Part shown: positions 1 to 52,082 of the stretch, piece after piece
Layout of the letters: each line of letters begins with the position of its first letter
How positions within the stretch are numbered: the first letter of the stretch is position 1
From: Actinomycetes bacterium
GTDB lineage: Bacteria; Actinomycetota; Thermoleophilia; Miltoncostaeales; Miltoncostaeaceae
Direction: 5' to 3'
Length of the DNA stretch: 52,082 bases
NCBI GenBank assembly: GCA_024639225.1
Contig: JAHEIS010000002.1
Location: forward strand, 1-52,082
Translations under genes and position numbers: made by a program
Notes under the pieces: model-generated
Database searches by the model: none
What the model was told of the DNA's origin: nothing
Seen by the model: the letters and a program-made list of their open reading frames with translations, nothing else

Positions 1-213
1 GAGGGGCGGGTGTCCACCCCTCCGGCATCGCGCCGGGGTGAACGCTGCACGCATATGACTCATCGCGGGTGGGCGACTCCGGGCAGCCGCGTGCGCCCGG
101 GCGCGAACCCGCTGCTCAGTAATTCACATACGCCCCGGAGCTACTCCGAGGCCGACTCGGCCCGGTCGGGGCGCCGCTTTCCGAGAGGATGGTCAGGGAG
201 TCGTTCGCGCCGG
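1..213. other. Non-coding stretch at the window edge, downstream of ilvB
   Basis: I see no convincing gene here on either strand. Bases 1-22 hold an inverted repeat (GAGGGG at 1-6 against CCCCTC at 17-22) that could be half of a terminator or of a regulatory hairpin, but the sequence to its left is missing. The ilvB stop codon is at 214-216. An ilvN gene, often directly downstream of ilvB, does not start within this stretch. Confidence 0.4.
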
Positions 214-1926
214 TCAGCTGGCGGCGTCGGTCGTCACGATCATCGCGTCGGGTCCCTTGCCCTGGGGCACCATCGGGAGGACCTTGGCCTTGGGGTTGAC
301 GTGGATGTCGACCAGCGCCGAGCCCTCGACGGCGATCGCTTCGCGCAGGACTTCCTCGAGATCGTCGCCCGGGTTGATCGTGAAGCCGGCGATGCCGTAC
401 GCCGCGGCGACCCGCTCGAAGCTCGGCTGGAACGGCTCATAGCTCGTCCCGGCATAACGCTCCTCCCAGAACATCTCCTGCCACTGGCGGACCATGCCGA
501 GGAACCCGTTGTTGAGGATGAAGATCTTCACGTGGATGCCGTACATCTGGAGAGTCGACAGCTCCTGAAGGGTCATCTCGAACGAACCGTCCCCGGCGAT
601 GTCGAGCACCAGGGCGTCGGGGTGGGCGACCTTGGCCCCGATCGCCGACGGCAGCCCGAAGCCCATCGTCCCGAGTCCGCCGGAGGTCACCCAGCGGCGA
701 GGCTTGTCGAAGAGGTAGTGCTGCGCGGCCCACATCTGGTGCTGGCCGACGTCCGTGCAGACGATCGCGTCGCCACCCGTGATCTTGTAGAGCGCCTGAA
801 TGACCTCCTGGGGCTGGATCGTGCCCTCGTGGGAGTCGACGTGGTACGGGTTCTCCCGCTTCCAGCCGCCGATGCGGTCGACCCAGGATGTCCGGATAGC
901 GGTGTCGTGCTTGTCGGCCATGGCCTCGTAGCTGTCGCTGATCGCGCCGAGCACCGGGGCAGCCTCGCCGGCGATCCCGATGTGGGCGGAGCGGTTCTTG
1001 GAGATCTCGGCCGGGTCGACGTCGACGTGGATGATCTTGGCGTTGGGCGCCCATTCATGCATGACCGTCGACAAGACGCGCTCATCGAAGCGCACGCCGA
1101 CCGCGAGGATGAGGTCGCTCTCCTGGAAGGCGTAGGTCGACGCCGCGACGCCGTGCATTCCGGGCATGCCGATCCACAACGGGTGCGTGCTCGGAAAGCC
1201 CCCGAGCCCCATCAGGGTCGTCGTGACCGGCACGCCGGTCACCTCCGCCAGCCGGGTCAGCTCAGCGTGTGCAGACCCGTGGATGATGCCGCCGCCGGCG
1301 TAGATGACCGGGCGTTCGGCGCGCGCGAGGGCGCGGGCCGCGGCGGCGACGACCTTCGGGTGGCCTCCGCTCGACGGCGGGTTGTAGCCGGGAAGCTCGG
1401 GAGCATAGTCGGGACCGGGGTCCTCGATGTCCTGAGCCCACACGTCGACGCAGACGTCGACCAGCACGGGGCCCGGACGGCCGCTCGTCGCGATATGGAG
1501 GGCGCTCACCAGCGCGTGCGGCAGGTCCTCCGCGCGATCCACGAGAAAGGAGTGCTTGACGATCGGCAGGGTGATACCAACGATGTCGGCCTCTTGAAAA
1601 GCGTCCGTGCCAACTCGGGCCGACCCGACCTGACCGGTGACCGCCAAGAACGGCACCGAGTCCATGTAGGCGTCGGCGATAGGGGTCACGAGATTGGTCG
1701 CCCCCGGGCCGGACGTCGCCGTGCAGACGCCGACCTTGCCGGTCGTCTTGGCATAGCCCTCGGCCATGTGGCCTGCGCCCTGCTCGTGACGGGTCAGGAA
1801 CGTCCGGATGTCGGGATCGTCGTGGAGCGCGTCGAACAGCGGGATGACCGGTCCGCCGGGTACACCGAAGATCGCGTCAACGCCGGCCCGTTTGAGGGCA
1901 ACGAGTGTGTAGTCAACTGCGCGCAT
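214..1926 (-). CDS. ilvB: Acetolactate synthase, large (catalytic) subunit
   Basis: This is a thiamine-diphosphate enzyme that joins two pyruvates into acetolactate (or pyruvate and 2-oxobutyrate into acetohydroxybutyrate), the first common step of valine, leucine and isoleucine synthesis. The N-terminal pyrimidine-binding domain carries the catalytic glutamate in RHEQGAGHMAEGYA (E48). The C-terminal domain has the ThDP/Mg motif beginning GDGSFEM and ending about 30 residues later in NN. The full domain set is present in about 570 aa, the usual family length. I chose the ATG at 1926, with GGGGAG 7 nt upstream. A second ATG at 1929 is equally possible. The ATG at 1971 is unlikely because it lies between a probable -10 (1975-1980) and the expected transcription start. 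The regulatory subunit gene ilvN is not in the window. Confidence 0.95.
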   Translation of the reverse strand: MRAVDYTLVALKRAGVDAIFGVPGGPVIPLFDALHDDPDIRTFLTRHEQGAGHMAEGYAKTTGKVGVCTATSGPGATNLVTPIADAYMDSVPFLAVTGQVGSARVGTDAFQEADIVGITLPIVKHSFLVDRAEDLPHALVSALHIATSGRPGPVLVDVCVDVWAQDIEDPGPDYAPELPGYNPPSSGGHPKVVAAAARALARAERPVIYAGGGIIHGSAHAELTRLAEVTGVPVTTTLMGLGGFPSTHPLWIGMPGMHGVAASTYAFQESDLILAVGVRFDERVLSTVMHEWAPNAKIIHVDVDPAEISKNRSAHIGIAGEAAPVLGAISDSYEAMADKHDTAIRTSWVDRIGGWKRENPYHVDSHEGTIQPQEVIQALYKITGGDAIVCTDVGQHQMWAAQHYLFDKPRRWVTSGGLGTMGFGLPSAIGAKVAHPDALVLDIAGDGSFEMTLQELSTLQMYGIHVKIFILNNGFLGMVRQWQEMFWEERYAGTSYEPFQPSFERVAAAYGIAGFTINPGDDLEEVLREAIAVEGSALVDIHVNPKAKVLPMVPQGKGPDAMIVTTDAAS

Positions 1927-1974
1927 CATCGATCTCCCCGCCCCGCGAGAGGGCGCTGTTCTCCAGGTCATGCG

Positions 1975-1980
1975 ATCCTA
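1975..1980 (-). promoter_or_regulatory. Probable -10 element for ilvB
   Basis: The minus strand reads TAGGAT here, about 50 nt upstream of the chosen ilvB start. It would give a transcript starting near 1968 with a leader of about 40 nt. No convincing -35 is visible. The position is inferred from motif and spacing only. Confidence 0.35.
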
Positions 1981-2105
1981 GCCAATCACCCCAGGAAGGT
2001 CGTCCAGGACGGGGCGCGGTCGCCGAGACGCTACGACAGGCGGGCGGGCAGCGCCCGAGCCGACGGCTCCCGACGGGGCTCACCACCCTGGAACAAGGAG
2101 GAAAG

Positions 2106-2438
2106 ATGTCGAGCCAGCCACCTGCGGGCGACGACCCGAAGCCCGACTTCGCCGAGGAGAACGCGATGCGGGTCGCCTCCGAGAACCTCAGCCGCTATGA
2201 CCAGGAGGCTGACGTCTACCACTGCTCGTACGGGCCACCGGTCCCCGCTGCCGCGATCCATGACGAGGAGCGCGGACTCCTGGTGCGCGTCGAGAAGGAG
2301 ACCCGTCAGGTCGTGGGCTTCTCGATCCCCAACTTCCGCGCCTGGTACGCGGAAAACGCCGACGCGGACGGCACGTTCGAGGTGGACCTCCCGACCGTGT
2401 GGGGCGTCGAGGGCGACGAGGACGACGTCCCCGAATAG
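2106..2438 (+). CDS. Small DUF2283-like protein
   Basis: The gene encodes 110 aa and starts at an ATG with a near-perfect Shine-Dalgarno (AAGGAGG at 2095-2101), divergent from ilvB. The central part, [14 protein letters not shown] followed by [14 protein letters not shown], resembles the DUF2283 pattern of an aspartate-rich YDxEADVLY strand and a later VVGxxI strand. I infer membership from that pattern only. The function of DUF2283 proteins is not established, and some are encoded beside toxin-antitoxin genes, which are not visible here. The protein is acidic, especially at its C-terminus, and has no signal peptide. It lies 56 nt before the CbbQ-type ATPase gene, but a separate promoter seems to lie between them. 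Confidence 0.72.
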
Positions 2439-2448
2439 GTCCGCCGGG

Positions 2449-2454
2449 TAGAAT
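2449..2454 (+). promoter_or_regulatory. Probable -10 element for the MoxR-VWA operon
   Basis: TAGAAT lies 6 nt before the ATG at 2461 and 40 nt before the GTG of the ATPase gene. The spacing is that of a leaderless transcript whose first codon would be the ATG of the 14-codon reading frame 2461-2505. I see no clear -35. Confidence 0.4.
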
Positions 2455-2460
2455 CCCCCG

Positions 2461-2505
2461 ATGGTCTTCAAGGATCCCGACAAGGAGCGAGAAAGTGGCC
2501 ACTAA
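2461..2505 (+). CDS. Possible 14-residue leader peptide overlapping the ATPase start
   Basis: This short frame starts at ATG 2461 and would encode [14 protein letters not shown]. It ends in TAA at 2503-2505, so it overlaps the first 11 nt of the following ATPase gene in another frame. It contains that gene's Shine-Dalgarno (AAGGAG at 2482-2487). A -10-like TAGAAT sits 6 nt upstream of its ATG, so the transcript may start right at this codon. If translated, it could couple to or regulate the ATPase gene. It is too short for any homology argument and may be chance. Confidence 0.25.
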
Positions 2506-3328
2506 GAGCGAGCGCGTGGCGGTTGAGAGCCAGAAGATCGAGGATTACAAGCTCGACGACGAGCCGTACTACCTCCCGATCAAGAACGAGGTGGAGCTCT
2601 TCACCGCCGCCTACGAGGCGCGGCTGCCGGTCATGCTCAAGGGGCCCACGGGCTGCGGAAAAACCCGTTTCGTCGAGCACATGAGCTGGCGGCTGAAGCG
2701 CACGCTCGTCACCGTCGCCTGTCACGAGGACCTCACCGCCTCGGATCTGGTCGGCAAGTACACCCTGTCCGGCGACGAGACCGTCTGGCAGGACGGCCCC
2801 CTCACGACCGCCGTCAAAGCCGGCGGCATCGCCTACCTCGACGAGATCGTCGAGGCGCGCAAGGACACGACGGTGGTCATCCACCCGCTCACCGACGACC
2901 GGCGCGTCCTGCCGATCGAGAAGAAGGGCGAGATCGTGGAGGCGCCGGACGACTTCCTGCTGGTCATCTCCTACAACCCGGGCTACCAGTCGGTGCTCAA
3001 AGACCTCAAGCACTCCACCAAGCAGCGCTTCATCGCGATCGAGTTCGACTATCCCGAGGCCGAGCTCGAGCAGAGCATCCTCGAGTCGGAGGCCGGAGTC
3101 GACGCCGACACGGCCGAGAAGCTGGTGAAGGTGGCCGAGAAGGTTCGCAACCTGCGAACCCACGGCCTGGAGGAGGGCGTCTCGACACGTCTCCTGGTCT
3201 ACGCCGGTCAGCTGATCGAGAATGGCGTCGAGCCGCGTGACGCGGCCGAGGCCGCCATCTGCAGGCCCATCACCGACGACATCGAGATGCAGCGCTCGAT
3301 CATGGAGATCATTGCCACCCAGTTCTGA
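2495..3328 (+). CDS. MoxR-family AAA+ ATPase of the CbbQ/NirQ/NorQ type
   Basis: This is a 277-aa AAA+ ATPase. Walker A is GPTGCGKT (residues 50-57), Walker B is AYLDE (113-117), and the small helical lid domain follows. Known CbbQ/NorQ proteins form hexameric rings that work with a VWA-domain partner (CbbO/NorD) to remodel or activate a metalloenzyme such as Rubisco or nitric oxide reductase. The GTG at 2495 is chosen because AAGGAG lies 7 nt upstream. The next two genes encode the partner in two pieces, so the three probably act as one complex in the cytoplasm. No rubisco, nitric oxide reductase or gas-vesicle gene is in the window, so its client is unknown. Confidence 0.92.
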
Positions 3329-3367
3329 ACGGAACGCGGGACACGAGCCGGATGAGGAGGTGAGCAG

Positions 3368-4456
3368 GTGACCTTTGGACCCGCAGTAGGCAACGTCGGG
3401 ATGTACGTCGCCCGCGAGATGCTCGCCTCGGTCCCCGAGGAGCAGCGCCAGGAATACCTGCGCATGGTCGAGGAGATCTCGAACCTCAAGTACCAGCTCG
3501 GGGTCGAGGTCGCGCGCCAGTTGCCGCGCCTGCTGGCCGAGCACGACACGGACATGGTCGCGCGCTATCTCGGCCACATCGAGTCGATCGCCGAGGTCGG
3601 CTGGAAGAGTGGCGTCGAGGCGGCCAAACAGCTGCCCGACCTCTACGACGCTCCTGATGAGACTCTCGCCGACGCCTACGTCGAGATCATCAGCCGGGCT
3701 ACGGGCAGCCCCAGTGACGAGGCCGACGAGGGCGAGCTCAGCAAGGAGCTGGAGAGTCTCGAGGCCGTCATCGCCGAGCTCGAGCCCAAGGTCAAGCGCG
3801 CCCAGGAGCTGCGCACCCAGCTCGCGGCTCGCGACCGTCGTGACGACAAGCGCCGCAAGCACGCGGTCGAGCTGGCAGCCGCACTGCCGCCAGTGCTCGC
3901 CCGCCTCAAGCCGAAACACCGGCAGGTCTACCTCGAGCAGGTCGCGCTCGTCGCGACGGCGGACCCGGAGTCGGCCCTCGAGGCCGCCGACACGATGCTC
4001 GATCTGCTCAACGGCGAGCGCGTCTCCCACGAGGGCGCCGCTGAGTGGGTGGCCCGGGGCCTGGCCGTCCTCGAAGACAACAAGGAAGTCGGTCGTGGCT
4101 ACTTCCGCCTCGGCTCGAAGTTCTCGCTACAGGTCATCGACGAGCTCGAGGAGGGGTTGGCGCTGCGCAGCGTCGCCCGCGTCCTGAAGCTGTTCGCCAC
4201 GGCTCTGTCCGGCGAGGAAGTCTCCATCCGGGCGACCAACGAGCTCCAGGCGGTCGACGCCTACGCGGCCGACCACATCATCCTCCCCCCGGAGATGCGC
4301 TTCTTCGAGGAGGAGGACGACAACTTCATCGCCTACAAGGTGGCCACCGCCCACGGTGCCGGCCGGATCGAGTTCGGCACCTACGGGTTCCAGCTGAGCG
4401 AGATCTCCGACACCGTCGAGGCCCTGCAGCGCACCTACGGAGACGGGGTCGTATGA
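3368..4456 (+). CDS. Helical N-terminal half of a split NorD/CbbO-type protein
   Basis: The protein has 362 aa, is almost wholly helical and is rich in charged Glu/Arg/Lys heptad-like stretches (about residues 115-165 look like coiled coil). Near the C-terminus (about 304-341) it carries a leucine-proline start, an acidic FFEEEDDNF patch, YKVATAHGAG and IEFGTYGF. This matches from memory the segment of NorD/CbbO proteins that precedes the VWA half. In the usual single-chain protein this segment is followed directly by a LFPxPxLAxxLF stretch, and here that stretch begins the next gene. Start and stop are clear: GTGACC at 3368 with GGAGGTGAG upstream, and a TGA that overlaps the next ATG by 4 nt. 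It is probably an adaptor of the MoxR ring. The assignment is by motif order, not by search. Confidence 0.75.
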   Translation: MTFGPAVGNVGMYVAREMLASVPEEQRQEYLRMVEEISNLKYQLGVEVARQLPRLLAEHDTDMVARYLGHIESIAEVGWKSGVEAAKQLPDLYDAPDETLADAYVEIISRATGSPSDEADEGELSKELESLEAVIAELEPKVKRAQELRTQLAARDRRDDKRRKHAVELAAALPPVLARLKPKHRQVYLEQVALVATADPESALEAADTMLDLLNGERVSHEGAAEWVARGLAVLEDNKEVGRGYFRLGSKFSLQVIDELEEGLALRSVARVLKLFATALSGEEVSIRATNELQAVDAYAADHIILPPEMRFFEEEDDNFIAYKVATAHGAGRIEFGTYGFQLSEISDTVEALQRTYGDGVV

Positions 4457-6267
4457 GCACGACCGCCCCCGCCGAGAGTGAGCTGACCCGCTTCTACTCG
4501 CTCTTCCCTCAGCCCGCGCTCGCCCGCGACCTGTTCAACCTCATCGAGGGCCAGCGCGTCGACAACAGACTGCGTGCGGCGTACCCGGGCATCCGCCGCG
4601 ACATGGACATGATCCGCGCGGCGAGCGCCGAGGATCGCCCGGACCTGGCGGGCCTGCCCGAGGCGAGCGCCGTCGTCGAAGCGCTCCTGCAACACACCCT
4701 TGGCATCGACACCGACCTCTCGGCCCTGCCGTCCGCCGTCCAGTCGGCGGTCGTGAGCGCCCGGGAACTGCTCGCCGAGATGGATGACACCGACACCACC
4801 GTCGGTGACGCCGCGGACCTCACGGCGCGCGTCTACCTGTTGATCGAGCGTGGTTCCGCCGAGCGCGACGCCTCGCGGATGCCCGGCGGAACCTCGCCCG
4901 AGCCGCCGCCCGGGATGGACCCGGGCGAGGGCGGCGAGGGCGACGGCGACCGTCCGGAGGGGCAGCCCCCCGATGTCGACGGCCTCAACACAGACGAGTA
5001 CGAGGAGGCCCAGATGCCCCCGTACATGACGCCGATCATGGAAGAGCTGGTCAAACAGCGTCCGGAGCTGGCCAAGAAGGACCCGACCACGACCGGCGAG
5101 ACCGAGGCCACCGAGGAGGGCGAGGGCGAGAACCCCGACCTGATGGAGGACGCCGACAAGGCGATGAGAACCTCCGAGGTCGAGATCGGCCAAGGCGACC
5201 AAGCCGGCGACGAGGTTGCCCAGTCCGGCGAAGCGGGCGACGACGACATCGACCCCGGCGCCGGCGATGCCGGCAAGAACGAGGAGACCGAGGGTGGCGG
5301 CAAGACCCCGGAGCAGGTCGGGCTCGCGTCCGCGCCGGCCCAGGAGGACGACGCCGACGCCGACCTCGGCGAGCGCGAGTTCCTCTACGACGAGTGGGAC
5401 TTCAAGATCGAGGACTACCGTCCGTCCTGGGTCACCCTGCGTGAGCACCGCGCGACCCGCATGCAGGAGGGTTTCGTCGCGGCGACATTCCACGAGTACG
5501 GCGGGATCGTCACTCAGATCCGGCGCAGCTTCCAGATGATGCGGCCGGAACGCATGCGCAAGATGCGGTTCCAGACCGAGGGCGACGACCTCGACACCGA
5601 GGGCCTCGTCGAATATGTCGTGGACCGACGGGCGCGGGTCACACCGAGTGGACGGGTCTACATTCAGCGTGACAAGCGCGAGCGTGACGTGACGACCGCC
5701 TTCCTGATCGACATGTCCAGCTCGACCGACCGCAAGGTCGACGGGCGCAAGCGGGTCATGGACCTCGAGAAGGAGGCCCTGCTGCTGATGTGCGAGGCGC
5801 TCGAGGCGATCCGCGACGAGTACTGCATCTACGGCTTCTCCGGAGACGGCCGCGAGGATGCGGAGTTCTTCGTCGTCAAGGAGCTCGGCGAGCGCTACGA
5901 CGACCGGGTCAAGGGCCGCATCGGCGGCATCTACGCCCGCCGCAAGACCCGTATGGGCCCAGCCATCCGCCACACGGCCGCACGTCTCGCCGCCGCGGAC
6001 TCGGCGGTGAAGGTGATGATCCTGTTGACCGACGGTAAGCCGTACGATTCGGATACCTATCAGGACAACCAGTACGCGCAGGAGGACACGAAGATGGCCC
6101 TCCGCGAAGCCAAGCGGGACAAGATCCACCTCTTCTGCGTCACGGTCGACACCGAGGGTGCTGACTACCTACCCCACATGTACTCGGATGCGAACTTCGT
6201 GGTCATCGACGACATCCGCACCCTGCCGCAGCGGCTGCCCCAGCTCTACCGCCGCCTGACCACCTAG
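4453..6267 (+). CDS. VWA-domain half of a split NorD/CbbO-type activator
   Basis: This 604-aa partner of the MoxR ATPase overlaps the previous gene by ATGA, which suggests translational coupling. Residues 8-48 (RFYSLFPQPALARDLF, then QRVDNRLRAAYPGIRRD) match the middle of single-chain NorD/CbbO proteins. Residues about 140-310 are a long acidic Gly/Glu/Asp/Pro-rich linker. The C-terminal von Willebrand A domain has an intact metal-ion-dependent adhesion site: DMSSS (D420, S422, S424) and LTDGK (T526, D527). In NorD/CbbO this domain binds the client enzyme. There is no signal peptide or membrane segment. The gene ends the set, and the next plus-strand gene begins about 90 nt later with an unrelated function. 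Confidence 0.85.
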   Translation: MSTTAPAESELTRFYSLFPQPALARDLFNLIEGQRVDNRLRAAYPGIRRDMDMIRAASAEDRPDLAGLPEASAVVEALLQHTLGIDTDLSALPSAVQSAVVSARELLAEMDDTDTTVGDAADLTARVYLLIERGSAERDASRMPGGTSPEPPPGMDPGEGGEGDGDRPEGQPPDVDGLNTDEYEEAQMPPYMTPIMEELVKQRPELAKKDPTTTGETEATEEGEGENPDLMEDADKAMRTSEVEIGQGDQAGDEVAQSGEAGDDDIDPGAGDAGKNEETEGGGKTPEQVGLASAPAQEDDADADLGEREFLYDEWDFKIEDYRPSWVTLREHRATRMQEGFVAATFHEYGGIVTQIRRSFQMMRPERMRKMRFQTEGDDLDTEGLVEYVVDRRARVTPSGRVYIQRDKRERDVTTAFLIDMSSSTDRKVDGRKRVMDLEKEALLLMCEALEAIRDEYCIYGFSGDGREDAEFFVVKELGERYDDRVKGRIGGIYARRKTRMGPAIRHTAARLAAADSAVKVMILLTDGKPYDSDTYQDNQYAQEDTKMALREAKRDKIHLFCVTVDTEGADYLPHMYSDANFVVIDDIRTLPQRLPQLYRRLTT

Positions 6268-6356
6268 GGCGCCCGGCGGAATGAGGCGCAAACGATGATG
6301 CGTCGAGAGAGAGATGCCCGCACCGGCCACGGGTGCCCGGCACCGTGGGTGGCCTG

Positions 6357-7070
6357 ATGTCGGCTCCGCGCCCGGTATTCATCCACGGCTCCGGCGGCGC
6401 GCCCCTGGTCTGGGGCCGCCAGGCGGGGCGCATGGAGGACGCAGTCGTGCTGACGCTGCCCGGCCACGGCAAGAATTCCGACCCGCCCCGCGGGAGCGCG
6501 TCGGCGATGGCCGACGCCCTCGAGGAGGCCGTGAGCGCCGTGCGTCGGCCGCGGGTGCTCATCGGCCACAGCGTCGGCGGCGCCGTCGCGCTGGAGCTGG
6601 CCGTGCGACCCAAGACCCCCGTCGACGGGCTCATCATCATCAACAGCGGCGCGCGGATCCCGGTGCCCGCAGACGTCACGGAGCGGGTCCGCAATGACTT
6701 CCCCGCGGAAGCGGAGCGCCTCGTACGGGCCCTGTGGCACGAGGCCGACGATGCGACGCTCACCCGAGGCATCGGCATGGTCAACGACGCGGGATCCGAG
6801 ACCCTCGCGCTCGCCTACGAGGCCTGCGCGGCCTTCGACGCGCGCCGGTGGCTCGCACAGGTCGCGGTGCCGACCCTGGTGATCAGCGGCGCCGAGGACG
6901 TTCTCACCCCGCCACACCTGAGCGCTGAGCTGGCGGCGGGCCTTCCCGATGCGCAGCACGTCTCCCTCCCCGATGCGGCCCACATGGTGATGGCCGAACG
7001 CGACGATGAGGTGAACCTCCTCATCGCCGGCTTCCTCGCGCGCCTCGAGATCGCCCTCGCCGACGGCTGA
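6357..7070 (+). CDS. Alpha/beta-fold hydrolase
   Basis: This 237-aa protein has an alpha/beta hydrolase fold. The oxyanion-hole motif HGSGG is near the N-terminus (10-14), the nucleophile elbow is GHSVGG (S72), the acid is D181 in GAEDVLTPP, and the base is H209 in DAAHMVM. All catalytic residues are present and the length is normal for small esterases or thioesterase-like enzymes. The substrate cannot be told from the sequence. I prefer the ATG at 6357 because it begins just before the first strand. A GTG at 6333 is an alternative, and neither has a strong ribosome-binding site. It lies 7 nt before the lipid kinase gene and is probably co-transcribed with it. Confidence 0.85.
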   Translation: MSAPRPVFIHGSGGAPLVWGRQAGRMEDAVVLTLPGHGKNSDPPRGSASAMADALEEAVSAVRRPRVLIGHSVGGAVALELAVRPKTPVDGLIIINSGARIPVPADVTERVRNDFPAEAERLVRALWHEADDATLTRGIGMVNDAGSETLALAYEACAAFDARRWLAQVAVPTLVISGAEDVLTPPHLSAELAAGLPDAQHVSLPDAAHMVMAERDDEVNLLIAGFLARLEIALADG

Positions 7071-7077
7071 GGAGTCG

Positions 7078-7980
7078 ATGAGCGCCGCGGGGCACATCGT
7101 CCTCATCCTGAACCCGGCCGCGCGCCGCGCGCGCTCTGATGCGCGCGGCGCCCTGATCCGGGCGCTGGCGGCAGCCGGCGAACTCGACGTCCACACGACG
7201 CGGGCCGGGGGCGAGGCCACCGCGCTTGCGGCGGGGGCCGCGGACGGCGCCCGTGTGGTCGTCGCGGCCGGCGGCGACGGCACCGTCACCCAGGTGGCGT
7301 CAGCCTTGGGGGAAGGTAGCCCGCCGCTGCTGCCGTTCCCCCTCGGCAACGCCAACGTGTTCGCCCGATCCCTCGGGTGGCCGGCCGATCCGATCATCGC
7401 CGCCGCGAGAGTCGGACGGGTCATCGCCGACGGTCCCGAAACCCGGATCGTCACGCCGTGGGACGTGCACACCGACCATGGTGTCGGTCTCGCTCTCATG
7501 AATCTCGGAGTGGGGATGGACGCCCACGTCGTCGAGTGGATCGAGAACCGCCAGGATCTGAAGCGTCGCGCCGGTCAACTGGGCTTTGCCGCCGGGGCGA
7601 TGGTCGCCGCCGCCGCCGCCCGGGATCGGCGACTCGAGGTCCGCTCGGATGATGACCGCGGCGTCCCGGCCCACTCGCTGATCGCCGCTCTGGGACGCCC
7701 GTGGGCGTGGTTCGGCGCGCGGGCGCTCGATCTCCTGCCCGACGCCTGCCACGACGGAATCCTCCACTGGATCGCGACCGATGGCAGCGTGATCGACACA
7801 GCTCGGCGGGCCCTGACCGGGGTTGCGGGGCCGGCGGAGACGGTCGGACGGGCGCGGCGGCGGCTGCGGATCAGCAGCGACGCACCCGTCCCGGTACAGG
7901 CTGACGGGGAGCCCCTCGGGCGAAGCCACGTCATCAGCGCGACGCCTGGAGCACCGATCGCGGTGGTCCCTGCCGACTAG
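7078..7980 (+). CDS. Diacylglycerol kinase-family lipid kinase (YegS/DagK type)
   Basis: This 300-aa protein is of the DAGK catalytic family. It opens with the strand HIVLILNPAARR, carries the nucleotide-binding GGDGT motif (65-69), and then PFPLGNANVFARSLG, which corresponds to the family's PxGTxNDxAR region. Members phosphorylate diacylglycerol or related lipids at the inner membrane face. The exact lipid is not predictable. The normal second Gly-Thr of PxGTxN is replaced by Gly-Asn here (LGNANVFAR), which also occurs in some family members. GAGGAG precedes the ATG. The preceding hydrolase gene ends 7 nt upstream, so the two are probably one operon. Confidence 0.85.
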   Translation: MSAAGHIVLILNPAARRARSDARGALIRALAAAGELDVHTTRAGGEATALAAGAADGARVVVAAGGDGTVTQVASALGEGSPPLLPFPLGNANVFARSLGWPADPIIAAARVGRVIADGPETRIVTPWDVHTDHGVGLALMNLGVGMDAHVVEWIENRQDLKRRAGQLGFAAGAMVAAAAARDRRLEVRSDDDRGVPAHSLIAALGRPWAWFGARALDLLPDACHDGILHWIATDGSVIDTARRALTGVAGPAETVGRARRRLRISSDAPVPVQADGEPLGRSHVISATPGAPIAVVPAD

Positions 7981-8097
7981 AGGCCGTGCCCAGGTCGGGA
8001 GCGCGGAGAGTAAAGCCCTGCGGTGGGGGACCGAAGATGGGGATGAGCCACGCGCCCGCCGTCGAATCGACCGAGCGCACCACGAGAGGACTCCCCC

Positions 8098-8424
8098 ATG
8101 GCCCGCAGAGCGAGGCAGCCGGATGTACGCGCGGAACTTCGCGCGTTCAGCGCGCTGGTGCTCGACCGCGCCCAAGCCGATCCGACCCAGCAGCCCGGGC
8201 GCTACCTCGTGGACTGGCACCGGCGACTCGCCGCCCGGCTTGAGACCCTTCCGCGGCACCCCCGTACGAACCGCGAGCTCCTCGAGGGCGCGCTCCGGCT
8301 CCATCGCATCCACCGTGGTCTGCCCGACCCCCTGCGGGACGGGCCTCCGGGGCCTGTTGCCATCGGGACCGCCGCCCATGAGGCGAAGAGCGACAGCGTC
8401 CTCCCCCGGGCCTCATCGGCCTGA
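8098..8424 (+). CDS. Small hypothetical protein
   Basis: The predicted protein has 108 aa, is basic and is mainly helical at the N-terminus. I recognise no family. The start is supported by AGAGGA about 8 nt before the ATG, and codon third positions are strongly G/C as in neighbouring genes. A Gly/Pro-rich turn follows residue 75 and the C-terminus looks disordered. It is convergent with accA, with 18 nt between stops. A longer overlapping frame on the same strand looks like a shadow because it has no ribosome-binding site and a poor amino-acid composition. Confidence 0.5.
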   Translation: MARRARQPDVRAELRAFSALVLDRAQADPTQQPGRYLVDWHRRLAARLETLPRHPRTNRELLEGALRLHRIHRGLPDPLRDGPPGPVAIGTAAHEAKSDSVLPRASSA

Positions 8425-8442
8425 GCGCGACCCCGACGGGGG

Positions 8443-9354
8443 TCAGTCGGCCGTGGCCGGGGGCTCCTGAGGGGCCAACGGGTTCAACTCACGGTGGGAC
8501 CCGAGGCGGCGGTAGCGATCCGCGCGCCGGCGGCGCCGCTCGCCGGGCGGCATCTCGCCGAGCTCTTTCAACGCGCGGTTGATGTAGCGGTCGAGCAACT
8601 GGGCTGCCGCGTCGTGATCGCGGTGGGCTCCACCGTCGGGTTCGGGGACCACCGCGTCCGCGACGCCCCAGCGGTAGCAGAGATCAGCTGTCGGCTGGAA
8701 CGCCGCCGCTGCCGCCTGGGCCTTTGCCGCGTCACGCCAGAGGATCGCCGACCCTCCCTCGGGCGAGATCACCGAGTAGGTGGAGTTCTCGAGCATCAGC
8801 ACACGATCAGCGGATGCGATCGCGAGTGCCCCGCCGGAGGAACCCTCTCCGATGATCACCGCCACCGAGGGAACGCTCAGGCGCAGCATCGCGCGGATGC
8901 TGGAGGCGATCGCGCCGCCCTGCCCGCGCTGCTCGGCATCGGCCCCCGGGAAGGCGCCCGGCGTATCGATGAGCGTGATGACCGGCATCTGCATCTTCTC
9001 GGCGAAGGCCATCAACCGGGTGCCCTTGCGGTATCCCTCCGGCCCGGGCATTCCGAAGTTCCGGTAGGTCCGGTCGGCGGTGTCCCGGCCCTTCTGGTGC
9101 CCGATGATGGCGACGGGTCGGTCGTGGTAGCGCCCGATGCCGGCCACGATCGCCGCGTCATCGCGATAGAGCCGGTCCCCGTGAAGCTCCTCGAAGTCCG
9201 AGGTGAGCCGGTCGATGTAATCGAGGGTGTACGGCCGGTCTTGGTGGCGAGCGAGCTGGACGACTTCCCAGATCCGCTCATCGCTCGAGCGTTCCGTGGC
9301 CAGGGCCTGGGCGGCAGCGCGGCGCAGGCGCCCGCGGGGGCTCGAACTGCTCAT
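8443..9354 (-). CDS. accA: Acetyl-CoA carboxylase carboxyltransferase, alpha subunit
   Basis: AccA and AccD form the heterotetramer that moves the carboxyl group from biotin on AccB to acetyl-CoA, giving malonyl-CoA for fatty-acid synthesis. The 303-aa protein has the alpha-subunit crotonase-like fold, with the oxyanion loop GEGSSGGALAIASADRVLML and the upstream IDTPGAFPGADAEQRGQG. The N-terminal ELHGDRLYRDD segment is typical of AccA. It overlaps accD by ATGA, and AGGAGG sits within the accD end. AccB and AccC (biotin carrier and carboxylase) are not in the window. The C-terminus is Arg-rich and slightly shorter than the E. coli protein. Confidence 0.95.
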   Translation of the reverse strand: MSSSSPRGRLRRAAAQALATERSSDERIWEVVQLARHQDRPYTLDYIDRLTSDFEELHGDRLYRDDAAIVAGIGRYHDRPVAIIGHQKGRDTADRTYRNFGMPGPEGYRKGTRLMAFAEKMQMPVITLIDTPGAFPGADAEQRGQGGAIASSIRAMLRLSVPSVAVIIGEGSSGGALAIASADRVLMLENSTYSVISPEGGSAILWRDAAKAQAAAAAFQPTADLCYRWGVADAVVPEPDGGAHRDHDAAAQLLDRYINRALKELGEMPPGERRRRRADRYRRLGSHRELNPLAPQEPPATAD

Positions 9355-10331
9355 ACCTCCTCGCCCTCCTCACGTCGGACGCGGGAGAGAAACTTCCGCG
9401 AGAAGCCGGGAAGAGCACGGGCGGCCTGCCCGGCGCGATCGCGTGCCCACGCCACGGCGGGGGCCGGCCCGGCCGAGGCGTCGCGGGAGAGGATGCTCAT
9501 GCTGCGGCCGATCCGCTCGTTGAGCTCGCGTCGGTCCACGACCGCATCGACCTGGCCGTTGGCGAGCTGGGTCTCCGACAGGCCGAAGTCAGGGGCGAGC
9601 TTCTCGCGGGTGGTCTGCTCGATGACTCGCGGGCCGGAGAACGAGATGAGGGCTTCCGGCTCGGCGTAGGTGATGTCGCCGAGGGCCGCGAACGACGCCC
9701 AGACCCCGCCGGTCGTCGGGTGGGCGAGGACGACGATGGCCGGGACGCCGGCGTCGTGGAGAACCTCGAAGCCGACGATCGTCTTGGTCATCTGCATCAG
9801 GGCGAGGACACCCTCCTGCATGCGCGCGCCCCCTGAGGCGGTCACGACGACGAAGGGGACCCGCCGCTCGACGGCGCGATCACAGCAGCGGAGCAGCTTC
9901 TCCCCGACGACGCTTCCCATGCTCCCGCCGAGGTAGCCGAAGTCCATCGCGGCGGCGATACAGGGGACCTTGTCGATCTCCAGATCACCGGCGATCAGGG
10001 CCTCGCCGATGCCCTTGCCCTCGGCCTTCTCGACACGCCGGACGTAGGGCTCGAGATCAGTGAAACGGAGTGGGTCCGCCGCCCGCATGTCGGGCCAGAG
10101 CTCGTCCCAGTCGCGGAACCCTGCGAGCTGGTCGAGCCGCTCGCGGCCACCGACGCGGAAGTGGTGGCCGCATGCCCCGCACACCCGATGGTTCCGTCGC
10201 AACTCGTCGGCACCGAACTGGCTACCGCACCGGGGGCACGAGGTCTCATCGGCCGGAATCGCCTTCGTCTTGCGTCCCTCCCCGCGCCGGCGGAGACGAT
10301 CGATTGACACCTGGGCCCGTCGAATTGCCAT
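9351..10331 (-). CDS. accD: Acetyl-CoA carboxylase carboxyltransferase, beta subunit
   Basis: This is the partner of AccA in malonyl-CoA formation. The 326-aa protein has the N-terminal zinc ribbon typical of the bacterial beta subunit, with cysteines C32, C35, C51 and C54 (CPRC and CGAC pairs). The crotonase-like carboxyltransferase domain follows, with VTASGGARMQEG and AHPTTGGVWASFA. In E. coli the zinc ribbon also binds mRNA, and whether that holds here is unknown. The start ATG at 10331 shares one base with the stop codon of the phosphatase gene upstream (TGATG), and its own stop overlaps accA. The three genes are therefore probably translated from one message. Confidence 0.95.
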   Translation of the reverse strand: MAIRRAQVSIDRLRRRGEGRKTKAIPADETSCPRCGSQFGADELRRNHRVCGACGHHFRVGGRERLDQLAGFRDWDELWPDMRAADPLRFTDLEPYVRRVEKAEGKGIGEALIAGDLEIDKVPCIAAAMDFGYLGGSMGSVVGEKLLRCCDRAVERRVPFVVVTASGGARMQEGVLALMQMTKTIVGFEVLHDAGVPAIVVLAHPTTGGVWASFAALGDITYAEPEALISFSGPRVIEQTTREKLAPDFGLSETQLANGQVDAVVDRRELNERIGRSMSILSRDASAGPAPAVAWARDRAGQAARALPGFSRKFLSRVRREEGEEV

Positions 10332-10819
10332 CAGCGCGTAATCCTAGGGAAATCGGCGTCGCCGGCCCGGTCCGCGAGCCAGTCCTCGACCGACGCCCGG
10401 TACTCCGGGACCACCTGCGCCACGAGGCGATGGTCGAGGATCGCGGCGGCGGCGGCCTCCGGACTCCGCCCACGCAGTCTCAGTGCGGCGTAGGCCACCA
10501 TCGCCGAGCGGCGGCGTCCCTGCTGACAGTGGATCAGGACCCGGGCCTCGGGATCGCCTTCCAGCGCGGCCGCTGCGAAGAGCGCTGCGTCGGCCCAGTT
10601 CTCGGAGGACTGGGGGCGACCGGAATCCCACATCGGCGCGTGCACGACGCGCTCGGACCCGAAGGCGAGCCGTGCTGCCCACAGGTCCTGGCTGATGTGC
10701 GTCTGCAGGCGCGCACGGCAGTTGACGACGTGGGTGACGCCCTCGGCGCGGGCGCGCGTCAGGAGATCGCGGTCGGCAAGGCTCCCGATCGCGATCCGCT
10801 CATCGCCGATCCACGTCAT
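10331..10819 (-). CDS. Dual-specificity-type protein phosphatase
   Basis: This 162-aa protein has the cysteine-phosphatase signature HCQQGRRRSA, with catalytic C98 and R104 (HCx5RS). A candidate general acid, D65, is in PMWDSGRP. The size and the start, with IGSLADRD leading to VTHVVNC, match atypical dual-specificity phosphatases. It may act on protein Ser/Thr/Tyr phosphate or on a small phosphate ester. The sequence does not decide. It sits between fabF and accD and shares one base with the accD start, so it appears to be made together with the carboxylase. An AT-richer patch in the 80-nt gap to fabF could hold a promoter of its own. Confidence 0.85.
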   Translation of the reverse strand: MTWIGDERIAIGSLADRDLLTRARAEGVTHVVNCRARLQTHISQDLWAARLAFGSERVVHAPMWDSGRPQSSENWADAALFAAAALEGDPEARVLIHCQQGRRRSAMVAYAALRLRGRSPEAAAAAILDHRLVAQVVPEYRASVEDWLADRAGDADFPRITR

Positions 10820-10899
10820 GCCCCGGGTCCAAGGGGAGGCACGATAGATACGCGTGCTGACCCGGTGGATGAGCGACCGGAGCCGCTCAAACGGGGAGG

Positions 10900-12171
10900 C
10901 TATGGAGATTCCTCGAAGCGACCGAGGGCGACCACCGCGTTGTGGCCGCCGAAGCCGAACGCGTTGGACAGGGCGAGATCCACGCGGGCCCGGCGGGCCT
11001 GACCGAGGACGTGGTCGAGACCGGTGCAGTCAGGATCGAGGTTCTCGACGTTGATGGTCGGCGGGATGAGCCCGTTGGCGATGACCAGCGCGGTGATCCC
11101 CGACTCGACTCCGCCGGCGCCACCGAGGCAGTGGCCGTGCATGGACTTGGTCGAGCTGACCGCGCATTTCGCGGCGACGTCCTCGCCGAGGGCGCGCTTG
11201 ATGGCGAGCACCTCGTTCGGGTCGCCGGTCGGCGTACTCGTGGCGTGGGCGTTGATGTAGTCGACTTCCCGAGGCGAACGACCCGCCGAGTCGAGAGCCA
11301 TGGTCATGGCGGCCGCCGGCGCCTCGCCCGTGGGGTCGTTGTCGGTCAGGTGGTGGGCGTCGCCGGTCAGGCCGTAACCGACGATCTCACAGATCGGCTC
11401 GGCGCCGCGTGCGAGGGCGTGGTCGAGACCCTCGAGCACCAGGACCCCGGCGCCCTCTCCGAAGACGAACCCGTCGCGATCGGCGTCGAACGGGCGGCTC
11501 GCTCCCTCAGGGTCGTCATTGCGGGTCGACAACGCGCGTAGGGCGGCGAAGGAGCCGACGCCCATCTCTGTCACACCGGACTCCACGCCGCCGCCGAGCA
11601 TGACGTCAGCGCGGCCCAGCCGGATGTGATCGACCGCGTCACCGAGAGCGTGGTTGCCGCTCGCGCAGGCGGACGTGATGCAGGTGACGGGCCCCTGCAG
11701 GCCGAGCTGCATGGAGAGGTTCGCCGACGCCATGTTCGCGACCATGAGCGGGATGAACAGGGGCGACAGGCGGTCCGGGCCGCGCTCGAGACCGATCGCG
11801 ATCTGCTTGGTGAAGATCTCGAGCCCACCGACGCCGCACCCGATGATGGTGCCGACCCGCGGCGACTTGCCCTCGAGGGCGAGGCCGGCGTCTTCGACCG
11901 CCAGGCGCCCGGCCGCGACGGCGAGCTGGGCGAAGCGCTCCATGCGCTTGGTCGCCCGCTTCTCCATGAAGTCAGTCGGCTCGAAGTCGTTGATCTCGCA
12001 GGCGATCTGGACGGCCTGGTCGGTCGCGTCGTAGTGGGTGATCGGGCCGGCCCCGGATCGGCCGGAGATGACGCCGTCCCAGGTGGCCTCGCGGCCGATC
12101 CCCAGAGGAGTGACCAGACCGACGCCGGTGACGACGACACGGCGCAGCTTGGGCGGGCGGTAGTCGCTCAT
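10900..12171 (-). CDS. fabF: 3-oxoacyl-[acyl-carrier-protein] synthase II
   Basis: This is the elongating condensing enzyme of type II fatty-acid synthesis, joining malonyl-ACP to acyl-ACP. The 423-aa thiolase-fold protein has the nucleophile C169 in TSACASGNH. The two histidines are H309 in NAHATSTPTGD and H347 in TKSMHGHCLGGAGG, with the supporting K342. This Cys-His-His set marks FabF/FabB rather than FabH. The start ATG at 12171 overlaps the fabG stop by 4 nt. Known fab clusters commonly place acpP just before fabF, but no acpP occurs in this cluster. Confidence 0.96.
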   Translation of the reverse strand: MSDYRPPKLRRVVVTGVGLVTPLGIGREATWDGVISGRSGAGPITHYDATDQAVQIACEINDFEPTDFMEKRATKRMERFAQLAVAAGRLAVEDAGLALEGKSPRVGTIIGCGVGGLEIFTKQIAIGLERGPDRLSPLFIPLMVANMASANLSMQLGLQGPVTCITSACASGNHALGDAVDHIRLGRADVMLGGGVESGVTEMGVGSFAALRALSTRNDDPEGASRPFDADRDGFVFGEGAGVLVLEGLDHALARGAEPICEIVGYGLTGDAHHLTDNDPTGEAPAAAMTMALDSAGRSPREVDYINAHATSTPTGDPNEVLAIKRALGEDVAAKCAVSSTKSMHGHCLGGAGGVESGITALVIANGLIPPTINVENLDPDCTGLDHVLGQARRARVDLALSNAFGFGGHNAVVALGRFEESP

Positions 12172-12905
12172 GCTCCGATCGCCAGTCCGCCGTCGACGCT
12201 CAGCACCGTGCCGGTCATGAACGCCGCGTCATCGGAGCAGAGGAACCGCACTGCGGCGGCCACGTCGACGGGCTCGCCCAGCCGACCGAGCGGGGTGGCG
12301 GCCAGGATCTTCTCGCGGTACTGCTCGGGAATCACCGCGGTCATGTCGGTGGCGATGTACCCCGGCGCAACCGCGTTCACCCGGACGCCGCGGGCCGCGA
12401 CCTCGCGCGCGAGGGTCTTGACCATGCCCAGCAGCCCGGCCTTGGATGCGGCGTAGTTCACCTGTCCGGGATTCCCGGTCATGGCGACGACCGACGAGAG
12501 AGCGACGACGGCGCCAGAGCGGCGCTTGAGCATGCCGCGCAGGGCGGGGCGGGCCGTGTAGAACGCCCCGGAAAGGTTCGTCCGGATGACGGCGTCCCAG
12601 TCGCCCGGGTCCATCCGCAGGGCGGGACCGTCGCGGGTGATCCCGGCGTTGAGGACGAGGGCGTCGAGCGGACCGAGCTCGTCTTCGACTGCGGCGACGA
12701 GCCCGGCGGCGGCGTCCGGGTCGGCCACGTCGGCGGCGTGCACGTGGGCCCGACGACCCACCGCGGCGACGCGGTCGGCGGTCGCCTCGGCGGCGTCGCG
12801 GTCGCCGGCGTAGCCGATGCCCACGTCATAGCCCGCCTCGGCGAGCGTCGTGGCGCAGGCCGCGCCGATCCCGCGGCCGCCGCCGGTGACCAGGGCGACG
12901 GGCAT
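12168..12905 (-). CDS. fabG: 3-oxoacyl-[acyl-carrier-protein] reductase
   Basis: This short-chain dehydrogenase reduces 3-oxoacyl-ACP with NADPH. The 245-aa protein has the Rossmann motif TGGGRGIG (7-14), NAGIT (86-90) and the catalytic triad S138, Y151 and K155 in the SSVVAMTGNPGQVNYAASKA stretch. The C-terminal SVDGGLAI is typical. It shares one base with the fabD stop (TGATG) and overlaps fabF by 4 nt. Family alone could not separate FabG from other reductases, but the position inside a fab operon makes the assignment firm. Confidence 0.95.
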   Translation of the reverse strand: MPVALVTGGGRGIGAACATTLAEAGYDVGIGYAGDRDAAEATADRVAAVGRRAHVHAADVADPDAAAGLVAAVEDELGPLDALVLNAGITRDGPALRMDPGDWDAVIRTNLSGAFYTARPALRGMLKRRSGAVVALSSVVAMTGNPGQVNYAASKAGLLGMVKTLAREVAARGVRVNAVAPGYIATDMTAVIPEQYREKILAATPLGRLGEPVDVAAAVRFLCSDDAAFMTGTVLSVDGGLAIGA

Positions 12906-13807
12906 CAGAGTGTGGCCAGGTCCGCCAGGTCCTCGGACCGGCCGACCTGCACCGTGGGTGTACGACGGTTCACGCGTTTCACGAGGCCGGAGAGTACCCG
13001 GCCGGGACCGAGTTCGACCGCGGACTCCACACCGAGCTCCAGGGCGTGGGTCACGGCCTGCGAAAAGCGGACGGGCGAGGTGAGCTGCGCGACCAGCAGC
13101 TCGCGCAGCCGACCGGCCCCCTCGGACTCACCGCTCGTCGTCGAGATGAACGTCATCTCCGGCTCCCGGGGGTCCCAGGCGTCGAGCGTCGGCTTCAGCC
13201 GCGACGCGGCATTCTCCATGAGGGGAGAGTGGAAGGCCCCGCTGACGGCCAGGCGGGCCACTTTCACGCCGTTCTCCTTCGCCAGCTCGAGAAGGCGGTC
13301 GATGCCCTCGGCGCTACCCGAAGCCACGACCTGACCGGGGCAGTTGAAATTCGCCGGCCAGACCCCCGCCCGCTCACACAGGTCCGTCGCCTCGTCATCG
13401 TCGAGCCCGAGCAGGGCAGCCATCGAACCGGGAGCGGCCTCGGCGGCCTCCTGCATCGCGGCGCCACGCTCGGCGACGAGTCGCAGCGCCTGCCCGTAGC
13501 TGAGGCAGCCCGCGGCCACGAGCGCGGAGTACTCGCCCAGACTGTGGCCCATGGCGATCTCACCGGTGAGTCCGTGCTCTGCGGCGACCCGCCAGGCGGC
13601 CACGGACACCGCGACCAGGGCGGGCTGGCAGACGGCGGTCTCGGTGAGGCGCTCCGCGGGACCCTCGAAGCAGATCGAGCTGAGGCTGTAGCCGAGGACG
13701 TCATCGGCCTCGTCCAGCGTCTCGCGGGCAATCGGGAAATTCTCTGCGAGGTCGAGGCCCATTCCGACCTCCTGGGCGCCCTGTCCGGGAAAGAGCAGAA
13801 GGGTCAT
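12905..13807 (-). CDS. fabD: Malonyl-CoA:acyl-carrier-protein transacylase
   Basis: FabD loads malonyl groups from CoA onto acyl carrier protein. The 300-aa protein starts with LLFPGQGAQEVGMG. It has the nucleophile S89 in GHSLGEYSAL and the histidine H193 in SGAFHSPLM, with the family spacing. It overlaps fabH by ATGA and fabG by one base. Nothing is missing from the catalytic set. Confidence 0.96.
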   Translation of the reverse strand: MTLLLFPGQGAQEVGMGLDLAENFPIARETLDEADDVLGYSLSSICFEGPAERLTETAVCQPALVAVSVAAWRVAAEHGLTGEIAMGHSLGEYSALVAAGCLSYGQALRLVAERGAAMQEAAEAAPGSMAALLGLDDDEATDLCERAGVWPANFNCPGQVVASGSAEGIDRLLELAKENGVKVARLAVSGAFHSPLMENAASRLKPTLDAWDPREPEMTFISTTSGESEGAGRLRELLVAQLTSPVRFSQAVTHALELGVESAVELGPGRVLSGLVKRVNRRTPTVQVGRSEDLADLATL

Positions 13808-14820
13808 GCGGGCTCGAATCGGGCCATGGTCGACCCCCAGGTCAGGCCGCCGCCGAATCCGACCATCATCACGAGGTCGCCCGGCGAGAGCAGGCCGTTG
13901 TCATGGGCTTCACTGAGTGCGAGGGGTATCGAGGCGGAGGACGTGTTGCCGTAGCGGTCGACGTTGTTGAAGACGCGCTCGGGGTCGATGCCCAGTCGCT
14001 CGACGGCGTAGTCGATGATGCGGATGTTCGCCTGATGTGGCACCAGGAGGTCCACCTCGGCGATGTCCATCTCGAGTGCCTCGAGCAGCCGCGTGCAGGA
14101 GTCGATCATCACGCGCGTGGCGAACTTGAAGACCTCGCGGCCGTTCATGTTGATGCAGCTTTCGGCACGGCTCGGCTTCGAGAGGGCGGGAATACGGCTG
14201 CCCCCGGCCGGCAAGATGAGATCAGGCCCTCCCGAACCGTCGGCGCCCAGTTCGAAGCCGAGGAAACCGGTCGCCTCGTCCTCGGCGGCCGCGCTGATGA
14301 GCGCCCCCGCGGCCCCGTCGCCGAACAGCACGCAGGTGGCCCGGTCGGTCTGGTCGGTGACCCGGGTCAGCGTCTCGGCCCCCAGAACCAGGACGTGACG
14401 GGCCAGGCCGGTCTCGACCATGCCGGTCGCCATCGCCAATCCGTAGATGAAGCCGGTGCACGCGGCCGAGAGATCAAAGGCCGCCGCCCCGCGCGCGCCG
14501 ATGCGCTCGCCGATGATCGCGGCCGTCGAGGGGAAGATGTGATCCGGGCTCGCCGTCGGCGTGATGATCATGTCGAGCTCGTCCGGGGCGAGATCGGCAG
14601 CGGCGAGGATGCGTTGTGCGGCGATCACCCCGAGGTCGCTGGAGGCCTCCTCGGGCCCGGCGAAACGGCGCTCCCGGATACCCGTTCGGGTGGCGATCCA
14701 CTCGTCGCTGGTGTCGACCGCCGCCGCCATCTCGGCATTCGTCACGACCCGTTCGGGAACGTGCGCACCCACGGCGGCGAGACGAGCGCATGATCGTGCG
14801 CCGTTGCGCACCCCGATCAT
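13804..14820 (-). CDS. fabH: 3-oxoacyl-[acyl-carrier-protein] synthase III
   Basis: This enzyme starts chain building by condensing an acyl-CoA primer with malonyl-ACP. The 338-aa protein has the KAS III triad: C121 in LSAACTGFIYG, H262 in VPHQANIRI and N292 in GNTSSASIP. The N-terminus carries DTSDEWIATRTGIRERR, a standard FabH stretch. Whether it prefers acetyl or branched primers cannot be read with confidence. An in-window ilvB alone does not settle whether branched primers are used. The start overlaps the fabZ stop by 4 nt. Confidence 0.96.
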   Translation of the reverse strand: MIGVRNGARSCARLAAVGAHVPERVVTNAEMAAAVDTSDEWIATRTGIRERRFAGPEEASSDLGVIAAQRILAAADLAPDELDMIITPTASPDHIFPSTAAIIGERIGARGAAAFDLSAACTGFIYGLAMATGMVETGLARHVLVLGAETLTRVTDQTDRATCVLFGDGAAGALISAAAEDEATGFLGFELGADGSGGPDLILPAGGSRIPALSKPSRAESCINMNGREVFKFATRVMIDSCTRLLEALEMDIAEVDLLVPHQANIRIIDYAVERLGIDPERVFNNVDRYGNTSSASIPLALSEAHDNGLLSPGDLVMMVGFGGGLTWGSTMARFEPA

Positions 14821-15269
14821 CTGGGGATCTCCTGGTCGGTCACCGCGAAGCGCAGGGTGGCCTCACAGGCCTTCTCGCCGTTCACGCGCGCCAACCCCGA
14901 GGCCTCCGCCAGCGAACGTCGCCACCGGGTGATCTCCATCTCCATCTCGAGCGTGTCGCCGGGCACGACCTGGCGACGGAACCGCACCTTCTCGATGCCG
15001 GCGAAGACGGCGAGTTTGCCGGTGTTCTCGGGCATGGCCGCGGCGGCCAGACCCGCCGTCTGGGCGAGGGCTTCGACGATCAGCACGCCGGGCAACAGGG
15101 GATAGCCGGGGAAGTGGCCGGAAAAGAAGTCCTCGTCGCCGGTCAGCGTCCAGCGCGAGCGCGCGGACTCGCCTGGCGAGATCGCAACGATCTCGTCGAT
15201 GAAGAGGAAGGGCGGTCGATGCGGCAGAAGATCGCGGGGATCGTCACCGGTCGCGGGCGGGCTGCTCAC
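14817..15269 (-). CDS. fabZ: 3-hydroxyacyl-[acyl-carrier-protein] dehydratase
   Basis: FabZ removes water from 3-hydroxyacyl-ACP. The hot-dog-fold protein has the signature HFPGYPLLPGVLIVEALAQ with the active pair H52 and E66, and an N-terminal LLPHRPPFLFID. I use the GTG at 15269 (150 aa, normal family length). An ATG at 15308 would add 13 residues, and neither start has a strong ribosome-binding site. It is the first gene of the fab operon, and its -10-like element overlaps that of the divergent nfeD-type gene. Use of FabZ rather than HadABC argues against a mycolic-acid-type actinobacterium. Confidence 0.93.
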   Translation of the reverse strand: MSSPPATGDDPRDLLPHRPPFLFIDEIVAISPGESARSRWTLTGDEDFFSGHFPGYPLLPGVLIVEALAQTAGLAAAAMPENTGKLAVFAGIEKVRFRRQVVPGDTLEMEMEITRWRRSLAEASGLARVNGEKACEATLRFAVTDQEIPR

Positions 15270-15348
15270 GGGGCGGCGAGCATATCCCAAAGGCCCGGGC
15301 CAGGGCATCCGCGGACCTCAGGACCCGGAGGGCGCGGGTGGGGTGGGC

Positions 15349-15355
15349 TACCCTA
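15349..15355. promoter_or_regulatory. Overlapping divergent -10 elements, fabZ operon and nfeD-type gene
   Basis: The seven bases TACCCTA read TACCCT on the plus strand (15349-15354) and TAGGGT on the minus strand (15355-15350). The plus-strand element ends 8 nt before the ATG at 15363, the spacing of a leaderless message. The minus-strand element would serve fabZ. Two polymerases could not use both at once, so the two operons may compete. I see no operator palindrome for a fatty-acid regulator nearby. Confidence 0.4.
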
Positions 15356-15362
15356 GACACCA

Positions 15363-16679
15363 ATGCCGTCGCGCCCCACCACCGGCGGCCGGGCGTGGCT
15401 GCCGGGGGCACTCGTCAGCCTGGTCTGCGCCACGATCCTGATCGCACTGGGTGCGGCATCGGCCGTCAGCGCCGGAGGCACTCCCACAACCGCCGTCGCG
15501 ATCGACGGTGACATCGGCCCGGTTACCGCGGAGTTTGTCGAGCGGAGCATCCGCAACGCCGAGGAGGCGGGCGACGAGATCTTCGTCATCCGGCTCGACA
15601 CCCCCGGCGGCCTCGTGACCTCGATGCGCGACATCGTCAGCGACATCCGCAGTGCGTCGTTCACGACCGTGGTGTGGATCGGCCCGGACGGGGCCCGCGC
15701 GGGCTCGGCGGGCGCCTTCATCACGGCGGCGGCGGACCACGTGGCGATGGCCCCCGCGACGAACATCGGCTCCGCCACGCCCATCAGCTCCGGCGGTCAG
15801 GATCTCGACCGCAAGATCATCAACGACTCGGCGGCGTTCATCGCCTCCGTCGCGGAGGCGACCGGACACGACGGCGAGACCTACCGGCGGATGGTCACCG
15901 AAGGCCTCAACCTGACCGCCAGCGAGGCTCTCGAGGCCGGCGTGTCCGACGCGACGATCGCCGACCCCGCCGAACTGGCGGACTGGATCACCGGCCGCGC
16001 CGCCCGCGGCGGCGGCGAGCTGCCGCCGCCCGGCGCCCTGGAGTTCACGGGCCCCTCCTTCTTCCTCCAGGTCCTGCAGATCCTCAGCAATCCCAACCTC
16101 GTATTCCTCCTGCTACTGGTGGGGGTGGCGGGCATCGGGCTCGAGCTGTTCAGCCCCGGGGCGCTGGTGCCCGGCGTCGTGGGTGTCATCGCCTTGGTGC
16201 TGGCGCTCGCCGGGCTCACCGTCCTCCCCTTCACCTGGGCCGGCCTGGCCCTGATCGGGCTCGGCGTGGCGCTCCTGGGGCTCGAGATCCTCGTACCGGG
16301 CATCGGTGCGCTCGCGGTGGGCGGCATCGTCGCCCTCACCCTGGGCGGGTTCTTCCTGGTGGGGGGAGACGACCCCGGTCAGTCCATCAGCCGGCCGCTC
16401 GTCATCGCGGTCGCCGCCGCCGTGGGCGCCGCGTTCGTCCTCGTCGGGCGCAGGGTCATCGCGGCCCGGCGCAACCCCGTCGCGATCGGCGGCAGCGAGC
16501 TGATCGGCGCGCGCGGCGACGTAGCCAGCCCGATACGCGGCGACGAAGGGCAGGTACGGGTGAACGGCGAGATCTGGGGGGCCCGCGGCGCCGACGGAGC
16601 GGAGCTGGAATCCGGGCCGATCGAGGTCGTTGCGGTGGGCGAGAACCTTACCCTCACAGTGCGCGCCGCCCCCGAATAG
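15363..16679 (+). CDS. NfeD-type membrane serine protease (ClpP-class, STOPP family)
   Basis: This 438-aa membrane protein begins with a signal or anchor segment (about 13-35). It has a ClpP-like protease domain with a Ser-Lys dyad, S115 in AGSAGAFI and K151 in DRKIIND, and the substrate-lining RLDTPGGLV. Four to five membrane helices follow (about 225-350), and the C-terminal NfeD OB-fold domain lies at about 370-436. Family members cleave hydrophobic segments, including those of stomatin-like proteins, and are normally encoded beside them, as here. There is no Shine-Dalgarno. The start fits a leaderless transcript. A possible role in membrane quality control is inferred from the pairing. 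Confidence 0.93.
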
Positions 16680-16839
16680 GGGCCCGCGGAACCATCGGGT
16701 TTCCCGACAGGGCCGCCTCCGCTGCCGGGTATCGACCGGCGCACGACACCTTCCGAGGACGGACGTGGTTGGATTGGGGGGTGCCGCCGTGGCCAACCGG
16801 GCCCGGTGCGCCATCCACCTTCGAAGGAGTCCATCACCG
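16680..16839. other. Spacer between the nfeD-type and slipin genes
   Basis: No gene is convincing in these 160 bases. The only clear element is GAAGGAG at 16822-16828, the ribosome-binding site of the slipin gene. The spacing is unusually long for an nfeD-slipin pair, so a separate promoter is possible, but I cannot point to one. Confidence 0.4.
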
Positions 16840-17604
16840 ATGAACGCCGGCGTCATCGTCCTCATCCTCTTCGTACTGGTGATCGTGTTCCTGTTCGCGG
16901 CCGTGAAAGTCGCGCGCGAGTACGAGCGGGGCGTCGTGTTCCGGCTCGGTCGCCTGATCGGAATCAAGGGTCCCGGGCTGTTCATCCTGATCCCCTTCAT
17001 CGACAAGGCGGTCAAGGTCGACCTGCGGACAGTCACCCTCAACGTGCCGCCCCAGGAGGTCATCACGCGCGACAACGTGACCGTGCGCGTCAACGCGGTC
17101 GCGTACTTCCGAGTCGTCGACTCCTCCAAAGCCATCGTGCAGGTCGAGAACTACCTTCGCGCGACCTCGGAGATCTCCCAGACGACCCTCCGCAGCGTGC
17201 TGGGTCAGGTGGAGCTCGACGACGTGCTGTCGGACCGCGAGAAGATCAACCTCCAGCTGCAGGAGATCATCGACCGCCAGACCGAGCCCTGGGGCGTCAA
17301 AGTCTCGACCGTCGAGGTCAAGGACGTCGAGCTCCCGGCACCGATGCAGCGGGCGATGTCCCGTCAGGCCGAAGCCGAGCGTGAGCGCCGCGCCAAGGTC
17401 ATCGCGGCCGACGGTGAGTTCGAGGCGTCCGAGAAGATCTCGCAGGCGGCGGCGGTCATCGCCCGGGAGCCGGGCGCAATGCAGCTGCGCTACCTCCAGA
17501 CCATGCTGGAGATGAGCGATGAGCAGTCGAGCACGATCGTCATGCCGTTCCCGATGGAGCTCGGCAAGATGCTCGAGGGCTTCACCGGGCGCAAGATGAC
17601 CTGA
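16840..17604 (+). CDS. Slipin (stomatin-like SPFH/band 7 protein)
   Basis: This 254-aa protein has one N-terminal membrane helix (about 4-22) and then the SPFH domain, with [21 protein letters not shown] and [21 protein letters not shown] charged helical stretch ([12 protein letters not shown]) and a C-terminal oligomerisation segment follow. Such proteins form membrane-associated rings that organise microdomains and are substrates or partners of the NfeD-type protease encoded just upstream. The ATG at 16840 has GAAGGAG upstream. Ku follows after 20 nt. Confidence 0.93.
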
Positions 17605-17624
17605 CCGGAGCAGGGCCCACGGCA

Positions 17625-18551
17625 ATGCGTGCAATCTGGAACGGCTTCATCAGCTTCGGGCTCGTCACGATCCCGGTGAGCATCGGCAACGCCCAGCAGC
17701 GCAAGGATGTGAGCTTTCGCAATCTCGCGCGCGAGACAATGCGACCGGTCAAGCAGAAGCGCTGGGACCCCGAGCGCGACGTTGAGGTGAGCTCCGACGA
17801 GATGGTCAAAGGATGGGAGGTCTCCAAGGGGACCTTCGTGCCCGTCGAGCAGGACGAGCTCGATCGCTTCGCGGCCACTCAGGAGAAGACCATCCGGATA
17901 CTCCAGTTCGTCGATCTGGAGGAGGTGGACCCCGTCTACTACGAGCGTGCCTACTGGATTGCCCCGCAGGAGCGCACCGAGCGGCCGTACGCGCTTCTTG
18001 CCCACGCGCTGGAGAAGACCGGCAAGGCGGCGTTGGGGCGCTTTGTGCTCTCCACCAAGGAGCACCTCGTTCTCGTCCGGGCCATCGACGGTGCCCTCGC
18101 CCTCCAGACGCTCTACTACCCCGAGGACGTGCGCGTGGGTGAGCGTGCGGAGATCGCCGACTCGCTGAAGGGCATTGAGGTCGCCGACGAGGAGATGGCA
18201 ATGGCCGAGCAGCTCATCTCGGGCATGAGCCGCGAATTCGTCCCCGACGAGTACCCCAACGAGACACGGGCGGCCCTCCTGGACTTCCTCCGGGCGAAGG
18301 CCGGCGGCGAGGCGGTGGAGGTGCCCGACGCAAGCGAGGAGCCGACACCGGTCGTCGACCTGATGGCCGCGCTCAAGGCGAGCCTCGAGGCCTCGGGTCC
18401 GCCGACCGACGAGCCCGCGGGCGAGGACGCTGAGGTGACCAGCGTCAAGGACGCGACCAAGAGGACCGAAGCGGTGTCCACGAAGAAGCGGGCACCGGCG
18501 AAGACGACCGCCAAGAAGCCCTCGGCCAAGCGGACGCGCAAAGCCTCGTGA
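17625..18551 (+). CDS. ku: Ku protein for non-homologous end joining
   Basis: Bacterial Ku is a ring-forming homodimer that threads onto DNA double-strand ends and recruits ligase LigD. The 308-aa protein opens with MRAIWNGFISFGLVTIPVSI, the family hallmark. It has the core beta-barrel with RILQFVDLEEVDPVYYERAYW and a conserved stretch ending in LQTLYYPEDVR. The C-terminal tail (about 275-308) is Lys/Ala/Thr-rich (KKRAPAKTTAKKPSAKRTRK), an extended DNA-binding tail found in many actinobacterial Ku proteins. No ligD is in the window. The stop overlaps the next gene's GTG start. Confidence 0.94.
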   Translation: MRAIWNGFISFGLVTIPVSIGNAQQRKDVSFRNLARETMRPVKQKRWDPERDVEVSSDEMVKGWEVSKGTFVPVEQDELDRFAATQEKTIRILQFVDLEEVDPVYYERAYWIAPQERTERPYALLAHALEKTGKAALGRFVLSTKEHLVLVRAIDGALALQTLYYPEDVRVGERAEIADSLKGIEVADEEMAMAEQLISGMSREFVPDEYPNETRAALLDFLRAKAGGEAVEVPDASEEPTPVVDLMAALKASLEASGPPTDEPAGEDAEVTSVKDATKRTEAVSTKKRAPAKTTAKKPSAKRTRKAS

Positions 18552-19447
18552 GCGGGGTGCGTCGCGATCCGCTCACGGGGCGGCGGATCCTCATTGCCCC
18601 GAGCCGGGCATCCCGCCCCCACGACGTCCACGACGCGATGCCGCGGGTGGACTGCCCGTTCTGCGAAGGGTGCGAGGAGGCGACCCCGCCGGAGACCGAC
18701 GCGGTGCGCCCGGGCGGGGAGCCGCCCGACTCGCCGGGCTGGACGGTGCGCGTCGTGCCGAACAAGTTCCCGGTGATCGATCCGGCAGACGGCGTCCACG
18801 AGGTCGCCGTCAACACGCCCCGTCACGTCACGGACCTCGTGGAACTCCGCACGGACGAGATGGCCTCCGCGCTGGCGATGTGGGCGCGTCGTCTGGCCGT
18901 CATCGCCGAAGATCGGCGCGACCTGTACCCCTTCTGCTTCCTGAACCAGGGCGCGGCGGCCGGTGCATCACTCCAACACACCCACGCGCAGATCGTGGGT
19001 CTCCCGTTCGCGCCGCCGCGTCTCGTCGCCCGGGAGAAGGCCTTTGCCGACGGAGCCAACCCCGTCGTCGTCGACATGGTCGATGTCGATCACCCGCGGT
19101 TCGTGACCGCCGCGGACGGGCTCGTGGCATGGGTACCCGAGGTGCCACCGCTCACGGGCACCGTGCGCATCGCCGCGCGCGAGCGCGCTCCGAGCTGGGA
19201 CGCCGGCAGCGAGTTCGGCGCCATCGCCGGAATCCTCCTGGAGGTCCTCGCACGGATCGACCACGCCTTCGACGCGCCGGCGATCAACCTGTGGCTCAAC
19301 CAGGCCCGCCCGGGAAGCGACGGCGGGTACCACTGGCATCTCGATGTCATCTCCCGGCTTGGGACGCTGGCCGGGCTCGAGCTGGGAACCGGCGTGATCG
19401 CCGTGGCGATGTCGCCGGAGGCGGCCGCCGAGCGGCTACGGCTCTGA
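18548..19447 (+). CDS. GalT-like nucleotidyltransferase (HIT superfamily)
   Basis: This 299-aa protein resembles galactose-1-phosphate uridylyltransferase. It starts RRDPLTGRRILIAPSRASRP, has a zinc-type CPFCEG near residue 40 and the active-site motif QHTHAQIVGLP, where GalT normally has HPHxQ. A C-terminal YHWHLDVISR matches the second half of the duplicated HIT fold. The first histidine of the GalT HPH motif position is retained as HTH, so nucleotidylyl transfer is plausible. The true substrate may not be galactose-1-phosphate. The GTG start at 18548 overlaps the Ku stop (GTGA). No other Leloir-pathway gene is nearby. Confidence 0.8.
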   Translation: MSGVRRDPLTGRRILIAPSRASRPHDVHDAMPRVDCPFCEGCEEATPPETDAVRPGGEPPDSPGWTVRVVPNKFPVIDPADGVHEVAVNTPRHVTDLVELRTDEMASALAMWARRLAVIAEDRRDLYPFCFLNQGAAAGASLQHTHAQIVGLPFAPPRLVAREKAFADGANPVVVDMVDVDHPRFVTAADGLVAWVPEVPPLTGTVRIAARERAPSWDAGSEFGAIAGILLEVLARIDHAFDAPAINLWLNQARPGSDGGYHWHLDVISRLGTLAGLELGTGVIAVAMSPEAAAERLRL

Positions 19448-19456
19448 CCCCCCCCG

Positions 19457-19762
19457 TCAGGTCTCGCGCCGGGAGGCGCCCGGGCCGAGCGGGAAACCGG
19501 GGTCGGCGGCGTGGTCGTCGTCCCGGACCGGATCACGGTGCGAGAACCCGGTGGTCGAACCGGCGAGGGGCGCGTCGCACACGATGCATGACGTCTCGCC
19601 GAGCCGCGTCCAGTCGGGTTCCGCCGCGTGCTCGGCGTCGAGGTCGCATGCGGCCACGGGCCCGCCGCCGGCGTGGATGTACCGTCCGCGTCGACCGCTC
19701 CAGGACACGCGCCGGGCGCAGCGGGCGCACACCAGGCCGATCGGGATGGCGCGCTGCGTCAC
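19457..19762 (-). CDS. Small cysteine-rich (zinc-ribbon-like) hypothetical protein
   Basis: The protein has 101 aa, with CARC near residue 12 and CIVC near residue 59 plus a lone Cys at about 39 and several His. This suggests one zinc site made of two CxxC knuckles. I do not recognise a family. It begins at a GTG 21 nt downstream of the gyrA stop on the same strand, so it may be read through from gyrA. The ribosome-binding site is weak. The second half is acidic and Gly/Pro-rich. Confidence 0.5.
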   Translation of the reverse strand: MTQRAIPIGLVCARCARRVSWSGRRGRYIHAGGGPVAACDLDAEHAAEPDWTRLGETSCIVCDAPLAGSTTGFSHRDPVRDDDHAADPGFPLGPGASRRET

Positions 19763-19783
19763 GTGGCGACCGCCGCCGGGGAC

Positions 19784-22261
19784 CTAGCCGGCCGAGGCCG
19801 AGCCGTCGGGCTCGCCCTCCCCGGTGACCGGGGCGCCTTCGACGACCGGCGCAACCGCAGCGACCTCGTCCCCGTCCTTCACGTTCATCAGCTTGACGCC
19901 CTCGGTCGAGCGGCCCATCTGCTTGACGGCGTCGACGGTCATCCGGATCACCTGGCCCTTCTGGGAGATCACCAGCAGCTCATCTCCCGGCACGGCGGTG
20001 CGGGCCGCGATCAGGCGACCCTTGCGATCGCTGGACTTGATCGTGCGCACGCCCTTCGTGGGCCGCCCCTTCGACGGGTACTCGGACCAGGAGGTGCGCT
20101 TGCCGAATCCATTCGCGGTGACGACCAGCAGATCGTCGTCGTCGTTCGCCGCAGCGATCGCGAGGACCTCGTCCTCGGCGTCAAGGTTGATTCCCCGAAC
20201 CCCCTGAGTGCCCCGGCCCTGGGCCTTCACGCGGCTCTCGCTGAAGCGCGCCGCCTGACCGCGCGACGAGATCAGGACGAGGTCGGTCTCCCCGTCGGTG
20301 ACGCGGGCCCCGATCAGCTCGTCGCCGTCGTTGAGTTTGATCGCGATCAGGCCCTTGTCCTTGAAGATCGTGTCGTAGGCCTTGAACTCCGTCTTCTTGA
20401 TCTGGCCGTTGCGGGTGGCGAGCACCAGGTACGTGCCCTCGCCGTAGTCCCGGGTCGCGAAGACCGCGCGGATCTCCTCACCGTCCCCGAGCGACAGGAT
20501 GTTGGCGATGTGCCGGCCACGTGAGTCCCGGCTGCCCTGCGGTAGCTCGTAGACCTTCTGGCGGTAGACGAGCCCCTTGCTCGTGAAGAAGAGCAGGTAG
20601 GTGTGTGTCGAGGCGATGAAAAGGTGCTCGACGTAGTCGTCGTCGTTGAGCTTGGTCCCGCGCATGCCCTTGCCGCCACGGTGCTGGGCCCGGTACGTGG
20701 AGGTGGGCAGTCTCTTGAGGAAGCCGTCGCGGGTGATGGAGATGACCATCTCCTCCTCGGCGATGAGGTCCTCGAGGTCGATGTCGCCCTCGCCGATGAT
20801 GAAATCGGTCCGGCGGTCGTCGCCGTACTTGGCCTTGGCGGCGAGCATCTCCTCGCGGATGACCTCGAGAATGCGGTTCTCGTCGCCGAGGATCGCCCGG
20901 AGCTCGGCGATCTGGGCCTGGAGCTCGTCGTACTCCGCCTGGACCTTGCCGGTCTCGAGCTGGGTGAGGCGCTGCAGGCGCATATCGAGGATCGCGCGGG
21001 CCTGGATCTCCGACAGCGAGAAGTGGTCGATCAGGCCGGCCCGGGCCTCGTCGGGATCGGCCGAGCCGCGGATGATCGCGATCACCTTGTCGATGTCGCC
21101 GAGGGCGACGAGCAGGCCCTCGAGAATGTGGGCCCGCGCCTCCGCCCGGCGGAGGCGGAAGAGCGACCGGCGGGTGATCACATCCTTCTGGTGATCGAGG
21201 TAGTGGCGGATGATCTCGACCAGGCCGAGGGTGCGCGGCACGCCGTCGACGAGGGCGACGTTGTTCACGCCGAAGGTCGTCTGGACCTGGGTGTGCTTGT
21301 AGAGCTTGTTCAGCGCCACTTCGGGAACCGCGTCGCGCCGCAGCTCGATCACGACGCGCAGACCGTCCCGGCCGCTCTCGTCCCGTGGCTCGGAGATCTC
21401 CGGGAGGATCTTCTCCTTGGCGAGCTCGGCGATCTTGCGCACGAGTTCGGCCTTGTTGACCTGGTACGGCAGCTCGGTGAAAACGATCGCGTTGCGACCG
21501 CCCTTGAGGGGTTCGTTGTGAGCACGACCGCGCACGACGACCCGGCCCCGGCCAGTGGTGTAGGCGTCCACGACGCCACCGCGACCGACGATCGTTCCTC
21601 CCGTCGGGAAGTCGGGACCCTGGATGTGCTTCATCAGCTCGTCGACGCCGGCCGTCGGGTCGTCGATGAGGGCGATGGTCGCGTCGACCGTCTCGCGGAG
21701 GTTGTGGGGCGGCATGTTCGTCGCCATGCCAACGGCGATACCGGCAGAGCCGTTGATGAGCAGGTTGGGGACGCGGGCCGGCAAGACCATCGGCTCGGCG
21801 CCGCGGTCGTCGTATGTCGGTCCGTAATCGACCGTCTCCTGGTCGATGTCGCGCAGCATCTCGGTCGCGATGGCCGAGAGGCGCGCCTCGGTGTAGCGCA
21901 TGGCCGCCGCGGCGAACTCGGTCGAACCGAAGTTGCCCTGGCCGTCGACGAGCGGATAACGCGATGCGAAGTCCTGCGCGAGCCGGACCAGGGTGTCGTA
22001 GATCGCCGAGTCGCCGTGGGGGTGGTACTCACCCATGACCGTTCCGACGATGTTCGCGCTCTTGACGTAGGGCCGGTTCGGCTGGAGGCCCTTGTCATGC
22101 ATGGCGTAGAGCACGCGCCGGTGCACCGGCTTGAGGCCGTCGCGCACATCGGGCAGCGCCCGTCCGACGATGACGCTCATGGCGTACTCGAGGTAGGAGG
22201 TCTTCATCTCCTGTTCGAGCTCGATGCCCTCGATGCGGCCGTCGCGATCAATCGTCGCCAT
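19784..22261 (-). CDS. gyrA: DNA gyrase subunit A
   Basis: GyrA is the breakage-reunion subunit of gyrase, which adds negative supercoils to DNA. The 825-aa protein has the catalytic tyrosine Y123 in [15 protein letters not shown]. The quinolone-determining segment is [13 protein letters not shown], with the sensitive-type Ser85 and Asp89. A coiled-coil arm follows, and a six-bladed C-terminal wrapping domain carries a GyrA box ([10 protein letters not shown]) that marks gyrase rather than topoisomerase IV. It starts at ATG 22261, 54 nt after gyrB, and is probably in the same operon. Confidence 0.97.
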
Positions 22262-22315
22262 CAGCGGTTCACGTCCTGGTCAAGGTTGGCTGGGCAGGGA
22301 ATCACGAGAGCTCAC

Positions 22316-24805
<2,490 letters not shown>

Positions 24806-24820
24806 CTATTTGCAGGGTTT

Positions 24821-25279
24821 TTAGTCGGATTTGTTCCGCTGCGACAGGGCGGCTGCTGCCGCGCGCTCCACGGCGGCGCGCACCTCGGGATCCGAGATGT
24901 CGCGCGTGGCCTTCCGGGCCGCCTCGCGCGCGGCCTCGCTCGGAGGCAGGACCGGGGGCCGTGACACCTGGTCGGCGCCGACAGAGAACACCTGGTCTGC
25001 GACCCGCGTGCGCAGGCGACGGATATCGGCCCCCGCGGGCGTCGCGGCGAGGGCGGCGATGAGCTCGTCACCGCGGGCTGTGATCTCCTGCGACCAGATG
25101 GCGTCCGCCACGGCGATCGTCAGCACGCCGCGGTCGTTGAGGCCGATGGGACGGCTGGCCCGGGCCACCTCCGCGCCGGCGACCTCGCTCCAGGCCTTCT
25201 CGAGCCCGGCGGGGACGCCGCGCGTCGCCCCCGCCGGGCTCGAGCGCCAGCGCCGGAGCAGATCGCCGCCGGGGCGCAT
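24821..25279 (-). CDS. DUF721/DciA-type protein
   Basis: This 152-aa protein lies between recF and gyrB, the standard place for DUF721 genes in actinobacteria. Its N-terminal half (LEKAWSEVAGAEVARASRPI followed by a GVLTIAVADAIWSQEI strand) has the KH-like DciA pattern, W..V.G......P........L.V.V....W..EL. DciA proteins load the replicative helicase DnaB. The C-terminal half is an Ala/Arg-rich helical tail. The start (ATG 25279) is 14 nt after recF. The upstream part of the open frame overlaps recF and is not coding in this frame. Confidence 0.85.
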   Translation of the reverse strand: MRPGGDLLRRWRSSPAGATRGVPAGLEKAWSEVAGAEVARASRPIGLNDRGVLTIAVADAIWSQEITARGDELIAALAATPAGADIRRLRTRVADQVFSVGADQVSRPPVLPPSEAAREAARKATRDISDPEVRAAVERAAAAALSQRNKSD

Positions 25280-25292
25280 CCCGCTGCGGCGC

Positions 25293-26465
25293 CTACGCCT
25301 CAATCCGGCCGTCCTCGACGCAGACGGCGCCGTCTGCGTGCCGCGCGGCCAGTTCCGCGGCGTCCGGGTCGGCGCTCGTGACGATGGACTGGCCGCCCTC
25401 GGCGACCGCCCCGAGCAGCGCCCGGCGGCGACCGGGATCGAGCTCCGAGAGCACGTCGTCGAGGATGAGGATGGGCCGGCCGGCGGCGGCACTGAGGAGG
25501 TCACGACCCGCAAGGATGAGCGCCAGGGCCGCCGTGCGCTGCTCCCCTTGGCTACCCGTCGACCGGAGATCGACGTCCCCGGCGGTACCGATCCAGACAT
25601 CGTCACGGTGGGGACCGCTCAGAGTCTGGGCGGCAGCGACGTCGCGCGGCCGGCGTTCCGCGAGCGCAGCGGCGAGGACGGCGGCGGGATCATCGGCCTC
25701 CTGGAGGTGTGCCGGAGAGCTCACGAGCCGCAGCAGTCCGCGCTCGCCGCCGGCCAGCGCGTCGAGCCAGGCGGTGAACCGAGGGGCGAGGTCGGCGACG
25801 ATGGTCCGCCGGTGTGAGGCCAGAGCGCCGCCGGCCTCGCTGATCTGATGGTCCCAGACGTCGAGGTGGTCCGGCGGCGCCTCAGCCGCCCGTACGCGCC
25901 GCAGAAGGGCATTGCGCTGCGATACGCCCTCGCGGTAGCGCGCGGCGATCTCGATGAAACCGGGCGCGAGAGCCTCGAGCAACCGGTCGAGCGCGCGGCG
26001 GCGGCCGGCCGGAGGGCCGTTGAGCAGTCGAAGCTCCTCCGGGACGAACACGGACAGGGCACCGTGGGCGCGCCAGGCGGCGAGCGAGCGGACCGGATCA
26101 CCGTCGATGGTGAGGCGGCGGCGGCGGCCCGGCTGGAACCCGATCCCGCGGCGCGCGTCGACCCCAGTCGGGTCGACCAGATCAAGCTCGACATGGAGTG
26201 CGTCGGCGCCGCGCCGGACGATCTCCGCCTCGCGGGCGGTGCGCGGAGAGACGCCGGCGCACCCGAGAGCGATCGCCTCGACGAGTGTCGTCTTGCCCGC
26301 ACCGTTCGGGCCGGAAATGACCGTCAGGCCGGGTGGGAGAGCGATCTCCGCCCGGTCCCAGCAGCGCACATCTCGGAGGGCGACGCGCCGGGCGTGCCAG
26401 GAGCCGGGCGCCGCGGCCGCGTCAGGCGTTGAGCCGGATGGGCATGAGGAGGTAGCGGTAGTCAT
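25293..26465 (-). CDS. recF: DNA replication and repair protein RecF
   Basis: This SMC/ABC-type ATPase helps RecR and RecO load RecA at gaps. The 390-aa protein has Walker A GPNGAGKTT (52-60), a helical arm region, the signature GSQGEQRTAAL and Walker B PILILDDVLSELDPGRR. Its only plausible start is the ATG at 26465, so it overlaps the dnaN end by 44 nt and carries about 20 extra N-terminal residues before the first strand (VALRDVRCWDRAEI). The next gene is DUF721. The order dnaA-dnaN-recF-DUF721-gyrB-gyrA is the actinobacterial origin arrangement. Confidence 0.95.
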   Translation of the reverse strand: MTTATSSCPSGSTPDAAAAPGSWHARRVALRDVRCWDRAEIALPPGLTVISGPNGAGKTTLVEAIALGCAGVSPRTAREAEIVRRGADALHVELDLVDPTGVDARRGIGFQPGRRRRLTIDGDPVRSLAAWRAHGALSVFVPEELRLLNGPPAGRRRALDRLLEALAPGFIEIAARYREGVSQRNALLRRVRAAEAPPDHLDVWDHQISEAGGALASHRRTIVADLAPRFTAWLDALAGGERGLLRLVSSPAHLQEADDPAAVLAAALAERRPRDVAAAQTLSGPHRDDVWIGTAGDVDLRSTGSQGEQRTAALALILAGRDLLSAAAGRPILILDDVLSELDPGRRRALLGAVAEGGQSIVTSADPDAAELAARHADGAVCVEDGRIEA

Positions 26466-27525
26466 CGTCAGTTCCGGACAGCAGACCGGGTCGAAGCGGG
26501 CTGATCACGCCAAAGCGCACCTCGTCCCCGTCGATGGACTCGACACCGGCGCGCAGGAACTCGACGTTGAAGCCCACATCCATCGGCTCGCCGGTGAAGG
26601 CGATCGGAATCTCCTCGCGGCCCTCCCCGACCTGCTCGCTGATGGTGGAGATCGTGACTTTGCCCTCGTCGAACGCGAGACGTACCGGGCTGTTGCGCTG
26701 GGCGAGAACGGCGATGCGGGCAAGAACGGCGCCAAGCTCGCCCCGGTCGAAGACGACCTCGTGCTCGAAGGTGTCGGGGATGAGCTGGCGATGATCGGGG
26801 AACTGGCCGTCGATCAGCCGGGTCGTGAGGACGACGCCACCGAGGCGGAACTGGGCTTGACCACCCGCGATCACGATCTCCGTCGTGTCGGCTTTTGTGG
26901 CGGCGGCGAGACGCCCCAGCTCGGCCAGCGCACGGGCGGGCACGATCGCCTCGGACACCTCGGCCGGCGTCCCCTCCAGCGATGAGCGCTTGACGGCGAG
27001 CCGGTAGGAATCGGTCGCGACCATGGTCAGGCCGTCGGGTCCGTGGGAGACCAGCACGCCCGTGAGGACAGGACGCGTCTCGTCGCGCGATGCGGCCTTG
27101 ACGACGCGCTCGGCGGTCTCGACCAGGTTGGCGGTGGGGATCGTGAGGGCGCCCCCGTCCGCGGCCCCGGGAAGCTCCGGGAAGTCTGCGGCCTGCATGC
27201 AGTTCAGCGAGAAGGACGACCGACCCCCGGAGACGGTGGTGACGCCCTCGTTCGCGCGATGCTCCACCGCGACTTCGCCGTCGGACATGGTGCGGACGAT
27301 GTCGCCCGCCAGACGCGGGATCGCGACCGAGCCACCCTCGGCGACATCCGCCTCGAGGGGGACCCGCAGCGACAGCTCCATATCCGTCGCGGCAAGCTCA
27401 ACGCCGTCGGGACCGGCCGTCACCAGGACGTGGGACAGGATCTGGATGGTGCTCTTGCTCGAAGCGGCCCGACCCACGAGGGCAAGCTTCGATGCCAATT
27501 CCTGGCGAGAGCTGGTGAGGCGCAC
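26422..27525 (-). CDS. dnaN: DNA polymerase III subunit beta (sliding clamp)
   Basis: This protein dimerises into the ring that tethers polymerase III to DNA. The 367-aa protein has three clamp domains and the standard C-terminus YRYLLMPIRLNA. Conserved internal stretches include ATDMELSLR, TVSGGRSSFSL, ATDSYRLAVK and a QFPDHRQLIP segment. The start is a GTG at 27525 with no Shine-Dalgarno. A TAGGCT element ends 6 nt upstream, as in a leaderless gene. Confidence 0.97.
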   Translation of the reverse strand: MRLTSSRQELASKLALVGRAASSKSTIQILSHVLVTAGPDGVELAATDMELSLRVPLEADVAEGGSVAIPRLAGDIVRTMSDGEVAVEHRANEGVTTVSGGRSSFSLNCMQAADFPELPGAADGGALTIPTANLVETAERVVKAASRDETRPVLTGVLVSHGPDGLTMVATDSYRLAVKRSSLEGTPAEVSEAIVPARALAELGRLAAATKADTTEIVIAGGQAQFRLGGVVLTTRLIDGQFPDHRQLIPDTFEHEVVFDRGELGAVLARIAVLAQRNSPVRLAFDEGKVTISTISEQVGEGREEIPIAFTGEPMDVGFNVEFLRAGVESIDGDEVRFGVISPLRPGLLSGTDDDYRYLLMPIRLNA

Positions 27526-27531
27526 GTCGGG

Positions 27532-27537
27532 AGCCTA
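27532..27537 (-). promoter_or_regulatory. Probable -10 element of dnaN (leaderless)
   Basis: The minus strand reads TAGGCT, 6 nt before the dnaN GTG. No ribosome-binding site lies between, so the message may start at the start codon. The assignment is inferred from spacing. Confidence 0.35.
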
Positions 27538-27587
27538 ACGGTCGCCCGGGACGGTTTACCCCAGGATGCCCCACCTCTATGAAGTCT

Positions 27588-27866
27588 CTTCTTAATTAAA
27601 AGACCTGTAGTAGTCGTAGTAGGGCCTGTGGGAGTTGGGGATGCCGCGGAATCGCCTGCAGACGACCAATATGTTGTTCCGGGGAGCCGTGGGTTGGCGG
27701 TGGATATCGTGGCCCCGCGTCCACAGTTTTCCCGGCTCGGGACCCCGGGAGCAGCGATCCGGGGGCGGACGGGAGAAACGGAACATGGTCTCCACGACCG
27801 TGTCCCCAGGTACGGAGGCTCCGATTCCGGCGGGGAGAAAACTGTGGAGGCGGAGCCCCAGTGGAC
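27588..27866. other. oriC: Candidate oriC core: AT-rich unwinding element, TAG trios and weak DnaA boxes
   Basis: The 408 bases between dnaN and the next gene (27526-27933) hold the only strongly AT-rich patch I noticed near the origin genes, around the palindrome TTAATTAA (27592-27599). It is followed at once by five trinucleotides TAG-TAG-TCG-TAG-TAG (27608-27622), a GC cluster and TGTGGGAG. This order (unwinding patch, DnaA-trio, GC cluster, DnaA box) matches the bacterial origin unwinding system described in Bacillus. Nearby are imperfect DnaA boxes, GGTGGATAT (27699-27707, 7/9), GCGTCCACA (27717-27725, 7/9 to TTGTCCACA) and TGTGGAGGC (27843-27851, 6/9). It is an inference from position and motif. 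The better boxes lie on the far side of dnaA. Confidence 0.5.
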
Positions 27867-27933
27867 CCCCGCCAGGGTCCGGCCGGCGTGATTTCCTACG
27901 CAACTATCGCTGACGCAACGAGAAGGACGGGTC

Positions 27934-28308
27934 GTGTTCACCGCCCGTGCGCTCGTCGCGCCAACACGCGCAGGGCGTGGCCGGGGGCCCGATCGACGGG
28001 CGGCTGAGGTCGCCGAAGCACCCCGCGCGTTTCCGGGATGCGAGCTGTTCCTCGCCGCGATCGAGGAGCATGAGCTCCGGCGGGTCGTCATCGTCGAGGA
28101 CTGGACCGGCGGTATGGCGCTCGGCGCGCATGTCGGCTCCGAGCAGCCCGCCGAGCTGATGGAGACGGTCGGCTCGTGTTTCGCTGTTCTCTCGGCTCGG
28201 CGCACCAGGAGGGGGAGCGGGTCGGGCCGTGAGACGCCGCGCCCCCACCGTTCACGCTTCGCCGGGCCGACCGCGACGCAACCGGACGCGTTCGTCGGGA
28301 CCCTCTAG
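27934..28308 (+). CDS. Small hypothetical protein inside the dnaN-dnaA interval
   Basis: This 124-aa frame begins at a GTG with AGAAGGA 7 nt upstream and runs opposite to both flanking genes. From about residue 36 to 90 the codons have strong G/C third positions and a natural composition (CELFLAAIEEHELRRVVIVE, then DWTGGMALG). The first 35 and last 35 residues are Arg-rich and less convincing. The middle might be a single alpha/beta layer like a small regulatory domain, but I do not recognise it. It could be a real gene, a decayed one, or a frame extended by chance at both ends. Confidence 0.4.
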   Translation: MFTARALVAPTRAGRGRGPDRRAAEVAEAPRAFPGCELFLAAIEEHELRRVVIVEDWTGGMALGAHVGSEQPAELMETVGSCFAVLSARRTRRGSGSGRETPRPHRSRFAGPTATQPDAFVGTL

Positions 28309-28381
28309 CGGGTCGATGCCGACTCGGAGACCCTCATGGGCGAGGGGAGCCCGAGCGGCGGGGGGTGAGTGAGGCTCCGGC

Positions 28382-29803
28382 TCAGCCGGGGGTGTCGGCG
28401 AAGTTCCCGGACCCCGGGACGTCGCGTTCGGTGAGCCGTCCGTGGAGCGTGCCCACAGCGTTGTAGATGTCGTCCTGGGCGGCCATACGGGTTTTGATCT
28501 TCTCGACCGCGTAGAGGACCGTGGTGTGGTCCCGGCCGCCGAACTCGCGGCCGATGGCGGGCAGTGAGCTGTCGGTCAGCTCGCGGGCGAGATACATGGC
28601 CACCTGACGCGGCGTGACGATCCGGCGCGTCCGCTTCTGGCCGACCAGCTCTGAACGCGAGACGTCGTAGTGGGAGCAGACCTCCTGCTGGATCGTCTCG
28701 ATCGTCAACGGGGCCTCGGCAGCCGGGTAGTACTCGTGGAGGACCTCCCGGGCGAGCTCGACGTTGATCGGGCGGTCCGCGATGGATGAGTGGGCGACGA
28801 CGCGGATCAGGGCACCCTCGAGCGACCGCACGTTGGTCGACACCCGGGAGGCGATGAAGGCGAGCGTGTCGGGATCATGGATCTGGTACCCGTCGGTCTG
28901 GGCCCGCTTGGAGAGGATCGCGATGCGCGTCTCCAGATCCGGGGGCTGGATGTCGGTGATGAGGCCCCACTCGAAGCGTGACCGGAGACGGTCCTCGAGG
29001 GTCTGCAGCGCCTTGGGTGGGCGGTCGCAGGAGATCACGATCTGCTTGCCGCTCTCGTGGAGGGCGTTGAACGTGTGGAAGAACTCCTCCTGGGTCTCCT
29101 CCTTGCCGGCGAGCGACTGGATGTCATCGATGAGCAGGACGTCGGTCGAGCGGTAGCGGTCCTTGAAGGAGCGGATCACGCCCTCGCGCAGCGCCTGGAT
29201 GAACTCGGTCGTGAAGGTCTCGACCGAGACGTAGGTCGCCGACATGCCGGGCTGGTTGTTCGAGACATAGTGGCCGATGGCATGGAGCAGGTGTGTCTTG
29301 CCGAGGCCGACGCCCCCGTAGATGAACAGCGGGTTGTACGCGCAGGCGGGGGACTCGGCTACGGCGAGGGCAGCCGCTTGGGCGAAGCGGTTCGACGGGC
29401 CGGCGACGAAGGTCTCGAAGGTGAACCGGGCCTGCAGCCGGGAGGGTGCGCTGCCAGGTCGGGGCGCGATCTCCTCCGGGGTGGGAGGCGGGGCCTCGGG
29501 TGCTGCCGGCGCGCTCTCGTCGGCGGGCGACACCACCAGCTCCACGACCAGGTCACGTCCGACCACCTCGAAGAACGCGTCGCGCAGGACATCGAGGAAG
29601 CGGCGCTGGATCCATCCCCGCGCGAACTCGGTCTCGACCGCGAGGACGAGGTGCTCCTCGGTCAGCTCCAGGGGACGACTCCGCGCGAACGCCAAGTTGT
29701 ACATCGCTGCGTTGACCGTCGGCCGGAGACGCTCACGGACCTCTTCCCATACCTCGTCGGGGGTTGGTCCGGGGACGGTGTCATCAGTTGCGCCAGTGGT
29801 CAT
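28382..29803 (-). CDS. dnaA: Chromosomal replication initiator DnaA
   Basis: DnaA binds DnaA boxes and opens the origin. The 473-aa protein has an N-terminal helicase-interaction domain (DEVWEEVRERLRPTVN). A Pro/Ala/Glu linker (about 92-122) follows. The AAA+ domain has GGVGLGKT (163-170) and LLIDDIQSL (D226, D227). The C-terminal DNA-binding domain carries the hallmark GREFGGRDHTTVLYAVEKI. The ATG at 29803 has a GAGG a few bases upstream. It starts 23 nt after the ATPase-wHTH gene on the same strand, so the two are probably co-transcribed. Confidence 0.97.
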   Translation of the reverse strand: MTTGATDDTVPGPTPDEVWEEVRERLRPTVNAAMYNLAFARSRPLELTEEHLVLAVETEFARGWIQRRFLDVLRDAFFEVVGRDLVVELVVSPADESAPAAPEAPPPTPEEIAPRPGSAPSRLQARFTFETFVAGPSNRFAQAAALAVAESPACAYNPLFIYGGVGLGKTHLLHAIGHYVSNNQPGMSATYVSVETFTTEFIQALREGVIRSFKDRYRSTDVLLIDDIQSLAGKEETQEEFFHTFNALHESGKQIVISCDRPPKALQTLEDRLRSRFEWGLITDIQPPDLETRIAILSKRAQTDGYQIHDPDTLAFIASRVSTNVRSLEGALIRVVAHSSIADRPINVELAREVLHEYYPAAEAPLTIETIQQEVCSHYDVSRSELVGQKRTRRIVTPRQVAMYLARELTDSSLPAIGREFGGRDHTTVLYAVEKIKTRMAAQDDIYNAVGTLHGRLTERDVPGSGNFADTPG

Positions 29804-29826
29804 GCATGCCTCAGGTGGGAGGTGTT

Positions 29827-30555
29827 CTAGAAGAGTCCGGTGACGGTCGTATCGCCGGCGTCGGTCAGGCGCCGGCGGCCGTCCGGGGTGCGGGCGACCA
29901 GGCCACGGTGTTCCAGCTCGGCGAGCTGGCGGGCGACGACGGCCGCCCCCCGGCCGAGTTCGGCGGCGAGTCCGCGTGCGTCCGCCTCACCCAGCTCGAG
30001 GATGAGCGCCAGAAGGGCTCGTGTCTCGTCGGGGACGATGTCCGGGCCGGGGGCGTCGTCGTCGGGCCCCGCGGGGACGCTGAGCGTCGCGGCCAGTCCG
30101 CCGCCGATGTTCGGCTCCAGCACCAGCGTTCCGCCGCGAGCCTCAGCGAGTCGCGCCGCAGTCGGCAGGCCCGCGCCCACGCCCCGGATGAGGCCGTCGC
30201 CGTCATGGCCGGACGTGAATCCGGGCTCGAGGGCGCGTTCCGGATCCGATATTCCCGGACCCCGATCGCACACCCGGACTTTTCGGCCCCCGTCGAGAAT
30301 CGTCACGACGCCGCCGGCGAAGTCCGCGTGGACGAGGTTCTCGATCAACTCGCGCAGCGCGAGCGCGGGAACGCCGGAGAGATCGGATGCGCGGAGGAAG
30401 AGGTCCTCGATCAGCTCGCCCGGTTCGGCGGCGAAATCCCACACCAGCGGGGGTCCTTGCGCATCCGTCCAGACGGCGAGTCGCGCTCGTCGCTGCCCCT
30501 CGGGGGCACGTGACGGACGGTGGGAATCGAGAGGTGTGAGGGTGTGGGTTGCCAC
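29827..30555 (-). CDS. GHKL ATPase-winged helix protein upstream of dnaA
   Basis: This 242-aa protein appears to have two parts. Residues 60-160 look like a histidine-kinase-type ATP-binding domain, with an N-box LRELIENLVHA (E72, N73), G1-type DRGPGISD (97-104), and RGVGAGLPTAARLAEARGG as the G2 box. The phosphoacceptor helix and sensor parts are missing. Residues about 175-236 (TRALLALILELGEADARGLA, then VARQLAELEHRGLVARTPDG) look like a winged helix. It starts at a GTG with AGGAG upstream, and its stop is 23 nt before dnaA. A role as a nucleotide-sensing regulator near the origin is possible but unproven. Anti-sigma-like kinase is an alternative. Confidence 0.72.
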   Translation of the reverse strand: MATHTLTPLDSHRPSRAPEGQRRARLAVWTDAQGPPLVWDFAAEPGELIEDLFLRASDLSGVPALALRELIENLVHADFAGGVVTILDGGRKVRVCDRGPGISDPERALEPGFTSGHDGDGLIRGVGAGLPTAARLAEARGGTLVLEPNIGGGLAATLSVPAGPDDDAPGPDIVPDETRALLALILELGEADARGLAAELGRGAAVVARQLAELEHRGLVARTPDGRRRLTDAGDTTVTGLF

Positions 30556-30579
30556 GTGCTCCTGCCGCGAAGGGCGGCC

Positions 30580-30585
30580 ACATTA
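30580..30585 (-). promoter_or_regulatory. Possible -10 element of the ATPase-dnaA operon
   Basis: The minus strand reads TAATGT, about 25 nt before the GTG of the ATPase-wHTH gene. A perfect DnaA box (30612-30620) lies just upstream of where the -35 would be, so DnaA could control its own operon. The -35 itself is weak. Confidence 0.35.
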
Positions 30586-30611
30586 CCACCGGGAAAGTTC
30601 TCGTCCGGGCC

Positions 30612-30749
30612 TGTGGACAAACAAGGTCCTTCCCAGCGGGAAAAATCGGAGGTCACTTCATCTCGCCGCGGCGGTCCGAACGTCTCAGTTTGGCTGAGGA
30701 GTAGGCTTTTCGCTCAGTTACCCACAGGCGCATCCACAGGTGTGGACGA
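30612..30749. promoter_or_regulatory. Cluster of four DnaA boxes between the ATPase-dnaA operon and rpmH
   Basis: Four DnaA-type 9-mers fall in 138 bases. TGTGGACAA (30612-30620) is a perfect match to the actinobacterial box TTGTCCACA in reverse. TTACCCACA (30718-30726) matches TTATCCACA in 8/9. GCATCCACA (30730-30738) is 7/9, and TGTGGACGA (30741-30749) is 8/9. The last three are packed within 32 bases and the final two face each other. The region has no gene (30556-30845). It may be part of a two-part origin or an autoregulatory region for dnaA and rpmH. Confidence 0.7.
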
Positions 30750-30779
30750 ACCGGAGACCCACGCGCGGTCGCGAGTTTT

Positions 30780-30788
30780 TGGTATCGT
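30780..30788 (+). promoter_or_regulatory. Possible extended -10 element of rpmH
   Basis: The sequence TGGTATCGT joins a TGN motif to TATCGT, 57 nt before the rpmH GTG. No -35 of note is visible, which suits an extended -10 promoter. The DnaA boxes end about 30 nt upstream, within reach of RNA polymerase. Confidence 0.3.
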
Positions 30789-30845
30789 CGCCGCGGCCGG
30801 AGTCCGCAGGAGACCGGCAGACCCGACCGTGCAGGAGCGGCCCTC

Positions 30846-30980
30846 GTGAAGCGCACATACCAGCCGAATCGGCGGCGCCGCAGCAAGCGCCACGGTTTTC
30901 GTAACCGGATGCAGAGCAAGGCCGGTCGCGCGATCGTCAAGCGGCGCCGCGCGAAGGGCCGCGCCCGGCTCTCGGCCTAG
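30846..30980 (+). CDS. rpmH: 50S ribosomal protein L34
   Basis: L34 is a small, very basic protein of the large ribosomal subunit. The 44 aa read [17 protein letters not shown] and then [20 protein letters not shown], a complete match to the family. It starts at a GTG preceded by GGAG, and its stop TAG directly abuts the rnpA ATG. The rpmH-rnpA-yidD-yidC-jag order is typical at bacterial origins. Confidence 0.96.
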
Positions 30981-31385
30981 ATGGCCGCGAGCCCCGCAGA
31001 CGGCGGGGTGGCGACGCCGCGCCGCCGACGCGCGACCCTCTCGCGCTCGGGTGACTTCGAGGCCGTCTACCAACGGGGCGTGTCTGCCGCCGGTCGTCAT
31101 CTCGTGGTGTACGCCTTCTCTCGCGGCGCGATGGCCGAGGGGTCGGCGCCGCGCCTGGGGCTGTCGGTCTCGCGGAAGGTCGGTGACGCGGTGGCGCGCA
31201 ACCGCGTGAAGCGGGTTCTGCGCGAGCAGTTCGCCGCGCTCGAGCCGGCGCCCGAGGGCGATCTCGATGTCGTCGTGATCGCTCGTCCGGGGGTCGCCGA
31301 GTACATCGACGCGCAGGGATCGGGTGCCCTCGGTGCGCGACTCGAGGAACTGATGGAGCGTGTCCTGGGGAAGGTCCGGGCGTGA
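30981..31385 (+). CDS. rnpA: Ribonuclease P protein component
   Basis: RnpA is the protein partner of the RNase P RNA, which matures tRNA 5' ends. The 134-aa protein begins with a basic Ala/Arg-rich extension, then has TLSRSGDFEAVYQRG. The core signature is LGLSVSRKVGDAVARNRVKR, the RNR motif that contacts tRNA and RNA. It starts at the base after the rpmH stop and overlaps yidD (GTGA). A downstream GTG could be an alternative start. Confidence 0.93.
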   Translation: MAASPADGGVATPRRRRATLSRSGDFEAVYQRGVSAAGRHLVVYAFSRGAMAEGSAPRLGLSVSRKVGDAVARNRVKRVLREQFAALEPAPEGDLDVVVIARPGVAEYIDAQGSGALGARLEELMERVLGKVRA

Positions 31386-31612
31386 GAGCCCTTGCCGTCG
31401 CCCCGATACGGGCCTACCAGCGGTGGATCTCGCCGATGTTCGGCAGGCGCTGTCGTTACCACCCCACCTGTTCCCAGTATGCGGTAGATGCAATTCAGGA
31501 ATATGGAATCTTGAGAGGCCTCACGCTCGCCGCCTGGCGCTTGCTGCGCTGCAACCCCTGGAGCCGGGGCGGCGTGGACTACGCACATGACCAAGCGGTG
31601 TTCCGGGCATGA
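31382..31612 (+). CDS. yidD: Membrane protein insertion efficiency factor YidD
   Basis: This 76-aa protein has the conserved IRAYQRWISPMFGRRCRYHP segment, the CxxYPxCSxYA-like HPTCSQYAVDAI motif and RLLRCNPWSRGGVD. YidD is a small membrane-associated protein that aids insertion by YidC. GTG start overlaps the rnpA stop, and its stop overlaps the yidC start (ATGA). The tight coupling fits one rnpA-yidD-yidC message. Confidence 0.95.
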   Translation: MRALAVAPIRAYQRWISPMFGRRCRYHPTCSQYAVDAIQEYGILRGLTLAAWRLLRCNPWSRGGVDYAHDQAVFRA

Positions 31613-32616
31613 ATCCGTGGACCCTGCTCCAGGACTTCCTCCGGAACTCCCTCGATTTCCTGCACGAGGACCTGAGCCTCACCTACGGCTGGGCGATCGT
31701 GATTCTCACGATCCTCGTACGGATCGTCCTGCTTCCGCTCGTGGTGAAGCAGTACAGCTCGATGCGGGCGATGCAGTCGATCGCGCCCGAGCTGAAGGAG
31801 ATCCAGGCCAAGCACAAGGGCGATCGCCAGAAGCTCAATGAGGAGATGATGCGGCTCTACCAGGAGCGCGGGGTCAACCCGTTCGCCTCCTGTCTGCCGC
31901 TGGTCGCGCAGCTCCCGATCTTCTTCGCGCTGTACTGGGTACTCCGGGACTTCTCTCGGGATGCCGTCTCCGTGGAGACCGGCGACCTCTCGTTCATGTG
32001 GCTGATCAGCGACATCACCCTCGACCTCGCGGATCTCGGACTGGCTGGACTGCTCATGGCGAGCGTCTACGCTCTGTCCCAGCTGCTGTCGACCGAACTC
32101 ACGATGAACGCCAGCACGCCGCCCACACAGCGGCGGATCTTCCGGATCATGCCGGTGGCGATCCTCCTGGGGATCTACCTCTACCCGTTCCCCGCCGGCC
32201 TGCTCGTCTACTGGGTGACCACCAACTTGTGGACCGCCGGTCAGCAGCTCGTCATGCGCCACCGGCTCGGCCTGGCGCCGACGCCCCAAGCGGGTCCGAC
32301 CAACGCGACTGGCGGGAAGGGGTCGCGGACTCCGGCGCGTGACGGCGCTGCCGCGGTGGTCGAGCCCGGAGACGAGCCTGCGGCCGAGGGCGGCGGAGAG
32401 GGGGCGGACGCGCCGCCGTCGGTCGAGGTCGGCGACGGTGGAAACGGCTCCGGCGGGGACCAGGGCGGAGATGGGTCCGGCGAGGGCAGGGGCGCGGGGA
32501 CCAAGGACGCCAAGTCATCGGGGCACGGGAACCGCAACGGCAAGAAGCGCTCGACGCCGCGGGGGCGCAAGGGCAAGGGTGGCGGCCGGCGACGGCCCGC
32601 GCGCCGGCGGAGGTAG
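31609..32616 (+). CDS. yidC: Membrane protein insertase YidC
   Basis: YidC inserts membrane proteins, alone or with SecYEG. The 335-aa protein has the core five-helix fold: TYGWAIVILTILVRIVLLPL, a cytoplasmic hairpin with coiled coil (RAMQSIAPELKEIQAKHKGD), SCLPLVAQLPIFFALYWVLR and later helices ending LYPFPAGLLVYWVTTNLWT. The Arg in the first helix (LVRIVLLP) is the conserved hydrophilic-groove residue. It lacks the large periplasmic domain of the E. coli protein. A long C-terminal tail (about 225-335) is Gly/Glu-rich and then strongly basic, of ribosome-binding type. Confidence 0.95.
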   Translation: MNPWTLLQDFLRNSLDFLHEDLSLTYGWAIVILTILVRIVLLPLVVKQYSSMRAMQSIAPELKEIQAKHKGDRQKLNEEMMRLYQERGVNPFASCLPLVAQLPIFFALYWVLRDFSRDAVSVETGDLSFMWLISDITLDLADLGLAGLLMASVYALSQLLSTELTMNASTPPTQRRIFRIMPVAILLGIYLYPFPAGLLVYWVTTNLWTAGQQLVMRHRLGLAPTPQAGPTNATGGKGSRTPARDGAAAVVEPGDEPAAEGGGEGADAPPSVEVGDGGNGSGGDQGGDGSGEGRGAGTKDAKSSGHGNRNGKKRSTPRGRKGKGGGRRRPARRRR

Positions 32617-32625
32617 ACTGGGACC

Positions 32626-33114
32626 GTGAGCGACGAGAACTCCGAGCAGATTGACGGGCCGGAGCCCGAGGACTTGGCGGGCGACCTGATCGAGGTGCTC
32701 CTCGACGGTTTCGACCTCGACGGGGACATCGAGACCGGCACGGACGAGGATGAGATCGTCCGGGTCCGGGTGGTGGGAGGCGACAACGACGCCCTCATCG
32801 GCGAGGGTGGCAAGACCATCAACGCGATCCAGTATCTGGTCGCGCACACGCTCACCCGGCGCACCGGTCACCATCGGACGGTCGTCGACGTCGGCGACTA
32901 TCGCGATCGCCGGGAGGCGGCCCTCAAGGCGCTTGCGGGCCGAGCGGCAGCGGAGGCCATCGAGCACTCCGAGGAGATCGAGCTCGATGCGATGAACCCC
33001 GCCGAGCGCCGGATCGTCCACATGGAGCTCAAGGAGATCGGCGGGGTCGAGAGCCGGAGTGAGGGGGAGGAGCCCCACCGGCGGATCGTGGTCGTTCCGG
33101 GGGAGGACGACTGA
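32626..33114 (+). CDS. jag: Jag/KhpB-type RNA-binding protein (KH and R3H domains)
   Basis: This 162-aa protein has a KH domain with the GxxG loop, IGEGGKTINAIQYLVAHTL, and an R3H domain (LDAMNPAERRIVHMELKE). The N-terminal part is acidic. Jag/KhpB proteins bind RNA with KhpA and influence division and cell-wall synthesis. The GTG start at 32626 is 9 nt after yidC. A 97-nt gap with three parS-like sites separates it from rsmG. Confidence 0.9.
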   Translation: MSDENSEQIDGPEPEDLAGDLIEVLLDGFDLDGDIETGTDEDEIVRVRVVGGDNDALIGEGGKTINAIQYLVAHTLTRRTGHHRTVVDVGDYRDRREAALKALAGRAAAEAIEHSEEIELDAMNPAERRIVHMELKEIGGVESRSEGEEPHRRIVVVPGEDD

Positions 33115-33129
33115 CGGGAGTGAGTCGCA

Positions 33130-33205
33130 TGTTCCCCGTGGAACATGCACGGCGTCGGATGTTCCCCGTGGAACATCACATACGTGGGGAGTTCCCCGTG
33201 GAAAA
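33130..33205 (+). repeat. parS: Three parS-like sites at exact 30 bp intervals
   Basis: Sites 1 (33130-33145) and 2 (33160-33175) are identical, TGTTCCCCGTGGAACA. Site 3 (33190-33205) is AGTTCCCCGTGGAAAA. Both arms (TGTTCC and GGAACA) match the parS family (consensus TGTTtCACGTGAAACA), with CCGT in place of ACGT in the centre and a C/G step in each arm. Start-to-start spacing is 30 bp both times, close to three helical turns, so the sites would face the same side of the DNA. They lie between jag and rsmG, 0.7-1.5 kb from parA and parB. The spacer bases between sites are not alike. Confidence 0.8.
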
Positions 33206-33211
33206 CGCGCT

Positions 33212-33910
33212 GTGGACGTCACGCCGGCCGCGCTGATCCAGCGCCTCGCCGCTGCGGGCCTTGCCGTTCCCGCCCCGGTCGCCCGCCGGCTTCTCGACGT
33301 GCTTGACGCCGCCGGCCGGGAGAGGCAGAACCTCACTCGAATCACCGACCGCGGGGACGCTTTTGAGCGCCACCTGGTCGACTCACTTCTCAGCGCGACG
33401 CTTCCAGCCGTGCGCCGCTCCGACGGGCCGATCGCGGACGTGGGCAGCGGCATCGGCTTCCCCGGGCTCGCGCTCGCCGCCGTCTTTCCGGACAGAGCCG
33501 TGCATCTCATCGAGTCCGAGAAACGAAAAGCCGACTGGCTGTCCCGGGCCGCCGCCGACTTCCCTAACGTTCGCGTCGTGTCCGAGCGGTCCGAAGATCT
33601 TGCGCGCAGGCATCGCGGGGAGTTCGCTCTCGCGGTCGCCCGTGCTCTGGGCCCGGCACCCGTCGCGCTCGAGCTCTGCGCTCCGCTCGTCGGTGCCAAC
33701 GGGCATGTCATCCTCTGGCGCTCCGGCGGCGATGACACGGCCGCCTCCGACCCGGCCGCCGAGGCCCTCGGCCTCGCCCCTCCCGAGATCTGTCCCTACG
33801 CACCGTTTCCCGGCGCCGAGCGCCACTACGCCGTCTACTCACGACGCGAACCGACACCGAGCCGCTTCCCGCGGCGTCCGGGCCGCGCGTCCAAGCAGCC
33901 GCTCGCGTGA
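33212..33910 (+). CDS. rsmG: 16S rRNA (guanine(527)-N7)-methyltransferase RsmG
   Basis: This enzyme methylates G527 of 16S rRNA (E. coli numbering) with S-adenosylmethionine. The 232-aa protein has a helical N-terminal part, NLTRITDRGDAFERHLVDSL, the SAM-binding IADVGSGIGFPGLALA, and the acidic-strand residue in HLIESEKRKADWL. The GTG at 33212 gives a normal length, but the upstream region is taken by a parS-like site (ends 33205) and has no clear Shine-Dalgarno. ParB bound there could affect its translation or transcription. The stop overlaps parA (GTGA). Confidence 0.9.
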   Translation: MDVTPAALIQRLAAAGLAVPAPVARRLLDVLDAAGRERQNLTRITDRGDAFERHLVDSLLSATLPAVRRSDGPIADVGSGIGFPGLALAAVFPDRAVHLIESEKRKADWLSRAAADFPNVRVVSERSEDLARRHRGEFALAVARALGPAPVALELCAPLVGANGHVILWRSGGDDTAASDPAAEALGLAPPEICPYAPFPGAERHYAVYSRREPTPSRFPRRPGRASKQPLA

Positions 33911-34659
33911 TCTACGCTGTCGCAAACCAGAAGGGCGGCGTCGGCAAGACAACGACCGCCGTCAACCTCGCCGCCTGCCTGGCGGAGTCGGGCGAGAAGA
34001 TCCTCCTGGTCGACATGGACCCGCAGGCCAACGCGACCAGCGGTCTGGGAATCAACCCGCGCGAGGCCCCGGGAAGCGAGGCGGTCCTCTTGGACGGCGC
34101 TGACCCTCGGAGTCTGATCCTCTCCACCGACGTCCCCCGGATGGATCTGCTCCCTTCCACGCCGGATCTCGCGGCCGGCGCGATCGAGCTGCCGGCGCTG
34201 GCGGAGCGGGAGTTCCTCCTGAAACGCGGCCTGGACCTCATCGACCCCGACTACGATCGGGTCTTCATCGACTGCCCCCCGACCCTCGATCTCCTTACGG
34301 TGAACGCCCTCGTGGCAGCACACCGGGTGATCGTCCCCGTCCAGTGCGAGTACTACGCGCTCGAGGGCCTGTCGGGGCTCCTCGAGACCATCGCGGCCGT
34401 TCGGGAGCGGCTGAACCCCGGGCTCCGGGTCGCCGGTCTGGTCCTCACGATGCACGACCCGCGTACCCGGGTCAGCGGTGAGGTCATCACTGAAGTACGT
34501 CGGCATTTTCCCGATATTGCATTCCGTACCATTGTTCCCCGTAACGTGCGGCTCGCCGAGGCGCCGTCGCACGGGCAGCCGGTGATCCGCTACGACCCGC
34601 ACTGCGTGGGCGCCGACGCCTATTTCGATCTCGCCAAGGAGGTCCGCAGTCGTGAGTGA
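33907..34659 (+). CDS. parA: Chromosome-partitioning ATPase ParA (Soj)
   Basis: ParA is a nucleoid-binding Walker ATPase that moves ParB-parS complexes. The 250-aa protein has the deviant Walker A QKGGVGKTT with its signature lysine (KGGVGK), Walker A' LLVDMDPQANATS and Walker B VFIDCPPTLDLL. It is the chromosomal short form, without an N-terminal DNA-binding extension. It starts at a GTG that overlaps rsmG, and parB overlaps its end by 8 nt. Confidence 0.96.
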   Translation: MIYAVANQKGGVGKTTTAVNLAACLAESGEKILLVDMDPQANATSGLGINPREAPGSEAVLLDGADPRSLILSTDVPRMDLLPSTPDLAAGAIELPALAEREFLLKRGLDLIDPDYDRVFIDCPPTLDLLTVNALVAAHRVIVPVQCEYYALEGLSGLLETIAAVRERLNPGLRVAGLVLTMHDPRTRVSGEVITEVRRHFPDIAFRTIVPRNVRLAEAPSHGQPVIRYDPHCVGADAYFDLAKEVRSRE

Positions 34660-35539
34660 ACGGCGTCGCAGTCTCGGACGGGGGCTGTCCGCCCTCATGG
34701 GCGACGAGGCCCCGGTCGAGGCCGGGGACATCCCGCCGGACTCCGGTACGAAGTCCGGCGATGACGTTCTCCGTCGCCTACCACTGGACGACATCCAGCC
34801 GAACCCGGACCAACCCCGGGTCCGGATCGAGCCGGAGGCCCTCGCCGCGCTGGCATCGTCGATTGCCGCCCGGGGCGTTATCCAGCCGCTCGTCGTCCGC
34901 CCGGTCCCCGGTGGCACATGGGAGATCATCGCCGGCGAGCGACGGTGGAGGGCCGCCCGACAGGCCGGCCTGACACATGTCCCGGCGCTGATCCGGCCGG
35001 CCGATGCCCGCGAGCGCCTCGAGCTCGCCCTCGTCGAGAACGCGGTTCGGGCCGATCTCGATCCGATGGAGCTCGCCAACGCCTGCGCGACGCTCGTCGA
35101 GGACTTCGGCCAGACCCATCAGGCGGTCGCGGACACGATCGGGCGGAGTCGACCCGGCGTGTCAAACCTCGTCCGGCTCCTGGAGCTACCGGACCCGGTC
35201 CAGCGGCTCGTCTCCGACGGGGCACTGACGGAGGGTCACGGCAAAGCGATCCTCGCGGTCGACGGTGCGGCGGCCCGTATGCGCCTGGCCCAGGAGGCCG
35301 TCTCCGACGGACTGTCAGTCCGCGACGTCGAGCGTCGCGCGGCTGAGGACCGGCCCCGTGCCCGCCGGAGTCGGCGCACGACCCCCGCGTGGGGCGACGA
35401 GGCGATCGAGGTGTTCGGCGCCGCTCTGGACACTCCCGCCCGGGTGCGCTCCGGGCCACGGGGCTCTGCAGTGGTCGAGTTACGATTCGCCGACGAGGAC
35501 GCCCTCCGGGCCACCCTCGAGAGGCTGCGGCGGCTGTGA
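34652..35539 (+). CDS. parB: Chromosome-partitioning protein ParB (Spo0J)
   Basis: ParB binds parS, hydrolyses CTP and slides along DNA. The 295-aa protein starts with basic RRRSLGRGLSALMGD, a segment that contacts ParA. It then has the CTP-binding domain with the hallmark GERRWRAARQAGL (95-107), the helix-turn-helix with RSRPGVSNLVRLLELPD and LTEGHGKAILA, and a C-terminal dimerisation region. The gene ends 14 nt before the convergent response-regulator gene. Confidence 0.96.
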   Translation: MSERRRSLGRGLSALMGDEAPVEAGDIPPDSGTKSGDDVLRRLPLDDIQPNPDQPRVRIEPEALAALASSIAARGVIQPLVVRPVPGGTWEIIAGERRWRAARQAGLTHVPALIRPADARERLELALVENAVRADLDPMELANACATLVEDFGQTHQAVADTIGRSRPGVSNLVRLLELPDPVQRLVSDGALTEGHGKAILAVDGAAARMRLAQEAVSDGLSVRDVERRAAEDRPRARRSRRTTPAWGDEAIEVFGAALDTPARVRSGPRGSAVVELRFADEDALRATLERLRRL

Positions 35540-35553
35540 CGCGCCGTCGGCCG

Positions 35554-36219
35554 CTAGTGGATCAGCGACTGGCGGATGCCGATGGCGACCGCCTGGGTGC
35601 GGTGCTCGGCGTCCAGCTTGGCGAGGATGTGCTTGACGTGTGTCTTGACCGTCTCGACGGAGAGCACGAGCCGTTCTGAGACCTCGCGGTTCGAGCAGCC
35701 GTCAGCGAGGAGCTGCAGGATCTCGCGCTCGCGGGCGCTGAGAACGCTGTCGTTGCGGGGGCGTGACAGTTGTCGGAGGAAGTCTGGCGCGAGCCGAGGC
35801 TCCACATAGGGCTCGCCGCCGTGGACCTGGTGGATCGCCCCGATGAGCGCTTCCCCGCCGGCCTCCTTGAGGACGAAACCGTGGGCGCCGGCATCGAGTG
35901 CCTCCCAGAGAAGGTCCTCGTCAGCGTAGGCCGTGAAGATGATGACCTTGACCCGCGAGTCGTCCGCCAGGATCGACGTCATCGCCTCGACCCCGGACAT
36001 CTCTGGCAGGCGCGCGTCCATCAGGACGACGTCCGGCCGGCGCCGCGGGACGAGGGCGATGGCCTCCTCGCCGGTCTGGGCCTCTCCGACGACCAGTAGG
36101 CGCTCATCTTCGGCGAGGATCCGCCTCAGGCCTTCCCGCACGACGGCATGGTCATCCACGATCAGAAGGCTCAGGGCCTCCGACCCGGCATCCTCCGGGG
36201 CGCTTTCACTGCGGGGCAT
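35554..36219 (-). CDS. NarL/FixJ-family response regulator
   Basis: This 221-aa two-component regulator has an N-terminal receiver domain: LLIVDDHAVVREGL with the acidic pair, phospho-acceptor D68 in DVVLMDARLPEMSG, and a conserved KEAGG Lys. The C-terminal LuxR-type helix-turn-helix is LSAREREILQLLADGCSNRE, then SVETVKTHVKHILAKL. It probably dimerises and binds DNA when phosphorylated. No histidine kinase is adjacent, so it is an orphan here. The start is 29 nt downstream of the tRNA gene on the same strand, so read-through from the tRNA promoter is possible. Confidence 0.93.
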   Translation of the reverse strand: MPRSESAPEDAGSEALSLLIVDDHAVVREGLRRILAEDERLLVVGEAQTGEEAIALVPRRRPDVVLMDARLPEMSGVEAMTSILADDSRVKVIIFTAYADEDLLWEALDAGAHGFVLKEAGGEALIGAIHQVHGGEPYVEPRLAPDFLRQLSRPRNDSVLSAREREILQLLADGCSNREVSERLVLSVETVKTHVKHILAKLDAEHRTQAVAIGIRQSLIH

Positions 36220-36248
36220 CGGCGCAGTCCTGCGGGAAATGGTGTGAG

Positions 36249-36322
36249 TGGGCGATCCTGGACTCGAACCAGGGACCTCATCCTTATCAGAGATGCGCTC
36301 TAACCAGCTGAGCTAATCGCCC
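36249..36322 (-). tRNA. tRNA-Ile, anticodon GAT
   Basis: The 74-nt cloverleaf is complete. The acceptor stem GGGCGAT pairs with ATCGCCC (discriminator A). The D-arm is TAGCTCAGCTGGTTAGAGC, the anticodon arm is CATCT-CTGATAA-GGATG with anticodon GAT, and the T-arm is CCTGGTTCGAGTCCAGG. CCA is not encoded (the next bases are CTC). It is a single gene, not part of an rRNA operon in this window. Confidence 0.95.
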
Positions 36323-36414
36323 GGTCCAGCGATCTAGGCTAGCAGTGCGCCTCAAGTCGCAACAACTGCTCGGCCGCGGACACCGTCGGCGTGGTCGGAC
36401 TCGCTGATCACCCT

Positions 36415-36420
36415 ATAATC
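36415..36420 (+). promoter_or_regulatory. -10 element of the bifunctional nuclease gene
   Basis: A perfect TATAAT in a very GC-rich setting lies 33 nt upstream of the TTG start. The -35 region is weak. The ribosome-binding GGAGGAG follows at 36441-36447. Confidence 0.55.
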
Positions 36421-36453
36421 GCGCGGCGGTCCGCGACTCAGGAGGAGCGTCCG

Positions 36454-36936
36454 TTGCGCGAGATGAGCATCTATGGAGTGAGTTTTGACATGGTCGGCAA
36501 GCAGCCGATCGTGCTGCTCAAGACCGCCGACGGCAACAAGTTCCTGCCGATCTGGATCGGCCATACCGAGGCGGCGGCGATCCTGGCCAAGCTCCAAGGG
36601 TCCGACAGCCCCCGGCCCATGACCCACGATCTCATGAGTCAGCTGCTGGCCGAGCTGGAGGCCGAGATATCGCGGGTTACCGTGACCGACCTCCGTGAGA
36701 ACACGTTCTACGCGCTCATCACCCTGCGCGCGGCCGACGCGGAGATCGAGATCGACTCCCGCCCGAGCGACGCGCTCGCGCTGGCCGTGCGGGCGGAGGC
36801 GCCGATCTTCGCCTCCGAGGAACTGATCGAGGAGAACGGGATCGAATTCGAGGATGATGAGGCGGACGACGCCGAGCAGGTAGTGGAACGTTTCAAGGAA
36901 TTCTTGGAAGACGTCACCCCCGAGGACTTCGTCTAG
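36454..36936 (+). CDS. Bifunctional nuclease family protein (DUF151)
   Basis: This 160-aa protein is of the family of plant and bacterial bifunctional nucleases. The N-terminus is REMSIYGVSFDMVGKQPIVL and the central part is FLPIWIGHTEAAAILAKLQG. RPSDALALAVRAEAPIF follows, all typical. The C-terminal extension (about 122-160) is very acidic and carries a possible UVR-like helix. A TTG at 36454 has GGAGGAG 6 nt before it, better placed than the ATG at 36463 (15 nt). In plants such proteins have RNase and DNase activity. The bacterial role is little known. Confidence 0.87.
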   Translation: MREMSIYGVSFDMVGKQPIVLLKTADGNKFLPIWIGHTEAAAILAKLQGSDSPRPMTHDLMSQLLAELEAEISRVTVTDLRENTFYALITLRAADAEIEIDSRPSDALALAVRAEAPIFASEELIEENGIEFEDDEADDAEQVVERFKEFLEDVTPEDFV

Positions 36937-36973
36937 GACCGCCGGACAGGCGGAACGCGCCGCCTGGCGGTCC
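36936..36973 (+). terminator. Hairpin downstream of the bifunctional nuclease gene
   Basis: GGACCGCC (36936-36943) pairs with GGCGGTCC (36966-36973), and inside it AGGCGG (36948-36953) pairs with CCGCCT (36960-36965) around a six-base loop, leaving only a four-base bulge. It starts at the last base of the stop codon. No U-tract follows, so it is a GC-rich hairpin that may end transcription in this high-GC genome. Confidence 0.6.
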
Positions 36974-37147
36974 GCTTGCCTCCGCGCCGCTTCCCCCGGC
37001 GTCATCGGGAGCGGCCAACTCTCCAGCCGTGGCCCTCCCTGCTTCCTTGCGCACGCACATTTCGCGGCTTCCTCGGCGCAGGTCCGCCATGCCTGGGGTC
37101 CGCCTCCCGCGCATCGTGCGCCGGCGCTCTCCTCCGGCGGGCCGGGC

Positions 37148-37435
37148 CTAGCCGGCGTCGGCTGCGGTCTCGCGCTTGGTCAGCGCGAGCAGGAGGGTGT
37201 AGATCTCGTCCAGCCCCTCCTCGGACATCGGACCGGGGTTCGCGGCGACCAGATAGTCGCGCATCCAGCGCTCGCGGTCGGGGTCGACGAACTCGAGGCC
37301 GACCTCGGCCTTGTAGGCGCGCAGGCGCTCGACGAGCTTCAAGCGCGCGTTGATGGCCGCGACGATCTTCTGGTCGTTGTCCATGATCGCGTCGCGCATC
37401 TGGCGGACGAGTGCATCTTGTGCGGGGTCTCCCAT
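37148..37435 (-). CDS. Chorismate mutase, AroQ type II
   Basis: This 95-aa all-helical protein turns chorismate into prephenate, the branch to phenylalanine and tyrosine. The first helix reads RQMRDAIMDNDQKIVAAINA with the N-terminal Arg. R..LVERLRAYKAEVG supplies the conserved Lys, and DPDRERWMRDYL and the last helix follow. There is no signal peptide. The ATG at 37435 gives the normal length for a free-standing mutase. Partner DAHP synthase or aromatic genes are not nearby. The open frame extends further upstream, but that part overlaps the divergent tatA gene and is not convincing. Confidence 0.85.
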   Translation of the reverse strand: MGDPAQDALVRQMRDAIMDNDQKIVAAINARLKLVERLRAYKAEVGLEFVDPDRERWMRDYLVAANPGPMSEEGLDEIYTLLLALTKRETAADAG

Positions 37436-37526
37436 GCGGCGGGGGACGGTAACAGGGTTGTAAGCCTTCCGTGCGACGGACGTGGGGTTTGTCCCGTCTT
37501 GGCCTGTGGCGCTAGCCTCTGGGGTG

Positions 37527-37880
37527 ATGCAACTCGCGCTGCCGGAGATTCTCCTGATCCTCACGATCGCGCTGCTGGTCTTCGGGCCCAAGCGCCTTCC
37601 GGAGATGGGGCGGACGATCGGCAAGGGGCTGCGCGAGGTGCGCTCCGCCATCGACGGCATCGATCCACGGACCGCGCTCGACCCCGATCCGGTCCCCGAC
37701 GAGTCCGACGACGACCTCGACGAGATGATCGCCGACGACGAGATCGCGGCGCTCGATGATGAGGCCGACGCCGCTGCACGGCCCGCGGACCCCGACGATG
37801 ACGGGGACTGGCCCGACGAATCGGCGGGTGGCGTGGACGCGAGTGATCCCGGCGACGGGACGCGCGCGGACACGGCCTGA
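37527..37880 (+). CDS. tatA: Twin-arginine translocase subunit TatA/TatB type
   Basis: This 117-aa protein has one short N-terminal membrane helix (LALPEILLILTIALLVF). The FGPKRLPEMGRTIGKGLREV hinge and amphipathic helix are the TatA/B hallmark. The C-terminal 70 residues are very acidic (Asp/Glu-rich, no helix breakers). TatA and TatB cannot be told apart with certainty. The conserved FG and lone hinge fit TatA. It precedes tatC by 11 nt, and together they export folded proteins with an RR signal. Confidence 0.88.
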   Translation: MQLALPEILLILTIALLVFGPKRLPEMGRTIGKGLREVRSAIDGIDPRTALDPDPVPDESDDDLDEMIADDEIAALDDEADAAARPADPDDDGDWPDESAGGVDASDPGDGTRADTA

Positions 37881-37891
37881 GCGATGCCCTC

Positions 37892-38698
37892 ATGAGGCAA
37901 CTGAAGCTCCCACTCCGGCGCGCCAGGCCCGGGGACAAGATGACCGTCGTCCAGCACCTCACCGAGCTGCGCACGCGCATCCTCGTCGCTCTGGCCGCCC
38001 TTCTGATCGCCTTCGTGGCGATGTACGCCATCAACGACCGGATCATCGATCTGCTGTCGGCTCCGCTGCCGGACGACCAGGGCGACCTCGTCACGCTGTC
38101 CCCGACGGAGCCGTTCTTCACGGTGATCAAAGTCAGCTTCTACGCGGCGCTCATCGTCTCGATGCCCGTCATCCTCTACCAGATCTACGCATACGTGATC
38201 CCAGCCGTCGCCGACACCTCCCGGCGGGTGATGCTCGCGGTCGTGGCCGGCGTGTCATCCCTGTTTCTGGCCGGCGTCGCGTTCGGCTACTACGTGGTGT
38301 TGCCGGTCGCCCTGGGATTCCTCCTGAACTTCGGCGACGGCTCCTTCGACACCCAGCTCCGCGCCGGCGAGTACTACGGGTTCGTCAGCGCGCTGCTCCT
38401 GGGATCGGGGGCCCTGTTCGAGGTTCCGATCGCGATGCTCGCCATGGCACGTCTGGGCGTCGCGAGCGCCGATCTCTACCGGAAACACTGGCGTATCGCC
38501 GTCGTGATCATCGCGACGATCGCCGCCGTGCTCCCCGGCGGTGATCCGCTGAGCATGATCCTGCTGATGCTCCCCCAGCTCCTCCTCTACTGGGTCGGCA
38601 TCCAGCTGGCCGCCCGCTTCGGCGGCACTCCTCTGTGGATGCGTGAGAGCTGGGCCGCCCGCGACGACGACGGCTCGGCGCCGGCCGAGGGCTCTTAG
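37892..38698 (+). CDS. tatC: Sec-independent translocase subunit TatC
   Basis: TatC recognises twin-arginine signal peptides. The 268-aa protein has the six-helix membrane fold. MTVVQHLTELRTRI is the conserved first cytoplasmic segment, with the glutamate in HLTELR (family signature). SPTEPFFTVIKVSFYAALIV and FGYYVVLPVALGFLLNF are canonical. The C-terminus ends in a polar tail. It is convergent with the ABC ATPase gene and the two ends overlap by 4 nt. Confidence 0.94.
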   Translation: MRQLKLPLRRARPGDKMTVVQHLTELRTRILVALAALLIAFVAMYAINDRIIDLLSAPLPDDQGDLVTLSPTEPFFTVIKVSFYAALIVSMPVILYQIYAYVIPAVADTSRRVMLAVVAGVSSLFLAGVAFGYYVVLPVALGFLLNFGDGSFDTQLRAGEYYGFVSALLLGSGALFEVPIAMLAMARLGVASADLYRKHWRIAVVIIATIAAVLPGGDPLSMILLMLPQLLLYWVGIQLAARFGGTPLWMRESWAARDDDGSAPAEGS

Positions 38699-39624
38699 GC
38701 CGTCGCCGGCGCCGGCGCGTCCTCGCTGAGGCCGTGGCCGGTCTGCACGAGGAAGACGTCTTCGAGCGTCGCGGGCCGCTCGGCGAGAACCGGAAAGCCA
38801 CGGGCGTCCAGGCGGGCCCGGGCGGCCCGGCGATCGTCGGTGAAAATGATGGTCCGGCCCGCGCTGCGACGCACCGCCCTGACCGTGTTCGCCACCGCCG
38901 CCCCGGCGCCCGGAGCGTCGCACTCGACGGCCCATCGGCCGGTCGTCTGCGCGACGAGGTCCTCCGGCGAGCCCGAGAGCGTGATCGCGCCCCGGTCCAT
39001 GAGGTAGAGCCGGTCGCACAACTGAGCGGCCTCGTCCATGTAGTGAGTCGTGATGACGACGGTCACCCCGCGGGACTTCAGGTCGCGGATGCGCTCCCAG
39101 ACCAGCTGGCGGGCCTGGGGATCGAGGCCGGTCGTGGGCTCGTCGAGCAGGATCAGGTCGGGCCGGTTGATCAGGGCCCGGCCGATCTGCAGTCGGCGCA
39201 TCATGCCCCCCGAAAGCTGTTCCACCGGATCGTCCGCCCGCCCCGAGAGGCTCATGAGCTCCAGCAACTCGTCGGCGCGGGCCGCGGCCTCGGACCCGGT
39301 GATCCCGAAGTAGCGGGCGTAGACGATCAGGTTCTCGCGCACCGTGAGCTCGACGTCGAGGTTGGTCTCCTGCGCGACCACCCCGAGCCGTGCTTTGAGT
39401 GCTCGCGGCGCGGTCGAGGGATCTCGGCCCAGGACGCTCAGCTCGCCCCCGTCCCGCGGGCTGAGGCAGCTCAGCATCCGCATGGTGGTCGTCTTGCCGG
39501 CCCCGTTGGGGCCGAGAAACCCGACACACTCGCCCTCGGCGATGGTGAAGCCCACGCCGTTGACGACGCGGGCGTCTCCGTATCTCTTGAGCAGGCCGGT
39601 CGCGGTGACGGCCGGGATGGGCAC
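38695..39624 (-). CDS. ABC transporter ATPase (NodI/DrrA type), no permease adjacent
   Basis: This 309-aa ABC ATPase has Walker A GPNGAGKTTT, a Q-loop, signature LSGGMMRRLQIGRALI and Walker B LILLDEPTTGLDPQ, with H-loop TTHYMDEA. The fold is one nucleotide-binding domain plus a C-terminal ferredoxin-like extension (about 225-300), as in drug- and polysaccharide-export ATPases. A permease gene normally follows, but the next downstream gene on this strand would lie in the convergent tatC. It is 26 nt after the UDP-sugar decarboxylase gene, so it may work in the same surface-sugar pathway with a permease encoded elsewhere. Confidence 0.87.
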   Translation of the reverse strand: MPIPAVTATGLLKRYGDARVVNGVGFTIAEGECVGFLGPNGAGKTTTMRMLSCLSPRDGGELSVLGRDPSTAPRALKARLGVVAQETNLDVELTVRENLIVYARYFGITGSEAAARADELLELMSLSGRADDPVEQLSGGMMRRLQIGRALINRPDLILLDEPTTGLDPQARQLVWERIRDLKSRGVTVVITTHYMDEAAQLCDRLYLMDRGAITLSGSPEDLVAQTTGRWAVECDAPGAGAAVANTVRAVRRSAGRTIIFTDDRRAARARLDARGFPVLAERPATLEDVFLVQTGHGLSEDAPAPATA

Positions 39625-39650
39625 CTCCGGGGGGACCCGATTCGCGGCGC

Positions 39651-40586
39651 TCAGGAGGTCGGCACCAGCCCACCGTAGGACAGCGTGCGGGTCAGACCCT
39701 CCTCGAGCTCGACCTCGGGCTCCCAGTCCAGAAGCTCGCGGGCGAGCGTGATGTCCGGCTGACGCACCTGCGGGTCGTCCTGCGGCAGCGCCTCGTGGAC
39801 GATCTCGGAGGAGCTGCCGGTGAGCCGGATGACCGCCTCTGCCAGCTCCAAGATCGTGAACTCGCCCGGATTGCCGATGTTGACCGGTTCGTGCATGTCG
39901 CTGTTGACGAGGCGCAGGAAGCCCTCGATCAGGTCCGAGACATAGCAGAACGAGCGCGTCTGGCTCCCGTCACCGAACACGGTGATCGGCTTGCTCTCGA
40001 GCGCCTGGCGCATGAACGTCGGCACGGCACGGCCGTCGTGGGGGCGCATGCGCGGACCGTAGGTGTTGAAGATGCGCACGATGTGCGTGTCCACACCCTG
40101 CTGGCGGTGGTAGGCCATCGTGAGAGCCTCGGCGTAGCGCTTGGCCTCGTCGTAGACCCCGCGGGGACCGATGGGGTTCACGTGGCCCCAGTAGGTCTCC
40201 GACTGGGGGTGGACCTGCGGGTCGCCGTAGACCTCACTCGTCGATGCGAGCAGGAAGCGGGCCCGGTGCTTCTTGGCCAGGCCGAGCATGTTGTGCGTCC
40301 CGTAGGAGCCGACCTTGAGTGTGTGGAGCGGTAGCCGCAGGTAGTCGATCGGGCTCGCGGGCGACGCGAGATGGAAGACGTAGTCGACCGTCCCGTCCAG
40401 TTCGAGGTGCTCCGTCACATCGTGCTGCAGGAACTCGAAGTTCTCCGAGCGGATGTGCTCGATGTTCTCGAGAGTTCCCGTGTCGAGGTTGTCCGCGCAG
40501 ATCACGCGGTGCCCCTCGGAGAGAAGTCGTTCACACAGATGGGAGCCGAGAAAGCCGGCGCCGCCGGACACAAGAGAAGTCGTCAT
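39651..40586 (-). CDS. UDP-glucuronate decarboxylase (UDP-xylose synthase) type SDR
   Basis: This 311-aa extended short-chain dehydrogenase has GGAGFLGSH (8-16), [11 protein letters not shown] (with T116 and E118) and catalytic Y145 and K149 in [10 protein letters not shown]. The FNTYGPRM and [10 protein letters not shown]-like segment ([15 protein letters not shown]) is the UDP-sugar pocket. The E118-type residue and [14 protein letters not shown] are typical of UXS, which makes UDP-xylose from UDP-glucuronate. A dTDP-glucose dehydratase is less likely. The ATG at 40586 has no ribosome-binding site, but TACCAT lies 7 nt upstream, so it may be leaderless. Confidence 0.87.
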
Positions 40587-40593
40587 GCGGACG

Positions 40594-40599
40594 ATGGTA
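40594..40599 (-). promoter_or_regulatory. Probable -10 element of the UDP-xylose synthase gene (leaderless)
   Basis: The minus strand reads TACCAT, 7 nt before the ATG with no ribosome-binding site between. It would split the GT2 gene upstream from this gene into separate transcripts. Confidence 0.35.
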
Positions 40600-40639
40600 G
40601 CGCTGCCCGGGCTGATTCCACGACTCCCCGCCCGAGGGG

Positions 40640-41362
40640 TCAGCGCGCCCCGGGGCGCGCCACCAGTCCCGCGACATCCCACCCGATGCGCAGGGCGTGG
40701 GCCCCGCCGGCCAGCCCATCGTGCATCGACACACCGTCGGAGGGGTACATCCGTACAGGAACCTCCGCCATACGAACTCCCCTGCGGGCCAGTCGTATCA
40801 GCAGGCTGCTCTCGGTGAGGCCGCGCGGGAAACCGGCGTCGGCGATGTCCCGGGCCACCCACCGCTTCAGGGCGCGGTAGCCGGACGTCGGGTCGGACAG
40901 GTCCGGCCCGCCCGCCCTCGCGGTCAGCCAGCGACAGCCGGCCATCCCGGCCCGGCGGAGGACCGTGGGCCGGTAGTCGCCACCGTCGAGAAAGCGCGAT
41001 CCGACGACCACGTCCGCTCGGGCGAGGTTCTCGATGAGCCGAGGGAGATCCGCCGGCTCGTGCTGCCCGTCCCCGTCGATCTGCGCGATCACCCGGGAAC
41101 CGCCCGCAAGCGCGGCCTCGTACCCATGACGCAGGGCCCCGGCATATCCCGACCACTCGTCGAGGCGGAGCACGTCGGCGCCCGCCTCGCGCCCGGCTCC
41201 CCCCGTGTCGTCGGACGACGCGTCGTCGACCACGATCGTGCGGACTTCCGGCAGTGCGTCCTGAACCCCCTCGACGACCCGGGCGATCGTCGGCTCTTCG
41301 TTGCGGGCGGGGATCACGACGGTGACCCCACCGGTCGCGATCTCAGTCTGCGGGAGGTACAT
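40640..41362 (-). CDS. Glycosyltransferase family 2 (dolichol-phosphate-mannose synthase-like)
   Basis: This 240-aa GT-A enzyme has [14 protein letters not shown] at the N-terminus, [10 protein letters not shown] (D46, D47) for sugar-nucleotide binding and the metal motif IDGDGQHEP (96-103). The C-terminal [16 protein letters not shown] and amphipathic end fit family members that transfer a sugar to a lipid phosphate. I prefer the ATG at 41362, which overlaps the GT-C gene end by 20 nt. The cluster suggests surface-polysaccharide building. Confidence 0.87.
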
Positions 41363-42854
41363 CGGCGGGCCAACGGTAGATGGTGGCCCGGCCGACAACG
41401 GCCTCTGTCTCCAGCAGCGCCCAGGGAACGCGTCTGCGCACCTCGCGCCGGTAGAGCCGCCAGTTCGCGGGCCAGCCCCGTCGGACGCTCACCGGCGCCG
41501 CGACCACATAGCCGCCCCGGTACTGGGAGGGATCCGGCAACGGTTCGAGCATCCGGCGCAGGCGACGCTCGAGCGGCTCGAGCAGCGCCGGATCGACCAC
41601 CGCACGCACCGGCAGCCGCTCGTCGGCGAGCCAGGTCTCGAGCTTGCGGTGCCAGACGAAGCTCTCGGCGAGAACGGGTGCGGCATCCCGCCCACGCAGT
41701 TCGGAGACGACGCGGTTGAGCAGCAGGACATCTCGGTCGCGTGCCTCGGCCTCTGCGCGGGCCTCAGTGGCCATTACGGCGGCGACGAGGGCGAGCCCGA
41801 TGACGACCGGCGCGAGAAGCGCGGGCCGGCGCGCCAGCGGCACCGCCATGGCCAGCGCAAGCGGAATGGATGCCAGGGTGAGAAAGCGCAGGGGCTTGTC
41901 GAGATTAACGAGCACGCCCAGTTCCAGGTAGATCGCAGTCCACGCGAGCCACGCCATGGCGAGAGCCCCTCCCGCTCCGGCCAGCTGGCGTCGTCGGTTG
42001 CCGGGGGCGAGCATGATCAGCGCGGCGACGCCGACCCCCGGGAGCAGCAGGAAGAGCGGATGCCCCGGGTCGAGTGCCCCACGCAATGCCCGCGCCAGGT
42101 AGGAATCGTCCCAGGAGTAGACGGCGAGCGGATTGCGCCAGATCGTCTCGGTCGGCGCGGCCAGAAACGGCCGGCCGACCGACGCACCGGAGGCGATCGC
42201 GAGACCCGCCGCGAGCGCCGCGACCGCTCCGACTCCGGCCACGCCCGCGGCCAGCCCCCGCGGGCCGGCCCGACGCCCGGCGAAGATCACGATGGGAGCC
42301 ATCACGAAGATGCTCTCGCGCACGAACCATCCCGCTCCCAGCGTCGCCCCGGCCGCCGCTGCCCACCAGATGCGCCGCCGCGGGCTGCGACCGGCGCGCA
42401 GGGCGCTCCAGACGGCGAGGCCGACGAACGCCGGCATCAACGCGTCCGGGCGCAGGCGCGTCCCCATGATGACCTCCATCGGCGCGGCGGCCACGAGGGC
42501 GGCGCCGATGAGGCCAACCCGTGGCCCACCGATCTCCCGCCCGATCAGGCCCGCCACCAGCACGGCCGCCAGGGACCCGACGAGCGGCCACGCGACGGCG
42601 GTGTAGTCGCTCGCCCCGAGAGTGCGGAACAGGAGCGCGACCGGCCAGAGGAAGGTGATCCGATAGCCGAACCACTCGGCATCGCCCTCGGGCAGATGGC
42701 CGCTGCTGAGGTTCCGGGCGACGACGGCGTAGCGCCCGTCGTCAGAGTTGTGGGCGAACGAGACCCCGCCGAAGGCCCACAACCGCAGCGCCGCAGCGCC
42801 CACCAGGACGCCGAGCATCGCGAGCGGCCAGCTCGCCCTCCGGAGCCGCTTCAC
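41343..42854 (-). CDS. GT-C-type integral membrane glycosyltransferase (ArnT/GT39-like)
   Basis: This 503-aa protein has about ten membrane helices and a soluble C-terminal part (about 400-500). Its first loop carries the GT-C acidic pair in HNSDDGRYAVVARNLSSGHL. The later GAGWFVRESIFVMAP loop also matches the superfamily. Such enzymes use lipid-linked sugars outside the membrane. The GTG start at 42854 overlaps the flippase stop. It probably modifies or extends the polysaccharide, or an outside protein or lipid. The substrate is unknown. Confidence 0.75.
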   Translation of the reverse strand: MKRLRRASWPLAMLGVLVGAAALRLWAFGGVSFAHNSDDGRYAVVARNLSSGHLPEGDAEWFGYRITFLWPVALLFRTLGASDYTAVAWPLVGSLAAVLVAGLIGREIGGPRVGLIGAALVAAAPMEVIMGTRLRPDALMPAFVGLAVWSALRAGRSPRRRIWWAAAAGATLGAGWFVRESIFVMAPIVIFAGRRAGPRGLAAGVAGVGAVAALAAGLAIASGASVGRPFLAAPTETIWRNPLAVYSWDDSYLARALRGALDPGHPLFLLLPGVGVAALIMLAPGNRRRQLAGAGGALAMAWLAWTAIYLELGVLVNLDKPLRFLTLASIPLALAMAVPLARRPALLAPVVIGLALVAAVMATEARAEAEARDRDVLLLNRVVSELRGRDAAPVLAESFVWHRKLETWLADERLPVRAVVDPALLEPLERRLRRMLEPLPDPSQYRGGYVVAAPVSVRRGWPANWRLYRREVRRRVPWALLETEAVVGRATIYRWPADVPPAD

Positions 42855-44416
42855 CGCCGCCGGACCATCGCCCGAATGCCGGACGCGGCCTCCCGGAGCT
42901 CGACCGGCGCGAGCACCCGCGTGGCGAGGAGATAGACCAAGCCCGCCGCCAGGCTCTTGACGCCGAGTCCGACGACGAGCTCGGACCCGACCCGACCGTC
43001 CGTCGGGAAGACCGGGCCGAGGGCCAGGGCGGCCCCCACACCGAGTGCCGCCGCGACGACGAGGCGGCCCTGGGAGAGGGCCAGAGCACGCAGCGAGAGC
43101 CCGGTGAGATGGCGGCGCAGATAGAGGAGCGAGACGACGACGCCGATCGCTATTGCGACGGCGCTCGCCAGGGCGAGGCCCGCCTGCTCCAGGGGTCCGA
43201 TCAGCGCGAAGTCCAGCGCGATCGTGGCGACGACCACGACTCCCGTGGCGAGCATCACTTCGCGGGTGCGCTCGGCGGCGGCGAGAGCGCGATTGGCCAG
43301 GAACGCCATGAAGCCACCCCACACCGCAAAGCCGTAGAACAGCAGGGGCCGCCCCACCTGCTCGGCGCAGTCGGCGTCGCATTGGCTCTCGCCGAACAGC
43401 CCCACGAAGTCACGGAACACGAGCTGGGCGATCTCCTGCGGGAACAAGACGATCCAGGCCGACAAAGGCACGGCGACCAGGCCGAGAACACCCGCCACGC
43501 GCTGCACCGCGAGGGCGGCGTCGCCCCGTCGCCCCTCGGCGAGCATGCGGGCGAGGGCGGGGAACAGCGGCGTCACAAGAGGGAGCAGCAGCGCCGCGCG
43601 GGGGACCTGCCCGAGCGTGTTGGCGAAGGCCAGGGCGGTGGTGCGCCCGTCATCCAGGGTGTTGGCGAAGATCTTGTCGGTGATGTTGTTGATCTGCTGC
43701 AGGAACGATGCGGCGGCGACGGGCACCGCCAGAGCGCCGACCACCGCCAGCCGCGGGTGACGGAACGTCGGTCGGGCCCGGGCCTCGGCGCGGAGACGCA
43801 GGAACTGGGGTGCCTGGACGACCAGTTGCAGCAGACCGCCGGCAACGACGCCCCACGCGGCAACCTCGATACCGATGGTGCGTGCGCCGATGAGAAGCCC
43901 CGCGATGATGCCCAGGTTCAGCGCCACCCCGACCGCCGCGGGCGCCGCGAAACGCCCGCGAGCCTGCAGGAGGGCGGTTGCCAGGGCCGACAGGCCCTGC
44001 AGGGTCACGGCGGGCGCCATGATCCGCAGCAGATCGGCGGCCTCGGCCGCCCGTTCGGGTTTCGTGACGAACACGGCACGCCCGACCAGCTCGGGGAACA
44101 GGGCGACGGCGGCGCTGAGGATGACCAGGCCCAGCGCGGACCAGGCGGCGACGGCCCACAGGAGCCGCCAGGCGGAGTGGTCCCCGGACTCGGCCGACTC
44201 GCGCTGGAATGCCGGGATCACGGCGGTGACGAGCGTGAAGAGCAGGATCGCCGCGAGCGAGTTGACGATCACCAGCGACGAGATGAAGGCATCGGTCTCG
44301 CCGGTCGTGCCGTAGGCACCCGCGAGCACCATCTCCCGGACCAGCCCGAGCAGGCGGGAGGCCACCAGCAGGAGGGCGATGATGCCCGCGGCCCGCGCCA
44401 GGCGGCCGGTGGTCAT
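42851..44416 (-). CDS. murJ: MurJ/MviN-type lipid flippase
   Basis: This 521-aa protein of the MOP superfamily has about 14 membrane helices. The N-terminal LLVASRLLGLVREMVLAGAY is a hallmark of MurJ, with the conserved Arg in the cavity helix. It would flip lipid-linked oligosaccharides such as lipid II. Within a polysaccharide cluster it may instead serve as the repeat-unit flippase, doing the job of Wzx. The ATG at 44416 is 3 nt after the propeller gene stop. Confidence 0.85.
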   Translation of the reverse strand: MTTGRLARAAGIIALLLVASRLLGLVREMVLAGAYGTTGETDAFISSLVIVNSLAAILLFTLVTAVIPAFQRESAESGDHSAWRLLWAVAAWSALGLVILSAAVALFPELVGRAVFVTKPERAAEAADLLRIMAPAVTLQGLSALATALLQARGRFAAPAAVGVALNLGIIAGLLIGARTIGIEVAAWGVVAGGLLQLVVQAPQFLRLRAEARARPTFRHPRLAVVGALAVPVAAASFLQQINNITDKIFANTLDDGRTTALAFANTLGQVPRAALLLPLVTPLFPALARMLAEGRRGDAALAVQRVAGVLGLVAVPLSAWIVLFPQEIAQLVFRDFVGLFGESQCDADCAEQVGRPLLFYGFAVWGGFMAFLANRALAAAERTREVMLATGVVVVATIALDFALIGPLEQAGLALASAVAIAIGVVVSLLYLRRHLTGLSLRALALSQGRLVVAAALGVGAALALGPVFPTDGRVGSELVVGLGVKSLAAGLVYLLATRVLAPVELREAASGIRAMVRRR

Positions 44417-44419
44417 CTG

Positions 44420-45862
44420 TTACCGCGGCCGGAAGCCGTAGAGCGTGCGGACTCCGGTGATGATGAGCAGATCATCGCTTGATACCGCGGGACTGTAGCG
44501 ACCGTCAGGATGGGACCAGACCTCCTCGCCCGTCGCCCGGTCGAGGGCGAAGGTGCGCCCTTCACTCGGCACCTCGGCGATCGTCGATGCGTACACGAGA
44601 TCGCCGATCACCGTCGGCGAGCCGGAGATGCGCTCGCCGGCGTCATGGCGCCAGTTGACCCGACCGGTCTCGGCGTCGAGTGAGTAGAGCCCGTTGTCGT
44701 AGCTGCCGACGAACACCGACTCCTCGGCGATCGATGCGCTCGAGTAGACGAAGTCGTCGAGGACGCGGACCCAGGCGATCTCCCCGGTGCGGGCCGACAG
44801 CGCGATGACCCGACCGTTGATGTTGCCGAGAAAGACCTGCCCGTACGCGACGGCGGGACCGGCATAGAAGCGTCCGGCGCCACGCAGGAGCGTTCCGGGG
44901 CTCTCCGTGCGCCAGGCCAGCTCGCCGTCATCGACGTTCCAGGCGCTGACCCGGCCGGCGTAGTCACCGACAACGACGGTCTCGCGTGCCACGGCCAGAC
45001 TCGACTTGACGTCTCCTGTGGCCTGCGCCTGCCAGTTGATCTCACGCGTCCTCAGGTCGATGCTCAGCACCCGGCCGGCGAGCGTGCCGACGAAGACCGT
45101 GCCGTCGACCACCAGCGGAGAGCTCTCGCTCGGCGCCCCGAGAGGTAGGGTCCAGGCCCGCGTCCCGTCGTCGGCGCGGAGCGCGATGAGATCACCGGCG
45201 AGCGTCGCGAACAGCACCAGGTTGCCCACGACCGCGGGTGCAGATGCCATCCGCCCACCCAGGCGCACACGCCACCGCTCCGCGCCGGTCGCGATCGCGA
45301 GACTGATCGCGAGGCCGCGGTTCGTCCCGACATAGAGGGCACCGTCGTCGATGACCGGGGGGAACTCCAGGAGGGAGCCGGCGTCGTATTCCCAGAGGTC
45401 TTCAAACGGTGGGGCGATGTCACTCTGGAGCACTGAGCGCGTGCGCCCGCGGTCGAGCCCATACTGGGGCCAGTCCGAGGCGGGTGCCGCGCCCGGCGCC
45501 GCGGCGGCGAGGAACGCATCGCCCGAGCCCTCAACGGTCTCGGAATCGAAGGCCCCGCGGGCAACCAGGGCTCCCGTGAGGGTCGCCGCGGCCACGACGA
45601 CGACCAGGCCGAGGACGATCAGCCTCATCCAGCGGCGGGAACGTCTCGCGGACGGCTCGGGCGCTGGAGCCTCTGGAGACGCCGGACGGGACGGTGGCTC
45701 CGGCGCCGGCTCTGTCCGGGATGGCCCGGCCCTCATGGCCTGCTCGGCCGTGTCGGGCGCAGCCGGGTCCGGCCGGCCGCCGAAAGGGTTGAGAGCGCGT
45801 ATGAGGACGACGGCCGCTGCGCCGAGGACGACCCAGCCGATGCCCCGGAGAAAGCGGATCAC
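44420..45862 (-). CDS. Membrane-anchored PQQ-type beta-propeller protein
   Basis: This 480-aa protein starts with two possible membrane segments (about 7-25 and 74-96), separated by a Pro/Ala/Glu-rich linker. A beta-propeller follows (about 130-480) made of repeats ending in W or GxxxAL, such as GRVIALSARTGEIAWVR and NGLYSLDAETGRVNWRHD. Conserved lines, including SLLEFPPVIDDGALYVGTNRG, recur in the next gene. The fold resembles BamB/PQQ-repeat proteins, but no PQQ-dehydrogenase catalytic motif is visible, so it is more likely a scaffold. GTG start at 45862 overlaps the partner gene by GTGA. Confidence 0.75.
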   Translation of the reverse strand: MIRFLRGIGWVVLGAAAVVLIRALNPFGGRPDPAAPDTAEQAMRAGPSRTEPAPEPPSRPASPEAPAPEPSARRSRRWMRLIVLGLVVVVAAATLTGALVARGAFDSETVEGSGDAFLAAAAPGAAPASDWPQYGLDRGRTRSVLQSDIAPPFEDLWEYDAGSLLEFPPVIDDGALYVGTNRGLAISLAIATGAERWRVRLGGRMASAPAVVGNLVLFATLAGDLIALRADDGTRAWTLPLGAPSESSPLVVDGTVFVGTLAGRVLSIDLRTREINWQAQATGDVKSSLAVARETVVVGDYAGRVSAWNVDDGELAWRTESPGTLLRGAGRFYAGPAVAYGQVFLGNINGRVIALSARTGEIAWVRVLDDFVYSSASIAEESVFVGSYDNGLYSLDAETGRVNWRHDAGERISGSPTVIGDLVYASTIAEVPSEGRTFALDRATGEEVWSHPDGRYSPAVSSDDLLIITGVRTLYGFRPR

Positions 45863-47298
45863 GATGGACCCCGGCCGGCCGCGGGCCCGTGCCAAGCGCT
45901 GACCGTCCGTACGTCGACGAGAAAGAGGCTGTGGCCTGCCGCGACCGCCGGCGAGTAGCGCCCGGCCTCGGACTCCCAGACGACTCGCCCATCGGCGACG
46001 GCCGCCGCGATCGTCCGCCGAGGCTCGTTGTCGCGTGCGAGCACCGAGCTGTAGACCACATCGCCCACGACGGTTGCGGATCCCCCGATGCGCCCGCCAA
46101 GTGATGTGGACCATAGCGGGCGGCCGTCGGCGAGGCGCAGTGCTTCCAGCTCGCCCGTGAAAGAGCCGATGTAGACCCGTCCGTCGGCGATCGCCGGGCT
46201 GGCGTAGACGAAGGCGCCCTTCTCGCGCCGCCAGCGCTCGGCTCCGGTCCGGGCGTCGAGGGCGAGGACGTATCCGCCGACGTCGCCGATGACGACGATG
46301 CCCTGGGCCACGGCGGGCCCGCCGTAGAACCGCTTGCCTCCGCTCCAGGTCCAGGCCGGGACGCCGGTGCGCAGGTTCACGGCCTGGACCTGGCCGCCGT
46401 AGTCACCGACGATGGCCAGCTCGCCGGCTCGCGCCGCGGCGGACTTGATCGCACCGGCCGCGCGGTGGCTCCAGACGAGCTCGCCCGTGGTGGCCCGGAC
46501 CGCGCGCAGCGTCCCGCCCGTGTCCCCGAAGACGATCAGGTCCTCGAAGATGAGGGGAGAGCTCTCCGTCGGGCCGTCGGTCGGAAACCGCCACAGCTCC
46601 TTGCCTCCGCCGGTCGAGTAGGCGGTGAGAAAGCCATCCATTGACGTGACGAACGCGCGCCCACCGGAGATCGCGGGGCTGGAGGCGATTGGCGCTCGCG
46701 CGCGCCGGGTCCAGCGGCGTTCACCCGTGAAGGCGTCGACGGCGATGATCCGCCCCCGATTGGTACCCAGCACCGCGAGCCCGTTGCGCACGGCAGGCGG
46801 AAACTCGACCAGCGAGCCTGCGTCGAGCCTCCAGTCCGGTGGCCCGTCCGGTCGCGGGGCCACGACGTCACGCAGGTGACGGGTGCGCTGGGGCGTTCCG
46901 CCGTAGACGGGGCTCTGGATAGAGCTGCGGTACACGGTTGCCCGTGCGCTCAGCCCGTCGGGCCCCTCGACCCGGATCAGCGCGGTGTCCGGATTCACAC
47001 CTGCCCCACCGGCGCGGATCGAGTCGGTGCCGGAGGGGACCGCGACCCGGCCGTCGGGTCCGGTCGTGAGTCGTGTCCGCGCCCCGCCGTCGCGCGCGAC
47101 CACCTCGGCGTTCGCCAGCGGCCGCCCGGTGTCGCCGTCGGTCACCTCGACGACGGGAAGCGACTCAGCAGCCGTCGCCTCGGGCTCGGCCGCGGTGTTC
47201 TTGCTGCCGGCAGCCCCGCACCCGGCTCCCGCGCTGATGATCAGCAGTGCGGCGAGCAGGGCGAGGGCCCGCTCAGGCCGCCCCGCCCCGCCGGTCAC
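45859..47298 (-). CDS. PQQ-type beta-propeller lipoprotein with N-terminal Ig-like domain
   Basis: This 479-aa protein has a signal peptide ending in a lipobox-like SAGAGC (Cys at about 27), so it should be a lipoprotein. Residues about 48-105 look like a carboxypeptidase-regulatory or Ig-like fold (PVVEVTDGDTGRPLANAEVV, then TGPDGRVAVPSG). From about 135 a propeller repeats (GTNRGRIIAVDAFTGERRW, GGYVLALDARTGAERWRREK). It is clearly a paralogue of the preceding protein. It overlaps the Wzz-like gene by 26 nt. Function in surface-sugar assembly is inferred from context. Confidence 0.77.
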   Translation of the reverse strand: MTGGAGRPERALALLAALLIISAGAGCGAAGSKNTAAEPEATAAESLPVVEVTDGDTGRPLANAEVVARDGGARTRLTTGPDGRVAVPSGTDSIRAGGAGVNPDTALIRVEGPDGLSARATVYRSSIQSPVYGGTPQRTRHLRDVVAPRPDGPPDWRLDAGSLVEFPPAVRNGLAVLGTNRGRIIAVDAFTGERRWTRRARAPIASSPAISGGRAFVTSMDGFLTAYSTGGGKELWRFPTDGPTESSPLIFEDLIVFGDTGGTLRAVRATTGELVWSHRAAGAIKSAAARAGELAIVGDYGGQVQAVNLRTGVPAWTWSGGKRFYGGPAVAQGIVVIGDVGGYVLALDARTGAERWRREKGAFVYASPAIADGRVYIGSFTGELEALRLADGRPLWSTSLGGRIGGSATVVGDVVYSSVLARDNEPRRTIAAAVADGRVVWESEAGRYSPAVAAGHSLFLVDVRTVSAWHGPAAGRGPS

Positions 47299-48112
47299 GG
47301 CCGCTCCAGGCCAGGGCGAGAATCATCCCCACCACGGCTCCCAGAAGGGCCGAGATGAGCACGGTGCGAACCCGACGCGGTCCACTGGTGGAGGAATCCG
47401 GGCTCCCGGCACGGGTGATGATGCCCGGAGCGCGGAGTTCGGAGTTGGTGGCCAGCAGCAATTCGGCCTCGGAGCGTCGGGTTTGGGCGTTCCCGAGTTC
47501 CTGCTGAGCGGCGAAGACCAGCGCCGCACGGGAAGCCGGATCCGTCGCCGGGGCGGTCCGGAGTTCCGCGACGACGCCCTCGAGGCGGGTGACGTTGCCC
47601 TCTTCGCGGACGATCTGCTTCTTGAGCACCTCATCGCTCTGGGCGAAGCGCTGGCCATTGAAGGTGACGATCTGTTCGGCGTAGGCGTTGGTGACCGCCT
47701 GCGCGGTCTCGGCCTCGGGATGGGTGAAGGAGATCGCCGCGAGCGTTGGCAGGTTTCCGGCCGAACCCGGTGCGCGCGGGATGGTGATGCTCAGATCCGA
47801 GCGGATTCGCCCCGGTGCGAGGCCGGTCTGCTCGGCTACGGGGTCGACGATGGCGTCGCCCTCGAGCACCGTCGGCGCGATCGTGGGGTTGGTGAACGGC
47901 AGCGTCACCACGCCGCCTGCCGGCGTGGTCGCCTGGCCGAGATAGACCTGGGCGGTCCCGGTATAGGTCGTTGACCGGATGAATGAGAGCGCGAGCCCGG
48001 CAAGGGCGGCAACGACGATCGCCGTGATCACGATCGTCCGCCCACGCCAGATGGCGCGGCCGTAATCCGCGAGGGTCAGATCGCGGTCGGAAGAGGAGGA
48101 GTCAACGCTCAC
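47273..48112 (-). CDS. Wzz/chain-length-determinant-like membrane protein
   Basis: This 279-aa protein has two membrane helices, one at about 26-47 (IVITAIVVAALAGLALSFIR) and one near the C-terminus (VLISALLGAVVGMILALAW). The region between is extracytoplasmic and includes a coiled-coil part (VLKKQIVREEGNVTRLEGVV). This is the layout of polysaccharide co-polymerases that set chain length. It lacks a C-terminal tyrosine-kinase domain. GTG at 48112 is chosen because the preceding bases are a natural start of transcription, not coding. The stop overlaps the propeller gene. Confidence 0.82.
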   Translation of the reverse strand: MSVDSSSSDRDLTLADYGRAIWRGRTIVITAIVVAALAGLALSFIRSTTYTGTAQVYLGQATTPAGGVVTLPFTNPTIAPTVLEGDAIVDPVAEQTGLAPGRIRSDLSITIPRAPGSAGNLPTLAAISFTHPEAETAQAVTNAYAEQIVTFNGQRFAQSDEVLKKQIVREEGNVTRLEGVVAELRTAPATDPASRAALVFAAQQELGNAQTRRSEAELLLATNSELRAPGIITRAGSPDSSTSGPRRVRTVLISALLGAVVGMILALAWSGRDRRGGAA

Positions 48113-48173
48113 AAGCCCGCAACCTAGCGATCCCGGGACGGGCGCATGCGTTCGGCCGTTCCCGGGGGGGCCA

Positions 48174-48800
48174 TCATTCCTCGCGCTCGGGGAGGTCGAA
48201 CGCCCCGCCCTCGGCGGCGTAGGTGTCGTCACGGCCCATCACGACGCCGAATGTCCGGAGCACGATCGCCAGGTCCAGACGTGGGCTCCAGTCCCGGACG
48301 TATTCGAGGTCCATCTCGATCCGCTGCGACCAGGGCAGCGAGTTCCGCCCCCGGACCTGTGCCAGGCCCGTGATGCCCGGTTTCGCGTCCAGCCTCCCGC
48401 GCTGGCGGGCGTCGTAGCGCTCCACCTGGGCCGCGACCGTCGGCCGCGGACCGACGATGCTCATGCTCCCGCCGAGAACGTTGAACAGCTGTGGCAGTTC
48501 ATCGAGGGAGGTCCGCCGGAGAAAACGCCCCGCCCGGGTGATGCGGTCGTCGCCCGCCGTCACACGCAGGCCTGAGCCCATGCTCTCGGCGTCGACCACC
48601 ATCGTCCGGAACTTGTTCACCCGGAAAGGACGCCCGTGGAGGCCTACTCGTTGGTGCCGGAAAAGCGCCGGGCCCCGCGAGTCGATCCGCACCCAGGCGG
48701 CGAGGACGGCCATCACCGGCAGCGTGGCCACGAGCGCGGGGATACCGATGGCCAGATCCATCGCGCGCTTGCGCTGCCCGCCCGTTGCCCTCATGTTCAT
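48174..48800 (-). CDS. Initiating sugar transferase (undecaprenyl-phosphate hexose-1-phosphotransferase)
   Basis: This 208-aa protein of the bacterial sugar transferase family has KRAMDLAIGIPALVATLPVM as a re-entrant membrane helix. DSRGPALFRHQRVGLHGRPF, VNKFRTM and RRTSLDELPQLFNVLGG-SMSIVGPRP are canonical. It moves a hexose-1-phosphate to undecaprenyl phosphate and so starts the repeat unit. The lack of extra N-terminal helices gives the short WbaP C-terminal-type form. ATG at 48800 begins one base after the previous gene's stop codon. Confidence 0.92.
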   Translation of the reverse strand: MNMRATGGQRKRAMDLAIGIPALVATLPVMAVLAAWVRIDSRGPALFRHQRVGLHGRPFRVNKFRTMVVDAESMGSGLRVTAGDDRITRAGRFLRRTSLDELPQLFNVLGGSMSIVGPRPTVAAQVERYDARQRGRLDAKPGITGLAQVRGRNSLPWSQRIEMDLEYVRDWSPRLDLAIVLRTFGVVMGRDDTYAAEGGAFDLPEREE

Positions 48801-48801
48801 G

Positions 48802-50001
48802 TCAGACGAGACTTTCGACGACGCTGACGAAGCGCCGCGCGAGCGCCGCGCGGTCGTAGTGTTCGCGCACCCAGGCCCGGCCCGCCGCACCCATCCGCTC
48901 CGCCCCCTCGGGATCGGCGCGGAGCGCGGCGACGGCCGCCGACAGGGCTCCGGGGTCCTCAGGCGGGATGTTCAGCCCGCACCCCGAGGCCTCGACGAGC
49001 CGGGTGAGCTCACCGACCGGAGCACCGGCAATGATCGGCCGGCCGGCGCCGAGGTAGTCGAACGCCTTGTTGGGCAGTGCTCCCGCGAACAGGGGCACGT
49101 CTTGATACGGCAGCAGGCAGACGTCGGCGCGGGCCAGCCAGGACGGCACGTCCTTCTTGGGGACGGGGTCGATGAAGGTGACGTTGTCGAGGCCCTGCTC
49201 AGCCGCCCGCGCCACGAGTCCGGCCTTCTGGTCGCCGCCGCCCACGAGCACGAAGCGGACGCCCGGATCCGAGACTCGCGCGGCGCCCAGCAGCGTGTCG
49301 AGCGCGCTGTACGTGCCATGGGCCCCGACGTACATGGCGACGAACTCGCCGGGCGCCAGATCGACCGGCTCGGAGCCGGCGCCGATGTCAAGATCGACGC
49401 CGTTGGTGATCAGGCTCACCTTGGCGGCCGGTACACCGGCCGCGATCACGCCGTCGCGGATGCCCTCGGTCAGGGTGACGATGCGGTCCGCCCTGCGGTA
49501 GCAGTAGCGCTCCATCCGGCGGGCCGCAGCGATGGCGCGGGGGTTGCTGAGCAACCCCATCTCCACCAGTGAGTCCGGCCAGAGGTCGCGCACCTCGAGC
49601 ACGAAACGCGCCCGTCGCGCCTGTGCGATCCCGGCTGCCGCCGCCGCTGCGGGAAGCGACGGCGAGGAGGCGATGACGACGTCCGGTCGGGGCGCGCGCG
49701 CGGCGGCGACGCCCGCCCAGAAGGCGAAGCTGCCGTAGTTGGCGGCGCGGGAGCGCAGGTCGACCCCGTAGCCCGGCGTCGAGTAGGTGCGCATGATGCG
49801 CAGGTCGCCCTCCTGCTCGGTCACGATCTTCCGACCGCGGTACTGCGGGGCGATCGTGCGCTCTTTGTGCTGCACATACGAGGTGATCACGGTCACATCG
49901 TGGCCACGGGTGGCGAGCGCTCGGGTGTGCTGCCAGTGGCGAACCCCCCCGGGCTGGTCCGCCGAGACGAAGTATTGCGAGACGTAGGTGATCCGGCTCA
50001 T
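48802..50001 (-). CDS. Glycosyltransferase family 4 (WbuB-like)
   Basis: This 399-aa GT-B enzyme has an N-terminal YVSQYFVSADQPGGVRHWQH with the donor-domain start. It then has RARFVLEVRDLWPDSLVEMG, ADRIVTLTEGIRDGVIAAGV, ITNGVDL and the C-terminal pocket FDYLGAGRPIIAGAPVGELT. It would add a sugar to the lipid-linked acceptor made by the neighbouring transferase. Its stop lies one base before the sugar transferase start, and it overlaps the next upstream gene by 4 nt. Confidence 0.92.
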   Translation of the reverse strand: MSRITYVSQYFVSADQPGGVRHWQHTRALATRGHDVTVITSYVQHKERTIAPQYRGRKIVTEQEGDLRIMRTYSTPGYGVDLRSRAANYGSFAFWAGVAAARAPRPDVVIASSPSLPAAAAAAGIAQARRARFVLEVRDLWPDSLVEMGLLSNPRAIAAARRMERYCYRRADRIVTLTEGIRDGVIAAGVPAAKVSLITNGVDLDIGAGSEPVDLAPGEFVAMYVGAHGTYSALDTLLGAARVSDPGVRFVLVGGGDQKAGLVARAAEQGLDNVTFIDPVPKKDVPSWLARADVCLLPYQDVPLFAGALPNKAFDYLGAGRPIIAGAPVGELTRLVEASGCGLNIPPEDPGALSAAVAALRADPEGAERMGAAGRAWVREHYDRAALARRFVSVVESLV

Positions 50002-52082
50002 GGGCCGAGTATCTCCCGGTAGAAGTCGGTCAGGCGATCGGCCTGGCTCTCGAAACGGTGCTCCCTCTCGAAGGCACGCCGTCCGTTTGCGCCAAGCCGC
50101 CGCGCCAGGTCGTCATCCTGCAGGAGGCGCCGGATCGCCCCGGCGTGCGCGTCGGCCTCGTCGGGGGGCACGAGCAGACCGCAGTCGGCGTCTCGGACGA
50201 TCGGGGCCAGTCGACCGAGAGCGCTGGCGACGACCGGCCGGCCGGCCGCCATCGCCTCGATCAGCTTCGTGGGAACCGCGCGGTCGTAGTTACCGTGGCG
50301 CTGCAGTGGGATCCAGGCGACGCGGGCCGCGGCCAGCAGATCCGGGACGGCACCGTGGTCGACGGCGCCAACGTGCTCGACGCCGGCCGGGAGATCGCCC
50401 GGATCTCCCGGCCCGGCGAGCACGAGGCGCGCGCCCGGCACATCGACGCGTGGGAAGGCCTCCTTCATCAGATCGAGCCCACGAATGGGGACGAGCCCGC
50501 CGACATAGACGACCCTGGGCGCGGCCGGTAGGGGCACCGGCGGGGGAAAGGACGCACCCCACGGCGCGTTGGTCACAGTGCGGGTCCGCGCGCCGGCGGC
50601 AGCGAAGCGCGCCCCGAGGTCGCCGTTGACCGTCACGGTCCCGTCCAGTCGTCGCGCCGCGGCGCGTTCGGCCCGCTCCGCCGCCCAGGCGAGCGGACGG
50701 CGAATGGGGCCGGGGAGCCACTTCTTGGTCCGCGTCGTCTCGCCGAGGTACTCGTGGACGTCGTAGACCACCTTGGCCGAGCCCGTCCGAGAGAGCCAGA
50801 GCGCGGCCGGCAGCAGCTCGGGGTCGTGGATGTGGATGACATCCGCCTCCTCTGCCCGGGCCCCCCGGGCGAGGCGCCAACCCGCCAGCAGTCGCCGAGC
50901 GCGCGGGACCGGTGTCGCGAAGCCGCCCACCCGGGCGTCCGCACCCGCGCGGCGCAGGGCGGTGACCTCCTTGTGGAAGATCCGGACGTCACGCGGCCGG
51001 TGGACGCTCGTCAGATGCAGGACGCGCTGCCCGGAGAGGTCGGCCCCTTGGCGTCCCCTCGCGGGCGACCGGATCGGTCCGAGACGGGCGCCGTCGGCGG
51101 CGAGGCGGTCGATCAGGTCCTCCCAGAGGGCCCCGAATCCCGGGGCGCGCGCGTCGGCGAGGTAGGTGTTGTGCCACAGCAGCGCGGCGGCCCCACCGGC
51201 GGCACGAACCCGGTCCAGGACGCGGAGCGCCCGCTCGCGGGCGGCGTCGGCGTCCAGACCGAGGGACGAGTGCAGGGTCGTGTCCATGACTGCCAGGGGG
51301 ACGAGCCGCAGGTCGGCTGCCCGCTCCTCGCCCACGAGCCATGGCCGGAACGGCCGGGCGATCCCGCAGGCGAAGCCCGGCGCCTCACTGAAGCCCAGGC
51401 TCGCGTCGTACGCCAGGCCGAGCTCTTCCAGCCAGCGCACCGTCTCGTGGTAGCGGAAGCGTAGGTAGTGGAAGCGCACGCCTTCCACGGAGCCGGCCTC
51501 GGCGCGGAGGATCGCGAGCTCGTCAGCGAGCGCGTCCCGATCCTCGCTCGAGGCGAAGGCACCGTGGAGGCCGACCTCGCCGCCGGCGGCCTGGACGGCG
51601 CGCACGAGATCAGCCCGCTCGCGCTCGTAGACCGCGCGCGGGCTGCCGTCGAGTTCGTGGGCGTTGTGCCCGATGAAGAAGACCGTCGGTGCCAGGCCAC
51701 GCCGCCCGCTGGTCCAGAGAAGGTCGGGAATGTTGTCCCACGGATCCCGCCGCGCCAGCGACCCGAGTCGCCCGATGCCCCCGGCGCGCACCTCGGAGGC
51801 GATGCCGCGCGCCGTTCGCCGTCGCAGCCGGTCGATGTCGTGCGTGAGGTACACCGACCACGTCGCAGGGGGCGCGATGCCCAACCCCGCCCCGATCGCG
51901 GCGATGTAGCCCTCGACGGGCGGATCCTCGAGATCGAGTCCGGCGATGTTCGCGAACGCGGATGCCGACAGGGGAAGCCGGTCGAACCGGTCGCGTTCGG
52001 GGACGCGCAGCTCGTCCCAGCGGGCCAGCAGATAGAAGGCTGAGACCAGGATGTCTCCCGGGATGGCCGCCGCGGGCTGGGC
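49998..52082 (-). CDS. Polysaccharide-deacetylase-like and GT4 fusion protein, 5' end outside the window
   Basis: The frame stays open to the window edge, so the N-terminus is missing. From the edge inward, a DUF7033-like segment (ILVSAFYLLARWDELRVPER, ERDRFDRLP) leads to YLTHDIDRL, the start of a NodB-type deacetylase domain (HDID supplies metal ligands). FHYLRFRYHETVRWLEELG and WHNTYL follow. After an Arg/Gly-rich linker (near 51060) a complete GT4 domain begins with VLHLTSVHRPRDVRIFHKEV and ends with RPVVASALGRLAPIV and the usual Glu. One chain thus pairs deacetylation and glycosyl transfer. The stop overlaps the GT4 gene downstream by 4 nt. Confidence 0.8.
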   Translation of the reverse strand, partial: AQPAAAIPGDILVSAFYLLARWDELRVPERDRFDRLPLSASAFANIAGLDLEDPPVEGYIAAIGAGLGIAPPATWSVYLTHDIDRLRRRTARGIASEVRAGGIGRLGSLARRDPWDNIPDLLWTSGRRGLAPTVFFIGHNAHELDGSPRAVYERERADLVRAVQAAGGEVGLHGAFASSEDRDALADELAILRAEAGSVEGVRFHYLRFRYHETVRWLEELGLAYDASLGFSEAPGFACGIARPFRPWLVGEERAADLRLVPLAVMDTTLHSSLGLDADAARERALRVLDRVRAAGGAAALLWHNTYLADARAPGFGALWEDLIDRLAADGARLGPIRSPARGRQGADLSGQRVLHLTSVHRPRDVRIFHKEVTALRRAGADARVGGFATPVPRARRLLAGWRLARGARAEEADVIHIHDPELLPAALWLSRTGSAKVVYDVHEYLGETTRTKKWLPGPIRRPLAWAAERAERAAARRLDGTVTVNGDLGARFAAAGARTRTVTNAPWGASFPPPVPLPAAPRVVYVGGLVPIRGLDLMKEAFPRVDVPGARLVLAGPGDPGDLPAGVEHVGAVDHGAVPDLLAAARVAWIPLQRHGNYDRAVPTKLIEAMAAGRPVVASALGRLAPIVRDADCGLLVPPDEADAHAGAIRRLLQDDDLARRLGANGRRAFEREHRFESQADRLTDFYREILGP

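What the first reader, a model, noticed from the sequence alone, without database searches (positions are those of the whole stretch)
41343..48112. Two paralogous PQQ-type propellers beside a MurJ-type flippase and a Wzz-like protein
One is a lipoprotein with an Ig-like domain, the other a membrane protein with two anchors. They share lines such as FPPxxxxGxxxxGTNRG and overlap by GTGA. Propellers of this kind are not standard parts of polysaccharide clusters. They could form an outside platform for assembly or export, possibly a new surface-glycan module.
Basis: partly seen in the sequence, partly recalled or inferred. Interest (0 to 1): 0.6.

Follow-up and report, generated by a model that had tools for sequence, protein, structure and literature searches.

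The report
Paired propellers in a glycan-assembly operon
A bacterium of the class Thermoleophilia carries, inside an operon for building a cell-surface sugar polymer, a matched pair of doughnut-shaped proteins predicted to sit outside the cell membrane, and relatives in two families keep the same pair beside the same polymer-length gene, so it is probably an undescribed accessory part of that assembly line.

Summary
Two paralogous 8-bladed PQQ/BamB-type propellers, 40% identical, lie in one tight minus-strand run between a Wzz-type gene and a MurJ-type gene: PropL (45859-47298, lipoprotein with Ig-like domain) and PropM (44420-45862, membrane-anchored).

Across the class Thermoleophilia, PropL has PropM beside it in 19 of 20 genomes and a Wzz gene within 5 kb in 22 of 22 testable loci. 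The Wzz subfamily has a propeller beside it in 35 of 36 loci. The same gene set (sugar transferase, PropL, PropM, Wzz, GT2, UDP-xylose synthase) occurs in a second family (Gaiellaceae by one record title). The "missing" polymerases (two Wzy_C genes) lie on two other contigs of the same genome whose gene order matches relatives. The MurJ-type protein is a second, divergent MurJ that lost two cavity arginines kept by canonical MurJs of the class: probably a Wzx-like flippase.

The propellers are not BamB (no BamA in 61 genomes) and not PQQ enzymes. Both share a blade-specific channel ring, E-A-E-K/T-Y-Y-x-Y. Best reading: glycan-binding accessory subunits of a Wzx/Wzy system. Ligand and partners are untested.

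The parts
45859..47298 (-). PropL: lipoprotein, Ig-like (CarboxypepD_reg-like) domain plus 8-bladed PQQ/BamB-type propeller
44420..45862 (-). PropM: membrane-anchored 8-bladed PQQ/BamB-type propeller; starts inside the PropL stop (GTGA)
47273..48112 (-). Wzz-type polysaccharide co-polymerase without kinase domain
42851..44416 (-). MurJ2: divergent MurJ-type flippase lacking the arginines equivalent to E. coli MurJ R52 and R270; probable Wzx role
41343..42854 (-). GT-C (PMT_2/GT39-type) glycosyltransferase
40640..41362 (-). GT2, polyprenyl-phosphate sugar synthase type (start taken as the ATG at 41362)
39651..40601 (-). UDP-glucuronate decarboxylase (UDP-xylose synthase)
38695..39624 (-). Lone NodI/DrrA-type ABC ATPase, conserved at the end of the cluster
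48174..48890 (-). Bac_transf initiating polyprenyl-phosphate sugar-phosphate transferase (start uncertain)
48802..50001 (-). GT4 glycosyltransferase
49998..52082 (-). Polysaccharide-deacetylase-like plus GT4 fusion, cut by the contig end

Best explanation
PropL and PropM are extracytoplasmic accessory subunits of one dedicated Wzx/Wzy-type glycan pathway. Inferred pathway: the sugar transferase and GT4 enzymes build a polyprenyl-linked, probably xylose-containing unit; MurJ2 flips it; Wzy polymerises it under Wzz; GT2 plus GT-C decorate it outside. PropM (one conserved transmembrane anchor) and PropL (lipid anchor plus Ig arm) stand on the outer face of the membrane. They bind the lipid-linked unit or growing chain in the conserved propeller channel (E-A-E-K/T-Y-Y-x-Y), and so hand it on or hold it at the polymerase/co-polymerase. 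Shown: co-conservation, gene order, fold, invariant ring, divergence of MurJ2. Inferred: outside location, ligand, contacts with Wzz/Wzy/MurJ2, effect on chain length or export.
For: One tight minus-strand gene run: 4-bp overlaps at PropL/PropM and MurJ2/GT-C, a 3-bp gap at PropM/MurJ2, a 26-bp Wzz/PropL overlap. PropM lies directly beside MurJ2 (0-64 bp) in 24 of 24 Miltoncostaeaceae loci. Full-length PropL has PropM on the same strand within 3 kb in 19 of 20 genomes of the class and Wzz within 5 kb in 22 of 22 loci with enough flank. The Wzz subfamily at E <= 1e-68 lies beside a propeller in 35 of 36 testable loci; the other Wzz genes of the same genomes do not. Same module in a second family without MurJ2. 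PropM is next to a Wzy_C gene in other lineages (L047, L048, L180). PropL copies of both families form one branch: SH-aLRT 91, and the held-together tree is 26.9 lnL better than the free one, which favours the two subunits having been kept as a pair since before the families split. Ring invariant in nearly all PropM and PropL and absent from E. coli BamB. Two Wzy genes on contigs whose gene order matches relatives.
Against: No expression, binding or knockout data. Solirubrobacterales keep a single PropM between sepF and hisF/hisA with the same ring, so the ligand may be general to the envelope. Genus g8 has PropM-MurJ2 without a detected Wzz (G007: L064). Family f2 has a related Wzz without propellers. 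Other Wzz/Wzy loci of this genome need no propeller. Glu in blades 1 and 3 of the ring is also found in designed PQQ consensus blades (Cake8).
Confidence: 0.55

Rival explanations
1. The propellers are purely structural scaffolds (as BamB is for BamA): they hold Wzz, Wzy, MurJ2 and the glycosyltransferases together and bind no glycan.
For: BamB is the nearest natural solved fold; PropM keeps different neighbours in different lineages (MurJ2, Wzz, Wzy), as a general clamp might.
Against: The most conserved residues are not generic repeat positions but a blade-specific ring at the channel mouth, which suggests a ligand.
Confidence: 0.25
2. The propellers are sensors or regulators of envelope glycan state (as the outer propeller of AfsK-type kinases may be), placed in the operon for feedback, not for assembly.
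For: PropM and PropL match the propeller part of AfsK (NF053615, 78-84 bits); PropM sits by sepF in Solirubrobacterales.
Against: Neither has a cytoplasmic signalling domain; PropL is a lipoprotein with no inside part; no kinase or anti-sigma gene is conserved beside the pair.
Confidence: 0.1
3. They are enzymes (quinoprotein or glycan-modifying lyase/hydrolase type) acting on the exported glycan.
For: Invariant Glu, Lys and Tyr around the channel could be catalytic; PQQ_2/PQQ Pfam matches.
Against: TIGR03075 (PQQ dehydrogenase) 93.9 bits against a cut-off of 480; no cysteine in PropM and only the lipobox cysteine in PropL.
Confidence: 0.07
4. PropM is a general envelope or division factor that happens to sit in the oriC-proximal operon; PropL is a by-product duplicate.
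For: PropM is widespread in the class and is outside glycan clusters in Solirubrobacterales.
Against: The association with Wzz, sugar transferase and GT2 recurs in two families with different gene order; PropL probably diverged before the split and was never found without Wzz where flank allowed.
Confidence: 0.05

Closest known systems
BamB (YfgL), outer-membrane protein assembly factor
   Same: 8-bladed PQQ-type propeller, lipoprotein (as PropL), nearest natural solved fold
   Different: TIGR03300 151.5 bits against cut-off 285.2; no Omp85/BamA in 61 genomes; no EAEKYYxY ring in E. coli BamB; glycan operon context; Ig-like domain
Wzx/Wzy-dependent polysaccharide assembly (for example ECA, O-antigen)
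   Same: Initiating sugar transferase, MOP-type flippase, Wzy, Wzz in one locus; WzyE-WzzE are reported to form a complex (PMC11706664)
   Different: Adds two outer-face propellers; flippase is a MurJ-type protein; no outer membrane expected
MurJ lipid II flippase
   Same: PF03023 over the whole length
   Different: TIGR01695 205 bits against cut-off 235.55; second copy besides a canonical MurJ; both diagnostic arginines lost in 24 of 24
AfsK-type Ser/Thr kinases and YxaL (secreted PQQ-type propeller of Bacillus velezensis)
   Same: Extracytoplasmic PQQ-type propeller; YxaL among the top fold matches
   Different: No kinase domain; conserved glycan operon

Membership tests
Wzx/Wzy-dependent polysaccharide pathway | Initiating polyprenyl-phosphate sugar-phosphate transferase in the cluster | tested here: met
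   PF02397 E 6e-63; TIGR03025 273 bits
Wzx/Wzy-dependent polysaccharide pathway | Wzy polymerase | tested here: met
   Wzy_C genes in the same place in relatives; in this genome on contigs C58 and C192, whose gene order matches; not on the window contig itself
Wzx/Wzy-dependent polysaccharide pathway | Flippase of the MOP superfamily dedicated to the cluster | tested here: met
   MurJ2, second MurJ in Miltoncostaeaceae; substrate not testable here. Module in the second family has no such gene in the loci read
Wzx/Wzy-dependent polysaccharide pathway | Wzz chain-length protein | tested here: met
   PF02706 27.0 bits, cut-off 25.5
Wzx/Wzy-dependent polysaccharide pathway | Product is a polymer on the surface | not testable with these tools
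   needs glycan analysis
BamB | Score over the curated BamB cut-off | tested here: not met
   PropM 151.5 and PropL 139.1 against 285.2
BamB | BamA (Omp85) in the genome | tested here: not met
   0 of 61 genomes; controls positive in diderms
BamB | 8-bladed PQQ-type propeller | tested here: met
PQQ-dependent dehydrogenase | Score over the curated cut-off | tested here: not met
   TIGR03075 93.9 of 480
PQQ-dependent dehydrogenase | Vicinal cysteine pair near the cofactor (from general knowledge) | tested here: not met
   0 Cys in PropM, only the lipobox Cys in PropL
MurJ (lipid II flippase) | Score over TIGR01695 cut-off | tested here: not met
   205.3 of 235.55
MurJ (lipid II flippase) | Cavity arginines equivalent to E. 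coli R52 and R270 | tested here: not met
   absent in 24 of 24 MurJ2; present in the canonical MurJs of this family and of family f3 compared (two MurJ-type proteins of family f4, L072 and L073, also differ there). R24A and R255A of Thermosipho MurJ are non-functional (PMC6465408); R255 = E. coli R270 is my own equation

The most novel reading that the evidence does not exclude
The pair is an obligate third component of a Wzy-Wzz polymerase in monoderm bacteria: two propellers that bind the nascent chain through the E-A-E-K/T-Y-Y-x-Y channel and set chain length or release. It would have been recruited from an older single propeller that serves another envelope pathway next to sepF in Solirubrobacterales.
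Probability: 0.25. Interest if true: 0.75.

Novelty: new variant of a known kind. Interest (0 to 1): 0.55.

Why it matters
How monoderm Actinomycetota control the length and release of Wzx/Wzy-made polymers without the outer-membrane exporters of Gram-negatives is open. A conserved pair of outer-face propellers, with an invariant channel ring that names residues to mutate and cultured relatives to test, makes one possible answer directly testable. It also gives a function to look for in a propeller family that annotation pipelines score as BamB-like in bacteria without BamA.

Tried and rejected
The MurJ as the oriC-proximal housekeeping lipid II flippase (as in mycobacteria): rejected, because Miltoncostaeaceae genomes carry a separate canonical MurJ of about 300 bits and MurJ2 lacks the diagnostic arginines. 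BamB function: rejected, no BamA. PQQ enzyme: family cut-offs and cysteines not met. Reading the FPPx...GTNRG line as pair-specific: it is the blade-1 motif. Promoter and terminator scan: uninformative in this 70% GC DNA (0 promoters, 1 terminator-like site, chance level). First tree gave PropL as one branch, a thinned tree did not; the constraint test favoured one branch but does not prove it. Literature searches for propellers in Wzz clusters or for Miltoncostaea polysaccharides found no description. No complex prediction was available.

Full report
WHAT IS THERE. The window is the oriC region of a high-GC genome: gyrA, gyrB, recF, dnaN, dnaA, rnpA, yidC, jag, rsmG, parA, parB, followed by a minus-strand glycan operon. 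The genome is a 2.47 Mb assembly in 196 contigs. Its same-family relatives are named in public records as Miltoncostaea, Miltoncostaeales and Thermoleophilia. From upstream to downstream the operon reads: deacetylase-GT4 fusion (cut by the contig end), GT4, initiating sugar transferase, Wzz, PropL, PropM, MurJ2, GT-C (PMT_2), GT2, UDP-xylose synthase, ABC ATPase. The genes overlap or nearly touch: GTGA at PropL/PropM (45862-45859), 3 bp between PropM and MurJ2, GTGA at MurJ2/GT-C, 26 bp overlap Wzz/PropL. The UDP-xylose synthase call rests on human UDP-glucuronic acid decarboxylase 1 as best solved relative, E 1.6e-112.

THE TWO PROPELLERS. PropL and PropM are 40% identical over 346 aa; they are the only such pair in the genome. 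AlphaFold models (mean pLDDT 87 and 86) show the strand pattern of eight four-stranded blades in both, the last blade of PropM closed by an N-terminal strand. PropL adds an Ig-like sandwich (49-122) after a lipobox whose Cys is invariant in all ten relatives aligned. PropM has one conserved transmembrane helix (73-101); the first helix (2-24) is not conserved in most relatives. Best fold matches are the designed Cake8, then BamB and YxaL.

CONSERVATION OF CONTEXT. In 36 same-family genomes PropM occurs in nearly all. It is directly beside MurJ2 in 24 of 24 loci read, and usually beside Wzz. One genus (g10) has only PropM, with an ATP-grasp gene between the sugar transferase and Wzz. A minimal form in genus g2 is Wzz-PropM-MurJ2-ABC ATPase. 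In 229 genomes of the class, full-length PropL was found in 20 (9 same family, 11 in family f3). PropM lies on the same strand within 3 kb in 19 of them; the exception, G053, has PropL beside Wzz. Family f3 includes a record titled Gaiellaceae (L133 = L167). There the order is sugar transferase, ATP-grasp, PropL, PropM, epimerase, Wzz, GT2, UDP-xylose synthase, without MurJ2. Every one of 22 PropL loci with enough flank has a Wzz gene within 5 kb. Conversely, the Wzz subfamily (A5 model, E <= 1e-68, 38 hits in 61 genomes, two at contig ends) lies beside a propeller in 35 of 36. The exception, G043, has PropM next to a Wzy gene instead. In 397 genomes across the phylum no match at E <= 1e-100 lay outside the class.

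PropM WITHOUT THE MODULE. In Solirubrobacterales a single PropM sits between sepF and hisF/hisA in some 25-30 loci. In a few other lineages it is next to a Wzy_C gene (L047, L048, L180). So PropM is an older envelope protein; PropL and the Wzz-linked pair are the specialised form. The tree places PropL of both families on one branch (SH-aLRT 91). A thinned free search missed this, but the constrained tree was 26.9 lnL better, AU p 0.784. This favours, without proving, a pair older than the split of the two families.

A CONSERVED CHANNEL RING. At the same position in each blade (three residues before the strand-A proline) PropM carries E166, A206, E246, K286, Y333, Y373, S413, Y456. Six of these eight columns are invariant in 30 sequences from all lineages. 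Among 145 rows nearly all PropM read EAEKYYx(Y/F) and nearly all PropL EAE(K/T)YYSY. Two tandem second copies (L107 at 5486, L174 at 10254) have lost it. E. coli BamB does not share it. Glu alone at this position is common in PQQ-type repeats (Cake8). That the position lines the channel mouth follows from the propeller fold and the model's strand order; coordinates were not inspected. This is the reason to prefer ligand binding over pure scaffolding.

THE FLIPPASE. Miltoncostaeaceae genomes carry a canonical MurJ (about 290-330 bits) elsewhere, plus this one (145-205 bits); other families of the class lack this second type, apart from a weak match in G060, although some (f4) hold two strong MurJ-type genes. 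All 24 MurJ2 sequences have lost the arginines equivalent to E. coli R52 and R270; the canonical MurJs of this family and of family f3 keep both (numbering from solved E. coli MurJ). Two MurJ-type proteins of family f4 (L072, L073) also differ at these positions, so the loss is not unique to MurJ2. The corresponding TM8 residue is needed in Thermosipho MurJ (R255A non-functional, PMC6465408; the equivalence is mine). A Wzx-like role is therefore likely (inference).

THE POLYMERASE. Relatives have two Wzy_C genes just upstream of the fusion gene. In this genome the matching genes are on contigs C58 (ending Wzy1-GT4) and C192 (Wzy2-GT4-ATP-grasp-start of the fusion gene), exactly the relatives' order, so the cluster most likely continues there. 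The genome's other Wzz-type loci (C144, C153, C167) have no propeller, an internal control.

MECHANISM AND LIMITS. Shown by sequence: co-conservation, order, fold class, ring, MurJ2 divergence. Inferred: outer-face location, binding of lipid-linked unit or chain, contact with Wzz/Wzy/MurJ2. Against a strict Wzz partnership: genus g8 has PropM-MurJ2 without detected Wzz, and family f2 has Wzz cousins without propellers. No text in the paper library described such propellers; that library holds open-licence papers only.

VERDICT. Observation confirmed; interpretation partly supported; an apparently undescribed accessory pair of a known kind of pathway, with a sharp, testable ring.

Noticed in passing
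L036, L038-L040, L046, L109, L111, L117-L161 (many): In Solirubrobacterales a single PropM with the same channel ring sits between sepF and hisF/hisA, suggesting an older role near cell division or the envelope.
   Followed up: partly
window 38695-39624: A lone NodI/DrrA-type ABC ATPase is conserved at the end of the cluster next to tatC, with no permease gene beside it.
   Followed up: no
window 49998-52082: Fusion of a polysaccharide-deacetylase-like domain with a GT4 glycosyltransferase, conserved across the family.
   Followed up: no
window 37148-37957 (minus strand): Chorismate-mutase-like reading frame (VRQMRDAIMDNDQKIVAAINARLKLVERLRAYK) between tatA and the bifunctional nuclease gene; a similar small ORF lies there in relatives (L061, L035).
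   Followed up: no
L107:5486-6976 and L174:10254-11810: Second tandem PropM copies in glycan modules whose channel ring is degenerate (REERYYNR, LAERRFLR) next to an intact copy.
   Followed up: no
L086, L094, L097, L092, L145 (record titles): Public assemblies titled Bifidobacterium breve, Acidobacteria and Burkholderiales carry Thermoleophilia-type loci; probably mislabelled metagenome bins.
   Followed up: no
L062:7703-8758, L167:13342-14346, L068:10142-11365: PylC-like ATP-grasp genes recur beside the sugar transferase in both families, hinting at an amino-acid or acyl decoration of the glycan.
   Followed up: partly
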